Shown here: in pieces, positions 1 to 64,000 of the stretch
Position numbering within the stretch: position 1 is the stretch's first letter
How the letters are laid out: each line of letters opens with the position of its first letter
Assembly (NCBI RefSeq): GCF_002020135.1
Contig: NZ_MPZS01000001.1
Location: 434,001 to 498,000 of the forward strand
Length of the DNA stretch: 64,000 bases
DNA from: Thioclava marina
Lineage (GTDB): Bacteria; Pseudomonadota; Alphaproteobacteria; Rhodobacterales; Rhodobacteraceae
Direction of reading: 5' to 3'
Position numbers and translations under genes: made by a program
The notes under the pieces: generated by a model
Seen by the model: the letters and a program-made list of their open reading frames with translations, nothing else
Databases searched by the model: none
What the model was told of the DNA's origin: nothing

Positions 1-153
1 CTGGTCCGGATCGGCCAGCGCCAGCGCCAGCTGATCCGTGCAAAGGTTCATGGAAACGACGCGCGCGGGTTCCTCAGCCCAAGCGGACGTCGCCGCCCCA
101 AGGGCGGCAAAAAGGGCGGCCAGAGCCGCCCCTTTCAGGTCAGAACCGCGCAC
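1..153 (-). CDS. BtuF/FepB-like periplasmic substrate-binding protein (5' part only)
   Basis: The first 51 codons are present; the gene continues beyond the left edge. It starts with GTG at 153, inside the last codons of the TonB receptor gene (14-base overlap), so it is translationally coupled to it. The N-terminus carries a short positively charged segment and an Ala/Leu-rich hydrophobic core ending SAWA, a plausible signal peptide. The mature part begins EEPARVVSMNLCTDQLALAL, the opening typical of cobalamin/iron-siderophore ABC binding proteins. Being downstream of a cobalamin riboswitch and a TonB receptor argues for vitamin B12 uptake, probably with BtuC and BtuD genes further left. Frame and family are clear; the exact ligand is inferred from context. 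Confidence 0.8.
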   Translation of the reverse strand, partial: MRGSDLKGAALAALFAALGAATSAWAEEPARVVSMNLCTDQLALALADPDQ

Positions 154-2005
154 GCAGCCCCACATAGGCCGCACGGCCCGAAGTGCCGTAGCCCGGCCAG
201 AGCTGGTAATCGGTATCGGTCACGTTCTCGATGCGCAGATACGCCTCCTTGCCCGAACCCAGATCGTAGGTCATCTGGGCGTTCAGCAGACCATAATCGG
301 GTTGGTCCTGTCGATCGGTGACGATGCGCATATCCGCAGCCAGCGTGATCGTATCGGTCACTTTCGCATCGATCCCGGCCGTCAGCGTATGGCGCCCGAA
401 CGCCGAGTTCCAGGTCGAGCCCGAGGACAAGCCCGAGGGGTTCTTCTTGTCGAGATAGGTATAGCCGAGCGAGTAACCGATGTTGCCCGTGATCGGCCCC
501 TTCATTCCCAGCTCGACACCCTGGCGCGTAGCCGTGCCAGAAGTCTGGTAATAGGCCGGGTAGGCATAGTCGATCAGGTCCTTCACATCGATCCGGAACA
601 GCGTCGCCGTCAGCGTGTGAGCCCCGAACTTTTGCTCGATCCCGAAATCTCCGCTGATCGATTTTTCGGGGCGCAGCGTCGCGTCACCGTAGGGACCATA
701 GAGTTCATACCCGGACGGCGCACGATAGCCATTGCCGAGCGAGACCTTCAGCAGCGTGTCAGGCGCCGCCCGCCACGTCACCCCGAGACGCCCCGTCGTC
801 TGATCGCCGAAAGACGAAAGCTGGTCGTGGCGTGCCGAGGCGATCACATTGACGCCCTCGACGGGAGCGAAAGCGTATTCGGCGAAGATGCCGGTGACGC
901 TCGTGAACGCATCACTTCCCCCATAGGTCGAGTTGCTGGTGTAGTTCTCCAGCGTCCGGTCGAACCCGAAACTCGCCTTGCCACTGCCGATCTCTGCATG
1001 GCCGAGCCATTCGAATTTGCGCCGCTTGCCGACATAATCGTAGTAGGTCGGCCCATAGAGGGCGGTGGACCCCGCCGTATGCCGGTCGAGCCTGAAATAG
1101 CTCAGCGCGACTTCCTGCGACACCGGGCCAGTCTCGAACTGCGCGAACAGGCGCGCGCCCCGCGTTTTCGCATCGGTTACTTCATCGGGGGTGCCATCGA
1201 CCGGGTAGGATGCGTAGGTCACCGGATCAAAGGCGGTTTCGTCGTACTCGCCACGATCATTCTGCGCGAAACCCGCAAAACCGATCAGCAGATTGTCGGA
1301 GACACGCTTCTGCGCGCGAAGGCTGACCCGGTCGGCCTTGTAGCCGTCTTTCTCGGTATTCCCATCCTTTTCATCTGCTGCCGAGAAACCGGCGGTGTAG
1401 ATCTTCGACAGTTGGATCGAGAGTTCATCGTCGCCCTGCTTCCAGCCGAAGTTATAGGCAAAATTCGCAGTCTTGTAGGAACCGAGCTCCAGAGCCACGC
1501 TTTGCGACACGCCCTCCTCGGTCGGACGCGGCGTGTCGAGGTTGATAACCCCCGCCACGGCCGAGCCACCGTAAAGCGCCGATTGCGTGCCGCGCATGAT
1601 CTCAACGCGGTCATAGTTGAAAGTATTCAAACGGCCCAGATCGGTTGCGACCTGCGGCGCGGAAGGGTCGGACACGTCGATCCCGTCGACCAGCACTTTC
1701 ACGTAGTTCTGCGAAACGCCACGGATCGTGAAGCCGGTCTGCGCGCCCATCGGTCCGCGCGCGAGAATGCCCACGCCCGGGGTCTGCGCGATCAGGTTGG
1801 ACAGGCGGGTCTCACCCGACCGCTCCATGTCCTTTTTCGACAGCACCGTCACTGCCTGCGCGGTCTTGTCCGCCGATTGCGGCTCGAGGGCGCCGTAATA
1901 GATCACGATCTCGTCGAGCTGATAGGGTTGGTCGTCTTGCGCCAGCGCCGGTGCGGCAAGCGCGGTGGTGAGCATCAGGCCCATCGTCAAACGGGTGCGG
2001 TTCAT
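140..2005 (-). CDS. btuB: TonB-dependent outer-membrane receptor, BtuB-like (cobalamin)
   Basis: A 621-residue outer-membrane receptor of the usual BtuB size. I chose the ATG at 2005 because AGGG lies 8 bases upstream and the protein then opens with a clean signal peptide (MNRTRLTMGLMLTTALAAPA, cleaved after ALAQ). A TonB-box-like segment DEIVIYYG follows, then a plug domain (TPGVGILARG, VLVDGIDVSDP, DRVEIMRGTQSALYGG) and a long beta-barrel ending in an aromatic Phe (LRARF). A cobalamin riboswitch in the leader makes B12 the likely ligand, taken up with TonB energy and handed to the binding protein encoded next. In-frame codons continue upstream to 2188 but run into the riboswitch, so they are not coding. 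Confidence 0.9.
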   Translation of the reverse strand: MNRTRLTMGLMLTTALAAPALAQDDQPYQLDEIVIYYGALEPQSADKTAQAVTVLSKKDMERSGETRLSNLIAQTPGVGILARGPMGAQTGFTIRGVSQNYVKVLVDGIDVSDPSAPQVATDLGRLNTFNYDRVEIMRGTQSALYGGSAVAGVINLDTPRPTEEGVSQSVALELGSYKTANFAYNFGWKQGDDELSIQLSKIYTAGFSAADEKDGNTEKDGYKADRVSLRAQKRVSDNLLIGFAGFAQNDRGEYDETAFDPVTYASYPVDGTPDEVTDAKTRGARLFAQFETGPVSQEVALSYFRLDRHTAGSTALYGPTYYDYVGKRRKFEWLGHAEIGSGKASFGFDRTLENYTSNSTYGGSDAFTSVTGIFAEYAFAPVEGVNVIASARHDQLSSFGDQTTGRLGVTWRAAPDTLLKVSLGNGYRAPSGYELYGPYGDATLRPEKSISGDFGIEQKFGAHTLTATLFRIDVKDLIDYAYPAYYQTSGTATRQGVELGMKGPITGNIGYSLGYTYLDKKNPSGLSSGSTWNSAFGRHTLTAGIDAKVTDTITLAADMRIVTDRQDQPDYGLLNAQMTYDLGSGKEAYLRIENVTDTDYQLWPGYGTSGRAAYVGLRARF

Positions 2006-2157
2006 ATCCAAAGCCCTCATGTCGCGCCCCGAAGGCAACGCGAACTTCTTGTAGCAAGTCTTTGGAAAGAGATGCTTTCCGCCGACGGTGAAGAGTGTCA
2101 CCACTGACGGAAATCCGCCTTGCCCGAGCGCCCCGCACAGGCAGAAAGGATGAGCGC

Positions 2158-2340
2158 CTCGGCAGGTCTCCTGGCTCGCGGGTCTCAACTCGGGCTGGCC
2201 TTCCCGGGATCTCCCAGTGGCTCAGTCAGCCTTCGCTCACCGCTCACAGTTGCGGGGGCAGCCCCGGAATGGATGCGCGACCTCGCCGCACGGCGCACCG
2301 GGTTCCCTTTTCATCCGCCTGAGGCGGAACCGAAGTGGGG
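2158..2340 (-). promoter_or_regulatory. Cobalamin (AdoCbl) riboswitch in the btuB leader
   Basis: On the minus strand the 3' signature AGCCAGGAGACCTGCC (2161-2176) and the 5' signature GATGAAAAGGGAACCCGGTG (2299-2318) are both present about 140 bases apart, with a GGTTCCGCC...GGCGGA hairpin just before the latter. These are hallmark blocks of the B12 riboswitch class. It ends about 155 bases before the btuB ATG, leaving room for an expression platform. Known members turn expression off when adenosylcobalamin is abundant. Confidence 0.95.
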
Positions 2341-2378
2341 CCGATGTGCCGCGCAGGGCCGCATCTGTCAAGAAAAAT

Positions 2379-3425
2379 TCAGCTCTCGTGAGCGAGGCGC
2401 GCGCGCTTGTTGAAACGGATCGACGACATCAGCGCCAGCCCGATCAGCCCCGCCCCCACCAGACCGGTGATCAGCTCGGGGACATGCACGAGGGTCTGCG
2501 CGAACATCACCACCGACAGGATCAGGATCGACCAGAAGGCGCCGTGTTCGAGATAGCGGAACTCGCTGAGCGTGTTGCGCTCGACGAGCATCAGCGTCAT
2601 CGAGCGGACATACATCGCGCCGATCCCCAGACCGATCGCGATCAGGAAGAGGTTCTGGGTCAGCGCAAAGGCCCCGATCACCCCGTCGAAGCTGAACGAT
2701 GCGTCGAGCACCTCGAGATAGAGGAAGGCCCCGATCCCGGCCTTGGCGGTCTCGTTCGAAAGGCTCGCCCGGTCGAGCACATGGCCCAGCACCTCGACGC
2801 CGAGGAAAGTCACCAGGCCCGCGACGGAGGCAAAGAGGAAATCCCCCTCGCGCCCCTCGGGCAGGATCCAGGTGAAGAGCATGATCACCAGCAGCACGAA
2901 GCCGATCTCCAGCCCGCGGATCGAGGCGCAGGCGCGCAGGCGGCATTCCAGCGTGCGGATCCAGTCGATCTCCTTGCCCTCGTCGACGAAATAGGTCAGC
3001 GCCACCATCATCAGGAACGCCCCGCCGAAACCCGCGATCGACAGATGCGCGCCGTCGATGATGCGCGCATATTCGGCCGGGTGCTGGGCTGCGAGTTGGA
3101 TTGCCTGCCACGGTCCGATGCCGGCAGCGATCACCACGATCATCAGCGGAAACAGGATACGCATCCCGAAAACCGCGATCAGGATGCCCCAGGTGAGGAA
3201 ACGGCGCTGCCATTTCGGCGTCATCTGGTGAAGCTTGTTGGCGTTGACGATCGCGTTGTCGAAACTCAGCGAGATCTCCAGCACCGCCAGCACCGCGGCG
3301 ATCAGCAGGAAGGATGCAGCCCCGGCCAGCGTGCCGCTATGGTGAAGCCCGAGCGCGAAGGCGCCCACGAGCCCCGCGAGCGTGACGGCGAAAGCCCAGG
3401 AAAAATAGCGGAAGGCGGTTTGCAT
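2379..3425 (-). CDS. DUF475 (TerC-related) integral membrane protein
   Basis: A 348-residue polytopic inner-membrane protein with about nine hydrophobic segments. Acidic membrane motifs typical of the TerC/DUF475 group are visible twice, LEISLSFDNAIVNANKL near the N-terminus and LDASFSFDGVIGAFAL in the second half, suggesting an internal duplication and possible metal-ion coordination. The ATG at 3425 has GGAG 5 bases upstream and is preferred to an ATG six codons earlier. TerC relatives are linked to metal export and tellurite resistance; the function of DUF475 members is not established. It is a single gene; its 3' end borders the riboswitch region, so the btuB promoter probably lies within or just after it. 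Confidence 0.85.
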   Translation of the reverse strand: MQTAFRYFSWAFAVTLAGLVGAFALGLHHSGTLAGAASFLLIAAVLAVLEISLSFDNAIVNANKLHQMTPKWQRRFLTWGILIAVFGMRILFPLMIVVIAAGIGPWQAIQLAAQHPAEYARIIDGAHLSIAGFGGAFLMMVALTYFVDEGKEIDWIRTLECRLRACASIRGLEIGFVLLVIMLFTWILPEGREGDFLFASVAGLVTFLGVEVLGHVLDRASLSNETAKAGIGAFLYLEVLDASFSFDGVIGAFALTQNLFLIAIGLGIGAMYVRSMTLMLVERNTLSEFRYLEHGAFWSILILSVVMFAQTLVHVPELITGLVGAGLIGLALMSSIRFNKRARLAHES

Positions 3426-3712
3426 GCTGGCTCCGGCTGGCATTGGCAGGTGACATAGGTCGGGGGCCGGGGCTTCGCAAGGGAGCGGCTCGGGGAGAGT
3501 TGTCCTCTGTGGCCATGGGAGCGCGTTGGGGGGCGTTTGGCGATGAGGCCGCGCCCGAGCCTCGGGTGGGCGTTTTGACCCGATTGTGGCTGGGCACTTT
3601 ATCTCGAAAGCCCGCGAATGGGTCGTGCGCGCGATGTCATCGCCAATGCGCCCTCCCGGGGGGAGGGTCGGGCGGCCCGGGCTGATTGCCCGTGCCAGCG
3701 ATGGCCTTCATC

Positions 3713-4129
3713 CTAGAGACCCGCCTCGTCGAGCCAGCCGAGGATCCTTGCCCTGTTCACTCCCAGATCGGAGCGCCCGAAAACGAGATGGCCGCGAATC
3801 TGCACCGTCTTGCCATCAACCCAGAGGGTCGTGACATCCGGGAACCCCCAGAATGCCGAGCGGGTGACATAGGCTGCCTGCCCCGCCTCCGGGCTGCCCT
3901 CGACGCGGCGGGTGCGGGCGGTAGCGCGGATGATCTTGTCGAGCGCCGTCATCTGCGCTTGCGGTTCCGCCACCTCGCGCACCGCCTGAAAACCGCCGGT
4001 TTCGGGGTGATCCCCGGTCGGTTTGGCCAGCCCCTCGACAGAGAAGCGCGCCGGATCGATCCGGGCGAGACGCACCCAGGCATCGGCGGCGATCACCACA
4101 AGAATGATCGCAAGCAGAACGATCCCCAT
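3713..4129 (-). CDS. DUF1499 family protein
   Basis: A 138-residue protein with one N-terminal membrane segment (GIVLLAIILVVIAADAWV) followed by a soluble domain that resembles DUF1499: paired elements AQMTALDKIIRATARTRRVE and AYVTRSAFWGFPDVTTLWV, then a VQIRGHLVFGRSDLGVN segment. The start chosen is the ATG at 4129, with AGGGG 8 bases upstream; a GTG at 4138 is also in frame. It follows the agmatinase gene almost without gap and is probably co-transcribed with it. The molecular function of DUF1499 is unknown; the protein is likely anchored in the inner membrane facing the periplasm. Confidence 0.8.
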   Translation of the reverse strand: MGIVLLAIILVVIAADAWVRLARIDPARFSVEGLAKPTGDHPETGGFQAVREVAEPQAQMTALDKIIRATARTRRVEGSPEAGQAAYVTRSAFWGFPDVTTLWVDGKTVQIRGHLVFGRSDLGVNRARILGWLDEAGL

Positions 4130-4134
4130 GCGCG

Positions 4135-5106
4135 TCACCCCTGCCCCCCACGCATGTTCCAGCCCGCAAGCGCGATCAGCTCGGTCGCGACATGCGCCCC
4201 CGCGATCGCCGTGGCCCCTGTCGTGTCGTAGGGCGGCGAGACCTCGACCACGTCGCCACCGATCAGGTTGATCCCCTTGAGCCCGCGCAGCAAGGCCGCG
4301 GCCTGCCAGCTTGCCAGCCCACCCCAGACCGGGGTTCCGGTGCCCGGCGCGAAAGCCGGATCGAGACAGTCGATATCGAAGGTGACGTAGCAGGGCTTGT
4401 TTCCGACGACCGCGCGGATACGCGAAAGCGTGGCCTCGATCCCCTCCTGATGCACCATGGGCGCGTCGAGGATCGTCACCCCGAGCGTATCGGGATTATC
4501 GGTGCGAATGCCCACCGAAACGGTGTTCTGCGCGGCGACGACCCCGGTCTTGATCGCCTTGTAGAGGAAGGTGCCGTGGTCGATCCGGTCCATGTCGTCA
4601 TCGGCCCAGGTGTCGGAATGCGCATCGAACTGGATCAGCGCGATCTCTCCGTGATGCGCCGCGATGGCGCGCAGGATAGGCAGGGTGATGAAGTGATCGC
4701 CCCCCAGTGTGATCGGGACCACGCCCGCCGAGACGATCCCCGCCAAATGCGCCTCGATCCGGCCCGGAACCTCCGCGACATTCGCGTAATCGAAGGCCAT
4801 GTCGCCGTAATCGGTGATCGCCAACTCGGAGAAAGGGTCATAGCCCCAGTCATAGGGCGCGTCGAAGGCCTGAAGCGTGCTGGCCTCGCGCAGCGCGCGC
4901 GGCCCGAAACGGGTGCCCGGACGGTTCGTCACCGCCTGATCGAACGGAATGCCGGTCACGGCGATCTGCACGCCGGAAAGATCCTTGCTGTAGCGCCGAC
5001 GCAGGAAACTCGTGGCGCCACCGAAGGCATTCTCGAAACTCAGCCCCCGTGCATTGGCCCGCGTAAAAGCCTGATCCACTTGGGTTTTCGCATCTTCCAG
5101 AGCCAT
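4135..5106 (-). CDS. speB: Agmatinase / arginase-family ureohydrolase
   Basis: A 323-residue ureohydrolase. The Mn2+-binding motifs are intact: GGDHFITLP, FDAHSDT and DIDCLDPAFAPGTGTP. Family members hydrolyse agmatine to putrescine and urea, or related guanidino compounds. The start at 5106 has GGAGGG four bases upstream; an in-frame extension upstream runs through low-quality sequence and is rejected. The DUF1499 gene follows immediately. The alternative is a guanidinobutyrase or other guanidino-acid hydrolase, because substrate specificity in this family cannot be read from motifs alone. Confidence 0.87.
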   Translation of the reverse strand: MALEDAKTQVDQAFTRANARGLSFENAFGGATSFLRRRYSKDLSGVQIAVTGIPFDQAVTNRPGTRFGPRALREASTLQAFDAPYDWGYDPFSELAITDYGDMAFDYANVAEVPGRIEAHLAGIVSAGVVPITLGGDHFITLPILRAIAAHHGEIALIQFDAHSDTWADDDMDRIDHGTFLYKAIKTGVVAAQNTVSVGIRTDNPDTLGVTILDAPMVHQEGIEATLSRIRAVVGNKPCYVTFDIDCLDPAFAPGTGTPVWGGLASWQAAALLRGLKGINLIGGDVVEVSPPYDTTGATAIAGAHVATELIALAGWNMRGGQG

Positions 5107-5224
5107 CGCACCCTCCCTGTCGAGAGCGCGACTTTCGCGCGCCTTCCCCGCGAGGTCAAGCGAGCCACGCGCGCCCGGGCGACAGCATGTCGCAGGGCTG
5201 TGCAATGAATTCTCGCCTCGTTTC

Positions 5225-5238
5225 TTGATCTGGATCAA
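5225..5238. promoter_or_regulatory. FNR/FnrL-type box upstream of cytochrome c peroxidase
   Basis: TTGATCTGGATCAA is a perfect match to the FNR consensus TTGAT-N4-ATCAA. It lies 65 bases before the peroxidase start and in the divergent intergenic region with speB. Oxygen-limited activation of the peroxidase by FnrL is the likely role. Confidence 0.8.
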
Positions 5239-5302
5239 GCTGCTCACGATTTCGTGAAATTAGAATAATTCCACCTTTCAGGAGCTACGGAGGAATTTAG
5301 CC

Positions 5303-6361
5303 ATGAAAAGGATACTGGTTACCGCTCTTGCCGCCTCGACGGCGCTTGCGGCACCCGCTCTCGCCGATGATGCGGCACTTCGTGAACAGGCCAGAGAGAT
5401 GTTCGAAGCGATCCCGCTTCAGCCCCCCATGCTTGAGGATAACGTGATCTCGCGTGACCGCGTCGATCTGGGCAAGGCGCTGTTCTTCGACCCGCGCATG
5501 TCGCGCTCGGGGCTGTTCTCGTGCCAGTCGTGCCACAATGTCGGCATCGGCGGCGTCGACGGTCTCGAGACCTCGATCGGCCATGGCTGGCAGAAGGGCC
5601 CGCGCAACGCGCCGACCATGCTCAACGCCGTGTTCAACGTGGCGCAGTTCTGGGACGGGCGCGCACCCGATCTCGAAGCCCAGGCCAAGGGGCCGGTGCA
5701 GGCCGGCGTGGAGATGAACAACACGCCCGATAACCTCGTCGCGACGCTGAAATCGATGCCGGCCTATGTCGCGTCGTTCCAGACCTCTTTCCCCGGCGAG
5801 GACGACCCCGTGACCTTCGACAACTTCGCGAAAGCGATCGAAGCCTTCGAGGCCACACTGATCACCCCGAACTCTCCTTTCGACAAGTTCCTGATGGGAC
5901 AGGATGCGGCGCTAAGCGATCAGCAGAAGCGCGGCCTTGCCCTGTTCATGGATGAGGGCTGTGCGGCCTGTCACCAGGGGATCAATGTCGGCGGGCAGGA
6001 TTACTACCCGTTCGGCGTGGTCGAGAAACCCGGCGCGGACGTGCTGCCCGAGGGCGATCATGGCCGGTTCGCGGTCACCGAGACGGCCGACGACCAATAT
6101 GTCTTCCGCGCCGGCCCGCTGCGCAACATCGCGCTGACGGCCCCCTATTTCCACTCCGGCACGGTTTGGGAACTGCGCGACGCGGTGGCGATCATGGCGA
6201 CTTCGCAGCTCGGCTCCGAGCTCGACGACGCACAGATCGACGACATCACCGCCTTCCTCGAAGCCTTGACCGGCGAGCAGCCGCAGGTCGTTCACCCGAT
6301 CCTGCCGCCGCGCACGAAGGACACGCCCAAGCCCTACACGATGCTCACCGAGCAGAAGTGA
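5303..6361 (+). CDS. ccp: Di-haem cytochrome c peroxidase (MauG/CcpA family)
   Basis: A 352-residue periplasmic protein with a signal peptide (residues 1-21, ending ALA). It has two c-type haem sites, CQSCH at residues 74-78 and CAACH at 220-224, the spacing expected for bacterial di-haem peroxidases that reduce H2O2 to water using cytochrome c electrons. Conserved segments ALFFDPRMSRSG, PRNAPTMLNAVFN and GPLRNIALTAPYFHSG are those of the family. A strong ribosome site (GGAGG, 9-base spacing) supports the ATG at 5303. The upstream FNR-type box fits known oxygen-limited induction of such enzymes. The gene stands alone and is followed by a hairpin terminator. Confidence 0.95.
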   Translation: MKRILVTALAASTALAAPALADDAALREQAREMFEAIPLQPPMLEDNVISRDRVDLGKALFFDPRMSRSGLFSCQSCHNVGIGGVDGLETSIGHGWQKGPRNAPTMLNAVFNVAQFWDGRAPDLEAQAKGPVQAGVEMNNTPDNLVATLKSMPAYVASFQTSFPGEDDPVTFDNFAKAIEAFEATLITPNSPFDKFLMGQDAALSDQQKRGLALFMDEGCAACHQGINVGGQDYYPFGVVEKPGADVLPEGDHGRFAVTETADDQYVFRAGPLRNIALTAPYFHSGTVWELRDAVAIMATSQLGSELDDAQIDDITAFLEALTGEQPQVVHPILPPRTKDTPKPYTMLTEQK

Positions 6362-6384
6362 GGCAGACCGCCCGAGACCGGAAG

Positions 6385-6412
6385 ACGCGCGCGGGAGACC
6401 TCGCGCGTTTTC
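6385..6412 (+). terminator. Rho-independent terminator after cytochrome c peroxidase
   Basis: A 7-bp stem (ACGCGCG / CGCGCGT) with a 10-base loop is followed directly by TTTTCTC, 24 bases after the stop codon. Confidence 0.65.
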
Positions 6413-6764
6413 TCATGGTCGGACGCGGTATCAGGGCCGGTTCGGCCAGACCGGTTCGACAGGTTAGAAGGCTTCGAGACAGGCATGCTTCCCGCGCATC
6501 CGGTTTTCATCGCGGGATCTCTCATGGCGGCGTTTCCCGCTCCGCAAACCGAAAATGAGAGAGCCGATACCGCAGCAAGTCTGCCGACCCGTTCGCAGAT
6601 TACATGCGGCGGTCGCCCAACGAACCCCTACCGGGCCCAACATGCCTAGCCCGGACCGCCTCGCGCCCGGTCCGAACGCGCACGGGGGCTCAGGGCGCGG
6701 CGCTTCATATTGAAAAGGGGCAGGCTCGCGCCCACCCCCTTCCGACGGAGACTGCAAACCCCGA
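6413..6764. other. Intergenic region without recognised gene
   Basis: About 350 bases between the peroxidase terminator and the stop codon of the convergent SLAC1-type gene. I see no reading frame with a good start and no RNA signature. It must hold the 3' end and terminator of the minus-strand sqr operon, but no strong hairpin with a T-run was recognised. Confidence 0.5.
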
Positions 6765-7775
6765 TCACTCGGGCTGACAGATCTCGCCGCGCATGATCCC
6801 GATGAGCGTGCGCACCACCAGACCCGCGATGAGCAACGCCAGCATCACGAGGAACGCCGTCCCGATGCGCATATGCGCGTCCGAATGGGCGTATTCCGCA
6901 TGCAGGAAAGTCGCGATGGTGAGGGCGGCCAGCGGGAAGCTCAGCGCCCAGAAGCTCATCGCGAAGGGCAGCCGCAGGATACGCGGCACCTGCACCGCCA
7001 CCAGCGCGGCGAAGACATAGGCCAGCGACAGAAGGATATGGGCAAAGGGATCGACGCCAAGCGCCTCGGTCGCGCCGGGAAGGATCGGCTCGGCGGTCAG
7101 GCGCAGCCAGGCGATGAAAGCCACCGCGGGCGGGGCGATCATGATCACCAGCGTCGGCTGAAGCTTGCCGGGCAGCGGGTCGTGGAAGACCAGACGGTTG
7201 AAGACCAGCGTCAGCAGGATCATCCAGAAGATCATCCCCGCCGAGAAGAAGAGCCAGCTGATCTCGGTGAAACCAAGCTGCGCGCCCGCGACTGGCACGA
7301 TCACATTGCCGACCGCCGGGATGAACCAGGCAGGGTTGAGCTGGCCATGCTGGAAGCTGCGCGTGCCGATCCAGTTGGTCACCACCGCCAACGTCATCAG
7401 GCCTTGCAGCGTGGTCCCGATCAGCCACAGCGAAAGCGCAAGCGGCGTCGAAACCGTCATCGCGATGATCGACAGCAACAGCAGCGAAATCGCGATGGTC
7501 GGGAAGAAGGACAGGCGCACCGGGTGATGCCATTCGCCCGAGACCGCCTTGGGATGCTTGAGCGCCTTGAGAAGATAGAAGAGCGAAATGAGCACGAAGG
7601 CGGCTGCGGTGACGACGAACATCACCTGATAGGGCACCGGCCCGAGCCCGAGCGGTTTCGCCGCGGCGCGCAGCGCGAGGGTGAAACCTCCCAGCCCCAT
7701 CGTGGTGGCATAGAAGGTGATCGGGAAATGCTCGAGCCGGTTGTGCTCGGCACTTGCTTCGACTTGCGTGCTCAT
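6765..7775 (-). CDS. SLAC1/TDT-family anion channel or exporter
   Basis: A 336-residue inner-membrane protein with about ten hydrophobic helices. The opening RLEHFPITFYATTMGLGGFTL matches the TehA/SLAC1/Mae1 (TDT) family, which contains tellurite-resistance, C4-dicarboxylate and sulfite (Ssu1-type) transporters. It is the last gene of a three-gene minus-strand unit behind the sulfide:quinone oxidoreductase-like gene (13-base gap to the DUF5368 gene). That context makes export of an oxidised sulfur anion such as sulfite an attractive but unproven role. The start ATG at 7775 follows the upstream stop closely. Confidence 0.85.
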   Translation of the reverse strand: MSTQVEASAEHNRLEHFPITFYATTMGLGGFTLALRAAAKPLGLGPVPYQVMFVVTAAAFVLISLFYLLKALKHPKAVSGEWHHPVRLSFFPTIAISLLLLSIIAMTVSTPLALSLWLIGTTLQGLMTLAVVTNWIGTRSFQHGQLNPAWFIPAVGNVIVPVAGAQLGFTEISWLFFSAGMIFWMILLTLVFNRLVFHDPLPGKLQPTLVIMIAPPAVAFIAWLRLTAEPILPGATEALGVDPFAHILLSLAYVFAALVAVQVPRILRLPFAMSFWALSFPLAALTIATFLHAEYAHSDAHMRIGTAFLVMLALLIAGLVVRTLIGIMRGEICQPE

Positions 7776-7788
7776 TGCGCTCTCCGTT

Positions 7789-8145
7789 TCATTCGGCGGT
7801 TTGCCGGCCCTTGGTCAGGGACTGAACTGTGTAGACCAGAATAGCCGTTCCCACGGCCCCTGCACCTGCGACACCGAGCAGCACGATCCAATCCACCGGG
7901 CCGCCGATATCGGCAAAGCTCGAATGGGTGACCCTCTGCACGAAGATCACCGAAGCGATCGCGCCCAGCGGCATGAACATCTGCGCCAGCAGGAACTTGC
8001 GAGCGCTCAGATGGCGGTCGCGGATCAGAACGTAGAGGTAAGCCAGCGTCACGACCACGGCGACGGCGACCATCGTCCAGAACAGGCCGCGCCCGAAGAT
8101 TTCCTCGAAGACGGCGATCAGGGTTTCAAAGGTGAGTTGTTTCAT
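7789..8145 (-). CDS. DUF5368 family small membrane protein
   Basis: A 118-residue protein with three predicted hydrophobic helices (GLFWTMVAVAVVVTLAYLYV; FLLAQMFMPLGAIASVIFV; WIVLLGVAGAGAVGTAILVY). The N-terminal block LTFETLIAVFEEIFGRGLFW is what I associate with the DUF5368 group. It sits 12 bases downstream of the oxidoreductase and 13 bases upstream of the SLAC1-type transporter, so it is part of that operon. No catalytic residues are evident; it could be a membrane partner of either neighbour. Confidence 0.75.
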   Translation of the reverse strand: MKQLTFETLIAVFEEIFGRGLFWTMVAVAVVVTLAYLYVLIRDRHLSARKFLLAQMFMPLGAIASVIFVQRVTHSSFADIGGPVDWIVLLGVAGAGAVGTAILVYTVQSLTKGRQTAE

Positions 8146-8157
8146 CTGTCGGTCTCC

Positions 8158-9519
8158 TTACGCCTTGCCGCGCAGCATCGCGTTATAGGTGGGCTTGAGC
8201 GCGATTTCCTTCATCAGCCACGAGATCCACAGCTCTTCGAGCGGCGCGATCACGCCCGGGAAGGAAGGCGTCAGGCGGTTTTCGTAATCGAACTCGACCA
8301 GCATCGCGCGGCCGACCTTGGTGATCAGCGGGCAGGAGGTGTAGCCGTTGTAGATCTCGGTGCCATCCTTGCCTTCAATCGCGGCGACGAGGTGATCCTC
8401 GACCACGGGGATCTGCCATTTGACCGAGGCCGCGGTCTTGCCCTTGGGTACGCCCGCGATATCGCCAAGCCCGAAGACATTGGCGTAGCGGCGGTGACGC
8501 AGGGTCTGCTGATCGACCTCGAGCCAGCCCTGGCCGACCCATTTGTCTTCCCAGGCAAGGCCGCTCTCGCGCACCACGTCGGGGGCGACCATCGGCGGAA
8601 TGACGTTGGTGAAGTCGAATTCGATCTTCCGCTCGGACGCAGGCGTCACGGTGACGATGCCGTTCTTGTCGACCGAATGCTGCTCGGGGGTGCGGAAATA
8701 GGCGGTACGCGTGCCCGCGTCGATGCCCGTCAGGACATGGTCATACCGGGTCTCGAAACCACGATCACCGAACAGCAACTTGACCTTCTCGTTCACCACC
8801 GGAACCGAGAACAGGCCCTTGTTATTGGCTGCATAGATGATCTGGCTCGCTTCGCGGGTGCCCTTCTTGCGCAGGTAATCGTCGGTCAGGAAGGTGTATT
8901 TGAGCGGAGCGCCCGCGCATTTCATCTCGGTCGCCGGACGACCGAAGAGCGCAACGCCCCCCTTCTCGGTGAACTGGTCCATCGCGGCCCAAGTCTTCGC
9001 GGCGTAATCGGGACCGGCATAGACTGCACCAAGACCGTTCTGCCCCACCTGGTCGAGCGAGAAGCCCTCGATCGCGCCCCAGTCGAGCTTCAGGCCGGTC
9101 GCGACAACGAGATAATCATACTCGATCGCCTCGCCGCCCACGGTGGTCACGCGCTGCGCTTCCGGGTCGATCGCGGCGGCATAGTCTTCCACCCAGTTCA
9201 CGCCCGTGGGGAGCCAGTCGCCAGTACCCGAAACCGAATAGTCGGCGTTCTTGAGACCGGCGGCGATCAACGTGAAACCCGGCTGATACCAGTGCTGCTT
9301 GCGCCCGTCGACGATGGTGATCTGCGCGCCGTCGAGGCGCTGCACCAGACGGTTCACCAGCCCCGTGCCCGCGGCCCCCGAGCCCACGATCACGACACGG
9401 GCCTTGGTCTGCACCGCTGCGGTCGCGGGTTTGGCTGCGCCCATTGCGCTCAGCGCGGCAGCTCCGCCGGCCAACCCCAGAAATCCCCGCCGCGACGGGC
9501 TGAAAACGTCTTTAATCAT
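8158..9519 (-). CDS. sqr: Tat-exported FAD oxidoreductase, sulfide:quinone oxidoreductase-like
   Basis: A 453-residue flavoprotein with a twin-arginine signal (SRRGFLGLAGG near residue 9, hydrophobic stretch, cleavage near PATA). The FAD-binding Rossmann motif VVIVGSGAAGTGL starts near residue 42. Two cysteines, C201 in MKCAGAP and C396 in TSCPLI, sit where the redox-active pair of sulfide:quinone oxidoreductases is found; the third Cys of classical bacterial enzymes is absent. The family oxidises sulfide to sulfane sulfur and reduces quinone at the membrane surface. It is first in a three-gene operon and divergent from an Rrf2 regulator with an NsrR-type operator between them. A general NADH-type dehydrogenase is less likely because both SQR cysteines are kept. 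Confidence 0.85.
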   Translation of the reverse strand: MIKDVFSPSRRGFLGLAGGAAALSAMGAAKPATAAVQTKARVVIVGSGAAGTGLVNRLVQRLDGAQITIVDGRKQHWYQPGFTLIAAGLKNADYSVSGTGDWLPTGVNWVEDYAAAIDPEAQRVTTVGGEAIEYDYLVVATGLKLDWGAIEGFSLDQVGQNGLGAVYAGPDYAAKTWAAMDQFTEKGGVALFGRPATEMKCAGAPLKYTFLTDDYLRKKGTREASQIIYAANNKGLFSVPVVNEKVKLLFGDRGFETRYDHVLTGIDAGTRTAYFRTPEQHSVDKNGIVTVTPASERKIEFDFTNVIPPMVAPDVVRESGLAWEDKWVGQGWLEVDQQTLRHRRYANVFGLGDIAGVPKGKTAASVKWQIPVVEDHLVAAIEGKDGTEIYNGYTSCPLITKVGRAMLVEFDYENRLTPSFPGVIAPLEELWISWLMKEIALKPTYNAMLRGKA

Positions 9520-9591
9520 ACCGATCTTCTCCCTCGGACATATTCCGGTATGTGCATGTATTCAAATTTCGGAGAGCCGTGAGCCTGACAA

Positions 9592-9615
9592 AAGGACGCA
9601 TCGGGAATGCATCTT
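9592..9615. promoter_or_regulatory. NsrR-type operator between sqr operon and Rrf2 regulator
   Basis: GACGCAT-CGGGA-ATGCATC (9595-9613) is an inverted repeat with a 5-base centre, flanked by AAG on the left and TT on the right. It matches the architecture of NsrR sites (two GATGYAT half-sites separated by 5 bases); the right half is essentially perfect. It lies about 76 bases upstream of the sqr start, placing it near the sqr promoter. Confidence 0.6.
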
Positions 9616-9655
9616 TTTTCGTCGGACCTGACTTAAATCAATTCCACATCCCCGA

Positions 9656-9669
9656 TTGATCTATATCAC
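9656..9669. promoter_or_regulatory. FNR-type box just upstream of the Rrf2 regulator gene
   Basis: TTGATCTATATCAC matches TTGAT-N4-ATCAA with one mismatch and lies 27 bases before the regulator ATG, a position that would suit repression. A weaker site, CTGACTTAAATCAA, lies at 9628-9641. Confidence 0.5.
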
Positions 9670-9695
9670 CACGTCGTGAACTCGGAGGAGAGCCC

Positions 9696-10184
9696 ATGCG
9701 TCTGACCACCCGTACCAACCTCGCGATGCGTGTCCTGATGTTCTGCGCCGTCAATCCCGGCAGGATCGTCCGAAAACACGAAATCGCCGAGGCCTGTAAC
9801 GCCTCCGAGAACCACCTTGCCCAGGTGATCAACACCTTGGCGCAAAAGCGCTTCATCGAGACCCAGCGCGGTCGCGCGGGCGGCATGCAACTGGCCCGGC
9901 CGGACTCCGAGATCGGCGTGGGAGACGTGCTTCGCGCCTTCGAGGCCGGCCTGCCCTTCGCGGAATGTTTCGACCCCGAGTCGAATACCTGCCCGCTGCG
10001 CAATGCCTGCCTCTTCCGCGACGCGCTCGCCGATGCTCTCGAGGCCTTCTACGGAGCGCTCGACCGTAAGACGCTGGCCGATCTCGTGGAGGACAACACC
10101 GCGCTCGAGTCGATGCTGAGCCTGCCCGGCGCGATGAACATCTCGATCTGCGGAGCCAAGGAAGGCGCCGCCAAGGCGCTCTGA
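9696..10184 (+). CDS. Rrf2-family Fe-S transcription regulator (NsrR-like)
   Basis: A 162-residue regulator with an N-terminal winged helix (MRLTTRTNLAMRVLMFCAV, recognition region NASENHLAQVINTLAQKRFI, wing RGRAGGMQLARP). Three cysteines in the order C-x7-C-x5-C (ECFDPESNTCPLRNACLF) are the cluster-binding pattern of NsrR and related Rrf2 proteins. Such proteins hold a [4Fe-4S] or [2Fe-2S] cluster that is damaged by NO or redox stress, relieving repression. GGAGGAG lies a few bases before the ATG. It is divergent from the sqr operon and the operator between them fits NsrR. RirA or IscR identity is less likely given the operator, but the effector is inferred. Confidence 0.85.
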   Translation: MRLTTRTNLAMRVLMFCAVNPGRIVRKHEIAEACNASENHLAQVINTLAQKRFIETQRGRAGGMQLARPDSEIGVGDVLRAFEAGLPFAECFDPESNTCPLRNACLFRDALADALEAFYGALDRKTLADLVEDNTALESMLSLPGAMNISICGAKEGAAKAL

Positions 10185-10207
10185 TTTCAAACCGGTTCGT
10201 TTGAAAT
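10184..10207 (+). terminator. AT-rich hairpin after the Rrf2 regulator
   Basis: Perfect 9-bp inverted repeat ATTTCAAAC / GTTTGAAAT with a 6-base loop, beginning inside the stop codon and followed within 10 bases by CTGTTTTTG. It may act as terminator or as a protein-binding palindrome. Confidence 0.45.
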
Positions 10208-10249
10208 ACCCCTGTTTTTGCAGGGCCTGCGCGTATTTCGTGGCGGCTT

Positions 10250-10267
10250 TGTCACAGTTTCGTGACA
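10250..10267. promoter_or_regulatory. 18-bp palindrome upstream of a small Gln-rich gene
   Basis: TGTCAC-AGTTTC-GTGACA is a perfect 6+6 inverted repeat about 130 bases before the 44-codon gene. Formally it fits TGT-N12-ACA (PpsR-like), but nothing photosynthetic is nearby, so the binding protein is unknown. Confidence 0.4.
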
Positions 10268-10397
10268 GCCAATCACGCGAGCGCGAACAGAATTCAGTTT
10301 TGCTTGATCCCCTCTTTTCGATGCGGGAGCCTGTGTCTACTTGTCGCACCAGAAGCGGGGTATCCCGTCATCGCGACTCACAATGAGGCATAAGGTC

Positions 10398-10532
10398 ATG
10401 CAACAGCAATCGGGCAGCCAATCGGGCCAACAACAGCAAGGCGGCGCACCGCGTCCCAGCCAGCAGCAGGGACAAAGCGGCACGTCGAACCAGCAAGGCG
10501 GCACCGTTTTCAACGACTGGGCGTCGATCTGA
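10398..10532 (+). CDS. Small Gln/Ser/Gly-rich protein of unknown function (44 aa)
   Basis: A 44-residue reading frame, with composition unlike its neighbours: thirteen Gln and many Ser/Gly residues, beginning MQQQSGSQSGQQQQGG and ending in an ordered-looking TVFNDWASI. An upstream in-frame ATG exists at 10383. GAGG and AAGG elements precede the ATG at 10398, and a palindrome and AT-richer promoter-like DNA lie upstream. No signal peptide is visible. It is not a shadow of a gene on the other strand, since the surrounding 500 bases hold no other good gene. I do not recognise a family; the tail could be a short interaction motif. Confidence 0.5.
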   Translation: MQQQSGSQSGQQQQGGAPRPSQQQGQSGTSNQQGGTVFNDWASI

Positions 10533-10726
10533 CCCCACTCCTTCGCGACGCGACCACGCCGATGTGAAAGCGGCCCGCGGCAGACCCTGCCCCGGCGCGA
10601 TGCGATCCCCGAAGCTCACCTCGCGCCGCCCCTTGCGTGGCGCGGGTCCGCGGATCACAGTGATCGGCAGATCTTCGATTTGCCATCCCTGATTTTTACG
10701 AGGCGCGCCCGCCGCGCGATCCGCCC

Positions 10727-11074
10727 ATGCCCCAACCCATCACCAGCATTCATGGCATCGGCCCTGCGACCGCCGAGGGCTTCGCACGCGCGGGGATCAC
10801 CTCGGCCGAGCAATTGCGCGAGATCGGTGCCGAAGCGGCTTACGAAGCTTGGATCGCCGCCGGAAATCCGCCCCACTTCATCGGCTATTACGCCTTGCAC
10901 ATGGCGCTTCAGGGCCGGCCCTGGAACGATTGCCGGGGCGCGGAGAAGGCGGCATTCCGCGTCAAGTTCGACGCGCTCAAGGCACGGATCGACGCGGGCA
11001 TCCCGGAAATGGACAAGGGCCGCGCCCGGCTGGACGCGGCCCTTGATGAAATCGGTTTGATCCGGCGCGATTAG
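10727..11074 (+). CDS. TfoX C-terminal-domain protein (helix-hairpin-helix-like)
   Basis: A 115-residue protein whose first 85 residues ([55 protein letters not shown]) match the TfoX C-terminal domain. This helical domain resembles helix-hairpin-helix DNA-binding folds. The N-terminal TfoX domain found in competence regulators (Sxy/TfoX) is missing, as in many alphaproteobacterial stand-alone versions. The gene converges on ndk and their last four bases overlap. Its function is unproven and no other competence gene is nearby. Confidence 0.8.
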
Positions 11075-11493
11075 CCGACGATCTCGAGACCCGAGAAGAA
11101 GAAGGAGATCTCCTGCGCGGCGGTCTCGGGCGCGTCCGAGCCGTGCACCGAGTTCTCGCCGACCGAGAGAGCGAATTCCTTGCGGATCGTGCCATCGGCC
11201 GCATCGGCCGGGTTGGTCGCGCCCATCACTTCGCGGTTTTTCGCGATCGCGCCTTCACCCTCGAGCACCTGCACGACGACCGGCTCGGACGCCATGAATT
11301 CGCACAGCTCGCCGTAGAAGGGGCGTTCCTTGTGGACTTCGTAGAACTTGCCGGCCTGTTCCATGGACAGCTTGATGCGCTTTTGCGCGACGATGCGCAG
11401 ACCCGCTTCCTCGAACTTGGCATTGATCTTGCCGGTGAGGTTGCGCTTGGTCGCGTCGGGTTTGATGATGCTCAGCGTGCGTTCGATGGCCAT
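11071..11493 (-). CDS. ndk: Nucleoside diphosphate kinase
   Basis: A 140-residue protein of the standard bacterial length. The opening [17 protein letters not shown], the [19 protein letters not shown] segment and the active-site stretch [17 protein letters not shown] (catalytic His in NSVHGSD) are diagnostic. The enzyme transfers gamma-phosphate from ATP to NDPs through a phospho-histidine, keeping nucleotide pools balanced. It is monocistronic, and its 3' end overlaps the TfoX-domain gene by four bases. Confidence 0.97.
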
Positions 11494-11677
11494 GTGAGAC
11501 CCTTTCCTTGTGCTCGCGGCCGGAAATCCGGTCCGAAATATCCCGCGCCTGCTATCACGGGGGGCGTGAGTTGAAAAGCCCTCTAAAAGGCGATCGCGGG
11601 CACATTAGCGCGGGAATGTGACCATCTGGTCAATGCGCGCTCAAATCGGGCGGCGGCACCTGTGAGACGCACCGAAT

Positions 11678-11710
11678 GCCTCCGGCGGGGATATTTTAGC
11701 CAAGAGGAAG
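11678..11710 (+). repeat. Dispersed 33-bp repeat (GGGGATATTT family), copy A
   Basis: The unit reads GCCTCCGGCGGGGATATTT, then four variable bases, then CAAGAGGAAG. A copy differing only in the variable bases occurs on the minus strand at 29409-29441, and diverged copies lie at 29462-29493 and 61205-61236. All are intergenic. Confidence 0.65.
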
Positions 11711-11754
11711 GGGGACGATTGACTGTCGCGCGGCCCTGCGCCAAGTCAGACCGC

Positions 11755-13608
11755 ATGTTGCGCATCTCCGATATCTCCTTTTCCATCGAGGGCCGACCGC
11801 TTTTCGCGGGCGCCTCGGCCACCATTCCCGAGGGTCACAAGGTCGGGCTCGTCGGCCCCAACGGCGCGGGCAAGACCACGCTCTTTCGCCTGATCCGGGG
11901 CGAGCTGACGCTGGACGGCGGCGAGATCTCTTTGCCCTCGCGCGCCAAGGTGGGCGGTGTCGCGCAGGAGGTGCCGTCCTCTTCGACCTCGCTTCTCGAT
12001 ACGGTTCTGGCCGCCGATGAGGAACGCGCAAGTCTTCTGGCCGAGGCCGAGAGCGCAACCGATCCGCACCGCATCGCCGAGGTGCATGCGCGGCTCGCCG
12101 ATATCGACGCCTGGTCGGGCGAGGCGCGGGCCTCCTCGATCCTGCGCGGGCTGGGGTTCGACACGGAGGCGCAAGCGCGCCCCTGTTCGGATTTCTCGGG
12201 CGGCTGGCGGATGCGGGTGGCGCTGGCGGGCGTGCTGTTCGCGCAGCCCGATCTGCTGTTGCTGGACGAACCGACGAACTATCTCGATCTCGAAGGCGCG
12301 CTGTGGCTGGAGCAATATCTGGCGCGCTATCCGCACACCGTCATCGTCATCAGCCACGACCGCGACCTGCTGAACCGGGCCGTGGGCGCGATCCTGCATC
12401 TCGAGGACAAGCAACTGACGCTCTATCAGGGCGGCTACGATACATTCGCGCGCACGCGCAGGCTGCGACGCGAGGCGCAGGCGGCGCAGGCCAAGAAGCA
12501 GGAGGCGCGCCGCGCCCATCTGCAGAGCTTCGTCGATCGCTTCCGCGCCAAGGCCACCAAGGCCAAGCAGGCGCAGGCGCGGGTCAAGATGCTCGAGAAG
12601 ATGGAGCCGATCACCGCGCCCGAGGAGGCCGCGAAGCAGGTCTTCACCTTCCCCGAGCCCGAGCAGCTCTCGCCCCCCATCATCGCGATGGAAAGCGCGG
12701 CCGTGGGCTATGGCGGACCGGCGATCCTGAAGCGGTTGAACCTGCGGATCGATCAGGATGACCGGATCGCGCTCCTGGGGCGCAATGGCGAAGGGAAATC
12801 CACGCTTTCCAAGCTATTGGCGGGCAAACTTGACGTGATGGAAGGCAAGATCACCCGTTCGTCCAAGCTGCGGATCGGCTATTTCGCGCAGCATCAGGTA
12901 GACGAGCTGGATCTGGCCGAGACTCCCCTGACCCACTTGCGGCGCGAGCGCCCCGAAGAGCATCCCTCGAAACTGCGCGCGCGGCTGGCGGGGTTTGGCC
13001 TCGGCGCGGATCAGGCGGAGACGAATGTGGGCAAGCTCTCGGGCGGACAGAAGGCGCGGCTGTCGCTGCTGCTGGCCACGCTCGACGCGCCGCATCTGCT
13101 TATCCTCGACGAGCCCACGAACCACCTCGATATCGAGAGTCGCGAGGCGCTGGTGACGGCGCTGACGGAATATTCCGGCGCGGTCGTGCTGGTCAGCCAT
13201 GACATGCACCTGCTGGGGCTGGTCGCGGATCGGCTCTGGCTGGTGAAGGGAGGCGCGGTTGCGCCCTATCAGGGGGATCTGGAGAGCTATCGGGCGGAAC
13301 TGCTGGCCCCCGCCCCGGAGGAGCGCGCGGCAAAGGCCGCCGCGCCCAAGCCCGCCAAACCCTCACGCGATGCGATGAGCGCGCTCAAGCGCGAGGTGCG
13401 CGATTGCGAGGCGCGAGTGGAGAAGCTGACCGAAATGCTGGAAAAGCTCGACGCGAAGCTGGCGGACCCTGCGCTTTACGAAGCGGGCAAGGCGTCTGAC
13501 CTCGCGGTCTGGCAGGCCAAGCATGCCGAGGCCACGCAGGCGATGGAGCGCGCGGAAGCGCTGTGGATGGCCGCTCTGGAAAAGCTGGAAGCGGCCGAAC
13601 AGGGCTGA
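11755..13608 (+). CDS. ABC-F family ATPase (Uup/YheS-like, ribosome-associated)
   Basis: A 617-residue soluble protein with two ABC ATPase domains and no membrane segments. Walker A motifs are GPNGAGKTTLF and GRNGEGKSTLS, with signatures FSGGW and LSGGQ and Walker B motifs LLLLDEPTNYLD and LLILDEPTNHLD. A charged linker (about residues 240-290, rich in Lys/Arg/Ala) separates the domains as in ABC-F proteins that act on the ribosomal E site. A C-terminal coiled-coil-like tail (VRDCEARVEKLTEMLEKLDA) is present. The ATG at 11755 starts the first domain; an in-frame extension from 11662 crosses the intergenic repeat and is rejected. Confidence 0.9.
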   Translation: MLRISDISFSIEGRPLFAGASATIPEGHKVGLVGPNGAGKTTLFRLIRGELTLDGGEISLPSRAKVGGVAQEVPSSSTSLLDTVLAADEERASLLAEAESATDPHRIAEVHARLADIDAWSGEARASSILRGLGFDTEAQARPCSDFSGGWRMRVALAGVLFAQPDLLLLDEPTNYLDLEGALWLEQYLARYPHTVIVISHDRDLLNRAVGAILHLEDKQLTLYQGGYDTFARTRRLRREAQAAQAKKQEARRAHLQSFVDRFRAKATKAKQAQARVKMLEKMEPITAPEEAAKQVFTFPEPEQLSPPIIAMESAAVGYGGPAILKRLNLRIDQDDRIALLGRNGEGKSTLSKLLAGKLDVMEGKITRSSKLRIGYFAQHQVDELDLAETPLTHLRRERPEEHPSKLRARLAGFGLGADQAETNVGKLSGGQKARLSLLLATLDAPHLLILDEPTNHLDIESREALVTALTEYSGAVVLVSHDMHLLGLVADRLWLVKGGAVAPYQGDLESYRAELLAPAPEERAAKAAAPKPAKPSRDAMSALKREVRDCEARVEKLTEMLEKLDAKLADPALYEAGKASDLAVWQAKHAEATQAMERAEALWMAALEKLEAAEQG

Positions 13609-13623
13609 GCTCGGCCCGTTCGT

Positions 13624-14589
13624 TTACGCTTCGTCGAACATGCCCTCGAACAGCGGCGAAGACAGATACCGCTCCCCGGAATCGGGCAGCACGACGACAA
13701 TGGTTTTCCCTGCGTTTTCAGGCTCACGCGCCAGCCGCAGCGCCGCAGCCGTGGCCGCGCCGCAGGAGATGCCCGCAAGGATGCCCTCCTCGCGCGCGAG
13801 CCGCCGCGCGGTCTCGATGGCCTCGTCATTGCTGACGGTCTCGATCCGGTCGACCAGATCCATGTCGAGCACGTCAGGCACAAAGCCCGCCCCGATGCCC
13901 TGGATCTTGTGCGGGCCGGGTTTCAGCTCCTCGCCCGCGCGGGCCTGGCTGAGAACGGGGCTCGCCTCGGGCTCGACCGCGACGGAGATCAGCGGCAGGC
14001 CCTTCTCGTGCTTAAGATAACGCGAGACGCCAGTGATCGTGCCCCCGGTGCCGACGCCCGCCACGAAGATATCGACCACCCCATCGGCATCCTCGAAAAT
14101 CTCGGGGCCGGTGGTCTTTTCGTGGATAGCCGGGTTCGCGGGGTTCTTGAACTGTTGCAGCAGAACGTAGCGGTCGGGATCGGAGGCGGTGATTTCCTCG
14201 GCCTTGGCGATCGCGCCCGCCATGCCCTTCGTGCCCTCGGTCAGCACCAGCTTCGCGCCGTAAGCGAGCAGCAGTTTGCGCCGCTCGACGCTCATCGTGT
14301 CGGGCATGGTCAGCGTGATCGGAATGCCGCGCGACGCCGCGACGAAGGCCAGCGCAATGCCGGTATTGCCCGAGGTGGGCTCGACGATCTCGCGGCCGGG
14401 GCCGAGAATGCCGCGCTCTTCCGCATCCCAGATCATGTTCGCACCGACCCGGCATTTCACCGACCAGGCCGGATTGCGGCCCTCGATCTTGGCAAGGATC
14501 GTCGCCCCCGCCCCTTCCGCGATCCGGTTGAGACGCACCAACGGCGTGTTCCCGATGCTGAGCGAATTGTCGTCAAAGATACGGGCCAT
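13624..14589 (-). CDS. cysK: Cysteine synthase A (O-acetylserine sulfhydrylase)
   Basis: A 321-residue PLP enzyme making cysteine from O-acetylserine and sulfide. The PLP lysine is in WSVKCR (Lys45), the substrate loop is [11 protein letters not shown], and the phosphate-binding glycine loop is [10 protein letters not shown]. The length is normal for the family. Its product shares the sulfide pool handled by the SQR-like enzyme encoded 4 kb to the left, but the two are not co-transcribed. It is convergent with the ABC-F gene, 15 bases apart. Confidence 0.95.
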
Positions 14590-14624
14590 GGGGTGTCCTT
14601 TCCGGGGGAGCGCGGGGGGCGCGC

Positions 14625-16091
14625 TCAGAGGTTGTAGATGCCTTCGAACTTCTCGGTCAGATAGGCCAGAAGCGGGCCCTCGTTGGGGTCAAACCCGCAG
14701 GCATGGCGGATCGTCTCGCGCGGGGGGCGCAGGCCGCCGAAGACCCGCAGGTTCTGGTCGAGCCAGGCTTTCGCGGGGCTCGCATCGCCCTCGGCCAGAC
14801 GCGCGTCGATCTCGGGCACGGCCGCGCGCATCGCCTGATTGAGGCAGCCCGCATAGACATTGCCCAGAGCATAGGTCGGGAAATAGCCGAAGAGGCCCAC
14901 CGACCAGTGAACGTCCTGCAGGAACCCCTGCGAGGGCTTGGTGACAGTCACGCCGAAATCGTCCTTGAAACGGGTATTCCACGCCTCTTCGAGATCGGCC
15001 ACCTCCAGCTTGCCCGCGATCAGGTCGCGCTCCAGATCGAAGCGCAGCATGATGTGGAGGTTGTAGTTCAGCTCGTCCGATTCCGTGCGGATGAAGCCCA
15101 TCTCGACACGGTTGACCAGCGCATGGAACGCCTGCGCATCCATCCCGAGATCTCCGAAGGCGTCGGTCATGCGGTGGTGCAGCCAGCCGGTGAAGGGGGC
15201 CGAGCGGCCGAGCTGGTTCTCGCAGATCCGGCTCTGGCTTTCATGCACGCCCATCGAGACGCCATGACCCAGAGGCGTGAAGCGATAGGCCGGGTCGATC
15301 GCCTGTTCGTAGGTGGCGTGGCCGACCTCGTGGATGGTCGAGTAGATATTGCCGAAGGGCTCGGATTCCGAGATCCGGGTGGTGATCCGCGCATCGTCGC
15401 CGCCGCCCGAAGAGAAAGGGTGCACCGACATATCCAGCCGCCCGCGCGTCCAGTCATAGCCGAAGGCCGAGGCGCAGATCCGCGCCAGACGCAGCTGGGC
15501 ATTCTCGGGGAAGACCTTGTCGATCGGTTGCGGTTTGACCTCGGAGCCGAGCACTCGGTCGCGCAGCTCGACCAGCGGGCCGCGCATCTTGTCGAAGATC
15601 GCGGCGATCTCTTTAGCGGTCGCACCCGGTTCGTAATCGTCGAGCAGCGCATCGTAGAGATCGCCCTCGGAGAGGCATTCGGCCTCCTCGCGCTTGAGCC
15701 GCACCACTTCCTCGAGCGTCGGCAGGAAGGCGGAGGCGTCCTCATTCGCGCGGGCCTCGGCCCAGATCCCCTGGCTGAGCGAGGTGATCCGCGCCAGTTC
15801 CGTGGCCAGTCGCGCGGGAATGCGGGTCGCGCGGTTATAGCTGCGCCCGATCAGGTCGAGCGTCCGGGCGCTGACCTCGTCGCTGGCTTCGGCACGCGCC
15901 AGCCAGTCCTCGATCTTCGGATCGGTGCGGCGGGCGTGCAGAACGCTCTCGATCGCGGCCATCTCCTCGGCGCGCTGATCGGCAGCCCCGCGCGGCATCA
16001 TCACCTCCTGATCCCAGCTCAGAAGCCCCGCGATATTGCCCAGCGCCTCGGTTTCGCGCTGATGCGCAATCAGTTCCTGATAGGCGCTCAT
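14625..16091 (-). CDS. M32-family metallocarboxypeptidase (Taq-type)
   Basis: A 488-residue cytosolic zinc peptidase. The HEXXH zinc motif is in [13 protein letters not shown], and other family blocks include [12 protein letters not shown], which supplies the third-ligand glutamate region, and [14 protein letters not shown]. The enzyme removes C-terminal residues from peptides. The ATG at 16091 overlaps the ctaA stop codon (ATGA), so both are in one operon. A much longer in-frame extension runs through ctaA in another frame and is not coding. Confidence 0.92.
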
Positions 16092-17242
16092 GCGCGGCCC
16101 TCCCGGATGGAACGAATGACAGGATAGCGCGCCATGTGACGCGCGCGGATCACGAGGACCCAGGTGATGACGGCGCCGAACTGGTGGATCAGACCAAGCC
16201 ACCAGTAGTGGACCAGCTCGAGCGCGGTGGTGATGCCCAGAACCATCTGGAAGAAGATCATCGCGGCGGCCAGCGCATAGGCCTCGCGCGTGCTCTGATG
16301 CGCCGAACCGCGCGCACGCCATGCGGCATAGATTCCGGCCAGGAAGACGAGATAGCCGAGCATGCGATGATTGAACTGCACCAGCGCCGGATTTTCGAAG
16401 AAGTTGCGCCACAGCGGTGTGTAGTCGAAGCTCTCCGAGGGCAGAAACTGCCCGTTCATCGAGGGCCATGTCGGGAAGGCGAGGCCCGCATCGATCCCCG
16501 CCGTCAGCGCGCCAAGGATGATCTGCACGAAGACGAGCCCGATCAGCACCGCCCCGATCCGGCCCAGTTTCGGCTCGGCCAGACGGCGGGCCTGCAACAG
16601 TGCCGATTGCGGACGCGAAAGCTGCGCGGCGAACCAGGCGATCAACCCCAGAATGACGAAAGCGAGCCCGAGATGGGTCGCAAGACGGTAGGAAGCGACC
16701 GAGGTCATCCGCCCCACGAGACCGGAGGAGACCATCCACCAGCCGATCGCGCCTTGCAGCCCTCCAAGGATCCCGAGCGAGAACAGCCGCCCCGTCCAAC
16801 CCGGCGGAATTTTCTTCGTCAGCCAGAATCCGATGAAGCCGGCAAACCAGACGATCCCCACAAAGCGGCCAAGCTGACGATGGCCCCATTCCCACCAGAA
16901 GATGCCCTTGAATTCGGACACGGTCATGTTGGGGTTCATGTATTTGAACTGGGGGCTCGCCTTGTAATTGGTGAATTCGGCCTGCCAGTCGGCATCGTTC
17001 ATCGGCGGGATCGCCCCCGAGATCGGCTTCCATTCGGTGATCGAGAGACCGCTATCGGTGAGCCGCGTGGCGCCCCCCACCGCGATCATCGCCACGACCA
17101 GCGTGAAAAGCACGAAGAGCCACAGCCGGATCGCCTTGCGCGCACCGCGCGGCTTGGCGTCGATCATGCCCCCTGCGGGTTCGGCCCGCGTTGTGGCGCC
17201 TTCCGTTCCGACCTCTTCGAAGATGCTGCGTTTCTGGCTCAT
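16088..17242 (-). CDS. ctaA: Haem A synthase (COX15/CtaA)
   Basis: A 384-residue inner-membrane protein with eight hydrophobic helices. Family blocks are clear: RLTDSGLSITEWKPISGAIP near the N-terminus, IFWWEWGHRQLGRFVG with a haem-ligand His, SYRLATHLGLAF, and FNHRMLGYLVF near the C-terminal haem site. It converts haem O to haem A for aa3-type cytochrome oxidase. About 50 residues precede the first helix, as in the longer alphaproteobacterial version. It is followed directly by the M32 peptidase gene through a 4-base overlap. Confidence 0.95.
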   Translation of the reverse strand: MSQKRSIFEEVGTEGATTRAEPAGGMIDAKPRGARKAIRLWLFVLFTLVVAMIAVGGATRLTDSGLSITEWKPISGAIPPMNDADWQAEFTNYKASPQFKYMNPNMTVSEFKGIFWWEWGHRQLGRFVGIVWFAGFIGFWLTKKIPPGWTGRLFSLGILGGLQGAIGWWMVSSGLVGRMTSVASYRLATHLGLAFVILGLIAWFAAQLSRPQSALLQARRLAEPKLGRIGAVLIGLVFVQIILGALTAGIDAGLAFPTWPSMNGQFLPSESFDYTPLWRNFFENPALVQFNHRMLGYLVFLAGIYAAWRARGSAHQSTREAYALAAAMIFFQMVLGITTALELVHYWWLGLIHQFGAVITWVLVIRARHMARYPVIRSIREGRA

Positions 17243-17373
17243 GCGTGCGGGCCCCCGGCTTTTTTGTCTGCGCCTGTTCTTGGCAGTTTAGCGCAAGGCA
17301 AACTAGGCCGCCCCCTCTCCGGGGGCAAGGGGGCGGCTTGGTGCGGGGGAGTGCTGCTTCGACGGGCGCAGGG

Positions 17374-18054
17374 TCAGCCGAAATCTTCGCGGATGATACG
17401 GTCCTTTTCGACGCCGAGATCGCTTAGCGTCGTCTCGATTTCTTCGACCATCGCATCGGGGCCGCAGATATAGAATTTGCCGCTTTCCCTCTCGACGAAC
17501 GGTGCGAGGAAGGCGCGGTCGATTTTCGCGGTGCGGACCCCTTCGCCCGGATCGTCCTGATCCGTCACGGTCCAGACGGTCTCGAGCCCCTCCATCGCCT
17601 CGAATTCCTCGCGCAGGATGATGTCGGCCTCGGTCTTGTTCGAGAAGATCAGCCGGCACCCGACCAGGGTTCCCTCGCGGGCCAGACGCGCGCGCAGGAT
17701 GGCGATGAAGGGCGTCACCCCTGCCCCGCCGGCGATGAAACAGCCCGGTCCCTTATCCTCGATCGCGCCCCAGGGATCGGAGATCTCGACCGCCTCGCCG
17801 GGCGAAAGCGTCGCGATCTGCGCGGTGACGCCCTCATGGTCGGGATAGGATTTGATGACGAATTCGAGCGTCCGGGTCTCGGCGGGAGCGGTAAGGGTGA
17901 AGGGGCGCGACTCGTCCGTCCAGCCCTTGCGGGTGAGGGTCAGATCGACCGCCTGCCCGGGTACGAAATCGAAACCTTCGGGGCGCGGAAAACTGAGGTG
18001 ATAGATGTCACGGGTGACAGGTTCGATGGATGAAAGCGTCAGTCGAGTGCTCAT
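17374..18054 (-). CDS. FAD/NAD-binding ferredoxin-reductase-like flavoprotein
   Basis: A 226-residue protein made of an FAD-binding barrel (PGQAVDLTL, ESRPFTLTA) and an NAD(P)-binding domain (GGAGVTPFIAILRA, KFYICGPDAMVEEI). It lacks an iron-sulfur domain, so it must pass electrons to a separate partner. Relatives are annotated as flavodoxin reductases or FAD-binding oxidoreductases. No obvious partner gene is adjacent. The gene is single, between ctaA and the Ala-rich protein gene. Confidence 0.85.
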   Translation of the reverse strand: MSTRLTLSSIEPVTRDIYHLSFPRPEGFDFVPGQAVDLTLTRKGWTDESRPFTLTAPAETRTLEFVIKSYPDHEGVTAQIATLSPGEAVEISDPWGAIEDKGPGCFIAGGAGVTPFIAILRARLAREGTLVGCRLIFSNKTEADIILREEFEAMEGLETVWTVTDQDDPGEGVRTAKIDRAFLAPFVERESGKFYICGPDAMVEEIETTLSDLGVEKDRIIREDFG

Positions 18055-18114
18055 GTCGGCTCCTTTCTCTTGCCGGACAAACGCGGCAAGCTAGGAACAC
18101 GTTCCGGTGAGCGC

Positions 18115-18152
18115 AAAGAAAGAGGCCGCGCGGTCTGCACCGCGCGGCCTCG
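18115..18152 (-). terminator. Strong terminator after the Ala-rich protein gene
   Basis: A perfect 12-bp stem, GAGGCCGCGCGG / CCGCGCGGCCTC, with a 6-base loop, followed on the minus strand by TTTCTTTG. It lies 25 bases after the stop codon at 18176. Confidence 0.85.
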
Positions 18153-18175
18153 TTTGACGAAATATGCGTCGCGGA

Positions 18176-19162
18176 TCAGAGACCGAGCGCCGAGCGCACC
18201 TGTTCGACCACGCCCTTCACCAGCTCGGGATTGGCCCGCGCGCTCTCGACCGCAGTCTTGAGCGTGGCTTTCGTGGCCTCGGGCAGTGCCGAAGTGTCGA
18301 TCACCTTCTCGACCGTATCAGCATCGAAGCCCTCGACCGTCAGCGCCTTGGCCGCATCCATCAGCCCCGGCACGGCGCCCTGCCCGGTCACGTCGGCCTG
18401 GGTCTGGGCATCGACGGCGGTGGTGTCCGCGGTCTGGCTTGCGGTTTCGGCGGCATTGGTCGCGGCGGCTGCGGCGTCGGAGGCGGCTTCCGCGGCCTTG
18501 CTGGCAGCATCGGCGGCCGATTGCGCGGCCGAGGCCGCCCCTTCGGTCGTCGTGTCGGTCGCATTCACCTGCGCCTGAGCAGCCGCATCCGAGGCGGCAT
18601 TGGCAGCCTCGGTCGCCGCTTCGGCTGCCTGTGTCGCTGCATCGGCGGCTTCGCTGGCGGCGTCGGTCACCGATTGCGTGGCCGAATCCATCGTGGCCTT
18701 CGCCGCATCGGTTGCAGCCTGCGCGGCGTCAGCGGCGGCCGAACCCGCCTTGGCGGCGGCTTCCTTCGCGGCCTCGACCGAGGCTTGCGCGGCATCGCCC
18801 GTGCTTTGGGCCGCTTCGTTGGCGGCGTCGACGGCCTGCGCCACGCCCTCTTGCGCCGCGTTCATGTTCTCCTGAGCGGCCTGCTTGGCGGCATCGGCGG
18901 CATCCGAGGCCGCCTTCTTGGTGCCATCGACCATTTCGGCGGCTTTTTCCTTCACCGCATCGGCCGCCTGCGAGGCGGCCTCCGTAGCCTGGTTCGCGGC
19001 ATCCTTGACCGACTCACCAGCCTTTTGCAGCGCATCGCCCGCCTTTTCGGCGGCGCTTTGGGGCGCGGGCGGGGCGGGTTGAGGCTCTTGCGAGGTGGTC
19101 AGGTAAATCACACCGGCAGCGATCGCCACCACCACCACGGCCAGTCCGGCATACTTGTTCAT
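18176..19162 (-). CDS. Membrane-anchored Ala-rich helical repeat protein
   Basis: A 328-residue protein with one N-terminal membrane helix (YAGLAVVVVAIAAGVIYLTT), a short Pro-rich linker and about 220 residues of Ala-rich repeats (AADAAKQAAQ, ASEAADAATQAAEAATEAAN). The heptad/undecad-like spacing resembles LEA or apolipoprotein-type amphipathic helices. The last 65 residues are different, less repetitive and probably folded (DAAKALTVEGFDADTVEKVI...). The protein probably extends into the periplasm as a helical rod. No enzymatic motif is seen. Related Ala-rich proteins are common in Rhodobacterales but uncharacterised; the strong terminator confirms a real transcript end. Confidence 0.8.
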   Translation of the reverse strand: MNKYAGLAVVVVAIAAGVIYLTTSQEPQPAPPAPQSAAEKAGDALQKAGESVKDAANQATEAASQAADAVKEKAAEMVDGTKKAASDAADAAKQAAQENMNAAQEGVAQAVDAANEAAQSTGDAAQASVEAAKEAAAKAGSAAADAAQAATDAAKATMDSATQSVTDAASEAADAATQAAEAATEAANAASDAAAQAQVNATDTTTEGAASAAQSAADAASKAAEAASDAAAAATNAAETASQTADTTAVDAQTQADVTGQGAVPGLMDAAKALTVEGFDADTVEKVIDTSALPEATKATLKTAVESARANPELVKGVVEQVRSALGL

Positions 19163-19388
19163 AGCGAATACCCTCTCACGGAAACCAAAACACTGAGATT
19201 TCGATATGGACCATGCGACGCGGGATTGAAACCTCTCGCCACGGTTTCGTGCGCACCCGTCGGTGGCACAAACAAGAGTGAATATAGCCGCAAAGGCCCC
19301 GGCTTGCTGCGCTTTGAGGTTGAAAGCGCCACGGCTCGCGACTATCTTGCGCGCCTGAATTACTCATGGCTACAGAAGGATTTCCACC

Positions 19389-19931
19389 ATAGCCCGCAGA
19401 CCTCATAACGCCCCGCCGACCCGTGACACCGGACCTCGCGTGAACGGACGGATCCGCGCCCCTGAAATTCGCCTGATCGGGGCGGATGGCGAGAATGTCG
19501 GGGTTGTCTCTCCGCGCGATGCGATGGCCATGGCCGAGGAGGCCGGTCTCGATCTCGTGGAAATCTCGCCCAACGCAAATCCGCCGGTCTGCAAGATCAT
19601 GGATTTCGGCAAGTTCAAATACGAACAGCAGAAGCGTGAGGCCGAGGCCCGCAAGAAGCAGAAGATCATCGAGATCAAGGAAGTGAAATTCCGTCCCGGC
19701 ACGGATATTCACGACTACGAGGTCAAGATGAAGAACGTCATGAAATTCCTGACCAATGGCGACAAGGTGAAAGTCACCCTGCGCTTCCGTGGTCGCGAGA
19801 TGGCGCACCAGAATCTCGGGCTCGAGCTGCTCAACCGCGTGAAGGAAGACGTGGGCGAGGCTGGCAAGGTCGAGAGCATGCCCAAACTCGAAGGTCGCCA
19901 GATGGTGATGATGATCGCCCCGACCAAGTAA
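19389..19931 (+). CDS. infC: Translation initiation factor IF-3 with an AUA start codon
   Basis: IF-3 of 180 residues. The conserved body ([51 protein letters not shown]) is unmistakable. A GTG at 19440 would drop the typical alphaproteobacterial N-terminus. In frame upstream lie the codons for [16 protein letters not shown], preceded by ATA at 19389 with GAAGGA 8 bases before it and an in-frame stop at 19356. No ATG or TTG is available, so AUA is the likely initiator. Non-AUG starts of infC (AUU in E. coli) are the basis of IF-3 autoregulation, since IF-3 itself discriminates against them. A terminator follows; rpmI and rplT are not adjacent. Confidence 0.9.
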
Positions 19932-19955
19932 GGCGATCTCCCCCAGACGGTTTCG

Positions 19956-19987
19956 AAACCCTCCCCTCGCGGGAGGGTTTTGTTTTT
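19956..19987 (+). terminator. Rho-independent terminator of infC
   Basis: A 10-bp stem (AAACCCTCCC / GGGAGGGTTT) with a 5-base loop continues into TGTTTTTG, 25 bases after the infC stop. Confidence 0.9.
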
Positions 19988-20202
19988 GCGCGGTGATCCC
20001 ACGGATCCGCTCCCCGATTGAGTCCCGCGCTTGGGAGCCGAGCCCGGGTCACATCCACGCTTCCCCCAAAGAGAGCGTATTCGACGCGAAGGGTTGGCCG
20101 GAACGGCCGCGAACGGACCTGCGGAATAATGCGAAGAGCTCGGGCAGACGAAATGTCCACCCGAGGCCGGATTACGACCTTCACCACCAAATCCCGAACC
20201 CG

Positions 20203-20325
20203 GAAAATTAAAGCGCCGCGGGAGGGAGACCCGCGGCGCATTTTGGGGATAAGACGAGGGAGAACGTCTGATCCTCTGGTCGGGTTCCGGCGGCGGTGCC
20301 GCGTCAGGGAGATCAAGAACCCGAT
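20203..20325 (-). ncRNA. Candidate small RNA with three UCUCCCU motifs
   Basis: In a 600-base gene-free region the minus strand carries a terminator-like hairpin (GCGCCGCGGG / CCCGCGGCGC, 20213-20239) followed by TTTAATTTT. Its 7-base loop is exactly UCUCCCU. The same heptamer recurs upstream at complement(20257-20263) and complement(20306-20312). Such CU-rich, anti-Shine-Dalgarno motifs in loops are typical of alphaproteobacterial trans-acting sRNAs. A TATCAC -10-like element (20332-20337) and an FNR-type box centred 41.5 bases from the inferred start near 20325 make a plausible promoter. Both ends are inferred, no homology was tested, and plus-strand transcription is the alternative. Confidence 0.5.
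20211..20245 (-). terminator. Bidirectional-looking terminator hairpin
   Basis: A 10-bp GC-rich stem with a 7-base loop. Minus-strand tail TTTAATTTTCC, plus-strand tail ATTTTGG. It is the proposed 3' end of the candidate sRNA; it could alternatively end read-through from the glycosyltransferase fusion gene. Confidence 0.7.
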
Positions 20326-20359
20326 GCACATGTGATATGGGAGTATCCGCGTGCTGAAC

Positions 20360-20373
20360 TTGACTTAGGTCAA
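20360..20373. promoter_or_regulatory. FNR/DNR-type box upstream of the candidate sRNA
   Basis: TTGACTTAGGTCAA is a perfect palindrome of the FNR-superfamily type (TTGAC-N4-GTCAA variant). No protein gene starts on either side within 2 kb, which is why a non-coding target is suggested. Confidence 0.55.
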
Positions 20374-20527
20374 AACGGGCACTGGTTAAACTGCGACATG
20401 TTGTACACTGGGTCACGTTTTAGCCAGAAATCGGTGATGACCCCGTGAAAACAAGGGGTTTTTCAGCAAGCCGCCCGCGGCTTTTCAGGCTATCGCCGCC
20501 CATCTGCGACAACCCGCCGCAGGGGTG
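20374..20527. other. Rest of the intergenic region right of the FNR-type box
   Basis: No gene is recognised. A short hairpin AAGCCG-CCCG-CGGCTT at 20468-20483 lies about 45 bases past the stop of the minus-strand fusion gene and could be its terminator, although its T-run is poor. Confidence 0.4.
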
Positions 20528-22750
20528 TCACAGCTCGTGCAGGCCAAGCCGGATCGCCCGGTTGTCATTGCGCTTGAGAACCGACTCGCCCATGCGCCGG
20601 GCAAGCGTCTTGTGGCCCTTCGCGACCGCCCTCTGGAACAGCTCGCGCTGGTAGCGCGGGAAGTCGCGCCGGGCGCGCAGACGGCGGTGGAAATACGCTT
20701 CGGTGAGGCTGCCATCGAGGGCAGCCAGAAGGATCGGGCTCAGAAGCCCCATCTGGTGCAGCGACGACCCCAGCCGATGCCCCATCAGCGGTGTGCGCAG
20801 CTTCATCACGTTCGATCCGGTGAACCGGTCGACATGGCCCGCATCGAGCGGCTCGTAAGGATCGTAGAGAATCGTCACCTTGCGCGCCGCGTGGCTCGCC
20901 TGTGCCGCATCGCCGTATTTGCCCGAGAAATCCCGGTCCCAAGCCACCTTGTAGCGCGTCTCCCAGGGCACGATGGTCTTGTCGAGCGTCGACTGAGGCG
21001 AGATCGCCACCACATCCGCCCCCGGACAGGCCGCCGAGAAGGCGCAGGCCGCATAGCCGCCCATCGAGGCGCCGTAGAATACCACCCGCTTGAACTGTGC
21101 GAAGAAACCCTCGGCCGCGAGCCGGTCGAACTCGTCACTGACCCATGGGTCGCGATACCATGTCCAGCCGCCCGCCATCGCGCCCAGCATCGACCAGCCC
21201 TGTTTTTCTATGAACTCGAAGCCCCAGGGCCTGCGCGTATCGCGCTTGTTCATCGCGATATCGAGATTGTCGAAAGTCACGACCAGCGTGTCCTGCGCGC
21301 GCGGGATGTAGAGGAAGCTGTGCGCGCCGTTATCGGTGTAAAACCCGTCCTCGCCCGCAAGCTGCGTCGCGATCTCGGCCCAGCCGGGATCGCTCACCTG
21401 CTCGGCGGGCGGGTTCGGGGCAAAGGCGATGCGCATCTGTTTTCCGCCGCCGCCATCGCTGGATTCCTCGATGATCTCGCTCGTGCCGAGATCGCGCAGG
21501 AAGGGAAAGCTGCCCGAGCCCTTGCGCACATCCATCAGCATCTTGCTATCCGCATGAAGCGCCACCTCAAGAACGGACTTCAAATGCTTGACTTTGTTGA
21601 CGTCTCCAAAGCCAGAAAGGTTCAGGAGCAGATCGACGGGGCGCAGACCGGCGGCCTTTGCGACATAACGAATGCGCCCCGGATCGACCCCGTTCTCGGC
21701 CAGATAGGCGCGATAGCCTGAAACCCAATCGCTCTCGCTCTCGGGCCATTTTCCGTTCGGTTGCAGGTCGATCAGGGTGATATCGCAATCCCAGCGATCA
21801 TGGGCCGCGAGCACAAGCCCCGGCGAGGTGCCGCCCAGATCGGCAATGGAGGAGAGCTCGGAGATCCCCGCCTTCCCGACCAGCCCCAGATCCGCGCCCT
21901 TCTGTTCGAAGACCAGTTTCGCGCGCCCCTTGATCGGCGCGAACTCGGGCCGGATATCGTGCTTCTTCAAGAGCTTGTCGAAGAAACTTCCCGCACGCGG
22001 AATGCCGTTGAAACGCAGCCCGAGCTCGCGCTTGTTCGACGCCCACAGATGCAGCGCCGTTGTCGCCTCGGTCAGCTTCTCTTCGACCTTCGCCGCCTCG
22101 CGGATCATCATCGTACGCTCGCGGAAGGTGACCGGATAGAACGCCTCGAGCGGCTGCACCGTGTCATGCAGCCCGTGCTTTTCGACAAAATGCGAAATCA
22201 TCATCGGCCCCCAGACGCCCCAGGGCTGCTGGGTGACATGGACCGGATCGCCCGCCCGCGCCGCGGCGGCATAGTCTTCTCGCATCGCCGGTTTCAGGAA
22301 CGGCGGGATCGCATAACGATCCTCCATGAAGTCGATGATATCCTTGAGGATTTCACTGTCGGCAGGCAGCCCCAGAACGGCATTGTTCACGCGCTTGGAA
22401 TTGGGCAGCTCGTAGCCCATCACATAGTCGCTGTCATACTCCATGGGCCGCCAGCAATAGACATCCGTGTCGATCCAGATCAGCCCCGGGTTCTGCGCGA
22501 TCATGTGGATGCGGAAATAATCCGCAAAGAGCGCGAAACTGTCCTTCTTCTCGTATTTGATGAAATCGTCGGTATCGAGCACCTCGCGCCCGTCGCGCCG
22601 GATCACCCCCTCGGGCACGTTGGGGATGTCCTCATAGGAAAAGAGGGTGATCTTCTGGCCCGCATCGACGAAGCTTTTCAGGCAAAGCTGCTCCATCCAG
22701 CTCAGAGCACCGCCGATCCAAAGCGTGCCAACCTCGCGTTCCCGTGCCAT
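20528..22750 (-). CDS. Glycosyltransferase / methyltransferase-like / serine-hydrolase fusion
   Basis: A 740-residue soluble protein with three regions. Residues 1-250: a DXD glycosyltransferase (LWIGGALSWMEQLCLKSF at the start; the catalytic IWIDTDVYCW, DTD at 94-96) of the capsular/GT32-like type. Residues 290-440: a Rossmann-like segment (ELSSIADLGGTSPGLVLAA, DITLIDLQP, VDLLLNLSG) reminiscent of class I methyltransferases. Residues 480-740: an alpha/beta-hydrolase-like domain with nucleophile elbow FYGASMGGYAA (Ser562), a likely acid in LYDPYEPLD and a His in GHRLGSSLHQMG. The ATG at 22750 follows AGGGCAGGGC. The hydrolase domain is paralogous to the separate protein at 26586-27527. It is divergent from a family-2 glycosyltransferase, so a role in surface-glycan assembly or acyl modification is inferred. 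Confidence 0.75.
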   Translation of the reverse strand: MAREREVGTLWIGGALSWMEQLCLKSFVDAGQKITLFSYEDIPNVPEGVIRRDGREVLDTDDFIKYEKKDSFALFADYFRIHMIAQNPGLIWIDTDVYCWRPMEYDSDYVMGYELPNSKRVNNAVLGLPADSEILKDIIDFMEDRYAIPPFLKPAMREDYAAAARAGDPVHVTQQPWGVWGPMMISHFVEKHGLHDTVQPLEAFYPVTFRERTMMIREAAKVEEKLTEATTALHLWASNKRELGLRFNGIPRAGSFFDKLLKKHDIRPEFAPIKGRAKLVFEQKGADLGLVGKAGISELSSIADLGGTSPGLVLAAHDRWDCDITLIDLQPNGKWPESESDWVSGYRAYLAENGVDPGRIRYVAKAAGLRPVDLLLNLSGFGDVNKVKHLKSVLEVALHADSKMLMDVRKGSGSFPFLRDLGTSEIIEESSDGGGGKQMRIAFAPNPPAEQVSDPGWAEIATQLAGEDGFYTDNGAHSFLYIPRAQDTLVVTFDNLDIAMNKRDTRRPWGFEFIEKQGWSMLGAMAGGWTWYRDPWVSDEFDRLAAEGFFAQFKRVVFYGASMGGYAACAFSAACPGADVVAISPQSTLDKTIVPWETRYKVAWDRDFSGKYGDAAQASHAARKVTILYDPYEPLDAGHVDRFTGSNVMKLRTPLMGHRLGSSLHQMGLLSPILLAALDGSLTEAYFHRRLRARRDFPRYQRELFQRAVAKGHKTLARRMGESVLKRNDNRAIRLGLHEL

Positions 22751-22929
22751 GCCCTGCCCTTCGCCTCTCGCCGCGCGGCTTTGCCCGCGTGCGGCTTTTC
22801 CTTGGTTTTGCCGCATCCTGCCCGAGTGGATGCCCTTTTCCAATGGAAATCAGAGCCGTGAGCGCGCGCGGGCTTTCACGCGCTTGGGCCGACGTGCTAC
22901 CACGGCGCGACAGGCAGGCGAGGACCGAG

Positions 22930-25248
22930 ATGGGTGAGCAACGGGTGATCCGGCGGGAATTGCGGGCGCAGGCGGGCGAGCCTGCGCTGCTCGACGCCAT
23001 CGTGATCCCCGAAGACACGCCCGAGGGTCCGCGCCAGCGCCTGCGCGCCTTCTTCGCCAACCCCTCCGAGGCACATCAGCTCTGCCCCGACCCGGTGGAG
23101 GGGGCCGCCCGGCTGATCGAGGCGCGCGACGTCGCGGGCGCCGCGATGGGGCTTTATGAGCTCGACACCTCCAACCCCACCCGCATCGCGACCTGCACCT
23201 CCGACGGCGCGCCCGCGCTACGCGAGATCACGGCCGATGCGCCCGACTGGGAACTTTTCGCAGGCCGCAACTGCCTCTTCGGTCAACGGCTCGAAGAGAC
23301 GCCCGAGACCGTACTCGACTGGCTGAGCTGGCATCACGACCACCACGGCGCGACCGGCGCGGTGATCCTCAACCGCGCCCCCGAGGACAGCCCCTCGGGC
23401 AGCCGCGCGGCTTTCATCGCCGCGCTCGAGGAGGGCCTCGCGCTGCGCGAACTGGAATTGGCGGTGGTGGTGCTGGAAAGCCCGGTGCCGCTCGGCAAGC
23501 CCGGTCTCGGCCCCGAGTCACACGTCTTTCTCGCCCCCGATGCGCCCGGCAAGGACCGGATGGAGCCCCCCGCCCCCGATCCCTGGCGCGCGCCGCTGGG
23601 TGCGGGGCTTATCTTCGAGATCGTAAAATGGCGCTTCTTCGCACGCGCTGCCGCCGTGCTGTTGCTCGACGTGACCGATCTGCTGATGGAGCGCGAACCC
23701 GACGCCCCCAGCGCCTTCTCGGCCGTGCAGGAGGCAAAGAACGGGGTGATCCTGCTGGTGGGACGGCGCAGCTATCCCTGGCGGGTGCGCAACGGCCAGC
23801 CCGAGCGCTTCCCAGATCATATCTGTCGCCAGTTTGACGCAAGGCGCGGCATCGCCCGTTGGGGTTGCGCCCCGCAAAAGGCGGGGTTGGACAATACCTG
23901 GCGGATGATGCGGGTGAGCTATGCCAAGCCCGATCCCGGCCAGGTCTTCGGCTTCTGGCGCGCGATGGCGCTGCGTGTGCCGGGCTATTCGGCGGCCGAG
24001 CTTGCGCCCAAGACCTCGCTGATCGAGGACGAGCGCCTGCTGCATCTCGCCCGCGATGTCTGGGGCTTCAAACCGATCCGCCCGCCGGTCTCGAAGGTCA
24101 GACAGGCGCCCAAACAGGCGATCCAGGCGGGCCGCACCTGCATCGTCACAACGATGAAGAACGAAGGCCCCTTCATCCTCGAATGGATCGCCTATCACCG
24201 CGCGATCGGGGTCGAGGATTTCCTTGTCTACACCAATGACTGCACCGACGGAACCGACACGATGCTGGAGCTCTTGCAGCGCAAGGGGATCTTGCAGCAC
24301 CGCGACAACCCGTTTCGCACCATGGTCGACATGAAACCCCAGCATGGCGCGCTGGCCGCAGCCGAGAACGAGCCGGTGATCCAGAATGCGGGCTGGTCGA
24401 TCTGCATGGATGTCGACGAGTTCATCAATATCAAGATCGGCGACGGCACGCTCGGCGCGCTCTATGCGGCAATGGGGGAGGCAAACATGATCTCTCTCAC
24501 CTGGCGGCTCTTCGGCAATGGAGACGTTCATCGTTACGATGACAGCTTCATCACCGGGCAATTCACCCGCTGCGCTCCCGAGATCGTGCGCAAACCGCAT
24601 CAGGCCTGGGGCTTCAAGACGCTGTTTCGCAATATCGACCTCTACAAGAAACTGGGCGTGCATCGCCCCAAGGGTCTGGTGCCCGATCTCTGGGATCAGG
24701 TGCGCTGGCTCAATGGCTCGGGGCGCCCGATGCCGCGCGAGATGTTCCGCAACGGCTGGCGCTCGACGCTCGAGACCTATGGCTACGACTGGGTGCAGCT
24801 CAACCATTACGCGGTGCGCTCGGCCGAGAGTTTCCTTGTGAAACGCGATCGCGGCCGGGTGAACCATGTCGATCGCGATCAGGGGCTCAATTACTGGTTC
24901 CGGATGAACCACAATGCCGAGGAAGACCTCTCGATCCAGCGCATGCTGCCCGCCGCCCGGGCCGAGTTCGACCGGCTCATGGCCGATCCCGAGATCGCGG
25001 CGGCGCATCATCATTCCGTGGCCTGTCACCGCGCCAAGATCGAAGAGCTGATGGCGCGCCCCGACCAGCGCGCCTTCTACGAGACACTCACATCGCCGCG
25101 CTTCGAGACGCTCTCGCGGATGTTGCATCACTTCGGATCGGCGGTGTTCAACGCCGGCCCCGACGTGATCCCCGAAGATCTCCACGAACGCGATCTGCCG
25201 TCCGATTTCTTCTTCACCGTGCGCCATGTGGGCGAGGCCGAGCACTGA
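22930..25248 (+). CDS. Family-2-type glycosyltransferase with a large N-terminal domain
   Basis: A 772-residue protein. The C-terminal half, from about residue 402, is a GT-A glycosyltransferase: CIVTTMKNEGPFILEWIAYH, then YTNDCTDGTDTML, the DXD-type MDVDEF near residue 492, and SLTWRLFGNGDVHRYDD. The first 390 residues are a domain I do not recognise, with segments such as NCLFGQRLEETPETVLDWLS and ARAAAVLLLDVTDLLMERE. The C-terminal half is clearly paralogous to the next gene (25344-26381). The ATG at 22930 follows GAGGACCGAG; earlier in-frame codons antisense to the divergent gene are rejected. The donor and acceptor sugars are unknown. Confidence 0.8.
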   Translation: MGEQRVIRRELRAQAGEPALLDAIVIPEDTPEGPRQRLRAFFANPSEAHQLCPDPVEGAARLIEARDVAGAAMGLYELDTSNPTRIATCTSDGAPALREITADAPDWELFAGRNCLFGQRLEETPETVLDWLSWHHDHHGATGAVILNRAPEDSPSGSRAAFIAALEEGLALRELELAVVVLESPVPLGKPGLGPESHVFLAPDAPGKDRMEPPAPDPWRAPLGAGLIFEIVKWRFFARAAAVLLLDVTDLLMEREPDAPSAFSAVQEAKNGVILLVGRRSYPWRVRNGQPERFPDHICRQFDARRGIARWGCAPQKAGLDNTWRMMRVSYAKPDPGQVFGFWRAMALRVPGYSAAELAPKTSLIEDERLLHLARDVWGFKPIRPPVSKVRQAPKQAIQAGRTCIVTTMKNEGPFILEWIAYHRAIGVEDFLVYTNDCTDGTDTMLELLQRKGILQHRDNPFRTMVDMKPQHGALAAAENEPVIQNAGWSICMDVDEFINIKIGDGTLGALYAAMGEANMISLTWRLFGNGDVHRYDDSFITGQFTRCAPEIVRKPHQAWGFKTLFRNIDLYKKLGVHRPKGLVPDLWDQVRWLNGSGRPMPREMFRNGWRSTLETYGYDWVQLNHYAVRSAESFLVKRDRGRVNHVDRDQGLNYWFRMNHNAEEDLSIQRMLPAARAEFDRLMADPEIAAAHHHSVACHRAKIEELMARPDQRAFYETLTSPRFETLSRMLHHFGSAVFNAGPDVIPEDLHERDLPSDFFFTVRHVGEAEH

Positions 25249-25343
25249 AATCCGCGCCCGTGAGCGGCCACAATCCCCGCGCGCGCCCGCATCGCCCCGC
25301 ATTCGCGCTTGCCTGATCACACCCCCCTTGGCAAAGTCGGCCC

Positions 25344-26381
25344 ATGCGCGCGTTGGCGATCACATCCGTGAAGAACGAAGGGGCTTTCCTGCTCGAATGG
25401 CTGGCCCATCACCGCGCCGTCGGGTTTACGGATTTTCTCGTCTTTTCAAATGACTGTTCGGATGGCACCGATGCGATGCTTGACCGGCTGGAGGCCTTGG
25501 GCTGGCTGAGCCACGTGCCCAATCCGGGCCCTTGGGAGGAAGGTCCGCAATGGGCCGCGCTCAAACAGGCGGACCGTCATCCACTGAAAACAGCGGCCGA
25601 CTGGATCGCGGTGCTCGATGTCGACGAGTTCGTCACGATCAAGACGGGGGACGGCACGCTTTCGGCACTCTTCGGCGCGGCCCCCGAGGCGACGGCCTTC
25701 GCGCTGACCTGGCGGCTCTTCGGCAATTGCGGCGTGGTGGGGGTCGAGGACCGCCCCGTCACCGCGCAATTCACCCGCTGCGCCCCGCCCGGCATGCTCT
25801 GGCCCTGGCGCGCCTCGATGTTCAAGACGCTTTTCGCCAATGACGGAGCCTATGCCAAGCTCGGCGTCCACCGCCCGCGCGCCCCGCAGGACGACAAGCT
25901 CGCGGGCACGCTCTGGGTCGACGGTTCGGGACGCAAGCTGCCTGCGCTCTACCAACGCCAGAAGCTGTTCACGCCGCCGGGCAGCGCGCCCTACGATCTG
26001 GTGCAGTTGAACCATTATCCCCTCGGCTCGATGCAGAGCTATGTGGTGAAATGCGACCGCGGCCGGTCGAACCGGCAGGCCGAACCCTTCGACATGTCCT
26101 ATTGGGTGGAGCGCAATTTCTGCACCGATGAGGAGGATTCGATCCGGCGCTACGACACGCCGGCGGAGGGGATCCGGGCCGAACTGATGGCGGATGCAGA
26201 GCTTGCCCGGCTGCACGCGGCGGCCGTGGCATGGCGGCGCGCGCGCTTCGATGAGCTGCTGCGCGAAGAGCCCTATCGCGCGCTCTTTGGCCGTCTGCTT
26301 TTGTGCCCGCCAAGCCGTCCTCTGCCGCGCGACGCGGCCGCGCAGATCGTCGCGATGGGGCTACGCGCGAGACAAGGCTGA
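25344..26381 (+). CDS. Family-2-type glycosyltransferase
   Basis: A 345-residue glycosyltransferase consisting only of the GT-A domain. ALAITSVKNEGAFLLEWLAHH at the N-terminus, FSNDCSDGTDAMLD, VLDVDEFVTIKTGDGTLSAL and LTWRLFGNCG repeat the motif order of the C-terminal half of the preceding protein. The two share the HRPRAP/HRPKGL and LVQLNHYPLGS/WVQLNHYAVRS blocks. The start is the ATG at 25344. It is probably co-transcribed with the preceding gene (95-base gap). Substrates cannot be read from sequence. Confidence 0.85.
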   Translation: MRALAITSVKNEGAFLLEWLAHHRAVGFTDFLVFSNDCSDGTDAMLDRLEALGWLSHVPNPGPWEEGPQWAALKQADRHPLKTAADWIAVLDVDEFVTIKTGDGTLSALFGAAPEATAFALTWRLFGNCGVVGVEDRPVTAQFTRCAPPGMLWPWRASMFKTLFANDGAYAKLGVHRPRAPQDDKLAGTLWVDGSGRKLPALYQRQKLFTPPGSAPYDLVQLNHYPLGSMQSYVVKCDRGRSNRQAEPFDMSYWVERNFCTDEEDSIRRYDTPAEGIRAELMADAELARLHAAAVAWRRARFDELLREEPYRALFGRLLLCPPSRPLPRDAAAQIVAMGLRARQG

Positions 26382-26585
26382 AACCCGCTCATATTGTCAC
26401 CCATCACGAAACAATAGCAAGCTCAACAGCTTGTCGTTTCCACGACATCGCGAGGGCGAAAGAATTCCGCACTCCTCCCTCATTTGTGCCGCTTTCATCA
26501 GTTGATACGAAGACCATATTCTTTGAGTATCATTTCAACCCCAGCGCGACGGGGAATCCGGGACGAACCGACAATCGAGACAGGA

Positions 26586-27527
26586 ATGGCGAAGCAGGAC
26601 AACAGCGAGTGGCAGGCCCGACTGGAAGTGGTCGTGGAGGAAAGCGGCTATTATGAGCCGCTCGGTCCTTCGCATGACGCGGTCTTTCATGATGACGGCC
26701 CGGTGCTTCTGGTCAGCTTCGAACGCCACGCGGTGATCACCGCCGAGGATGAGACGGCGCTGCCGCGCGGATTGCGGCTTGCCCGGGAGAACGGCTGGTC
26801 TTCACTGACGCTGATCTGCTCGGACGAGACCTGGTTTCGCGACCCCCAAGTCTTCGCCTATTTCGACCGGCTCCTGGATGAGGCCTTCTTCGAGGATTTC
26901 GACCGCGTCGTATTCTACGGCGCAGGCGCTTGCGGCTATGCGGCGGCGACCTTCTCGGTTGCCGCGCCGGGGGCCACGGTCCTCGCCCTTGCCCCGCAAG
27001 CCACGCTCGACCCGCGCCTTGCCGGCTGGGACGACCGTTTCGCCGAGATGCGTCGCACCTCCTTCACCGATCGCTACGGATTCGCACCCGAAATGCTCGA
27101 CGGTGTGGGGCAGGCCTTCGTCGTCTATGACCCGCGCGAGCGGCTCGACGCGATGCATGCGGCGCTCTTTGCGCGCCCTTCAGTGACCCTCCTGCCCTGC
27201 CCGCATCTCGGCCAGACGCCCGAGGGGATGCTGCGCGACATGAACATTCTCGACGCGATTCTCACCGAGGCCTGCACCGGCCGGCTCGACGCGGCGCGCT
27301 ACTGGTCACTCTACCGCGCCCGACGCAATCTGCCACGGTACATGCGTAACCTCCTTGCGAGCCTGCAAGATACGAACCGCCCCTATCTTGAGGCGCTGGT
27401 CTGCCGCAACGTGGCCGAACGGCTCAACGGGCCGCGCTTCCGCGCGCGTTACCTGAGGCTCGAGGCCGATCTGGCCGAGCGGGGCATCACACTCCCGGCC
27501 CCCCGCCGGGAGATGGGCGCCGCCTGA
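26586..27527 (+). CDS. Alpha/beta-hydrolase-like protein lacking the Ser nucleophile
   Basis: A 313-residue protein homologous to the C-terminal third of the fusion protein at 20528-22750: shared blocks are ETWFRDPQVFAYFDRL/WTWYRDPWVSDEFDRL, RVVFYGAGACGYAA/RVVFYGASMGGYAA, the APQATLD/SPQSTLD step, LYRARRNLPRY/RLRARRDFPRY. At the nucleophile elbow GASMGG becomes GAGACG, so residue 114 is Gly instead of Ser; the acid (YDPRERLD) and a His (PCPHLG) are kept. It is therefore probably not a classical serine hydrolase and may be a binding or regulatory partner, unless Cys116 has taken over. The ATG at 26586 is preceded by AGGA at short distance; the gene lies 204 bases after the glycosyltransferase gene. 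Confidence 0.7.
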   Translation: MAKQDNSEWQARLEVVVEESGYYEPLGPSHDAVFHDDGPVLLVSFERHAVITAEDETALPRGLRLARENGWSSLTLICSDETWFRDPQVFAYFDRLLDEAFFEDFDRVVFYGAGACGYAAATFSVAAPGATVLALAPQATLDPRLAGWDDRFAEMRRTSFTDRYGFAPEMLDGVGQAFVVYDPRERLDAMHAALFARPSVTLLPCPHLGQTPEGMLRDMNILDAILTEACTGRLDAARYWSLYRARRNLPRYMRNLLASLQDTNRPYLEALVCRNVAERLNGPRFRARYLRLEADLAERGITLPAPRREMGAA

Positions 27528-27557
27528 GCGCACCCCTCCAGCTGAATTCTCAAAGGA

Positions 27558-27875
27558 TCAAGCGTTGGAGGACGGCCCCGAGGGCAAATCGGCCTCGCCA
27601 TCCTCGTCTTCCTCAGTCGCATGCGAGCCATGGGTGACGACGCGGCGCGCGGGCGTGCAGGATGCAGGCAGATCGGACGGCACGAAGCCTTCATCGACAG
27701 GGGTCAGCGCAAGGTCGAGATCGGACAAGGCCGCGCTCAACGCCGGATCGGCCATCACGAGAAGACGGTCTGGCTCGATCTGGCAGGGCGCATGGAAGCG
27801 GCCGATGCAAAGCGCCGCGCGCACGAGATCGCCCCGCAATTCGATGAGAGTGGATTTCTGACTGGTGCTCGACAT
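27558..27875 (-). CDS. Hypothetical protein (105 aa)
   Basis: A 105-residue protein of unrecognised family. The N-terminal two thirds (TLIELRGDLVRAALCIGRFH, IEPDRLLVMADPALSAALSD) read like a small folded domain with two cysteines, while the tail (ATEEDEDGEADLPSG) is acidic and disordered-looking. The ATG at 27875 follows GGGGGGCGAG. It is convergent with the hydrolase-like gene, 30 bases apart, and no operon partner is obvious. Confidence 0.55.
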   Translation of the reverse strand: MSSTSQKSTLIELRGDLVRAALCIGRFHAPCQIEPDRLLVMADPALSAALSDLDLALTPVDEGFVPSDLPASCTPARRVVTHGSHATEEDEDGEADLPSGPSSNA

Positions 27876-27977
27876 CTCGCCCCCCGTGCGACCTGAGATG
27901 GGGCGAGTATCGCAAAGCTCGCAGGGCAAGGGCAAGCCCGACCGGGCCCGCCCTCACGTCATGCGACGATAAACGTG

Positions 27978-28193
27978 TCAGAAATAGAAACGGTCGCGGA
28001 AGACATGCGACACGATCCGGTCGCGCGAGATGCCCATGGCAGCGAGTTCGGCATCGGATTTCGCTTCGAGCCGCTGAATCTGATCCTGACGCGACTGACG
28101 CTCCATATAGGTCACGAGACCCCCGGCGATCGCATGGAAAGCGCGGGTCAGAACGGATTGGCCGGATTGACCGACGGTGGTGGTGAAAGCCAT
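27978..28193 (-). CDS. DUF1127 family small protein
   Basis: A 71-residue protein with the DUF1127 (YjiS-like) C-terminal block RLEAKSDAELAAMGISRDRI followed by VSHVFRDRFYF. The N-terminal half is a helix around AFHAIAGGLVTYMERQSRQ. DUF1127 proteins are short, basic and common in alphaproteobacteria; some are RNA-linked or involved in phosphate and carbon metabolism, but no general function is agreed. AGGAGG lies shortly before the start. The gene stands alone. Confidence 0.85.
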   Translation of the reverse strand: MAFTTTVGQSGQSVLTRAFHAIAGGLVTYMERQSRQDQIQRLEAKSDAELAAMGISRDRIVSHVFRDRFYF

Positions 28194-28366
28194 TTTGGAA
28201 ACCTCCTGAGGGTTTTGAGTTCAGGTCGTTTCCTCCCATGCCCTCAAGTTAGGTCAGCCTTGCTGTCCCTACCAGCGCCATCTGCGCATCCCCGCCATGC
28301 ATTTGCCGCAGCGCGGCATGCGCGCGGCCTCTGGATTCGCGCCTTGCCTCACGCTAAGGAAATCGC

Positions 28367-29407
28367 ATGAACACCATCACCCTGCCCCGCCCCGATGATT
28401 GGCACCTGCACCTGCGCGACGGCGCGATGCTGGAAGGTGTCGCCCCCGAAACCGCCCGCGATTTCGCCCGCGCGATCATCATGCCGAACCTCGTGCCGCC
28501 CGTCCTGCGCGGCGCGGATGCCGCCGCCTATCGCGAGCGGATCATGGCCGCGCTGCCCGAAGGGGCGGAGTTCGAACCGCTGATGACGCTCTATCTCACC
28601 GAGAAAACCGAGGCAGAGGACGTGGCCCAGGCCGCCGCTTCCGGTCTGGTGAAGGCGGTGAAGCTTTATCCCGCCGGCGCCACCACGAATTCGGATTCGG
28701 GCGTGCGCGACTTCGACAAGGTGCGCGGCGTGCTCGAAAAAATGGCCGAGATCGGATTGCCGCTTTGCGTTCATGGTGAGGTGACGAGCCCCGAGATCGA
28801 CATTTTCGACCGCGAAGCGGTGTTCATCGAGACTGTGCTCGACCCGATCCGCCGCAAGACCCCGGGGCTGCGCGTGGTGATGGAGCATATCACTACCAGC
28901 GACGGCGTTGAGTACGTCTCCTCGCAGGGCGATGACATGGGCGGCACGATCACCACGCACCACCTGATCATCAACCGCAACCATATCCTCGTGGGCGGGA
29001 TCAAGCCGCATTACTATTGCCTTCCGGTCGCCAAGCGCGAGATCCATCGTCAGGCGCTGGTCAAGGCCGCGACCTCGGGTGACGCGCATTTCTTCCTCGG
29101 CACCGACTCGGCCCCCCATGCCGACCCGGCCAAGGAAAGCGCCTGCGGCTGCGCGGGCTGCTTCACCGCGACCAACACGATGCCGCTCCTGGCCCATGTC
29201 TTCGAAGCCGAGGGCGCGCTCGACCAGCTCGAGGCCTTCGCCTCGCGCAACGGTCCGCGCTTCTACCGCCTGCCGGTCAACGAAACCACGCTGACGCTCG
29301 AGAAGACCGACCAACCCAACACCTGGCCCGCCAAGATCGAAACCGGCGCGGGCCCCGTCACCCTCTTCGACCCGGGCTTCCCGGTCCATTGGCATGTAAA
29401 ACGCTGA
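28367..29407 (+). CDS. pyrC: Dihydroorotase
   Basis: A 346-residue class II dihydroorotase of the PyrC type. Metal-ligand motifs are visible: [12 protein letters not shown] at the N-terminus, a probable carbamylated Lys in [20 protein letters not shown], and [10 protein letters not shown] with the last catalytic Asp. It catalyses ring closure of carbamoyl-aspartate in pyrimidine synthesis. pyrE follows 110 bases later, separated by an inverted pair of dispersed repeats that could attenuate transcription between the two. Confidence 0.96.
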
Positions 29408-29408
29408 T

Positions 29409-29441
29409 CTTCCTCTTGGTTCAAATATCCCCGCCGGAGGC
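29409..29441 (-). repeat. Dispersed 33-bp repeat, copy B1 (inverted)
   Basis: Minus-strand copy identical to 11678-11710 except in the four variable bases. It begins two bases after the pyrC stop codon and pairs with the following inverted copy. Confidence 0.65.
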
Positions 29442-29461
29442 TCCCGGCCCAACCGATGGAC

Positions 29462-29493
29462 GCTCCGCGGGGGATATTTGGACCAAATCGAAG
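29462..29493 (+). repeat. Dispersed repeat, copy B2
   Basis: GCTCCGCGGGGGATATTTGG then ACCAAATCGAAG: a diverged plus-strand copy. Together with copy B1 it forms a long imperfect hairpin (TTGG.TCAAATATCCCC against GGGGATATTTGGACCAA) between pyrC and pyrE. Confidence 0.55.
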
Positions 29494-29516
29494 CCAGACA
29501 CGAAAAGGACGAACCG

Positions 29517-30194
29517 ATGATCCCCAGTTCCTTCCCCAGCAAAGAAGAAATCGCCCGCCTGACCGCGCGGATGCTTCTGGAAATCGAGGCTGTGCATTTC
29601 AATGCGGACGAGCCCTTCACGCTCGCCTCCGGCTTGCCCTCGCCGACCTATATCGATTGCCGCAAGCTGATTTCCTACCCGCGCATCCGCTCGACGCTGA
29701 TGGATTTCCTTGCGGTGACGGTGATGCGCGAGGCCGGCTTCGAGGCCTTCGACAATATCGCGGGCGGCGAGACGGCGGGCATTCCCTTTGCCGCGATGGT
29801 GGCCGAACGTCTGGCGCTGCCGATGACCTATGTGCGCAAGAAGCCCAAAGGTTACGGGCGCAACGCGCGGATCGAGGGCGCGATGAGCGAGGGTCAGCGC
29901 GTGCTGCTGGTCGAGGACCTGACCACCGATGGCGGCTCGAAACTGAGCTTCGTCGACGCGATCCGTGACACCGGCGCCACCTGCGGGCATACGGCGGTAA
30001 TCTTCTATTACGGCATCTTCCCCGAGACCGTGCCAGCCTTGCGCGAACATGGCGTGGAACTGCATCACCTGTGCACCTGGTGGGACGTTCTGGCCGAGGC
30101 GCGCGAACAGGGCAGCTTCTCGAAAGAGACGCTCGACGAGGTCGAAGCCTTCCTGAGCGATCCGCGCCCTTGGCAGGAGGCCCGCAAGGGCTGA
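29517..30194 (+). CDS. pyrE: Orotate phosphoribosyltransferase
   Basis: A 225-residue PRTase. The PRPP-binding loop [14 protein letters not shown] is diagnostic, with [20 protein letters not shown] near the N-terminus and [20 protein letters not shown] mid-protein. It converts orotate and PRPP to OMP, two steps after PyrC in the same pathway. The ATG at 29517 has AAGGAC upstream; a longer frame from 29478 overlaps the repeat and is rejected. Confidence 0.95.
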
Positions 30195-30211
30195 AACAGC
30201 GCGCAGATTTC

Positions 30212-30366
30212 TGTGGATAGTGCTGTGGATGTTCTGTGGAGCATTTCCGGCACGAATCTCGGGCATCGAGAATTTTACCGAGATGTGGTAGGCTCGACCC
30301 GGACGACACACCAGAAATGCCGTAACTTGCAGTGAAACACCGGGGTTTTCCCCGGACTTATCCAGA
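30212..30366. promoter_or_regulatory. DnaA-box-like repeats upstream of dnaB
   Basis: Three direct repeats TGTGGATAG (30212), TGTGGATGT (30224) and TGTGGAGCA (30235), 11-12 bases apart, and one opposed TTATCCAGA (30358) resemble the DnaA box TTATCCACA/TGTGGATAA with 1-3 mismatches each. A perfect CCGGGG-TTTT-CCCCGG hairpin lies at 30340-30355. Confidence 0.45.
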
Positions 30367-30430
30367 TTCCCAATCCGCGTCCGAGGGCTTAGAAGAAGCT
30401 CGAACGGGGCGGGGACTTCGAGGCAGGGAC

Positions 30431-31930
30431 ATGAACGATCAGGCACAACGGCCCGAAGAGGGGCAGCCCGGGAATTTGCCCGCAGAAGGCACCGCGCTGC
30501 CTCACAATATCGAGGCCGAGCAACAGCTTCTTGGCGCGATCCTGACCAACAACGACATCTATGACCGGATCGCCGCCGTCATCAAACCGGAGCATTTCTA
30601 CGAGCCGGTCCACCAGCGCATCTACGAGGTCGCTTCCGCGAAGATCCAGAAGAACGCACTGGCCTCGCCGGTCACGCTGAAAGCCTATCTCGAGGATGAT
30701 GCGGGCCTTCAGGAACTGGGCGGGCCGGCCTATCTCGCGCGTCTGGCGGGGGCCGCAATTTCCGCTTATGCGGCGCGCGACTATGCGCTGATGATCTACG
30801 AGATGGCGGTGCGACGCGGGCTGATCGAACTGGGTCAGGACATTTCCTCGCGCGCGGGCAAGCCCCAGATCGACGACGACCCGAAAGAGCAGATCGCGGC
30901 GGCCGAACAACGCCTTTACAACCTCGCCGAAGAGGGTCAGGCGCAGAAAGGCTGGACCTCGTTCCTCTCGGCGGTGACCGAGGCCGTGCAATCGGCCAAT
31001 GCCGCCTATCAGCGCGACGGGGGGCTCGCGGGGGTCTCGACGGGGCTGCGCGATCTCGACAAGAAACTCGGCGGCTTCCACCCGTCCGACTTGCTGATCC
31101 TCGCAGGCCGTCCCTCGATGGGGAAGACCTCGCTTGCGACCAACATCGCCTTCAACATCGCCAAGGCCTACAAGCGCGGCCGGCGTCATGACGGCAGCGA
31201 GGGCGCGATCGAAGGCGGCGTGGTCGGGTTCTTCTCGCTGGAAATGAGCGCCGAACAGCTGGCGGCCCGGATCCTGTCGGAAGCCTCCGAAGTGCCCTCC
31301 GAGCGCATCCGCCGCGGCGACATGACCGAAAGCGAATTCCGCCGCTTCGTCGAGGCGGCAAAGGCGTTGGAAACCTGCCCGCTCTATATCGACGACACCC
31401 CTGCTCTGCCGATCGGCCAAGTCGCGGCGCGCTGCCGCCGCCTGAAGCGGACCCATGGGCTCGACGTGGTGATCGTGGACTACCTTCAGCTGCTGCGCGG
31501 CTCCGGGCGCGGCGATAACCGCGTGCAGGAAATCGGCGAGATCTCGATGGGTCTGAAAGCCATCGCGAAGGAACTCAACATCCCCGTGGTCGCGCTGTCG
31601 CAGCTGTCGCGGACGGTGGAAAGCCGCGAGGACAAGCGCCCGCAGCTCTCCGACCTTCGCGAATCCGGCTCGATCGAACAGGATGCCGACGTCGTTATGT
31701 TCGTCTATCGCGACGAATATTATCACGAGCGTCTCAAGCCGCCGGAAGACGACCCGAAATTCGCGGAATGGATGCAGAAGGCCGAGCGCGTGCACGGCAA
31801 GGCCGAAGTAATCCTTGGCAAGCAGCGTCACGGGCCGATCGGCACGGTGGAACTGGCCTTCGAAAGCCAGTTCACCCGCTTCTCCGATCTCGCGAAGCCC
31901 TGGCAGGGCGACGGCGCCGAGGGGTTCTGA
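30431..31930 (+). CDS. dnaB: Replicative DNA helicase
   Basis: A 499-residue DnaB. The N-terminal domain (PHNIEAEQQLLGAILTNNDI, KPEHFYEPVHQRIYE) and RecA-like helicase core are complete: Walker A AGRPSMGKTSLA, FFSLEMSAEQLAAR, Walker B VVIVDYLQLLRG, RESGSIEQDADVV and the C-terminal ILGKQRHGPIGTVEL. It unwinds DNA ahead of the replication fork. The ATG at 30431 has AGGGAC upstream; an in-frame extension to 30332 is non-coding leader that includes the hairpin. DnaA-box-like repeats precede it. No intein is present. Confidence 0.97.
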   Translation: MNDQAQRPEEGQPGNLPAEGTALPHNIEAEQQLLGAILTNNDIYDRIAAVIKPEHFYEPVHQRIYEVASAKIQKNALASPVTLKAYLEDDAGLQELGGPAYLARLAGAAISAYAARDYALMIYEMAVRRGLIELGQDISSRAGKPQIDDDPKEQIAAAEQRLYNLAEEGQAQKGWTSFLSAVTEAVQSANAAYQRDGGLAGVSTGLRDLDKKLGGFHPSDLLILAGRPSMGKTSLATNIAFNIAKAYKRGRRHDGSEGAIEGGVVGFFSLEMSAEQLAARILSEASEVPSERIRRGDMTESEFRRFVEAAKALETCPLYIDDTPALPIGQVAARCRRLKRTHGLDVVIVDYLQLLRGSGRGDNRVQEIGEISMGLKAIAKELNIPVVALSQLSRTVESREDKRPQLSDLRESGSIEQDADVVMFVYRDEYYHERLKPPEDDPKFAEWMQKAERVHGKAEVILGKQRHGPIGTVELAFESQFTRFSDLAKPWQGDGAEGF

Positions 31931-31995
31931 GGCAGGTCGAGGGCGCTGCCCCCCGCGAAAAGCAAAGCGCCGAGATCGGTGAAGATCTCGGCGCC

Positions 31996-32286
31996 GACAC
32001 GCCTGTGGTAGCCGTAGGCGCTCGTGTGAAGCCGTTTCCGGGTGAGCCCCTGAACCATATCCCGGCGCGTGTGCTCGCCGATCATTTGCGCAGGGAGCTG
32101 CGCACAGCACCTGAAACCCTTCACGGCGGGTATTCTGGCCCGATTTTCGTGGTCCGTGAAACGATGGGTCACCACCCAGCTGCGCTCCTTGTCGAACCGC
32201 TCCGCCCTCGCGAACTGATCGTCGATCGACGTTTGCTTCTGGAGACCCGAGCTGTAGCGAGCCTAGATCGCGACGCGTTTCGTCAT
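31996..32286 (-). pseudogene. Serine site-specific recombinase remnant (resolvase/invertase family)
   Basis: From an ATG at 32286 (AAGGAG 8 bases upstream) the frame reads MTKRVAI-stop-ARYSS then GLQKQTSIDDQFARAERFDK and VVTHRFTDHE, the N-terminal catalytic domain of a recombinase. An amber TAG at 32263-32265 replaces the conserved Tyr codon in the IYARYS motif. After FTDHE the similarity degrades or shifts frame; GLTRKRLHTSAYGYHRRV near 32000-32060 recalls the family's G-x-AYGYxxV block much further along, implying an internal deletion. The rest of the roughly 500-residue protein is missing. It overlaps a small upstream gene by ATGA, the normal coupling of this module, and lies between dnaB and the formate genes. 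Confidence 0.75.
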
Positions 32287-32453
32287 TGTGCTTTCTCCTT
32301 CTGAGGCGGGGTGGGGCAGTTGGCGGGGATCGTATTCGCGAGATCCCGGACAACTGCGCGCGCCGGCGGCCGGGCGATCGCGTTGCAGGCTGGCGGCACG
32401 ATCGTCGCTTCATCGGGTCTATCATTGGCGGCGGGAATGGGGGCGGATGTCAT
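32283..32453 (-). CDS. Small Pro-rich protein coupled to the recombinase remnant (56 aa)
   Basis: A 56-residue frame, MTSAPIPAANDRPDEATIVP at the start, then ARPPARAVVRDLANTIPAN and a Pro/Lys tail. It has a good ribosome site (GGGAG, 8-base spacing) and its TGA overlaps the ATG of the broken recombinase. Small proteins of this kind often precede recombinase-family genes in alphaproteobacteria, commonly with a DUF2924 gene, which I do not find here. It is probably a leftover of the same mobile module; its function is unknown. Confidence 0.5.
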   Translation of the reverse strand: MTSAPIPAANDRPDEATIVPPACNAIARPPARAVVRDLANTIPANCPTPPQKEKAQ

Positions 32454-32907
32454 GGCAAGCTCCCTGGAATCGAAGTTCTACCAAGGAACCTGGATTCATC
32501 GGTCAGGCCGAGGAAACGCGATCACCCAAAAACTGCCATCCGCGGTTCAAAGCGGTCGGAAAGGCGTTCACGAAAGGGCCTATCTTAGCGCTCGCCTGAG
32601 CAATGCACGCGCGTTCGGATTGGGCAGATTCCGCGCATTCGGTGCGAGCGCAAGCGGATGACTGCCTTACGGCGGAAGCTGACTTTTGACCACCGATACG
32701 GGCTGGCAATTGACGGGACCATACCAACGGCAGGTTCGGGGGCCATTCAAGCGGCTATTCAACGGTCACTGCAGCATATGTATCGAGCAAGCGAACCAGG
32801 AACGCGGCGACCTTAAAGGGAGGCTCCATCAAGGGCTCCAGACAAGCATGCCAGCATTCGCAGGCTCGACGCAGACCGGCTCTCGACAAAGATGCCGGTC
32901 GGGGCAA
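32454..32907. other. Degenerate non-coding region
   Basis: About 450 bases of visibly less GC-rich sequence between the recombinase module and fdsD. Frames such as 32311-32661 (+) lack convincing codon use or ribosome sites. It looks like decayed accessory DNA, but no recognisable gene fragment, tRNA or terminal repeat was identified. Confidence 0.5.
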
Positions 32908-33111
32908 TCAGACCAGCGGGACCGCTTTCATGACAATGTCGTCCAGCCCGGTGCCGCCTGCGGCTGCATAGTCCCGCAACTGGGCACGCATGCGCGGCTC
33001 CCAGAAATCGGAGATATGCGCGGCGACTTTGGCGGGGGCATCCTCGCCCGGCTGGGTCTTGAAGAAGGTGGCGATCTGGTTCGCCATTCGGATCATCTTG
33101 TCAGGCGACAT
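32908..33111 (-). CDS. fdsD: Formate dehydrogenase delta subunit
   Basis: A 67-residue protein beginning MSPDKMIRMANQIATFFKTQ and containing AAHISDFWEPRMRAQLRDY, the signature of the small FdsD subunit of NAD-dependent Mo formate dehydrogenases. In Rhodobacter capsulatus FdsD is needed for active enzyme although it carries no cofactor. The ATG at 33111 (GAGG 6 bases upstream) overlaps the end of fdhD by 11 bases; an ATG at 33126 is an alternative. It is the last gene of the fds operon. Confidence 0.9.
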   Translation of the reverse strand: MSPDKMIRMANQIATFFKTQPGEDAPAKVAAHISDFWEPRMRAQLRDYAAAGGTGLDDIVMKAVPLV

Positions 33112-33919
33112 CTGCGGCCTCGTCATGGATACGATTTGGATGGGAATAAAGCTCGAACCCCCCGCCGCGAGCGAAGGCGGCAAGGGTGATCCCTGCCTGC
33201 TCGGCCAGGCGCACGGCGGCGCCGGTGGGGGCAGAGACAGCGATCAGGATCGGAATGCCCGCGAAGGCGCATTTCTGGACCAGCTCGACAGACAGCCGGG
33301 AGGTCATCACGGCTGCGCCGCGGCCCGGATCAATGCCGGTTTGCACGAGCGTCCCGATGAGCTTGTCCAGCGCATTGTGGCGGCCGACGTCCTCACGGGT
33401 CGGCATCACCGCAGAACCGGGCAAGAGGAACCCGGCGGCGTGGGTGGCGCGCGTCAGATCGTGCAGACGCTGGTGGTCGCGCAGCGCCTCCGTGGCATGG
33501 GCCACGTCCTGCACGCACAGGCGCAGATCCGACGTGACGCGAGGCACCGACCGAAGCGCCTGATCGAGGCTGTCGATACCGCACAGGCCGCAGCCGACCG
33601 GTCCGGCCATGGTCCGACGCCGCTTTTCCAGCGCTTTGGCGCAATCGTCGTTCAGCCAAAATCTCGCCTCGATGCCATTGGCATGTTCGACGATCTCGAA
33701 TTCCTCGACCTGCGCCAGATCGGTGACGATGCCCTCGGTGAGAGCAAAGCCATGCGCGAAGTCCGCGAGATCGGCGGGCGTCGCCATCATCACTGCCTGC
33801 GTCGTGCCGTTGAAAACCAGCGCGACCGGCACCTCCTCGGGCAGCGCACGGTGGATGACGTGCGACCCCTCGGAATGATGCGCCCGGCCCGGCGTGCTGA
33901 CATGCGCCCGCATGGTCAT
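33101..33919 (-). CDS. fdhD: Formate dehydrogenase sulfurtransferase FdhD (FdsC)
   Basis: A 272-residue accessory protein. The sulfur-carrying cysteine motif is in GPVGCGLCGID, and the conserved MPTREDVGRHNALDKLIG and VMTSRLSVELVQKCAFAG blocks are present. FdhD passes sulfur from a cysteine desulfurase to the Mo-bis-PGD cofactor, giving the sulfido ligand required for formate oxidation. Its start overlaps the fdsA stop by four bases (ATGA), so maturation factor and catalytic subunit are translated together. Confidence 0.95.
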   Translation of the reverse strand: MTMRAHVSTPGRAHHSEGSHVIHRALPEEVPVALVFNGTTQAVMMATPADLADFAHGFALTEGIVTDLAQVEEFEIVEHANGIEARFWLNDDCAKALEKRRRTMAGPVGCGLCGIDSLDQALRSVPRVTSDLRLCVQDVAHATEALRDHQRLHDLTRATHAAGFLLPGSAVMPTREDVGRHNALDKLIGTLVQTGIDPGRGAAVMTSRLSVELVQKCAFAGIPILIAVSAPTGAAVRLAEQAGITLAAFARGGGFELYSHPNRIHDEAADVA

Positions 33920-36810
33920 TCCGCCGCGGGCAGGATGCGACGCGAGCGTTCGGCCTGAGCCGCGTAATCCTCCTGCCAGTCCGTCGGCCCGTTCGAGGGC
34001 GAGACCTGCACCGCCGTCACCTTGTATTCCGGGCAGTTGGTGGCCCAGTCGGAATAGTCGGTGGTGATGACGTTGGCCTGCGTATCGGGATGGTGGAAGG
34101 TGGTGTAGACCACGCCGGGACTGACGCGATCCGTCACCTTTGCCTTCAACGTGGTTTCGCCCGACCGCGAGGCCAGCCTAACCCAGTCGCCATCGTTCAG
34201 ACCTCGGTTCTCGGCGTCGTGCGGGTGGATCTCCAGCACGTCGCCGTCATGCCACACCACGTTGTCGGTGCGCCGGGTCTGAGCGCCCACATTGTATTGC
34301 GACAGGATGCGCCCGGTGGTCAGCAACAGCGGGAAGCGCGGGCCGGTCTTCTCATCAGTCGCCACATATTCGGTGACGATGAAGCGCCCCTTGCCGCGCA
34401 CGAAGCCGTCGACATGCATCAGCGGCGTGCCTTCGGGGTGGTCTTCGTTGCAGGGCCATTGGATGGAGCCCTTTTCTTCCAGAAGGGCATAGTCCACGCC
34501 CGCGAAAGACGGCGTCGTCGCAGCGATCTCGTCCATGATCTGGCTCGGATGGGTATAGGTCCACCCTGCCCCCATGGCGTTCGCCAGGAGTTGCGTCACT
34601 TCCCAGTCGGCATAGCCGTTCTTGGGGGCCATGACCCGACGCACGCGGTTGATGCGGCGTTCGGCATTGGTGAACGTCCCGTCCTTTTCGAGGAAAGTCG
34701 ATCCGGGAAGGAAGACATGCGCGTAATTCGCCGTCTCGTTCAGGAAGAGATCATGCACGATGACGCATTCCATCGCAGCAAGCCCGGCCGCCACATGTTT
34801 GGTGTCAGGGTCGGATTGCAGGATGTCCTCGCCCTGGCAATAGAGCCCCTTGAAGCTGCCTTCGACGGCCGCGTCCAGCATGTTGGGGATGCGCAGGCCG
34901 GGTTCCGGGTCGATCTGAACGCCCCAGGTGGTTTCAAAGATCTCGCGCACCTCGGGCAGCTTCACATGGCGATAGCCCGGCAGCTCATGCGGGAACGACC
35001 CCATGTCGCACGATCCCTGCACGTTGTTCTGGCCGCGCAGCGGGTTCACGCCCACGCCGGGACGGCCGATATTGCCGGTCAGCATGGCGAGGTTGGCGAT
35101 CCCCATGACAGTGGTCGAGCCCTGCGAATGCTCGGTCACGCCCAGCCCGTAATAGATCGCGCCGTTACCGCCGCGGGCAAAGGTGCGGGCCGCCGCGCGC
35201 AGTTCCTCGGCAGGAACGCCGGTCAGAAACTGGGTCGCCTCGGGGCTGTGCCGGGCGTCCGAGACGAACTCGGCATAGACTTGGAATGCGTCCCAGTCGC
35301 AGCGTTCGCGGATAAACGCCTCGTCCATCAAGCCTTCGGTGACGATCACATGCGCCAGCGCGGTGACGACGGCGACGTTCGTGCCCGGTGTCAGGGCCAG
35401 GTGATGCGCGGCTTCGATATGCGCGGATTTCACCAGGTCGATGCGGCGCGGGTCGATCACGATCAGCTTGGCCCCGGCGCGCAGGCGCTTTTTCAGGCGG
35501 CTGGCAAAGACCGGGTGGCCGTCGGTCGGGTTCGCACCGATGACGATGACCACGTCAGTCTGCTCAACGCTGTCGAAATCCTGTGTCCCTGCGCTGGTGC
35601 CAAAGGTCTGGCCCAGACCGTAGCCGGTGGGCGAATGGCAGACGCGCGCGCAGGTGTCGGTGTTGTTGTTGCCAAAGACCGCACGGGTCAGCTTCTGGAC
35701 GAGGAAGGTTTCCTCGTTCGTGCAACGGCTGGAGGTGATGACGCCGATGGACTTCTTGCCATACTTGTCCTGAAGGCCTCGCAGGCGGTTCGCGGCAAAT
35801 GTCAGCGCCTCGTCCCAACTGACTTCGCGCCACGGCTCTTCGATCGTGTCGCGGATCATCGGGTTCAGGATGCGGTCGCGGTGATTGGCATAACCATAGG
35901 CGAACCGGCCCTTGACGCAGGAATGCCCACGGTTCGCCTTGCCGTGCTTGTAGGGGACCATGCGGACCAGCTCGTCGCCCTGCAGCTCGGCCTTGAACGA
36001 ACAGCCCACGCCGCAATAGGCGCAGGTGGTCACGACGGACCGATCCGGCGTGCCCATCTCGATCACGGATTTCTCCTGCAAGGTTGCGGTCGGGCAAGCT
36101 TGCACGCAAGCACCGCAGGACACACAGTCCGAAGACAGGAAGTCGTCGCCGGCCCCGCCCGCGGATACGCGGCTGTCAAATCCGCGCCCGGCGATGGTCA
36201 GCGCAAAGGTGCCCTGCACCTCTTCGCACGCACGGACGCAGCGATTGCAGACGATGCATTTCGATGGATCGTAGCTAAAATAGGGGTTCGAGTCGTCCTT
36301 GGGCAGCCATTCGGGATTGGTCTCGCCACTGGTGTTTCGTGCCTCGAAATGGTTGGCCAGCCCGCGGTTTTCCGGCGCCTTGTAGCGCACGTCGCGCAGG
36401 CCGACAGCGCCAGCCATGTCCTGCAATTCGCAATCGCCGTTGGCCGCGCAGGTCAGGCAGTCCAGTGGGTGGTCGGAGATATAAAGCTCCATCACGCCCT
36501 TGCGGATCTTGCGCACCTTAGCGGAGTTTGTGTCCACGACCATGCCCTGCGCAACCGGCGTCGTGCACGAGGCCGGCGTGCCGCGCCGCCCCTCGATTTC
36601 CACGGCGCACAGGCGGCAGGACCCGAAAGCCTCGAGATTGTCAGACGCGCACAGCTTGGGTATCTGAATGCCGATTTCGGCAGCCGCACGCAGAACGGAC
36701 GTGCCCTCGGGCACGGTGACCTCGAACCCATCGATCGTCAGGGTGACCGGATTGCCTGTCCTGGCAGGTGTGCCCATGTCGCGATCGTCTGGAATGATGA
36801 AATCCTTCAT
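33916..36810 (-). CDS. fdsA: NAD-dependent formate dehydrogenase, catalytic alpha subunit
   Basis: A 964-residue molybdoenzyme oxidising formate to CO2. An N-terminal [2Fe-2S] domain (Cys54, 65, 68, 82) is followed by the His-Cys3 cluster site (H114, C118, C121, C127), two [4Fe-4S] sites (CIVCNRCVRAC at 185-195; CVSCGACVQAC at 229-239) and the CAYCGVGC cluster site at 263-270. The active-site Cys391-His392 in CARVCHSPTG matches the Mo-ligating Cys of R. capsulatus FdsA. The molybdopterin-binding domains continue to the C-terminus (TTGRILSQYNVGAQTRRTDN, HPDTQANVIT). Its start overlaps the fdsB stop (ATGA). A complete enzyme is expected. Confidence 0.97.
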   Translation of the reverse strand: MKDFIIPDDRDMGTPARTGNPVTLTIDGFEVTVPEGTSVLRAAAEIGIQIPKLCASDNLEAFGSCRLCAVEIEGRRGTPASCTTPVAQGMVVDTNSAKVRKIRKGVMELYISDHPLDCLTCAANGDCELQDMAGAVGLRDVRYKAPENRGLANHFEARNTSGETNPEWLPKDDSNPYFSYDPSKCIVCNRCVRACEEVQGTFALTIAGRGFDSRVSAGGAGDDFLSSDCVSCGACVQACPTATLQEKSVIEMGTPDRSVVTTCAYCGVGCSFKAELQGDELVRMVPYKHGKANRGHSCVKGRFAYGYANHRDRILNPMIRDTIEEPWREVSWDEALTFAANRLRGLQDKYGKKSIGVITSSRCTNEETFLVQKLTRAVFGNNNTDTCARVCHSPTGYGLGQTFGTSAGTQDFDSVEQTDVVIVIGANPTDGHPVFASRLKKRLRAGAKLIVIDPRRIDLVKSAHIEAAHHLALTPGTNVAVVTALAHVIVTEGLMDEAFIRERCDWDAFQVYAEFVSDARHSPEATQFLTGVPAEELRAAARTFARGGNGAIYYGLGVTEHSQGSTTVMGIANLAMLTGNIGRPGVGVNPLRGQNNVQGSCDMGSFPHELPGYRHVKLPEVREIFETTWGVQIDPEPGLRIPNMLDAAVEGSFKGLYCQGEDILQSDPDTKHVAAGLAAMECVIVHDLFLNETANYAHVFLPGSTFLEKDGTFTNAERRINRVRRVMAPKNGYADWEVTQLLANAMGAGWTYTHPSQIMDEIAATTPSFAGVDYALLEEKGSIQWPCNEDHPEGTPLMHVDGFVRGKGRFIVTEYVATDEKTGPRFPLLLTTGRILSQYNVGAQTRRTDNVVWHDGDVLEIHPHDAENRGLNDGDWVRLASRSGETTLKAKVTDRVSPGVVYTTFHHPDTQANVITTDYSDWATNCPEYKVTAVQVSPSNGPTDWQEDYAAQAERSRRILPAAE

Positions 36811-38315
36811 TCTGCGGCCTCCTTCAGGCGAGCGAAATCATCGGGGAAATGGGTGAGCGCGGACATGACCGGGAACGGGGTAAAGCCCCCCAATGCGCAA
36901 AGCGAGCCGTCCTTCATCGTTTCGCACAGGTCGGTCAGAAGCGGCAGCGCGTCGGCGTCGCCCTGCGCGATGCGGTCGATGGTTTCGACCCCGCGCACCG
37001 CGCCGATCCGGCAGGGGGTGCATTTGCCACAGCTTTCGACCGCGCAGAATTCCATGGCGAAGCGCGCCATGCCCAGCATGTCGGTCGTGTCATCAAAAAC
37101 GGTCAAGCCCGCATGGCCGATCAGCCCGCCCGCGGTGTCGAATTCCTCGTAGCCTAGCGGTGTGTCGAACTTGCTGACCGGCATATAGGCACCGAGCGGT
37201 CCGCCGACCTGCACCGCCTTGACCGGACGGCCCGAGGCGGTGCCGCCTCCAAGATCGTTGACCACCTCACCGAGACTGATGCCGAAAGCGGTCTCGAACA
37301 GGCCGCCCTGCGCCACGTTGCCCGCGATCTGTAACGTCACTGTCCCGCGAGACCGCCCCAGACCGAAATCTGCGTAAAACTGCGCGCCCTTCTCGAAGAT
37401 CACCGGCACGGTCGCCAGCGAGATCACGTTGTTCACCACGGTCGGGCGGCCAAGGAAGCCCTCGAGCGCCGGCAGCGGCGGCTTGGAGCGCACGACGCCG
37501 CGCTTGCCTTCGAGGGAGTTGAGCAGCGAGGTTTCCTCGCCGCAGACGTAAGCCCCCGCGCCCTTGCGGATCTCCATGTTGAAGGCGCGGCCGGAGCCAA
37601 GCACATCACCGCCCAACAGACCCTCGGCGCGGGCGATCTCGACCGCGCGGGACAGCACCGCGATCGCGTCGGGATATTCCGAGCGCAGGTAGACATAGCC
37701 CTTCGTGGCACCGACACCGATCCCGGCAATGGCCATGCCTTCGATCAGGGTGAAGGGGTCGCCTTCCATCAGCATCCGGTCGGCGAAGGTGGCGCTGTCG
37801 CCCTCGTCGGCATTGCAGACGATGTATTTCTGCGGCGCGTCAGCGTCATGCACGGTCTGCCACTTGATGCCGGTGGGGAAGCCCGCTCCGCCGCGGCCAC
37901 GCAGACCGGAAGCCTTGACCTCGTCGACGATCTCCTGCCCGGTCATGGCAAGTGCGCGGCGCAGCCCGGTCAGCCCGCCATGCGCCTGGTAATCGGACAG
38001 CGACAGCGGGTCGATCACGCCGACGCGGGCAAAGGTCAGGCGGGTCTGGCGCTTCATCCAGTCCAGATCCTCGACCGGGCCGAGCGCCTTGGCGCTGCTG
38101 CCATCGAGGATGCCCGGCACATCTGACGGCTCTGCCGGGCCGAAGCCGAGGCGGACGCCGTCCAGCTCGACCTCGACCAGCGGTTCCAGCCAGATCATCC
38201 CGCGCGAGCCGGTGCGGACGATCTCTGCCTCGGGGGCGGCGGCGCGCAGGGCGTCAACCACATCCTCGGCCCCCAGCGCCTTGGCCGCGCTGTCCATGGG
38301 AACGTAAACCTTCAT
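36807..38315 (-). CDS. fdsB: Formate dehydrogenase beta subunit (NADH/FMN-binding)
   Basis: A 502-residue subunit homologous to NuoF, with an N-terminal thioredoxin-like region. FMN/NADH-binding loops are visible as GLRGRGGAGFPTGIKW and CNADEGDSATFADRML, and the [4Fe-4S] cluster site as ESCGKCTPCRIGAVRG. It passes electrons from FdsA to NAD+. Both ends overlap neighbours by four bases (fdsG before, fdsA after), showing tight translational coupling. Confidence 0.96.
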   Translation of the reverse strand: MKVYVPMDSAAKALGAEDVVDALRAAAPEAEIVRTGSRGMIWLEPLVEVELDGVRLGFGPAEPSDVPGILDGSSAKALGPVEDLDWMKRQTRLTFARVGVIDPLSLSDYQAHGGLTGLRRALAMTGQEIVDEVKASGLRGRGGAGFPTGIKWQTVHDADAPQKYIVCNADEGDSATFADRMLMEGDPFTLIEGMAIAGIGVGATKGYVYLRSEYPDAIAVLSRAVEIARAEGLLGGDVLGSGRAFNMEIRKGAGAYVCGEETSLLNSLEGKRGVVRSKPPLPALEGFLGRPTVVNNVISLATVPVIFEKGAQFYADFGLGRSRGTVTLQIAGNVAQGGLFETAFGISLGEVVNDLGGGTASGRPVKAVQVGGPLGAYMPVSKFDTPLGYEEFDTAGGLIGHAGLTVFDDTTDMLGMARFAMEFCAVESCGKCTPCRIGAVRGVETIDRIAQGDADALPLLTDLCETMKDGSLCALGGFTPFPVMSALTHFPDDFARLKEAAE

Positions 38316-38788
38316 GCGCCCACCTCCGCCAGCAGCTTTTCCAGCTTCGCCGCATCGACGCGGCCCACGACACGGTCATCGACCATCGCGGCGGGCCCGC
38401 AGGCACACATGCCAAGACAATAGACCGGCTCGATCGTCACGGCGCCATCAGAGGTGGTTCCGTGCCACTCCAGCCCCAGCTTGGCCAGCAGCGCGTCGGC
38501 CACCGCCGCGCCACCGACCGACTGGCAGGCTTCGGCGCGACAGATTTTCAACACATGACGCCCGGCGGGCTTTTCGCGGAAGTCATGGTAAAAGGTGATC
38601 ACGCCGTGCAATTCGGCGCGGGTAATGTTCAGGGCATCGCAGATCGGCGCATGAGCCTGCGCGGGGACATGTCCGAACGCCTCCTGCAAGGCGTGCAGCA
38701 TCGGCAGAAGCGGCCCTTCGAGGGCGCTGTGGGCGTCAACGATCCGAGCGATCTCTTCGCCGTCAATAACTGTGGCAGGGTGGGCCAT
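38312..38788 (-). CDS. fdsG: Formate dehydrogenase gamma subunit (NuoE-like)
   Basis: A 158-residue thioredoxin-like [2Fe-2S] protein. The cluster cysteines are in CRAEACQSVGG and CLGMCACGPAAMVDD. The ATG at 38788 has GGAGG 9 bases upstream; a longer frame to 38824 is rejected. It is the first gene of the fdsGBA-fdhD-fdsD operon. The LysR regulator gene ends about 90 bases upstream on the same strand, so an fds promoter must lie in or before that gap. Confidence 0.94.
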   Translation of the reverse strand: MAHPATVIDGEEIARIVDAHSALEGPLLPMLHALQEAFGHVPAQAHAPICDALNITRAELHGVITFYHDFREKPAGRHVLKICRAEACQSVGGAAVADALLAKLGLEWHGTTSDGAVTIEPVYCLGMCACGPAAMVDDRVVGRVDAAKLEKLLAEVGA

Positions 38789-38877
38789 GGCTGTCGTCCT
38801 CCAATTTGGCATACCTTGGCACACGGTGGGGGGCAGCGATCAATAACGGCGTTCCGTGAGGCGATAGAGGTTTTGGA

Positions 38878-39762
38878 TCAACCGGCGGGCAGGCGCCGCG
38901 CCTCTTCCAGAAGCGCAGACAGGACGGGCGTGCGCGGGTCGCGTTGCGGCAGGATAAGCGCAACCTTCTGTCGCCGCGACGCGCCTTCGAGCGGCACGAG
39001 TGCCACGTCTTTGCCGCCCGCGACAAAGCTGGCCACATCCTTGGGCAGGACGGTCATGCAATGGCCCGACGCCACGCTCGCCACCAGCGCGATGATGGAA
39101 TTCGACTCGATGCAGGTCGCCGGGGTCACGCCGCTTTCGGCAAAGAGCTGGTTGATGATCCGCCGGTTCTGCATGTCAGGTGTCAGCAGCGCCAGCGTCT
39201 GCCCGTCCAGGTCGGACCAGGCCATCTTGGTCTTGCTCGCAAACGGAGAATTGCGGGCACAGACGAGAATATAGCTTTCGTCATAGAGTTCGGCGGCATC
39301 GAGCCGGCCGAGAGACTCATTCTCCAGATAGGAGATCCCGGCATCTGCCTCGAAATCGTCGAGCATCTGCAGAATCTCGCGCGAGTTGCGCGACAGGATG
39401 GTGAAGCGCACGCCCGGATGACGCTTCGCAAACGCGGTGCACAGTCGCCCGGCCCAGGTCTGCGCTGTGGGGATCACCGCCAGCCGCACTTCGCCGGTCA
39501 GCCCCTGCCGCCGGATCCGCACCTCGTCGTGCAATCGGCGCGCATCATCGACGATACGCTTGGCCCAGGACAAAGCGGTCTCGCCCTCGGGCGTCAGACC
39601 GCCAAACCGCGAGCCACGATGTACCAGCTGCACGCCCAGCTGCGCCTCCAGCTGCTTGATCCCGGCCGACAGCGTCGGCTGCGCGATGTTCAACCGTTCG
39701 GCCGCACGTCCGAAATGTCCTTCCTTGGCCAGCGCGATGAACATTTCCAGCTTGTCCAGCAT
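38878..39762 (-). CDS. LysR-family regulator of the formate dehydrogenase operon
   Basis: A 294-residue LysR protein. The helix-turn-helix lies in residues 1-60 (MLDKLEMFIALAKEGHFGRA, AERLNIAQPTLSAGIKQLEA) and the substrate-binding domain follows. The ATG at 39762 is preceded by AGGA 10 bases upstream and is preferred over a frame extending to 39831 that overlaps the transporter gene end. It is encoded just upstream of fdsG in the same direction. A LysR regulator (FdsR) controls the comparable operon in Cupriavidus, so a formate- or reductant-responsive role is likely. Confidence 0.88.
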   Translation of the reverse strand: MLDKLEMFIALAKEGHFGRAAERLNIAQPTLSAGIKQLEAQLGVQLVHRGSRFGGLTPEGETALSWAKRIVDDARRLHDEVRIRRQGLTGEVRLAVIPTAQTWAGRLCTAFAKRHPGVRFTILSRNSREILQMLDDFEADAGISYLENESLGRLDAAELYDESYILVCARNSPFASKTKMAWSDLDGQTLALLTPDMQNRRIINQLFAESGVTPATCIESNSIIALVASVASGHCMTVLPKDVASFVAGGKDVALVPLEGASRRQKVALILPQRDPRTPVLSALLEEARRLPAG

Positions 39763-39827
39763 CGGCGGTCTTTCCTGCGGCGCTTGCTTGGAAGGCCGGG
39801 GCGCAACATACGCCCCGGCCCGATCTG

Positions 39828-41549
39828 TCATTCAACCGGAACGGCTTGCAGTTCGGGTTCGTCATGGTGGTGGTGTTCCTTGACCGGCTTCATCAGCAGG
39901 TTGGCAAAGAACGCCACGACCAGCAGCGCCGCCATGCAATACATGGTGGTGTTGTAGAGCGACGGGGTCGGGTCGATCGTGCCGTCAGGCGCAATTTCCA
40001 TCAGCTTGGCGATGGTCACGGTCTTGGCCGCGACCAGCTGATCCAACTGCGTCAACGGGGCGCCGAATTTCTCGGCAAAGGCCGCCGGGTCGACCTTGGC
40101 GGCCAGATTCTGGATCGCGTTCGTCACCGACATCTGCCGCAGCGAGGTAATGGCCAGAGGCCCCAGCACGCCTGCGGTGGACCACGCCGTCAGCAACCGC
40201 CCGTGGATGCCGCCCACATGCATCGTTCCGAACATGTCGGCGAGGTAGGCCGGGATCGTCGCGAACCCGCCGCCGTACATCGAGAAGATGATCATCGTCG
40301 CGGCGTAGAAGCCGATCAGGTAGATCATTGCCGGGGTGGTGGCCACGGCGGAGGCGAAATAGGGGATCGACAGGTACAGGATAGTGCCCAAAACGAAGAA
40401 GCACATGTATGTCGCCTTGCGACCGATGTAGTCCGAAGTCGACGCCCAGAAGAAGCGCCCCACCATGTTGAAGACCGAGATCATCAGCACGTAGGTCGAG
40501 GCGAACGCCGCCGTGACTACCAGAGGCATCACCGAGCCGAAGATTTCCGACATCATCGTCTTGGCTACTCCGATCACGCCGATACCGGCGGTCACGTTGA
40601 AGCACAGCATCACCCACATCTGCCAGAATTGCGGCGTCTTCAGAGCCTGGTCGATATGGACGTTGTTTTGCGACACCATGCCCGAGGCGACGGGCTTGGG
40701 CTCCCATCCGGCGGGCTTCCAGCCCTCGGCCGGAACGCGATACTGGAACGAGGCCAGGATCATGACGATGAAATAGACGATGCCCAGCGTCATGAAGGTC
40801 TGTGCCGCGCCCGTATTGCCGGTGCCCACGACATAGACGCCCGCATCGCCGCCGAAGCTCGCGGCCTGCGCGGCGCTGGCCACGACGACCTCGACCTTGC
40901 CCGCGGCGGTCTCGGCGAAGACGCGGCCGTTCTCGACCACGGTCGCGACGGCGTCTTGCGCGCCGAGGAAGTCGGGGGCCTTCTGGAACACGCCCAGCAG
41001 CCAGCCCTTCACCGGGGCCGCGATCATTGCGCCGCCGCCGAAGCCCATGATCGCCATGCCCGTCGCCATGCCACGCCGGTCCGGGAACCAGCGGATCAGC
41101 GTCGAGACCGGCGAGACATAGCCCAGCCCCAGCCCGCAGCCGCCCAGCACGCCGTAGCCCAGGTAGATCAGCCACAGCTGATGCGCGGCGATGCCGAACG
41201 AGCCGATGATGAAGCCGCCGCCCCACAGGAACGCGGCCACCACGCCGACCATGCGCGGCCCGACCTCTTCCAGCCACTTGCCCGCGAAGGCCGCGGCGAG
41301 GCCCAGAAAAACGATCGCCACCGAGAAGATCCAGACGACCGAGCTCAGCGACCAGTCATCGGCGGCGGGCGCGACCACGCCAAGCGCGCGCGTCAGCGGC
41401 GGGTTGAACACCGACCAGGCGTAGACCGAGCCGATGCACAGGTGAATGGCGATGGATGCCGGCGGAACCCGCCAGCGGTTGAAACCGGGTTCGGCGACGA
41501 TGCGGCTCTTGTGCAAAAAGCCCAGCGCCCCGCCAGAAGCGTTGCTCAT
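39828..41549 (-). CDS. OFA-family MFS transporter (formate/oxalate type)
   Basis: A 573-residue major-facilitator protein with about twelve helices. The N-terminal block HLCIGSVYAWSVFNPPLTRA and WFPDRRGMATGMAIMGFGGG are typical of the oxalate:formate antiporter (OFA) family. An insertion of roughly 80 residues (about 200-280, AETAAGKVEVVVASAAQAAS) between helices makes it longer than E. coli YhjX, and the C-terminus is His-rich (KEHHHHDEPE). The ribosome site GGAGG with 7-base spacing supports the ATG at 41549. Lying between the two-component system and the fds genes, it probably imports formate, oxalate or another small carboxylate. Confidence 0.88.
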   Translation of the reverse strand: MSNASGGALGFLHKSRIVAEPGFNRWRVPPASIAIHLCIGSVYAWSVFNPPLTRALGVVAPAADDWSLSSVVWIFSVAIVFLGLAAAFAGKWLEEVGPRMVGVVAAFLWGGGFIIGSFGIAAHQLWLIYLGYGVLGGCGLGLGYVSPVSTLIRWFPDRRGMATGMAIMGFGGGAMIAAPVKGWLLGVFQKAPDFLGAQDAVATVVENGRVFAETAAGKVEVVVASAAQAASFGGDAGVYVVGTGNTGAAQTFMTLGIVYFIVMILASFQYRVPAEGWKPAGWEPKPVASGMVSQNNVHIDQALKTPQFWQMWVMLCFNVTAGIGVIGVAKTMMSEIFGSVMPLVVTAAFASTYVLMISVFNMVGRFFWASTSDYIGRKATYMCFFVLGTILYLSIPYFASAVATTPAMIYLIGFYAATMIIFSMYGGGFATIPAYLADMFGTMHVGGIHGRLLTAWSTAGVLGPLAITSLRQMSVTNAIQNLAAKVDPAAFAEKFGAPLTQLDQLVAAKTVTIAKLMEIAPDGTIDPTPSLYNTTMYCMAALLVVAFFANLLMKPVKEHHHHDEPELQAVPVE

Positions 41550-41608
41550 GTAATTTCCTCCCATGGTCTTGACAGAACGCCCCGGTCTCCTCCCCGGGCC
41601 GCTCCGGC

Positions 41609-41626
41609 GGCATGCGATGGCATGCC
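41609..41626. promoter_or_regulatory. Palindrome upstream of the MFS transporter gene
   Basis: GGCATGC-GATG-GCATGCC, 7-bp arms, 60-77 bases before the ATG. Candidate operator for the adjacent regulators; no known consensus was matched. Confidence 0.4.
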
Positions 41627-41671
41627 CCGGCAGAAGCAGGCAATTCAGCCCTTGCGTTGTCAAGAAGATTA

Positions 41672-41685
41672 TTTATATATATCAA
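41672..41685. promoter_or_regulatory. FNR-like box upstream of the MFS transporter gene
   Basis: On the minus strand TTGATATATATAAA matches TTGAT-N4-ATCAA with one mismatch. It lies in an AT-rich stretch about 130 bases before the transporter start. Confidence 0.35.
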
Positions 41686-41796
41686 GATCTTGCGAGATCA
41701 TTATGTCCCGCAAGCCCGCTCCACCCCCGAATAAACTGGACATTTTGTCTCGACCCGCTCGGCGCGGGAGGACGAAATCTGGTCATTGCGTCCGGT

Positions 41797-43737
41797 TCAG
41801 TCGGTACGCGCGACGGGCAGGACGATTTCGAACCGGCTGCCACGCCCGGGCGTCGAGCTCGCGGAAATCCGCCCGCCGGCGCGACTCACGAGCTGCTGGC
41901 TGATCGACAGGCCCAGCCCCGTGCCCTGCGCCTGCTTGGTGGTGAAGAACGGGTCGAAGATGCGCGGCAGCACCGACGGGTCGATGCCGGTGCCGGTATC
42001 CTCGACGCTCAGGATGACCTCGCCGGACGCCTCGGTCGTGGCCACGCGAAGTGTCCCGCCGCCGGGCATGGCGTGGACTGCGTTCAGGATCAGGTTGACG
42101 ACGACTTGCTGCAATTCTGTCCGCGACATGTGCACTTGCGACGTGCACTTGGTCTCAACAATGCTGGTGATGCCCGCCGCTTGAATCTGGTGCCGGGTCA
42201 AGACAAGGCAATCTCGGGCCACTTGCGACAGGTCCACCAACCTGTCGGCGCCGGAATATTCCTCTGGCCGCGCGAAATGCAGCAGCTTCGAGACGATGAC
42301 GCCGATGCGATAGACCTGATCGTCGATCAGGCGGAACTCCTCTTCGGCCCGGCGCCCGTCTTCTCCAAGGTTGCTGCGCGCAAGGTCCAGATTGCCCTGG
42401 ATCACCGCGACCGGGTTGTTGATTTCATGCGCGACAGAAGCGGTGATCTCGCCCACAGCGGCCAGTTTCTCGGATATGATCAGGCGTTCGGTGGTCTGTT
42501 CCAGTCGCTGGTTGGCCTCGCGCAATTCGCGGGTGCGCTCGTCCACGCGATGCTCCAGCGTCTCGCCCCATTGTCGCAGCTCGCGGTCGCGTTGTTCGAG
42601 CCGGTCGAGCAGGCTGTCGAAATGTCGCGCGACCTGTGCGATCTCGCCATCCATATCGACCGGTGCGTTGCGCGCGCCCAGATCGCCGCTTTCGACCCGG
42701 TCGATGGTGCGGGTCATCCCTTCGAGAGGGCGAAAGATATGCCCCGCCCACCGCAGGAAAACAGGAACCGACGCCAGCGCGATGAACAGGAATGCCAAGC
42801 TCAGCGTGATGACCGAATTGCGCTTGGCCGCGCTGAAGGGCGTTTCGAGAAAGCCGACATAAAGCATCCCGACCGGCGTTCCGAAACTGTCGCGAATAGG
42901 TTCGTAGGCCGAGATATACCAGTCATTGACGACAAAGGCGCGATCCAGCCAGATACGGCCTTCGCCCAGAACCTGCGCGCGGACCTCGGCAGAGACCCGG
43001 GTTCCCAGCGCGCGGACATTCTCGAACAGGCGGACATTGGTGGAAATGCGCACGTCATCCAGAAACAGCGTCGCGGTGCCCTGGCTGCCCTCGGGCAGGC
43101 TTTCGGCGCGGTAGACAAGCGCGTTGATCGTATCGATGAAGCCGAGGTTTCGGTTCAGCAGGACGCCTCCCGCCAACGCTGCCCGCGTTCCGTCCGGAAG
43201 GGTCAGCGGCGCGGCTGAATGAATGACCATGCCGCGCGCCTCGACGGTGCGCTCCGTGGGCACCGCGCCGCGGGTGGGGACCAGGGGAATTTCGGCTCGC
43301 GTAGCCAGGCCGGGGGATAGCCCTGCCAGCATGTCCGCATCGAACACGTCGATCGTGCTTTGCCACTTCCCGTCAAGCGCATCTCGGATGACAGGCCAGG
43401 TCGTGTCGCGCGTGACATGCAGGAAATCGAGCCCGAGCCGAGCGCGCTCCTGCTCCAGGAAGGCGTCGATTGTACCGCCGTCGAGCGCGGTTTGCATCGC
43501 CACAGAGCGCGCGACGGCATCGACTCGCTCACCAGAGGTTTCGATCAGCCGTCCGAGGTATTGATCCGCGATGGTCAGGTCGCCGGTGACCTTGTTGAGC
43601 AGGATTGCGTCCACCTTGCCCGACCAGCGCCAGACGGTGCCGCCCAGCAGAACCGGCAAGAGCACCAGCATCGGCAGCAGCGCGATCACCAGGAGGCGCA
43701 CCCGGACGGACCGCAAGGCCTTGGGCAGGCGCGACAT
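41797..43737 (-). CDS. Membrane sensor histidine kinase (DctB/NtrB-like)
   Basis: A 646-residue kinase with an N-terminal membrane helix (LLVIALLPMLVLLPVLLGG), a periplasmic Cache-like sensor of about 270 residues, a second helix (SVITLSLAFLFIALASVPVF), HAMP, a coiled coil, the phospho-acceptor block ASVAHEINNPVAVIQ and an ATPase domain with NLILNAVHAM, DTGTGI, FDPFFTTK and GTGLGLSI motifs. The ATG at 43737 follows a GTG at 43740, and the upstream regulator stop at 43741 touches it, so the pair is coupled. A small carboxylate sensed in the periplasm is plausible given the adjacent OFA transporter. Confidence 0.92.
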   Translation of the reverse strand: MSRLPKALRSVRVRLLVIALLPMLVLLPVLLGGTVWRWSGKVDAILLNKVTGDLTIADQYLGRLIETSGERVDAVARSVAMQTALDGGTIDAFLEQERARLGLDFLHVTRDTTWPVIRDALDGKWQSTIDVFDADMLAGLSPGLATRAEIPLVPTRGAVPTERTVEARGMVIHSAAPLTLPDGTRAALAGGVLLNRNLGFIDTINALVYRAESLPEGSQGTATLFLDDVRISTNVRLFENVRALGTRVSAEVRAQVLGEGRIWLDRAFVVNDWYISAYEPIRDSFGTPVGMLYVGFLETPFSAAKRNSVITLSLAFLFIALASVPVFLRWAGHIFRPLEGMTRTIDRVESGDLGARNAPVDMDGEIAQVARHFDSLLDRLEQRDRELRQWGETLEHRVDERTRELREANQRLEQTTERLIISEKLAAVGEITASVAHEINNPVAVIQGNLDLARSNLGEDGRRAEEEFRLIDDQVYRIGVIVSKLLHFARPEEYSGADRLVDLSQVARDCLVLTRHQIQAAGITSIVETKCTSQVHMSRTELQQVVVNLILNAVHAMPGGGTLRVATTEASGEVILSVEDTGTGIDPSVLPRIFDPFFTTKQAQGTGLGLSISQQLVSRAGGRISASSTPGRGSRFEIVLPVARTD

Positions 43738-43740
43738 CAC

Positions 43741-45093
43741 CTACAGCCCCCAAGTCGCACATTTTCGGTCAATCGTCTTGCGCGAGACACCCAATCGCCG
43801 CGCGGCCTCGGCCCGGTTGCCGCCAAGCGCCTCGAGAGCACGAAGAATTTCGCGCTTTTCCATCTCCTCCAGTGGCGCAATTTCACCTGGCGCAACGGCG
43901 TGCCCGAGCGTTTCCAGCGGGAACCGCCCAAAGATCAGCGCCCGTTCGACGAAATTGTGCAGCTCGCGAATATTTCCGGGCCAGTCATGGCGCAGCATGG
44001 CAGACCGCACGGCAGAGGTCATCTCGACCATCGGAAGGTTGAGCGCTGCCGCGATCTCGGCCTGGAACAGCTCGGCGAGGTCCAGAACATCGGTGCCGCG
44101 ATCCTTGAGGGGAGGCATGGCCACGTCGATGACGTTGATGCGAAACAGCAGGTCCTCGCGGAAATGACCCGCCTGCACGGCCTTTTGCAGCGATTTGCTG
44201 GACGCGATGACAAAGCGCAGGTCCAATTGCACGTCGCGCCCGGTGCCGATGGGTCGGATCACGCCGTCTTCGAGCACGCGCAGAAGCGCTGTCTGCGCGT
44301 TTGCGCTCAACTCGCTGACATCGTCAAGGAAAACGGTCCCGCCGGAAGCCTGCGCGAGCAAACCCTCGCGCCCGCCCTGTGCGCCAGGAAAGGCCCCGGC
44401 TCCATGACCGAACAATTCGTACTCGATCATGTCGGCCGGAATCGCGCCGCACTGGATCGCGACGAACGGGGATGCGCCGCGCCCGGACTGACCATGCAGA
44501 TGGCGCGCGGCGACCTCCTTGCCCGACCCGGATGGCCCCGTGATCAGCACCGGCGTGGACAGTGGTGCCACGCGCTCCAGCAGCGCACGGACCTCGGCAA
44601 TGACAGGCGAGGCCCCGATCAGCTCCTTGCGGCGATTGCCGCTGGCGACGGTATCCAGCTCCCGCCGCAAAAGCGCGTTTTCGCGTTTCAACTGCGCCAG
44701 TTGCAGACATTTGCGCAACGCGTTCAGGATCTGGTTCGACCGGAAGGGTTTGACCAGGAAGTCCGAGGCTCCCGCACGCATCGCGTCGATCGCCGTCTGC
44801 AGGTCCGCGTAGGCCGTGATCAGGATCGTGTCGGTAAAGCCGCCCTTGGAGCGCTGTTCCTGAAGCCAGTCGAGGCCTTTCTGCCCTGGCATGATATTGT
44901 CGAGCACCATTACGTCGTATTGGCGCGCCGCCAGCATCGCTTCGGCGGCGCGGGTATCTTCTGCACTGTCGACATGTCTTGAGAGAGGATGCAGCGTGTT
45001 CACAAGGAAATGCCGCATCCCCGGCTCGTCATCAACGATAAGGATACGAGCCGCCCTGAGCGGATCGGTCCCGTCTCCGGGCGCTTGCAGCAT
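43741..45093 (-). CDS. NtrC-family response regulator with variant GAFTGA loop
   Basis: A 450-residue regulator: receiver domain (acidic pair DD21-22, phospho-Asp65 in VMVLDN, Lys in FLVKPF), AAA+ domain (Walker A GPSGSGKE at 186-193) and a Fis-type HTH (NRAEAARRLGVSRKTIDRKC). The sigma-54-contacting loop reads GAFPGA (residues 233-238) instead of GAFTGA, and Walker B is FLDDV, Asp replacing the usual Glu. Either change can reduce sigma-54 activation in studied proteins, so it may work at sigma-70 promoters or be impaired. GGGAGG 5 bases before the ATG at 45093 fixes the start. Confidence 0.9.
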   Translation of the reverse strand: MLQAPGDGTDPLRAARILIVDDEPGMRHFLVNTLHPLSRHVDSAEDTRAAEAMLAARQYDVMVLDNIMPGQKGLDWLQEQRSKGGFTDTILITAYADLQTAIDAMRAGASDFLVKPFRSNQILNALRKCLQLAQLKRENALLRRELDTVASGNRRKELIGASPVIAEVRALLERVAPLSTPVLITGPSGSGKEVAARHLHGQSGRGASPFVAIQCGAIPADMIEYELFGHGAGAFPGAQGGREGLLAQASGGTVFLDDVSELSANAQTALLRVLEDGVIRPIGTGRDVQLDLRFVIASSKSLQKAVQAGHFREDLLFRINVIDVAMPPLKDRGTDVLDLAELFQAEIAAALNLPMVEMTSAVRSAMLRHDWPGNIRELHNFVERALIFGRFPLETLGHAVAPGEIAPLEEMEKREILRALEALGGNRAEAARRLGVSRKTIDRKCATWGL

Positions 45094-45865
45094 GAACACC
45101 TCCCAGTTGCTGCGGTCAGAAGACTATGCAAAGTCCTGCAAACTCTCCCGCACAGTGTATCCCTTGCGCCAAGCGGCCAGAAATTCAAGGCTGGCATTAC
45201 TTTTTTCAAGGGCGCCTTGAATGGAGAGCTTTACTTTCCGCAGCGAAAGTCGGCTTCGGCACACCGCGCTTCGGAAATCCAGGACAACGAGAAAGACCGC
45301 TTCGATCCGCTTGCGTCTGGTCCTCTGATCAAGGGAGCCTATCAAGCGCCAGGTGCCGCGCTCGCTGAAGTCCGTTTCGAACCGACGAAGCTTGTGAGGA
45401 AGGGGATTTGTGCGCGCCGGTTCCGGTTCAGTTTGGAGCGTTTCGCGGGAAGGTTTCTGTGGCGCGCCCAAGCGGGTTGCCCCCCTCTCTCGTCGACGCC
45501 CCTCGGCGTGGTATCTTGCTCACGCGGCTCACTGGATGTTGGTCTCGCGCTATGCGCCGATACCGGCACCGGGAGCACGACCGCGCGAATAAAGCGCTCT
45601 TCACGAGCCTCGAGACTGTCTTGGCCCAGCTGACGGGCGCTCCCAAGCCAGTCGAATTTCTCTGCCTGCTCAGCGAAACCGCCACACTCGCGAACGCCAA
45701 GCGGATCGCTAACTCTCGACTGCCCGGACGTGATGCGCGACGAGATCGCGCAGCGGATCGACGGGAGCCGCACCGACCGTGACGACGAAGGCGTTGCAAG
45801 CGCTTTGCTCAGGAAACCGGCCAACATCAACGAAGGCTGACGGCCCTAAATCACAGGAAAGACAC
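45094..45865. other. Degenerate region with possible gene relics
   Basis: About 770 bases without a convincing intact gene. Plus-strand pieces around 45550-45840 read protein-like in two frames (RANKALFTSLETVLAQLTGA, VEFLCLLSETATLANAKRIA; then, shifted, DVMRDEIAQRIDGSRTDRDD, ending at a TGA at 45837-45839), which suggests a frameshifted relic of an unidentified small gene. The left part must contain the promoter of the two-component operon. No terminal repeats or tRNA were seen. Confidence 0.4.
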
Positions 45866-45900
45866 AGAAAAAGGGCGCGGTGCATTCCGCGCCCTTTTCC
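45866..45900 (-). terminator. Strong bidirectional terminator downstream of the MotB-like gene
   Basis: AAAAGGGCGCGG / CCGCGCCCTTTT, a 12-bp stem with a 6-base loop, T-run on both strands (minus-strand tail TTTTTCTG). It lies about 130 bases after the stop of the minus-strand gene at 46032. Confidence 0.85.
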
Positions 45901-46031
45901 GTTCTCATTGGCATGGTCGGCGAGGCCGAGAGGAGCCTGCGGGATCAAGCCATTTGCCCCCCGATTGCGGCAGCGGAGCCTTTCAGCTGAACACGATCGG
46001 TCGCGCAGCGCCCCCTGCCCCGACCTCCGCC

Positions 46032-47423
46032 TTAGCGCTCGGTCAGCTTCAGTTCGATCCGGCGGTTCTTGGCGCGTGCCTCGGGCGTGTCGGCGGTATC
46101 GACGGGATCGTATTGGCCGAAGCCTGCCGCCGCGAGCCGTTCGGGCGGGAAGCCCAAAGCCTCGACCATGTATTTCACCACGGAGAGCGCGCGGGCCTGG
46201 CTGAGTTCCCAGTTATCCTTGAACTCTCCCTGACCCGAGAGCGGCGTCGCGTCGGTATGACCGTCGACGCGGATGATCCAGGGGATGTCCTTCGGGATCT
46301 CGCCGCTGAGCTGATCGAGCAACCCCGTCACCTGCTTGATCTGCGCGCGGCCCGCATCCGAGAGCGTGGCGGAGGCGGGCGCGAAGAGCACCTCGGAGGA
46401 GAAGACGAAGCGGTCGCCCTCGACCTTCACGCCTTCCTTGCCGCGCAGAAGCTGCGACAGGCGGCCGAAGAACTCCGAACGGTAATTCTGCAGATCCTTC
46501 GCCTCGGCCTCGGCCTTCTTGCGCGCAGCCTCCTCGAGATCGGCGCGTTTCTTTTCCTCGGCGGCGGCCCGCGCGAGGGCGGCGTTGAGCTGCTGGCCGA
46601 GATTGTCGATCTGGACCTTGGCCTCGGAATCCTTCTGCTGCGCCTCGTCGAGCACGTTTTGCAGCTGCGCGAGCTGGCTGCGCAGCGCCGCGACCTGCTG
46701 GTTCAAAAGCGCCACCTTCTTCGCCGCATCGTCCGAGATCTGCGTCTGTTTCTCGAGCGCCTGCTGAGCGGTGAGCTTCAGCGCAGCCTGTTTTTCGGCC
46801 TCGGAGAGCTGCTGGTCGAGCTGGGCTTGCAGATCCTTCTTCGCGACCTGGGCAGCGGCCAGAAGGGTCAGCGTGTCCTCGGCCTGCTTGCGCGCCTCTT
46901 CGAGCTGAAGCGTCATCGCCGCGACCTCTTCGCCCGATTTCGTCAGCTTGTCGCGCAGATCGGCGATGGTTTCCTTGCTCAGCCGGATCTCGTCGGCCTT
47001 GGCGCTGGCATCGGCCTGCGCGGCATTGCGTTCCCCGATCAGCTGGGCGACGCGGGCCTCGAACTCGGTGATCTTCTGGTTGGCGGTATCGAGCGCTGCC
47101 TGCCGCGTCTCGAGTTGCGAGGTGAGCGTGGCAATCAGGGTCTGCTGCTGATCGGCCTTGTCCCGCGCATTCTCAAGCTGCCCCGTCAGCGTCTGGCTCC
47201 GGGTCTGTTCGAGCGACAGCGCCCGGGCGAGGTTCGCGACCTGCTCGTTGAGCGCGGTCAACTCGCCTTCCTTCGTGGTCAGCGTGTCGCGCAGCACCGA
47301 TTGCACGATCATGAAGATCGACAGCACGAACATCAGCACCAGCAGGAGCGCCGTCATCGCATCGACGAAGCCGGGCCAGATATTCGTGGAAAAACGGCCG
47401 GAGTTGCGGCGGGCAAGCGCCAT
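46032..47423 (-). CDS. MotB/OmpA-type envelope protein with long coiled coil
   Basis: A 463-residue inner-membrane protein. One N-terminal helix contains an ion-channel-type Asp (PGFVDAMTALLLVLMFVLSI, Asp21), as in MotB, TolR and ZorB proteins. It is followed by about 280 residues of coiled coil (ALSLEQTRSQTLTGQLENAR through KKRADLEEAARKKAEAEAKD) and a C-terminal OmpA-like peptidoglycan-binding domain (IIRVDGHTDATPLSGQG, NWELSQARALSVVKYM, ARAKNRRIELKL). It is paired with a MotA/ExbB-like gene 3 bases upstream. The two probably form a proton-driven stator-like complex bridging membrane and peptidoglycan. The process it drives is unknown. Confidence 0.88.
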   Translation of the reverse strand: MALARRNSGRFSTNIWPGFVDAMTALLLVLMFVLSIFMIVQSVLRDTLTTKEGELTALNEQVANLARALSLEQTRSQTLTGQLENARDKADQQQTLIATLTSQLETRQAALDTANQKITEFEARVAQLIGERNAAQADASAKADEIRLSKETIADLRDKLTKSGEEVAAMTLQLEEARKQAEDTLTLLAAAQVAKKDLQAQLDQQLSEAEKQAALKLTAQQALEKQTQISDDAAKKVALLNQQVAALRSQLAQLQNVLDEAQQKDSEAKVQIDNLGQQLNAALARAAAEEKKRADLEEAARKKAEAEAKDLQNYRSEFFGRLSQLLRGKEGVKVEGDRFVFSSEVLFAPASATLSDAGRAQIKQVTGLLDQLSGEIPKDIPWIIRVDGHTDATPLSGQGEFKDNWELSQARALSVVKYMVEALGFPPERLAAAGFGQYDPVDTADTPEARAKNRRIELKLTER

Positions 47424-47426
47424 GGA

Positions 47427-48626
47427 TCACTCCTCGATACGTGGCTTGTAGCCGAGAATGGCGCGGGTGAGAGCCGCGAAATCGTGGCGCAGATCGGCCA
47501 TGCTTTCCTGCCGGCCCGCCGAGATTTCCTCGAGCATCCGCATCATCTGCTGATCGATCGAGCGCAACCGCATCCGCGTCTCCATCAGCGCCTCGGCCTC
47601 GGGCGCGCCTTCTTCGGTGCGCGCGGCCAGCCGGTCGAGCGAGGCGATCAGCCGCTCCTGCCCGTCGGCCATTATCTGCAACGCATTCTGCTGACGCGCG
47701 CGGGCATCCATCTCGGCGCCGAGCCGCTCGGACAGGTCGTGGATCGCGTTCGACAGATGGGCAATGCGCGCCTCGGTCTGCACGCGCCCCGCATCCGAGC
47801 GCACGAAGAGCGTCTGGATCTGCTCCATCTGCTCGGCCATGTGATCGAGCACGCCCGCGACCATCGAACCCTCGCCATCGCCCCCTTCGAGCGCGGTAAA
47901 GGACAGCCGGGTGATCGAGGAAATCCATTCCTCCAGCTCGCGGTAGAACCGGTTCTGGCCGTGGCTGACGAACAGCTCCAGCAGCCCCACCACCAGCGAG
48001 CCCGCAAGCCCCAGAAGCGAAGAGGAGAACGCCGTGCCCATGCCGCCGAGCTGCGCCTCGAGCCCGGTCATCAGATTGTCGAAGACGCCCATCGCGCTGT
48101 CGCCCTCTTTCGGGGCGAGGGCGCGGATCGTCTCGACCACCGCGGGCACCGTGGTCGCAAGCCCGTAGAAGGTGCCCAGCAGGCCGAGGAAGATCAGAAG
48201 GCCCGCGATATAGCGGGTGATGTCGCGCGCCTCGTCGATCCGGGTCGCAACGGATTCGAGGATCGAGCGGCCAGAGGAGGAGGACACCGCGCGCCGCGCT
48301 TCGCGCGAGCCAAGAAGGGCCGCGAGCGGCGCCAGCACGGAAGGTGCGCGCACCTGCGGGCGGCCGGGGCGGTCGGCGGCGAAGCTCTCGATCCAGTTCA
48401 CCGCCTGCACCAGTTGCACCACCTGCCAGAAACAGGCGAGGATGCCAAAGACGAAGACGGCGGCGATCACCCCGTTGAGCCAGGGATTTGCTAGGAAAAT
48501 CGGGAAGATGCGCGAATAGGCGAAATAGCCTCCGGCCCCCACGAGCCCGAGCACCAGCAACATCAGCAGCACCTGCCGTACGGGTTGCGAAAATTGCGGC
48601 TCTAGCCGGATCGGCTCTTGCATCAT
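47427..48626 (-). CDS. MotA/TolQ/ExbB-type proton channel protein
   Basis: A 399-residue membrane protein. The MotA/TolQ/ExbB core is visible as two helix blocks, ITRYIAGLLIFLGLLGTFYG and GMGTAFSSSLLGLAGSLVVG, preceded by two N-terminal helices (LLMLLVLGLVGAGGYFAYS, LNGVIAAVFVFGILACFWQ). The last 170 residues form a helical, coiled-coil cytoplasmic tail (TEARIAHLSNAIHDLSERLG, LRSIDQQMMRMLEEI). It partners the MotB/OmpA-like protein encoded 3 bases downstream. The overall plan resembles ZorA of Zorya defence, but the tail is shorter and no zorC, D or E is near, so a housekeeping envelope role is favoured. Confidence 0.88.
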   Translation of the reverse strand: MMQEPIRLEPQFSQPVRQVLLMLLVLGLVGAGGYFAYSRIFPIFLANPWLNGVIAAVFVFGILACFWQVVQLVQAVNWIESFAADRPGRPQVRAPSVLAPLAALLGSREARRAVSSSSGRSILESVATRIDEARDITRYIAGLLIFLGLLGTFYGLATTVPAVVETIRALAPKEGDSAMGVFDNLMTGLEAQLGGMGTAFSSSLLGLAGSLVVGLLELFVSHGQNRFYRELEEWISSITRLSFTALEGGDGEGSMVAGVLDHMAEQMEQIQTLFVRSDAGRVQTEARIAHLSNAIHDLSERLGAEMDARARQQNALQIMADGQERLIASLDRLAARTEEGAPEAEALMETRMRLRSIDQQMMRMLEEISAGRQESMADLRHDFAALTRAILGYKPRIEE

Positions 48627-48682
48627 TGCCCCTCTTGCCTGTTTGGCCAGAGCCTAGCGGGGGCTTCGCATTTCGCCAAGGC

Positions 48683-49231
48683 CTATCGCGACAGTTCACG
48701 AACCCGTGCCGCCAGCGCATCAAGATGCGGATCGGGAATCCCCAATTCGTGCAGATGTGCCGCCGTATTGAACAGATAGTCGCGATTCGGCCCGCGCCCG
48801 CCATGTGCCTGCGAGATGATCGCGGCCTGCTCGTCATGGGTCAGCCCGCCGCAATACTGGTCATGGTGGCGGTCGATCACGTAGGTCACCGCCTCGACCC
48901 GCCGTCCGTCCGCCAGATCGAGCGCCACGCGGGTCTCCAGATAGGCCGAGGTTACCAGCTCGCGCTTGCGCAGATAGGCCATCACCTCGGCCTCCTGCCC
49001 CGCGCGGACCGAAAAGGCGAGCCCCGCGCAATCGCCCTGCCCCGCATCGAGCGCCAGCACCAGACCCGGCGCCTCGGGCGTTCCGCGATGCACGAGCGAA
49101 CGCAGGCAGAAGCTGCGCTCCCAGCCCGGCGCGCGGGCGAGAACCCGTTCAGCCGGGTCAAACCCCGGATCCCAGATCAGCGAGCCATAGCCGAAGATCC
49201 AGATCGTTTCGTCGTGTGACTGGTCCTGCAT
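48683..49231 (-). CDS. ChaC-type gamma-glutamylcyclotransferase
   Basis: A 182-residue enzyme with the glycine-rich substrate loop IWIFGYGSLIWDPGFD and the family blocks FCLRSLVHRGTPEAPGLVLA and YLRKRELVTSAYLE, where the catalytic Glu of ChaC proteins lies. ChaC enzymes cleave glutathione to 5-oxoproline and Cys-Gly. The gene is divergent from the DUF2125 gene with about 50 bases between starts, in a block conserved in Rhodobacterales. Confidence 0.9.
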   Translation of the reverse strand: MQDQSHDETIWIFGYGSLIWDPGFDPAERVLARAPGWERSFCLRSLVHRGTPEAPGLVLALDAGQGDCAGLAFSVRAGQEAEVMAYLRKRELVTSAYLETRVALDLADGRRVEAVTYVIDRHHDQYCGGLTHDEQAAIISQAHGGRGPNRDYLFNTAAHLHELGIPDPHLDALAARVRELSR

Positions 49232-49282
49232 GCGATCAGCCCTTACATGGAGGGCGAAGGATTTGCAAAGAGGCCGCGGGCA

Positions 49283-50338
49283 ATGCGCAAACTGATCTGG
49301 CTGGTGGTGATCGCGACGCTCGCCTATGCGGGCTACTGGTTCTTTGGCGCGCGCAAGATCGAGGAAGGCGCGCAGGCGATGATCGTGCAGGCGCGTTCCG
49401 AGGGCTGGGGCGATGCGCAGTCGGTGTCCCTGGCGGGTTTTCCCTCGCGCTTCGATCTGACCTTCGACAAGCCCGAGCTGCGTGACCGGAACGGCGCGTG
49501 GAGCTGGAAAGCCCCCTTCGCGCAGCTGTTCGCGCTGGGATATGCGCCCAATGAGCTGATCGCCTATCTGCCCTCGGGCCAGACGATCACCCTCGGGGAT
49601 CGGAGCTACACGCTCGACCTTGCCGATATGCGCGCCTCAACGACGGTGGGCTACTCGACCGCGCTGCCGCTCGAAGAGGCGATCGCGGTGCTGAGCAATC
49701 CGGTTCTGAAACCCGATACGGGCACCGCCCCGACGCTTGCCGCCGACCAGATCCGGCTGGCGATATCGCGTGAGGACAAGGCGCAGGGCGCGCTCAAGGG
49801 GGCCGCCGAGGCAAGCGGCCTGGTGATGCCCGCTGCCGCCTACCGGCTTGGCGCGGAGGCGGTGAACCTGACGCTGCCGCCCGATCTTGCGAAGGAACTG
49901 GCCCCCAAGGCAGGCCTGCCGGCAACCGTCGCCCGGCTGCATCTCGACGCGATCGCGGGACTGCGCGCGCCGATCACCCAGGCCGCCGCCCAGGAAGGTC
50001 TACCGGGTCTGATGACGTTCTCGGTGAGCGATCTGTCCCTGAGCTGGGGCGGCAACGATCTCTCGGCCAAGGGCGATCTGACCATCGACCCGAGCGGCTA
50101 TCCCGAAGGCACGATCATGATCCGCTCGGCCTCATGGAAAAACTGGATCGACATCGCGCGCGGGCTTGGCATGATCGGCAAGGACGAGGTGAAGGTGCTG
50201 CGCACGGTCGGCACGATGATGGCGGCCAACGACCCGGGCAATGCGCTCGAAGTGCCGATGGTTTTTCATAACGGCCTGATGAGCCTCGGGCCCATCCCGC
50301 TCGGCGCGGCCCCGCAATTCCTCGCTCAGCGGCAGTAG
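49283..50338 (+). CDS. DUF2125 family membrane-anchored protein
   Basis: A 351-residue protein with an N-terminal membrane helix or uncleaved signal (LIWLVVIATLAYAGYWFFGA) and the DUF2125 region (ARSEGWGDAQSVSLAGFPSR, FDLTFDKPELRD, SYTLDLADMRAS). It is predicted periplasmic and beta-rich. The ATG at 49283 is chosen because AGAGG precedes it and the helix then starts at residue 3. Its 3' end overlaps the convergent extensin-family gene by 13 bases. No function is known for the domain. Confidence 0.85.
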   Translation: MRKLIWLVVIATLAYAGYWFFGARKIEEGAQAMIVQARSEGWGDAQSVSLAGFPSRFDLTFDKPELRDRNGAWSWKAPFAQLFALGYAPNELIAYLPSGQTITLGDRSYTLDLADMRASTTVGYSTALPLEEAIAVLSNPVLKPDTGTAPTLAADQIRLAISREDKAQGALKGAAEASGLVMPAAAYRLGAEAVNLTLPPDLAKELAPKAGLPATVARLHLDAIAGLRAPITQAAAQEGLPGLMTFSVSDLSLSWGGNDLSAKGDLTIDPSGYPEGTIMIRSASWKNWIDIARGLGMIGKDEVKVLRTVGTMMAANDPGNALEVPMVFHNGLMSLGPIPLGAAPQFLAQRQ

Positions 50339-50934
50339 GGGCCGGAGCGATAGCTGGCCACATCGACATGGATGTGGTCCTGATGGAAACGATCCGATTT
50401 CGGCCCGAGCACAGTTCCGAACGGCCCGCAGGCCGATTTGTGCATCCGCTTGATCACCGGCCCCTTGCGCCAGTCGTTGAGCACGCTGAGCGTCGAGCCG
50501 TCGCGCAGGATCACGCCCGAGACGTCGATCGCGTTGCCCTTCGCATGTTCCGACAGTTTCGCGCCGCGCTGCGAATTGCGGCTCCGGCAGGCATAGGAGG
50601 CTGCGATGCGGATCGACTCGATTCCGCCCCCACGCTTTCCGACCGCAGGCTTGATGCCGCGATCGACCCAGCGCTTGAAGGCCTTGGCCGTGGTGCAATT
50701 GACCCGCGCGGGGCTCGTGAGGCGAATGCCGGACACGGCGGTGATCTGAACCGGATTGGCGATCCCGCAGGCACCGGCCCCATCAATCGGCGCGATCTCC
50801 TGCCCTTCGAGTCCTGCGATTCCGCAAAGCTCGCCCGAGGAGGAATAGCGCGCTGTAAGCCGCTCTTCGCCGCCCCGCCCGCAGGAGCCGAGCGCCATCA
50901 GCGCCGCGAGGCCGATGATGGGCGCGCCCCTCAT
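50326..50934 (-). CDS. Extensin-family lipoprotein
   Basis: A 202-residue protein with a lipoprotein signal (IIGLAALMALGSCG; lipobox Leu-Gly-Ser-Cys). The C-terminal domain has the extensin-like block (VNCTTAKAFKRWVDRGIKPA, YACRSRNSQRGAKLSEHAKG, AIDVSGVILRDG, HQDHIHVDVA), in which His/Asp residues resemble those of D-Ala-D-Ala-type metallopeptidases. A role in envelope or peptidoglycan maintenance is plausible but unproven. The ATG overlaps the tyrA stop (ATGA), so it is the third gene of a hisC-tyrA-extensin operon. Confidence 0.87.
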   Translation of the reverse strand: MRGAPIIGLAALMALGSCGRGGEERLTARYSSSGELCGIAGLEGQEIAPIDGAGACGIANPVQITAVSGIRLTSPARVNCTTAKAFKRWVDRGIKPAVGKRGGGIESIRIAASYACRSRNSQRGAKLSEHAKGNAIDVSGVILRDGSTLSVLNDWRKGPVIKRMHKSACGPFGTVLGPKSDRFHQDHIHVDVASYRSGPYCR

Positions 50935-51857
50935 TCGTCCTTTTTCGGCACGGCGCGACCGAAATCCGGCGCGTCCGTATCCTGCCCCGCCTCGATGATG
51001 CCGCGGCGGATCGCGCGGGTGCGGGTGAAATAGTCGTGCAGCATATCGCCATCGCCCATGCGGATCGCGCGTTGCAACATGAAGAGTTCCTCGGTGAAGC
51101 GGCCCAGGATGTCGAGCGTGGCTTCCTTGTTGGTTAGGAACACATCGCGCCACATCGTCGGATCAGAGGCCGCGATCCGGGTGAAGTCTCGAAAACCCGT
51201 GGCCGAATATTTGATGACTTCCTCGTGTGTTACACGACGAAGGTGATCTGCCACGCCGACCATCGTGTAGGCGATCAGGTGGGGCGTGTGCGACACGACC
51301 GAGAGCACGAGATCATGATGATCGGGCGCCATCTCATCGACATTCGCCCCCATCGCCGTGACGAGGGATTTCACCCGATCGAGCGCCTTCCGGTCGGTGC
51401 CTTCCAGCGGCGTGAAAAGCCACCAGCGGTTCATGAAGAGCGTGGCGAAACCCGCGCGCGGACCCGATTGCTCGGTCCCGGCCAGCGGGTGACCGGGGAT
51501 GAAATGTACGCCTTCGGGGATGTGCGGACCGACCGCGTCGATCACCGCGCGCTTGACCGAGCCGACATCGGTCACGGTCGCACCGGGCGCCAGATGCGGG
51601 GCGATCTCTGCGGCGATCTTGCCCATCACACCGACCGGCACGCAAAGCACCACCAGATCGGCGCCCTCCACCGCTTCGGCGGCGCTCTCGTAGACCGCAT
51701 CGACAAGACCGATTTCGAGCGCGGTCTCGCGCGTCTCGGCCGAGCGCGCATGGCCCACGATCTCGCCCGCGAGGCCCTTCTCGCGCATCGCGCGCGCCAT
51801 CGATGAGGCGATCAGCCCCAGCCCGATCAGCGCGACCTTCTGGTAGATCACGCTCAT
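50931..51857 (-). CDS. tyrA: Prephenate/arogenate dehydrogenase
   Basis: A 308-residue NAD(P)-dependent dehydrogenase of tyrosine synthesis. The Rossmann motif [16 protein letters not shown] is at the N-terminus; [30 protein letters not shown] with the catalytic His region, and [19 protein letters not shown] follow. The ATG at 51857 overlaps the hisC stop (ATGA). Whether prephenate or arogenate is preferred cannot be read from sequence; alphaproteobacterial members of this form are often cyclohexadienyl dehydrogenases. Confidence 0.94.
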
Positions 51858-52951
51858 GCGCCCGTCGCGCCCCCGGCCTTGAACACCCCGATCAGATGCG
51901 CGACCCGACGGCACGACGGTTCGTCGCCCACGGTGACTCGCAGGCAGTTGGGCAGCTTGTAGCCGGCCACGCGCCGCACGATGATCCCTTCGGATTTCAG
52001 ATATTCGTCACAGGCCGACGCTTCCTCTTCGGAGGCGAACCGCGCGAGGATGAAATTCGCCGTGGATGTATCTGACGGAACGCCTTTTTCGGCCAGCGCC
52101 TCGGCCAGCCAGGCACGCAGGCGCGTGTTGTCGTCGCGGCATTTGTTGACCCAGTCCTGATCGCGCACCGCCGCCTCGGCGGTCTCGAGTTGCGCGGTCG
52201 ACAGGTTGAACGGCCCGCGAATGCGGTTGAGCACGTCGATCACCTCGCGATCGCCATAGCCCCAGCCCACGCGCAAGCCACCCAGACCGTAAATCTTCGA
52301 GAAGGTCCGCGTCATGAAGACGTTGGGCAGCCGTGTCGCAAGCTCCGCGCCCCCATCATAGCCCTCGACATATTCGGCATAGGCGCTGTCGATCACCAGA
52401 AGCGCGCCTTTCGGCAGGCCGGTCGCAAGCCGTTCCAGCTCGGCTAGCCCGATCATCGTGCCGGTCGGGTTGTTCGGGTTGGCGAGGAAGACGAGCTTGG
52501 TCTTCTTCGTGCAGGCCGCGAGGATCGCGTCGACATCGGTGGTGCGCTCACGCTCGGGCACCTCGATGGGGGTGCCGCCGGCCGCCTTGGTCGAAATGCG
52601 GTACATCAGGAAGCCGTGCTCGGTGAACACGACTTCGTCGCGCGGGCCGACATAGGCCTGGCAAAGGAAGTGGATGATCTCGTCGGAGCCCACGCCGCAG
52701 ATGATGCGATCGGGATCGAGCCCGTGCACATCGCCGATCGCCTGGCGCAGTTTCGCGTGATCGGTCGAGGGATAGCGGTGCATCGAATGCGCACATTTCG
52801 CGAATGCATCCTTGGCCTTGTCGGAAGGGCCGAAGGGGTTCTCGTTCGAGCTGAGCTTCACCGCATCGGTGCGCCCCGCCACATGGGCCGCACCGCCCTG
52901 ATAGAGCTCGATGTCCATAATACCGGGCTGGGGGCGAATATGCGTCGTCAT
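51854..52951 (-). CDS. hisC: Histidinol-phosphate (aromatic) aminotransferase
   Basis: A 365-residue class II fold-type I PLP aminotransferase. [13 protein letters not shown] is the N-terminal signature, [13 protein letters not shown] contains the PLP-contacting Asn, and [19 protein letters not shown] contains the Schiff-base Lys. Coupling with tyrA suggests it also serves aromatic amino-acid transamination. The ATG at 52951 precedes the complete domain. Confidence 0.93.
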
Positions 52952-53275
52952 GGGGCACTCCTGAATCTTGCCCGAGTTCTATCCTCACCGTCCGCTCAGG
53001 GCTAGTCAGAAGATCACCCGTTCGCGAGGCGCGGCAAGGGTGCAACGGGTGGACGAGGAAAGCGGGTCACAGAACGACCGCCCGGCCCTGCGCAGGGCTG
53101 GACCCGATCGCCGGGTGGGCGCCCGACTTTGGAGATCATCGCTTGATCCCTGACAGATCCGGACAGGCTTGATCCGCGCACTGGGAACGAAAGCGCCCGT
53201 CCGAGAGGGCGGTCGGGCACTGGCCGGGCCGCGTTGCGGCGGACCCGCGCACAGGTGATCGGCCAGTCTCGCCAA
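52952..53275. other. Intergenic region between hisC and rpsD
   Basis: About 320 GC-rich bases holding the hisC operon promoter. I see no credible gene; short frames on both strands are Arg/Pro-rich with no ribosome site. Confidence 0.5.
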
Positions 53276-53310
53276 AGGAAAAAGGCCGCACCCTGCGGCG
53301 CGGCCTTTCC
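53276..53310 (-). terminator. Rho-independent terminator of rpsD
   Basis: AAAGGCCGC / GCGGCCTTT, a 9-bp stem with a 10-base loop, followed on the minus strand by TTTTTCC, about 25 bases after the rpsD stop. Confidence 0.85.
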
Positions 53311-53334
53311 TGAACTTCGGCGAAGACTGAGAGA

Positions 53335-53955
53335 TCAGTTCTTCGCGTAGAATTCGACGACGAGGTTCGGTTCCATCATCACCGCGTAGGGCACGTCCGA
53401 CAGGGCCGGGGTGCGCACGAATTTCGCGGTCATCTTGTTGTGGTCGACTTCGAGGTAGTCGGGGACGTCACGCTCGGCCGACTGCACGGCTTCGAGAACG
53501 AGAGCCATCTGCTTCGACTTCTCGCGGACTTCGACCACGTCGCCTTCTTTCAGGCGGTACGAGGGGATGTTCACTTTCTTGCCGTTCACCAGCACGTGGC
53601 CGTGGTTCACGAACTGACGCGCCGCGAAGATCGTCGGCACGAATTTGGCGCGGTAGACCAGCGCGTCGAGACGGCGCTCGAGCAGACCGATCAGGTTTTC
53701 ACCGGTGTCGCCTTTCACACGCTCGGCTTCGGCGTAGATGCGGCGGAACTGCTTCTCGGTGAGGTCGCCATAGTAGCCCTTGAGCTTCTGCTTGGCGCGC
53801 AGCTGGGTGCCGAAATCCGACATCTTGCCCTTGCGGCGCTGGCCGTGCTGGCCGGGGCCGTATTCGCGGCGGTTGACCGGCGACTTGGCGCGGCCCCAGA
53901 TGTTTTCGCCCATGCGGCGGTCGATCTTGTACTTGGCAGAGGTGCGTTTCGTCAT
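53335..53955 (-). CDS. rpsD: 30S ribosomal protein S4
   Basis: A 206-residue S4 of the usual length. The N-terminal [18 protein letters not shown], the S4 RNA-binding domain [17 protein letters not shown] and [19 protein letters not shown], and the C-terminal VVEFYAKN are all typical. It binds 16S rRNA early in 30S assembly. It is a single-gene unit, away from the alpha operon where S4 sits in E. coli, as is normal in alphaproteobacteria. Confidence 0.98.
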
Positions 53956-54055
53956 CTCTGATCTCCTTCTTTAAAGTTCGAAGGGCGTTGTCCTCCTCCG
54001 TCCACCCTATCCGGGCTTCGGGCGACAGGTTTCCCCTTGCGAGGTCCACCAACAC

Positions 54056-54090
54056 CAATGAATAACCCCGGCAACTCTCGTTACCGGGAT
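54056..54090 (-). terminator. Terminator after the TPR protein gene
   Basis: On the minus strand CCCGGTAAC-GAGA-GTTGCCGGG forms a 9-bp stem (one G-U pair) closed by a GNRA tetraloop and followed by GTTATTCATT. Confidence 0.7.
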
Positions 54091-54120
54091 GGCGGGCTTA
54101 TACAGGCTGCGATGGGGGTG

Positions 54121-54708
54121 TCAACCGTCCTGCGCGCCGTTTTCACCAAGGCCCGACGGGTTCGTCGGCGCATCCGTCCTGGCGACTCGCCTCAACGCCT
54201 CGAACGCCGTAGCACGATTGGCCGGATCATGCAGCAGCGCGTTGCGCAGGTGGTCGGCCTCTTCCAGATGCCCCAGCTCGCACGCCGCGCGGTAGCGGGT
54301 CGCGAGCGCCTCCGGCTCTGCGCCCAGACGATGCGCCGCATTGGACGCCTCTTCCCAATGACCCAGCCGCAACGCAAGCCGCATCAGCTGGCGCGCCGCA
54401 TCCGCGTTCTGCGGATCAAGCGCGAGCGCCTTCGCAAACGCCGCCCGCGCCTCCTCGGGCTGCCGGATGGCGAGCCGCACGCGGCCCAGATCGAACCAGG
54501 CGACGGCATAACCGGGGTCGCGGGCGATCGCGCGGGTCAGCCAATCGGCCACCTCCCCGGGCTGGCCGGCCGCCTCCAGGACCTTCGCGAGATCGTAGAA
54601 GATCGGTGCGGGTGCATCCTCGCGCGCGGCTTCGTGGCGCAGGACCGCCTCGGCCCCCGCCCAATCCTGCGCGGCAATCAGATGCCCGAGTTTCGCCAAT
54701 CCGCTCAT
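54121..54708 (-). CDS. Tetratricopeptide-repeat protein
   Basis: A 195-residue all-helical protein with four or so TPR-like units (IFYDLAKVLEAAGQPGEVAD, AVAWFDLGRVRLAIRQPEEA, DAARQLMRLALRLGHWEEAS, YRAACELGHLEEADHLRNAL). There is no signal peptide or catalytic motif, so it is probably a cytosolic scaffold. It is divergent from the PHP-domain gene with about 100 bases between starts. No specific partner is indicated. Confidence 0.8.
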   Translation of the reverse strand: MSGLAKLGHLIAAQDWAGAEAVLRHEAAREDAPAPIFYDLAKVLEAAGQPGEVADWLTRAIARDPGYAVAWFDLGRVRLAIRQPEEARAAFAKALALDPQNADAARQLMRLALRLGHWEEASNAAHRLGAEPEALATRYRAACELGHLEEADHLRNALLHDPANRATAFEALRRVARTDAPTNPSGLGENGAQDG

Positions 54709-54809
54709 GACCGAAGCTTTCCCGAGAATCGTTGCGGATGCGAGAGGATTGTCACAAGCCTGTCGTGCGGCGCTGTCACTAGACGCGCGAGTTGAGACCG
54801 GAGACCCCG

Positions 54810-55736
54810 ATGCAGAAGATGTTCGACACCGCCCTGCCCTTCTGGCGCGGCAACCTGCACACCCATTCGACGCTTTCGGATGGCTGCCTCGAACCGGCCG
54901 AAGTCTGCCGCCGCTACAAGGCGGAAGGCTATGACTTCCTCGCGCTCACCGATCACTTCATCGGCCTCTTCAACTACCCGATCGCGGATACAGTGGATTT
55001 TCGCGATGACAGCTTCACGACGATCCTCGGGGCCGAGCTGCATTCCGGCCCGATGGAAAACGGCGAGCTGTGGCATATCCTCGCCGTGGGCCTGCCTGCC
55101 GATTTCGCCCCGGGCGACGCGCCGCATTTCCGCCCCGTCGAGGGGATGGAAAGCGGCCCCGAGATCGCCGCGCGCGCGGTCGAGGCAGGCGCTTTCGTCG
55201 CCATCGCCCATCCGCAATGGTCGGGGATGACGATGAATGACGCGCGCTCGATCGAGGCGGCGCACGCGGTCGAGACCTATAACCACGGCTGCGCGATGGG
55301 CTGCGACCGGGCGGATGGGTTCCATACGCTCGACCTGCTGCTGTCCGAGGGCAAGCGGCTCAACCTGATCGCCACGGATGACGCGCATTTCACCGAGCCG
55401 GACCATTTCGGCGGCTGGGTGATGGTAGGGGCCGAAGCGAACACCCCCGAGGCGCTGTTGGACGCGCTCAAATCGGGCCATTACTATTCGAGCCAGGGGC
55501 CGGAGTTGCGCCAGATCAGCTGGGACGGCAAGACGATCACGGTGGAAAGCTCGGCGGTGGCTTCGGTCATCGTGCAAGGTCACGGCATCGCGGCGGTCGC
55601 CAAGCACGGAACCTCGCTCACCAAAACCGAAGTGCCGCTGTCGCGCTTCAACGGCTCGCCCTGGATCCGGGTCTCGGTGATCGACGCGGCGGGCAAGCGC
55701 GCCTGGTCGAACCCGATCTGGCGCGAGACCGCCTGA
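54810..55736 (+). CDS. PHP-domain metal-dependent phosphoesterase
   Basis: A 308-residue protein whose N-terminal 210 residues form a PHP domain: metal ligands in NLHTHSTLSDG, LALTDHF, GAELHS, AIAHPQWSG and LIATDDAHF. The last 90 residues form a beta-rich domain (ISWDGKTITVESSAVASVIV). PHP enzymes hydrolyse phosphate esters such as nucleotides or histidinol phosphate; the substrate here is unknown. The ATG at 54810 (GGAG upstream) is preferred over a TTG at 54792. Confidence 0.85.
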   Translation: MQKMFDTALPFWRGNLHTHSTLSDGCLEPAEVCRRYKAEGYDFLALTDHFIGLFNYPIADTVDFRDDSFTTILGAELHSGPMENGELWHILAVGLPADFAPGDAPHFRPVEGMESGPEIAARAVEAGAFVAIAHPQWSGMTMNDARSIEAAHAVETYNHGCAMGCDRADGFHTLDLLLSEGKRLNLIATDDAHFTEPDHFGGWVMVGAEANTPEALLDALKSGHYYSSQGPELRQISWDGKTITVESSAVASVIVQGHGIAAVAKHGTSLTKTEVPLSRFNGSPWIRVSVIDAAGKRAWSNPIWRETA

Positions 55737-55952
55737 GCCCTCACGCCACCTTCACCCCTTCGTCAGTCCCGCGCGATCAGAGTTGATCCCGCGCCCCCTG
55801 TTCGCCGCCGTCAACCGCTCCATGATAACGCTAACAGGACGCGTACCGGGCGGCGCATCCTGCCCCGGACTGCGCCGCGAGAGGCCGCGCCGGGAGGCGG
55901 ACCGGGAGATCCCGCCGCAAATGGAGGAGACGCCCGACCCCAGGAGGAAACC

Positions 55953-57140
55953 ATGACACAGACCAATCGTCGCGCGCGCCTCGCAAAGACCGTGGGCCTT
56001 GCGGGCAAGAGCCTTCTCGCGCTCGGGCTGATCGCGGGGGCCGCGCAGGCCGGCTCCGTGAAAGCATCCGATTTCGGCGCGGATTTCGCCGCGATGGCGC
56101 AGCTCAAGGACGTGGCGGCCAAGGGCAAAGGCAAGGTCGGCGTGCTGCTGCCCGACACCGCGAGCTCGGCGCGCTACACCTCTTTCGACGCGCCCTATCT
56201 GAAAAAAGCCTTCGCGGCAGCGGGGCTTGCGGCGGATGACCTGATCATCACCAACGCGCAAGGCTCGGAGGCCGACCAGCTCACCCAGGCCCAGACCGAC
56301 ATTTCGCAGGGCGCGACCGTGCTCCTGCTCGACCCGATCTCCTCGGGCGGCGGTGCTGCGGTCGAGAAATACGCCGCCGAGCATGGCGTGAAGGTCATCG
56401 ACTATGACCGCCTGACCGTGGGCGGCTCGCGCGACTATTATGTCAGCTTCGACAATGTCGCGGTCGGCAAGCTGATCGGCAAGGGCATGGAAGAGTGCAT
56501 CGCCGACTGGCAGATCGACAGCCCCGACATCCTGGTCATGGCGGGTTCGCCCGACGACAACAACGCCACGCTCTTCAAGCAGGGCTACATGGATGTGCTC
56601 TCGCCAATGTTCAAAGACGGCACCTACAAGAACGCGGGCGAGCCCGCAGGCACCTGGGATCCGTCGGTGGCGCGCACCACCTTCGAGCAGCAATTCACCG
56701 CGCATGAGAATATCAACGCGGTCGTGACGCCCAACGACGACAACGCAAACGCCGTCATCTCCTATCTCAAGACCCTGCATGTACCCGCCAAGGCCTTCCC
56801 GACCACCGGTCAGGACGCGACGCTGACGGGGCTGCAAAACATCCTCACCGGCTATCAATGCGGCACGGTCTACAAGCCGATCTACCTCGAGGCTCAGGCT
56901 GCGGCTGCGCTCGCGCTGTATCTGCGCGCGGGCGACACACCCCCGGACGCTCTCGTGAACGGCCAGACGATGGACAGCGCGCAGAAGGCCGAGGTGCCCT
57001 CGATCCTGATGGTGCCGATCTGGGTCACGCCGAAGAACATGGCCGCGACCGTGGTGAAGGACGGGTTCGTCGACAGCGCGAAGCTCTGCACCGGCGATGC
57101 GGCGGGCGCGTGCAAAGCCGCCGGTATCGGGCAGTCGTAA
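55953..57140 (+). CDS. Sugar ABC transporter substrate-binding protein (XylF-like)
   Basis: A 395-residue periplasmic binding protein with a signal peptide (SLLALGLIAGAAQA) and a type I fold of the ribose/xylose class: GKVGVLLPDTASSARYTSFD, QGATVLLLDPISSGGGAAVE, KVIDYDRLTVGGSRDYYVSF and VVTPNDDNANAVISYLKTL. These blocks resemble XylF (D-xylose). A strong AGGAGG site precedes the ATG. The fused ATPase-permease gene begins 3 bases after its stop, so the two form a complete importer. The sugar is inferred; no xylose catabolic gene is adjacent. Confidence 0.88.
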   Translation: MTQTNRRARLAKTVGLAGKSLLALGLIAGAAQAGSVKASDFGADFAAMAQLKDVAAKGKGKVGVLLPDTASSARYTSFDAPYLKKAFAAAGLAADDLIITNAQGSEADQLTQAQTDISQGATVLLLDPISSGGGAAVEKYAAEHGVKVIDYDRLTVGGSRDYYVSFDNVAVGKLIGKGMEECIADWQIDSPDILVMAGSPDDNNATLFKQGYMDVLSPMFKDGTYKNAGEPAGTWDPSVARTTFEQQFTAHENINAVVTPNDDNANAVISYLKTLHVPAKAFPTTGQDATLTGLQNILTGYQCGTVYKPIYLEAQAAAALALYLRAGDTPPDALVNGQTMDSAQKAEVPSILMVPIWVTPKNMAATVVKDGFVDSAKLCTGDAAGACKAAGIGQS

Positions 57141-57143
57141 GAC

Positions 57144-59234
57144 ATGCGCGACACGGGTAACGGGACCGGGTCCCGCGATGCGATCCTGCGCATCCGGGGC
57201 CTGGAAAAGCGTTTCGGCGCAGTGCAGGCGCTGAGCGGGGTGGACTTCGAAGTCCGCCCCGGCGAGGTGACCGCACTGGTCGGTGACAATGGCGCGGGCA
57301 AATCCGTGCTGACGAAAACCATCGCCGGCATCCACGAAGCCGATGGCGGCGAGATCGAATGGGATGGCGAGGTGGTGCGCATCCGCTCGCCGCGCGACAG
57401 TGCCGAGCTGGGCATCGAGGTCGTCTATCAGGACCTGGCGCTGTGCGACAATCTCGACGTGGTGCAGAACATGTTCCTCGGGCGCGAGATCCTGACCAAC
57501 GGGATGCTCGACGAGGACGCGATGGAGCGTGCCGCCGCCGAGACCCTGCAAGGGCTGCGCGTGACCACTTTGCGCTCGATCCGCGCGCCGGTCTCGGCGC
57601 TTTCGGGCGGTCAGCGCCAGTCGATCGCGGTCGCCAAGGCCGTGATGTGGAATTCCAAGCTGGTGATCCTCGACGAACCCACCGCCGCCTTGGGCGTGGC
57701 GCAGACCGGACAGGTTCTGCAACTCGTGCGACGTCTGGCCGATCAGGGCCTCGCGGTGGTGATGATCTCGCACAACCTCAACGATGTCTTCGCGGTCTCG
57801 GACCGAATTGCGGTACTGCGTCTGGGCGAGATGGTCAGCCAGGGTCCGATCGAGGAATACGACACCCAGCGCGTGGTCGAGCTGATGACCACCGGCAAAT
57901 CCGATCACGTGGTCGAGCCCGGTGCGATGCGCGCCGCCGCCTCCATCGCGGCCGAGAACGCCAAGGAGGTCGCCGCCCAACGCGAGGCCTCCGGCGAGAG
58001 CGGCCCGGCGGCGGTGGTCGCGAACGGCAATGACGAGAGTTTCGCCGCCTACATGTCGCGCACATGGTCGAAGATCAAGGCGGGCGAGAGCGGCGTGCTG
58101 CCGGTCGTGCTCGGCTTCGTGCTGATCTCGCTGATCTTCCAGCTGCAGAACCCGAAATTCCTCTCGCCGGGCAATATCGTGAACCTGCTGGTGCAGGGTT
58201 CGGTCTTCATGATGATCGGGATGGGGCAGGTCTTCGTGCTGCTTCTGGGCGAGATCGACCTTTCGCTTGGCTTCGTGGCCGGGATCGGCGCGACGGTGGC
58301 GACGCTGCTGGTGGCGCCGGGCACCGACTGGCCCTGGTGGGCGGCGGTCGCGGCGGGGCTTGGCGTGACGGCGGTGCTGGGCATCTTCCAGGGCACACTG
58401 ATCACCCGGCTGAAACTGCCCTCTTTCGTGGTGACGCTGGCGGGGCTTCTGGGCTTCAACGGGCTGATGATCCAGCTTCTTGGCGCAGGCGGCACGATCC
58501 CGATCGCCAATGAGACGATCAACAACTTTGCCAATGGCACGCTGAGCGTTCCGATGGGTTGGGCGATGACCGGGATCGTGGTCGCGATCTACGCAGCGCT
58601 GACCTTCCGCAAGGATGCCAAGCGCCGCGCGCATGGGCTCGTGGCCCCGCCGATGGGTCTGACGCTGATGAAGATCGGCGCAGCGGTGCTGGCGGGCGTG
58701 GTTCTGGTGGTGATCTCGAACATGAATCGCGGCGTGGCGCGTTTCCCGCTCTCGGGCATGCCCTGGGTCATCCCGATCGTCTTCGCGGTGCTGCTGGCCT
58801 GGTCCTTCCTGCTCGGCAAGCTGAAGTTCGGCCGCTACGTGCTCGCCATCGGCGGCAATGCCGAAGCCGCACGCCGCGCGGGCATCAACCTGCGCCTGAT
58901 CCGGACGGCAGCCTTCACGCTGGCGGCCACGACGGCGGGGCTTGGGGGGATCCTCTACGCCTCGCGGCTGCGCTCGATCTCGACGAGCTTCGACGGCGGC
59001 ACGATCGTGCTCTACGTCGTCGCCACGGCGGTGATCGGAGGCACGTCGCTCTTCGGTGGGCGCGGTCACCCGCTGCATGCGATCCTCGGCGGCGTGGTCA
59101 TCGCGGCCATCGTCAACGGCATGGCGCTTCTGGGCCTGCCCGCGGCGGTGCAGCTGATGGCGACGGCGGCGGTGCTTCTGGCCTCGATCACGGTGGATGT
59201 GGTCGTGCGCCGGCGGGGCGAGACCAGCCGCTGA
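57144..59234 (+). CDS. Sugar ABC transporter ATPase-permease fusion (XylG-XylH type)
   Basis: A 696-residue single chain. Residues 1-260 are one ABC ATPase: Walker A GDNGAGKS at 47-54, signature LSGGQRQSIAVAKA, Walker B LVILDEPTAALG, H-loop MISHNL. A linker of about 50 Ala/Glu-rich residues leads to a permease of the XylH/RbsC type (about 310-690) with about ten helices and the LLLGEIDLSLGFVAGIGATV loop. Monosaccharide importers normally encode the ATPase and permease separately, often with a double-domain ATPase; here a single-domain ATPase is fused in frame with no stop or frameshift. It works with the binding protein encoded just upstream. A strong terminator follows. Confidence 0.9.
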   Translation: MRDTGNGTGSRDAILRIRGLEKRFGAVQALSGVDFEVRPGEVTALVGDNGAGKSVLTKTIAGIHEADGGEIEWDGEVVRIRSPRDSAELGIEVVYQDLALCDNLDVVQNMFLGREILTNGMLDEDAMERAAAETLQGLRVTTLRSIRAPVSALSGGQRQSIAVAKAVMWNSKLVILDEPTAALGVAQTGQVLQLVRRLADQGLAVVMISHNLNDVFAVSDRIAVLRLGEMVSQGPIEEYDTQRVVELMTTGKSDHVVEPGAMRAAASIAAENAKEVAAQREASGESGPAAVVANGNDESFAAYMSRTWSKIKAGESGVLPVVLGFVLISLIFQLQNPKFLSPGNIVNLLVQGSVFMMIGMGQVFVLLLGEIDLSLGFVAGIGATVATLLVAPGTDWPWWAAVAAGLGVTAVLGIFQGTLITRLKLPSFVVTLAGLLGFNGLMIQLLGAGGTIPIANETINNFANGTLSVPMGWAMTGIVVAIYAALTFRKDAKRRAHGLVAPPMGLTLMKIGAAVLAGVVLVVISNMNRGVARFPLSGMPWVIPIVFAVLLAWSFLLGKLKFGRYVLAIGGNAEAARRAGINLRLIRTAAFTLAATTAGLGGILYASRLRSISTSFDGGTIVLYVVATAVIGGTSLFGGRGHPLHAILGGVVIAAIVNGMALLGLPAAVQLMATAAVLLASITVDVVVRRRGETSR

Positions 59235-59260
59235 AGCCCTTCCTCACCGAGCAATCCCCG

Positions 59261-59292
59261 AACGCGCGCGAGCCCCCTCGCGCGCGTTTTTC
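59261..59292 (+). terminator. Rho-independent terminator of the sugar ABC operon
   Basis: ACGCGCGCGAG / CTCGCGCGCGT, an 11-bp stem with a CCCC loop, followed by TTTTT, 27 bases after the stop codon. Confidence 0.9.
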
Positions 59293-59423
59293 CATGCCCG
59301 CCGCGCCCTCCCCGAACCGCCACGAACACCGCACGCCCCCGTTGTGAGCGAAATCGCAAAGCGCCGGAAAATCCCCCGAAAAACCGCTTGTCTCCCCCCT
59401 GCACCATCCCTATACGGGTCGAC

Positions 59424-59513
59424 GGAGACGTGGCCGAGTGGTCGAAGGCGCTCCCCTGCTAAGGGAGTAGGCGGGAAACCGTCTCGAGGGTTCGAATCCC
59501 TTCGTCTCCGCCA
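59424..59513 (+). tRNA. tRNA-Ser (anticodon GCT)
   Basis: Complete 90-base type II tRNA with encoded CCA. Acceptor arm GGAGACG / CGTCTCC, D-arm GTGGCCGAGTGGTCGAAGGC, anticodon GCT at 59458-59460, long variable arm and T-arm GGGTTCGAATCCC. It reads AGC/AGU. Confidence 0.97.
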
Positions 59514-59723
59514 TCACCAGATTTTTGGATCGACACCGAGAAAGCGCACGGGATGGCTTGGCCGTCCGGGCGCGCCTCGGCAATGGGCCTGAGCGGCACC
59601 GCAGCCCGCCTCTCCGATCTTCATTCCGTTTTGCCAAGATCGACGTGCCGCTCACGCGCAAGCAGATCGCCCGCCAGGCAGACCGGCGCGTCAAAGCAAA
59701 TGAATTCGAATTTCAGGGTATTA

Positions 59724-59813
59724 TGGCGGAGAGGAAGGGATTCGAACCCTCGAGACGGTTCCCCGCCTACACACTTTCCAGGCGTGCGCCTTCGACCACT
59801 CGGCCACCTCTCC
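59724..59813 (-). tRNA. tRNA-Ser (anticodon GGA)
   Basis: Complete 90-base type II tRNA on the minus strand with encoded CCA. Acceptor arm GGAGAGG / CCTCTCC, anticodon GGA (complement of 59777-59779), long variable arm and T-arm GGGTTCGAATCCC. It reads UCC/UCU. It faces the previous tRNA-Ser tail to tail, 210 bases apart; the intervening DNA has no recognised gene. Confidence 0.97.
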
Positions 59814-59995
59814 GCCGGCGGGTTTAGCCGTAAATCCGGGCAGGATGCAAGAGCCGATCCCGATAAATGGTCACGAAGCACATAACCCCCTGTTTCGCGC
59901 CCCGCCACCGCTTGCGCCCCCGGCAGCGCCCCCCTAGCATGGGACCTGAAAACGCCGGCACGCAAGCCCGGCGCTGGGGAATGGCTCGGGACGAG

Positions 59996-61102
59996 ATGCA
60001 AATGAAGGACCAACCCGATGAGGGCATGCCCGCCCTGATCGACACGCGTCGCCACGCGCCGCGCCAGCTGACCAATGTGCTGCTGGGAATCATCGCCTTC
60101 GCGCTTGTGCTGTTCCTGATGGTTCAGGCGAAATTCATCCTGATTTCGCTCGCCATCGCGATCATCCTCTTCTCGCTGACCTCCGAGGCGATCAACGCGG
60201 TCGGGCGGCTGCGGATCGGCCCGCTGCGGATCCCGCCACGGGTGGCCTCGCTGGTGGCGCTGGCGCTGATCGCAGGGGGGCTGCTGACGCTGACCGCGGT
60301 GCTGATCAGCCAGGTCAACACCGTGGTCACGATGATCCTCAACTATGCCGGCCCCGCGCAGAAGGCGATCGCGCAGCTCTTCGGCTGGATGGGCCCCGAG
60401 GTCGAACAATCCGTGCTCGCCTCGATGCAGAAGATCCAGGTCGCGGGCTATCTCACGACGCTGGCGGGACAGGCATCGAACCTGCTCTCGGCGGCGATCC
60501 TGATCATCCTCTTCGTGGGCTTTCTCTTCGCCGAGCGAATCTGGTTCGACGCGAAACTGCTCAGCCTGATGGGCGATCCCGACCGCGCCGAGAAGATCTC
60601 GCGCATGGTGGGCTCGATCATGCGCCGGGTGAACCATTACCTGCTTGTGAAAGCCATCGTGAGCGCCGTGACCGCCGTCGCCGTCTACGGCGTCTTCACC
60701 TATGGCGGGTTCGACCTCGCCGTCCCCGTCGCGATCATCACCTTCGCGCTCAACTTCATCCCCTCGATCGGCTCGATCATCGCCACGATCATCGCCGCGC
60801 TCGCGGTCTATGTGCTCACCCAGAACCCCTATTCGGCGGGCTCGGTGCTGGTGGCGATCGGGTTGCTGCAATTCATCATCGGCAATGTCATCGACCCGAT
60901 GCTGATGGGCCATGCGCTGCGGCTCTCGAGCTTCGGCATCATCATCTCGCTAGCCTTCTGGGGCGCGGTCTGGGGGCTGCCGGGGATGTTTCTCGCGGTG
61001 CCGATCATGGTGGCGCTGATGATCATCTGCGCCCAGAGCCCGAGACTACGTCCGCTCGCGATACTTCTGTCGCGCGAAGGCCTGCCAGACACCGAGCACT
61101 GA
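59996..61102 (+). CDS. AI-2E family (TqsA/PerM-like) membrane transporter
   Basis: A 368-residue inner-membrane protein with about eight helices in the AI-2E/PerM pattern: an N-terminal helix pair (LLGIIAFALVLFLMVQAKFI, LISLAIAIILFSLTSEAINA), a soluble middle region, and the C-terminal set ITFALNFIPSIGSIIATIIA and GNVIDPMLMGHALRLSSFGI that defines the family. Members export small molecules including autoinducer-2 or act as ion antiporters. The start is uncertain: ATGs at 59981, 59996 and 60002 are all in frame; 59996 follows GGGA at four bases. Its 3' end faces trpF. Confidence 0.85.
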   Translation: MQMKDQPDEGMPALIDTRRHAPRQLTNVLLGIIAFALVLFLMVQAKFILISLAIAIILFSLTSEAINAVGRLRIGPLRIPPRVASLVALALIAGGLLTLTAVLISQVNTVVTMILNYAGPAQKAIAQLFGWMGPEVEQSVLASMQKIQVAGYLTTLAGQASNLLSAAILIILFVGFLFAERIWFDAKLLSLMGDPDRAEKISRMVGSIMRRVNHYLLVKAIVSAVTAVAVYGVFTYGGFDLAVPVAIITFALNFIPSIGSIIATIIAALAVYVLTQNPYSAGSVLVAIGLLQFIIGNVIDPMLMGHALRLSSFGIIISLAFWGAVWGLPGMFLAVPIMVALMIICAQSPRLRPLAILLSREGLPDTEH

Positions 61103-61204
61103 CGCCCGATGCGAAGGGGGCGCCGCCCGCCTCGCCCGCGGCGATTACCCCGGAATATTTCAGACAGCTGGAAGGGGCGGCCCGCGCCGCCTCTTCTTTG
61201 CGAT

Positions 61205-61236
61205 CTTCTTCTTGACAAAAATATCTCGGGGTGAGG
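61205..61236 (-). repeat. Dispersed repeat, diverged copy C
   Basis: On the minus strand: CCCTCACCCCGAGATATTTT then TGTCAAGAAGAAG, a diverged relative of the repeats at 11678, 29409 and 29462. A GCCTTCGGCC-type stem-loop abuts it toward trpF. Confidence 0.5.
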
Positions 61237-61274
61237 GCCGAAGGCCCGAGGGGCAGCACCCCTGCGCCCCGCTC

Positions 61275-61946
61275 TCAGCCCTTCGTGGCCGCGAGGAAAG
61301 CGCGGATCCGGTCGGGATCCTTCACGCCCGGCGCGCTTTCGACGCCCGAAGAGACATCGACCTGCCGGGCCCCGGTCAGGCGGATCGCCTCGCCCACATT
61401 CGCGGGCGTGAGCCCGCCCGCGAGCATCCAGGGTTTCTCCCAGCTCCGGCCCGCGATCAGCCGCCAGTCGAAGGCAAGCCCGTTGCCGCCCGGAAGCACC
61501 GCGCCCTTGGGCGCTTTCGCATCGAGCAGGATCTGATCGGCAACGGCCTCGTACTCTGCGATCTTCGGCAGATCGGCGGCCTCGGCGACCCCCACCGCCT
61601 TCATCACCGGCAGCCCGAAGCGGCGACGGATCTCGGCCACGCGCTCGGGGCTCTCGGAGCCATGGAGCTGCAGCATGTCGAGCGGCACCGCGTCACAGAT
61701 CGCGGCGAGTTCCGCATCGCTCGCATTGACCGTGAGCGCCACCTTGGCGACGCCGGGAGGAACCTCGATCGCGAGATCGCGCGCGGCGGCGATCTCGAGA
61801 TGGCGCGGCGATTTCGGAAAGAAGACGAAGCCGAGATAACGCGCCCCGGCCTCGACCGCGGCGGCGACATCCGTGGCGGTGCGCAGCCCGCAGATCTTCA
61901 CGCGCACCGGCCCCGGCACGCCCCTGTCGATGGCGACGGTGGTCAT
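61275..61946 (-). CDS. trpF: Phosphoribosylanthranilate isomerase
   Basis: A 223-residue TIM-barrel enzyme of tryptophan synthesis. [12 protein letters not shown] carries the catalytic Cys, [12 protein letters not shown] and [14 protein letters not shown] are family blocks, the catalytic Asp is in [10 protein letters not shown], and [15 protein letters not shown] is the phosphate-binding end. It is last in the ihfB-lapA-trpF unit. trpB, which often follows in Rhodobacterales, is not downstream here; the convergent AI-2E gene lies there instead. Confidence 0.95.
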
Positions 61947-61947
61947 C

Positions 61948-62304
61948 TCAGCGCGCGGGGTGCTCGATCAGGGCGAGGACATCGTCCTCCGGGCCCTTGG
62001 TCTCGTGGCGCAGGGTCTTGACCTCGGCCTCGAGCATCGAGGCCTTGCGGGTCGCGCGCACCGCCGTGCGGCGCAGCTTGGCCTCGCGCAGCCATTCCCA
62101 GACGAAGCCGATCAGCAGCCCGAGGATCACGCCACCAAGGATCACGAGGAAGAGCGGCACCTGCACCGCCCAGCTCATCCCGAGAAACTGCCCCGCCTCG
62201 GCCGGCAGGACACGCAAGGTGACGATATCGCGATTGGCCAGCGCCAACCCGATCAGGATCAGGGCCAGAAGCCCAAGAAACAGCAGCCGCAGGGCGCGTA
62301 TCAT
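61948..62304 (-). CDS. LapA-domain (DUF1049) membrane protein
   Basis: A 118-residue protein with two membrane helices ([40 protein letters not shown]) and a basic helical cytoplasmic tail ([20 protein letters not shown]) characteristic of LapA/YciS proteins, which in E. coli help assemble or regulate lipopolysaccharide. It lies between ihfB and trpF with gaps of a few bases, a conserved alphaproteobacterial order. Confidence 0.88.
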
Positions 62305-62310
62305 TTGCTC

Positions 62311-62598
62311 TTATTCCTCATTCCCGTTCAGCCGGTCACGCAACAGCTTGCCGGTCTTGAAGAAGGGGACGTGTTTTTCCTCAACCTCGACCGCATCGCC
62401 GGTGCGCGGGTTGCGGCCCGTGCGCGCGTCGCGCTTCTTCACCGAGAAGGCTCCGAAGCCACGCAGCTCGACGCGGTCACCGCTGGCGAGCGCCTCGGTG
62501 ATCTCGTCGAAGATCGTATTCACGATCTTCTCGACGTCCCGCTGAAACAGATGCGGGTTTTCCTCGGAAATCTTGGCGATCAACTCAGAGCGGATCAT
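62311..62598 (-). CDS. ihfB: Integration host factor subunit beta
   Basis: A 95-residue IHF/HU-fold protein. [20 protein letters not shown] at the start, [20 protein letters not shown] and [20 protein letters not shown] are the DNA-bending arm and its flanks; the Pro in RNPRTG is the intercalating residue. The ATG at 62598 follows GGGGGA. It is encoded after rpsA, as in many Proteobacteria, separated from it by a terminator. Confidence 0.96.
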
Positions 62599-62817
62599 CT
62601 GTCTTCCCCCCACGGGCCATTTTCCGGGTTCTTCCCGGATTTTCACGCGTATCTTTCTACGACTATAGGAGCATTCCCGCGATGGCGGAACAGGAAAGAC
62701 CCGGAAATTCCATGTGAAAACGTGCCCCTAGCGCCCTCTCGGCTAAATTTTGCGCCTTCGCATTTGCAGAAAATGCGGCCCGGCACCGATCCGGGCGCGC
62801 GCGATGCGAATCGGGCA

Positions 62818-62851
62818 AAGCAAAAGGCCCCGCCGGTCTGGCGAGGCCTTC
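62818..62851 (-). terminator. Terminator of rpsA
   Basis: Minus strand AAGGCCTCGCC-AGAC-CGGCGGGGCCTT, then TTGCTTTG, about 25 bases after the rpsA stop. The stem has one or two imperfect pairs. Confidence 0.75.
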
Positions 62852-62875
62852 GCATGAGCCTTGCGGCCCGATCTC

Positions 62876-64000
62876 TTAGTTGTCGCCCTTGAGCGCAGCG
62901 CCCAGGATGTCGCCGAGCGAGGCACCCGAGTCGGACGAGCCGTACTGTTCCACGGCTTCCTTCTCTTCGGCGATCTCGCGCGCCTTGATCGACACGCCGA
63001 GCTTGCGGGTCTTGCTGTCGACATTGGTCACGCGGACATCGACGTGGTCACCGACCTGGAAGCGCTCGGGGCGCTGGTCGGCACGATCACGGGCCAGATC
63101 CGAGCGGCGGATGAACGACTTCATGCCGTTGTATTCCACTTCGATCCCGCCATCCTCGATCGCGGTGACGGTCACGGTGATGACCGAGCCACGCTTCACG
63201 CCGTCAACGGCATCCGAGAAGGTGTCGGCGTCGAGCGCCTTGATCGAGAGCGAGATACGCTCCTTGTCGGTATCGACCTCGGTGACGGCCGCCTTGACCA
63301 TATCGCCCTTGCGGTACGACTGGATGGCATCCTCACCGCGCTGATCCCAGCTGAGATCCGACAGGTGCACCATGCCGTCGATGTCGTTGTCGAGGCCGAT
63401 GAACAGACCGAATTCGGTGATGTTCTTGACTTCGCCTTCGATGACGGTGCCGACCGGGTGGGTTTCCGCGAAGACTTCCCACGGGTTGCGCATGGTCTGC
63501 TTGAGACCCAGCGACACGCGGCGCTTGGCCGGATCGATCTCGAGGACCATGACGTCCACTTCCTGCGAGGTCGAGACGATCTTGCCGGGGTGCACGTTCT
63601 TCTTGGTCCAGGACATTTCCGAGACGTGGACGAGACCTTCGACACCCGGCTCCAGCTCGACGAACGCGCCGTAGTCGGTGATGTTGGTCACGCGGCCGGT
63701 GTGGACCGAACCCAGCGGGAACTTCGATTCCACCGAATCCCACGGATCCGACTGGAGCTGCTTCATGCCCAGCGAGATGCGGTGGGTGTCCTTGTTGATC
63801 TTCACGACCTGGACCTTCACGGTCTCGCCGATCGAGAGGATCTCGGACGGGTGGTTCACGCGGCGCCACGCCATGTCGGTGACGTGCAGCAGACCGTCGA
63901 CACCGCCGAGGTCAACGAACGCACCGTATTCGGTGATGTTCTTGACGACGCCCTCGACAACCTGACCTTCGGAGAGGTTGGCGATGACTTCGGCGCGCTG
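62876..64000 (-). CDS. rpsA: 30S ribosomal protein S1 (3' part; start beyond the window)
   Basis: The last 374 codons of S1. The reading frame is open from base 64000 (QRAEVIANLSEGQVVEGVVK) without a start, so the N-terminus lies to the right of the window. Four S1 RNA-binding repeats are visible, each with a YGAFVDL/YGAFVEL/FGLFIGL-type core and a GLVHVSEMSW/GMVHLSDLSW-type end, the last with altered spacing. The acidic C-terminus (SSDSGASLGDILGAALKGDN) is typical of alphaproteobacterial S1. S1 delivers mRNA to the 30S subunit. ihfB follows. Confidence 0.97.
   Translation of the reverse strand, partial: QRAEVIANLSEGQVVEGVVKNITEYGAFVDLGGVDGLLHVTDMAWRRVNHPSEILSIGETVKVQVVKINKDTHRISLGMKQLQSDPWDSVESKFPLGSVHTGRVTNITDYGAFVELEPGVEGLVHVSEMSWTKKNVHPGKIVSTSQEVDVMVLEIDPAKRRVSLGLKQTMRNPWEVFAETHPVGTVIEGEVKNITEFGLFIGLDNDIDGMVHLSDLSWDQRGEDAIQSYRKGDMVKAAVTEVDTDKERISLSIKALDADTFSDAVDGVKRGSVITVTVTAIEDGGIEVEYNGMKSFIRRSDLARDRADQRPERFQVGDHVDVRVTNVDSKTRKLGVSIKAREIAEEKEAVEQYGSSDSGASLGDILGAALKGDN

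Follow-up and report, generated by a model that had tools for sequence, protein, structure and literature searches.

Does the interval at 20203-20373 of this Thioclava marina contig encode a small RNA (sRNA) under oxygen control, and how might such an RNA act? A preliminary description of the window (the whole 64,000-nt stretch of DNA that was analysed) had read the site as an oxygen-responsive, trans-acting regulator that exposes three copies of the anti-Shine-Dalgarno (anti-SD) motif UCUCCCU. The interval separates the 3' end of a 771-aa open reading frame (ORF; 20528-22843, minus strand), the upstream neighbour, which has no Pfam match, from the convergent gene infC for translation initiation factor IF3 (19440-19931, plus strand; Pfam IF3_N and IF3_C), which serves here as context only. 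The element is read on the minus strand (20373-20203), and a DNA search found it as a single copy in the T. marina genome. The genus assignment is borne out by plasmid stretches from two same-genus genomes, which match plasmids of Thioclava electrotropha and T. nitratireducens at 100%. Its predicted RNA of ~120 nt spans 20204-20326 on the minus strand, the start being placed from the promoter and the end from the terminator.

At gathering thresholds, Rfam recognised only a cobalamin riboswitch (RF00174, 126.7 bits, 2144-2349, minus strand) and two tRNAs in the whole window. By eye, the plus strand was also seen to carry a terminator-like hairpin with a T-run at ~20440-20464, upstream of the sRNA promoter.

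The promoter and its geometry

An FNR/DNR-type box, TTGACCTAAGTCAA, lies on the minus strand at 20360-20373 with its centre at -41.5 from the predicted start, and the -10 element TATCAC (20333-20338, minus strand) begins 22 nt past it. Both had been placed there by the preliminary description, as had the three minus-strand copies of TCTCCCT and the 10-bp terminator stem, and all of these were recovered at the same positions. The class II spacing of the -10 element proved to be general: TA stands at exactly +22 nt in 27/27 members measured, against a TA dinucleotide frequency of 1.2% in the window. This set comprises 13 Thioclava loci and 14 others, among them two possible divergent members, L029 (G234) and L031 (G237); locus L030 (G246), whose FNR box and TA 22 nt further on were counted by eye, was left out of it. 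In the Thioclava genome G007 the 22-nt spacing is kept although the sequence in between has diverged, while the FNR box of L011 is degenerate (TTGTC).

A TTGAY-N4-RTCAA box near -41.5 with constant spacing to the -10 element is what is expected of class II FNR activation, and the available text of PMC5398030 reports sites at 41.5 bp in D. shibae. The same text describes the FnrL and Dnr/NnrR box types as overlapping. The regulator at the sRNA box is predicted to be FnrL or a Dnr/NnrR relative, between which the box cannot tell. Overall, the sequence comparison strongly supports the assignment of the predicted sRNA promoter to the FNR-superfamily class II type with invariant geometry.

Further upstream, a conserved element TGTCGCA (20392-20398, minus strand) precedes the FNR box by 18 nt, with its centre near -70. 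It is found 17-18 nt upstream of the box in 21/27 members, and a wider block beyond it is also conserved within Thioclava. We take TGTCGCA to resemble a PrrA/RegA half-site. The window holds a second FNR-type box, TTGATCTGGATCAA, at 5225-5238, ahead of the gene for a di-haem cytochrome c peroxidase (5303-6361; Pfam), and judging from this arrangement the gene is likely a member of an FNR-type regulon.

Fold, loop constraint and distribution

The three copies of TCTCCCT on the minus strand (20312-20306, 20263-20257 and 20229-20223) are the only ones on that strand of the window. The predicted 122-nt RNA has a folding energy of -55.1 kcal/mol (z = -5.5) and forms three hairpins on the minus strand. 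Hairpin 1 (20280-20324) encloses an inner hairpin and holds the first motif copy (20306-20312) in an internal loop, and hairpin 2 (20247-20274) presents copy 2 (20257-20263) in the loop UUCUCCCU. Hairpin 3 (20213-20239) is the intrinsic terminator, with a 10-bp stem and the 7-nt loop UCUCCCU, which is copy 3 (20223-20229); the U-tail UUUAAUUUU, an interrupted U-run, follows 3' of it at 20212-20204 (minus strand). The terminator's whole loop is therefore one of the copies in T. marina, as had been proposed. All three copies are unpaired, although the first sits in an internal loop and is not apical, which qualifies the earlier picture of three exposed loops.

None of 300 simulated windows held TCTCCCT three times within 90 nt of a single strand. 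However, 29 different 7-mers are tripled within 90 nt on the plus strand of the real window, against a simulated mean of 6.4, so little weight attaches to a tripled 7-mer as such, and the reality of the sRNA rests on conservation.

Covariation was analysed in an alignment of 16 diverse members (A4) after fitting to the structure of the model, a step that works in favour of that structure. In A4, 95.7% of cells are paired, compared with 40-52% in slid controls. Both-side changes occur in 12/25 pairs (shuffled mean 5.9) and in 35 cells (shuffled mean 8.8), and 0/500 shuffles were as high in either count; a first, unfitted alignment of 11 sequences had double changes in 9/25 pairs. Seven of the eight pairs in the hairpin 1 helix show both-side changes in A4, the helix of hairpin 2 covaries as well, and one inner pair of hairpin 3 alternates between C-G, U-A and A-U. 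Mean stem column identity is 78% for hairpin 1, 87% for hairpin 2 and 94% for hairpin 3; as the terminator stem is also highly conserved, it adds little to the contrast between loop and stem.

The loops behave differently from the stems. UCUCCC in loop 2 and the core CUCCC in loop 3 are each kept in 16/16 aligned members, and the columns of the loop 1 heptamer reach 75-100% identity, with two rows shifted there. Conservation of the heptamers, as originally suggested, thus holds for the CUCCC core and not for the full motif: the first base of loop 3 is C in half of the 16 members, those outside Thioclava, and CUCCC is absent from the terminator loop in two distant members, L050 and L054. In several non-Thioclava members the inner hairpin of hairpin 1 holds an additional CUCCC. 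The alignment strongly supports a model in which the C-rich loops are under constraint and the stems covary.

A DNA search found the sRNA in 13/16 Thioclava genomes, with no match in the other three. The copy in G007 has diverged nearly throughout, yet box, box-to--10 distance, CUCCC motifs and terminator are retained. Across the family, a pattern of an FNR box with two spaced CTCCC matched 14/394 genomes (13/393 genera), compared with 1/394 for the reversed pattern, and the 12 non-Thioclava matches, all of which were read, carry two or more CUCCC each in predicted hairpins that follow the box. With pattern matches in so few family genomes, the sRNA gene is either patchy or fast-diverging. Conservation of the motifs and the hairpin in relatives had been set beforehand as the test of the proposal, and the counts for Thioclava and for the genera, together with the covariation, show that it was passed. 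We consider it close to certain that a conserved sRNA gene with an FNR-type promoter is real.

Model searches added to this distribution. Model R1 at E up to 0.01 gave matches in 29/248 genomes, mostly generic GC-rich terminators; G000, G031, G061, G129, G027, G240, G220, G119 and G039 were retained as members on inspection, and G234 and G237 as the possible divergent members named above. Of 20 named phototroph genomes, model R2 matched 12 at E up to 1, and the only match inspected, in Gemmobacter aestuarii, coincides with a known member (L045). Cereibacter johrii had no R2 match at E up to 1. The pattern occurs at seven places in five Cereibacter genomes, none of them a three-loop RNA, and two have TA 22 nt past the box; since these unrelated boxes share the spacing, the +22 geometry shows an FNR-type promoter and not by itself this sRNA.

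Related arrangements were also noted. A locus in a Cereibacter-genus genome (L164 in G430, minus strand near 1500) combines a box and TA at +22 with a hairpin carrying one CUCCC. Two further loci, L023 (G221) and L211 (G013:C4:88147-88267), encode multi-hairpin RNAs with CUCCC-type motifs, where an FNR box was not found; these are apparently further anti-SD sRNAs under other control.

Mode of action, candidate targets and alternative readings

Our preferred reading, to which we assign a probability of about 0.74, is an FNR-type-driven, trans-acting sRNA of ~120 nt with redundant anti-SD CUCCC loops. Its gene, promoter geometry, structure and loop constraint are established by comparison, and we infer its expression, signal, pairing and targets. 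The gene would be a free-standing one of Thioclava and about a dozen other Rhodobacteraceae genera. From the promoter geometry, an FNR-type regulator in its active form (FnrL or a Dnr/NnrR relative) would bind at -41.5 and recruit RNA polymerase at low oxygen. The resulting RNA would leave CUCCC motifs unpaired in separate hairpins, three in number or, in some genera, four, and its third hairpin would double as the terminator. By analogy with NfeR1/ar14, each CUCCC may pair with a purine-rich SD of the AGGGAG type and block the translation start of several mRNAs, and the motifs would be redundant in this action. Trans-acting anti-SD action seems likely. As for the oxygen-responsive trans-acting regulator of the preliminary description, the dedicated sRNA gene, the FNR-type promoter and the constrained loops stand, and the remainder is consistent with our results.

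It is possible, if doubtful, that the sRNA is instead a strongly diverged member of the ar14 (NfeR1/CcsR) family that came under an FNR promoter and has the ordinary family function. No Rfam family reaches its threshold for the sRNA, and ar14 is the nearest: the full length of RF02344 (1-123 of 123) can be aligned with 20329-20208 at 31.5 bits (E between 1e-4 and 3e-4, for the short stretch), which is far under the gathering threshold of 58.8 bits. A genome-wide ar14 search gave weak matches at the sRNA loci of G001, G005 and G015 (27.8-30.6 bits), but the T. marina locus was not listed in this search, which covered whole genomes at E up to 0.1, and a scan of 18 member loci at E up to 1 recovered ar14 at three of them. 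The general plan is shared. The available text of PMC10746234 describes ar14 RNAs as three hairpins with redundant CCUCCUCCC anti-SD motifs, and folds and alignment likewise show three hairpins in the sRNA, each with an unpaired C-rich anti-SD motif. However, the ultraconserved CCUCCUCCC of ar14 is not found in the sRNA, where the motif is CUCCC with variable flanks, and hairpin 1 contains the extra inner hairpin.

Thioclava also owns a separate ar14-type tandem cluster, which counts against this alternative. The genome-wide ar14 search passed the cut-off in 12/21 genomes and gave four tandem sub-threshold matches in T. marina. These four ar14/CcsR-like matches form the cluster L209 (G000:C3:52411-52959, minus strand), with nine CCUCCUCCC motifs behind a DUF1127 gene (44.5 bits), and adjacent ar14/CcsR-type matches occur in other Thioclava genomes as well. 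This CCUCCUCCC cluster is of the CcsR/CIN1 type and is separate from the sRNA.

To gain insight into the targets that the preferred anti-SD sRNA could have, genomes were scanned for AGGGAGA 3-11 nt before ATG; the counts include a few double ATGs and, for T. marina and G031, the complement of the sRNA locus. The motif was found in this position 86 times in T. marina (reversed-pattern control 5), 46 times in G031 (control 2), 44 times in G027 (control 1) and 80 times in R. sphaeroides (control 5). The excess over the reversed pattern identifies AGGGAGA as a real SD form in T. marina. Because such SDs are equally common in R. sphaeroides and in the carriers, the counts give no hint of co-adaptation across the genome.

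ORFs of at least 50 aa behind AGGGAGA numbered 77 in T. marina, 40 in G031, 40 in G027 and 66 in R. sphaeroides. Between T. marina and G031, 11/77 genes match 9/40, comprising rpoH, msrB, a HIG1-type gene, a biotin-carboxylase subunit, a fasciclin, a metallo-hydrolase, proteins with weak DUF302 and DsrE matches and a 50-aa protein. The overlap of T. marina with the carrier G027 is limited to rpoH, etfB, an ABC binding protein and one distant paralogue, and that with R. sphaeroides to etfB and two distant paralogues. G027 and R. sphaeroides have three close genes and one distant gene in common, and G031 and R. sphaeroides have no common AGGGAGA gene. As G027 has about as many of these genes in common with R. 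sphaeroides as with T. marina, the G031 overlap may be due to relatedness, and the scan revealed no robust conserved regulon across the carriers T. marina, G031 and G027.

The only exact-motif gene in all three carriers is rpoH, with AGGGAGA 9-11 nt from ATG and an RpoH identity above the NCBIfam cut-off. AGGGAGA also precedes the oxidase genes ctaC and ctaE in T. marina and ctaD and ctaA in G031, all Pfam-confirmed, and nuoD (NCBIfam) is among the carrier genes. We claim no respiratory enrichment, since the R. sphaeroides list has ctaB.

It seems rather improbable that the sRNA mainly titrates RNA or protein, as a sponge for G-rich loops or a chaperone ligand, instead of blocking SDs. Repeated accessible motifs would suit this as well, and Caulobacter anti-SD sRNAs are described as pairing with a G/A-rich sRNA loop (PMC12559287, available text), but AGGGAGA is clearly an SD form in the T. 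marina genome.

There is little to recommend the idea that the conserved sequence is a cis element that serves infC or the minus-strand gene upstream, either as a shared terminator or by stabilising the transcript from its 3' UTR. Its intergenic position and strong terminal hairpin would fit, as would the presence of infC nearby in many genomes: infC is inside the fetched flank at 11/13 Thioclava loci and, outside Thioclava, near the sRNA in L017-L020 and partly in L051. Against this, the element is preceded by a promoter of invariant geometry that belongs to it, infC is served by a separate terminator-like hairpin at ~19958-19990 (by eye), and the surroundings differ in other genera. No infC match was present in the fetched 1.5-kb flanks of L045, L046, L049, L050, L054 and L021, and an XdhC/CoxI family gene (Pfam) is the neighbour in L049 and L021, which suggests that the sRNA gene was relocated in genera without nearby infC. 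Least plausible of all is a small mRNA or dual-function RNA, for although long minus-strand frames overlap the region, one- and two-base gaps and compensatory changes among relatives misfit a conserved frame.

Comparison with known sRNAs

FNR-controlled sRNAs are best known from enteric bacteria. FnrS of E. coli is a functional analogue of the sRNA proposed here, as it is activated by FNR and represses its targets under anoxia (mentioned in PMC4263372, available text); it was not among the Rfam matches of the sRNA at E up to 5. We advance only tentatively the idea that the sRNA is the Rhodobacteraceae counterpart of FnrS, induced by an FNR-type regulator, with three or four redundant anti-SD loops and a regulon coded by SD type. 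If it were, mRNAs with an AGGGAG(A) SD would be translated less as oxygen falls, and the candidate regulon would include ctaC and ctaE in Thioclava, ctaD and ctaA in another genus, and rpoH. With promoter geometry, covarying stems and nearly frozen loops all readable from sequence alone, the locus offers a clean case, and a system in which to ask whether one redundant-loop anti-SD RNA sorts mRNAs by SD type when oxygen drops. There are Thioclava isolates, from sea water and sediment, that are open to direct study.

The low-oxygen sRNAs of Rhodobacterales named in the available text of the sources are PcrZ, two FnrL ChIP targets that a 2014 publication calls uncharacterised, and those of Paracoccus surveys. 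For R. sphaeroides, 13 FnrL sites not upstream of annotated genes are given, two of them at sRNAs (PMC4263372). Among the matches listed in the FnrL, Rhodobacter and low-oxygen sRNA literature, none was recognised as this sRNA, and a literature search found no publication combining Thioclava and sRNA. PcrZ of R. sphaeroides resembles the sRNA in being oxygen-responsive and from the same order, and depends on PrrA and FnrL (PMC8139620, available text). Identity with PcrZ was suspected because PrrA and CrpK ChIP peaks near RSP_0820 overlap the PcrZ start (PMC4263372, available text). We rejected homology: the 136 nt from the published start (chr1 2,565,820) are free of CUCCC, an FNR box is missing at -41.5, and the R. 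sphaeroides FNR box at 2,566,006 is downstream of PcrZ. DenR (sRNA-29) was set aside by its description as an 84-nt antisense RNA with aerobic/low-N2O peak expression (PMC6686037, available text). Rfam scores to the sRNA were weak for sX13 of Xanthomonadaceae (24.2 vs 50 bits) and for suhB/mmgR (20 vs 41 bits).

CcsR1-4 of Rhodobacter sphaeroides (RF02791) share C-rich repeated loops with the sRNA and belong to the same bacterial order. They arise, however, by processing of a DUF1127 mRNA whose promoter is of the RpoHI/HII type (PMC10253847, available text), whereas the sRNA is free-standing with an FNR box and scores 13.3 vs 65.3 bits. In place of tandem copies downstream of DUF1127, it is single-copy beside infC and the 771-aa ORF.

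The closest likeness is to ar14/NfeR1 of Sinorhizobium meliloti, which has ~123 nt, three hairpins and a repeated C-rich anti-SD motif, with differing stems. NfeR1 is shown to silence ntrB via pairing at the ntrB start region (PMC10746234, available text). The two differ in the extra inner hairpin of the sRNA and in control, which is FNR-type for the sRNA and LsrB/NtrC for ar14/NfeR1. The best reading is that the sRNA, which falls outside ar14 by score and by motif but follows an ar14-like plan, is an FNR-driven variant of the multi-loop anti-SD sRNA type.
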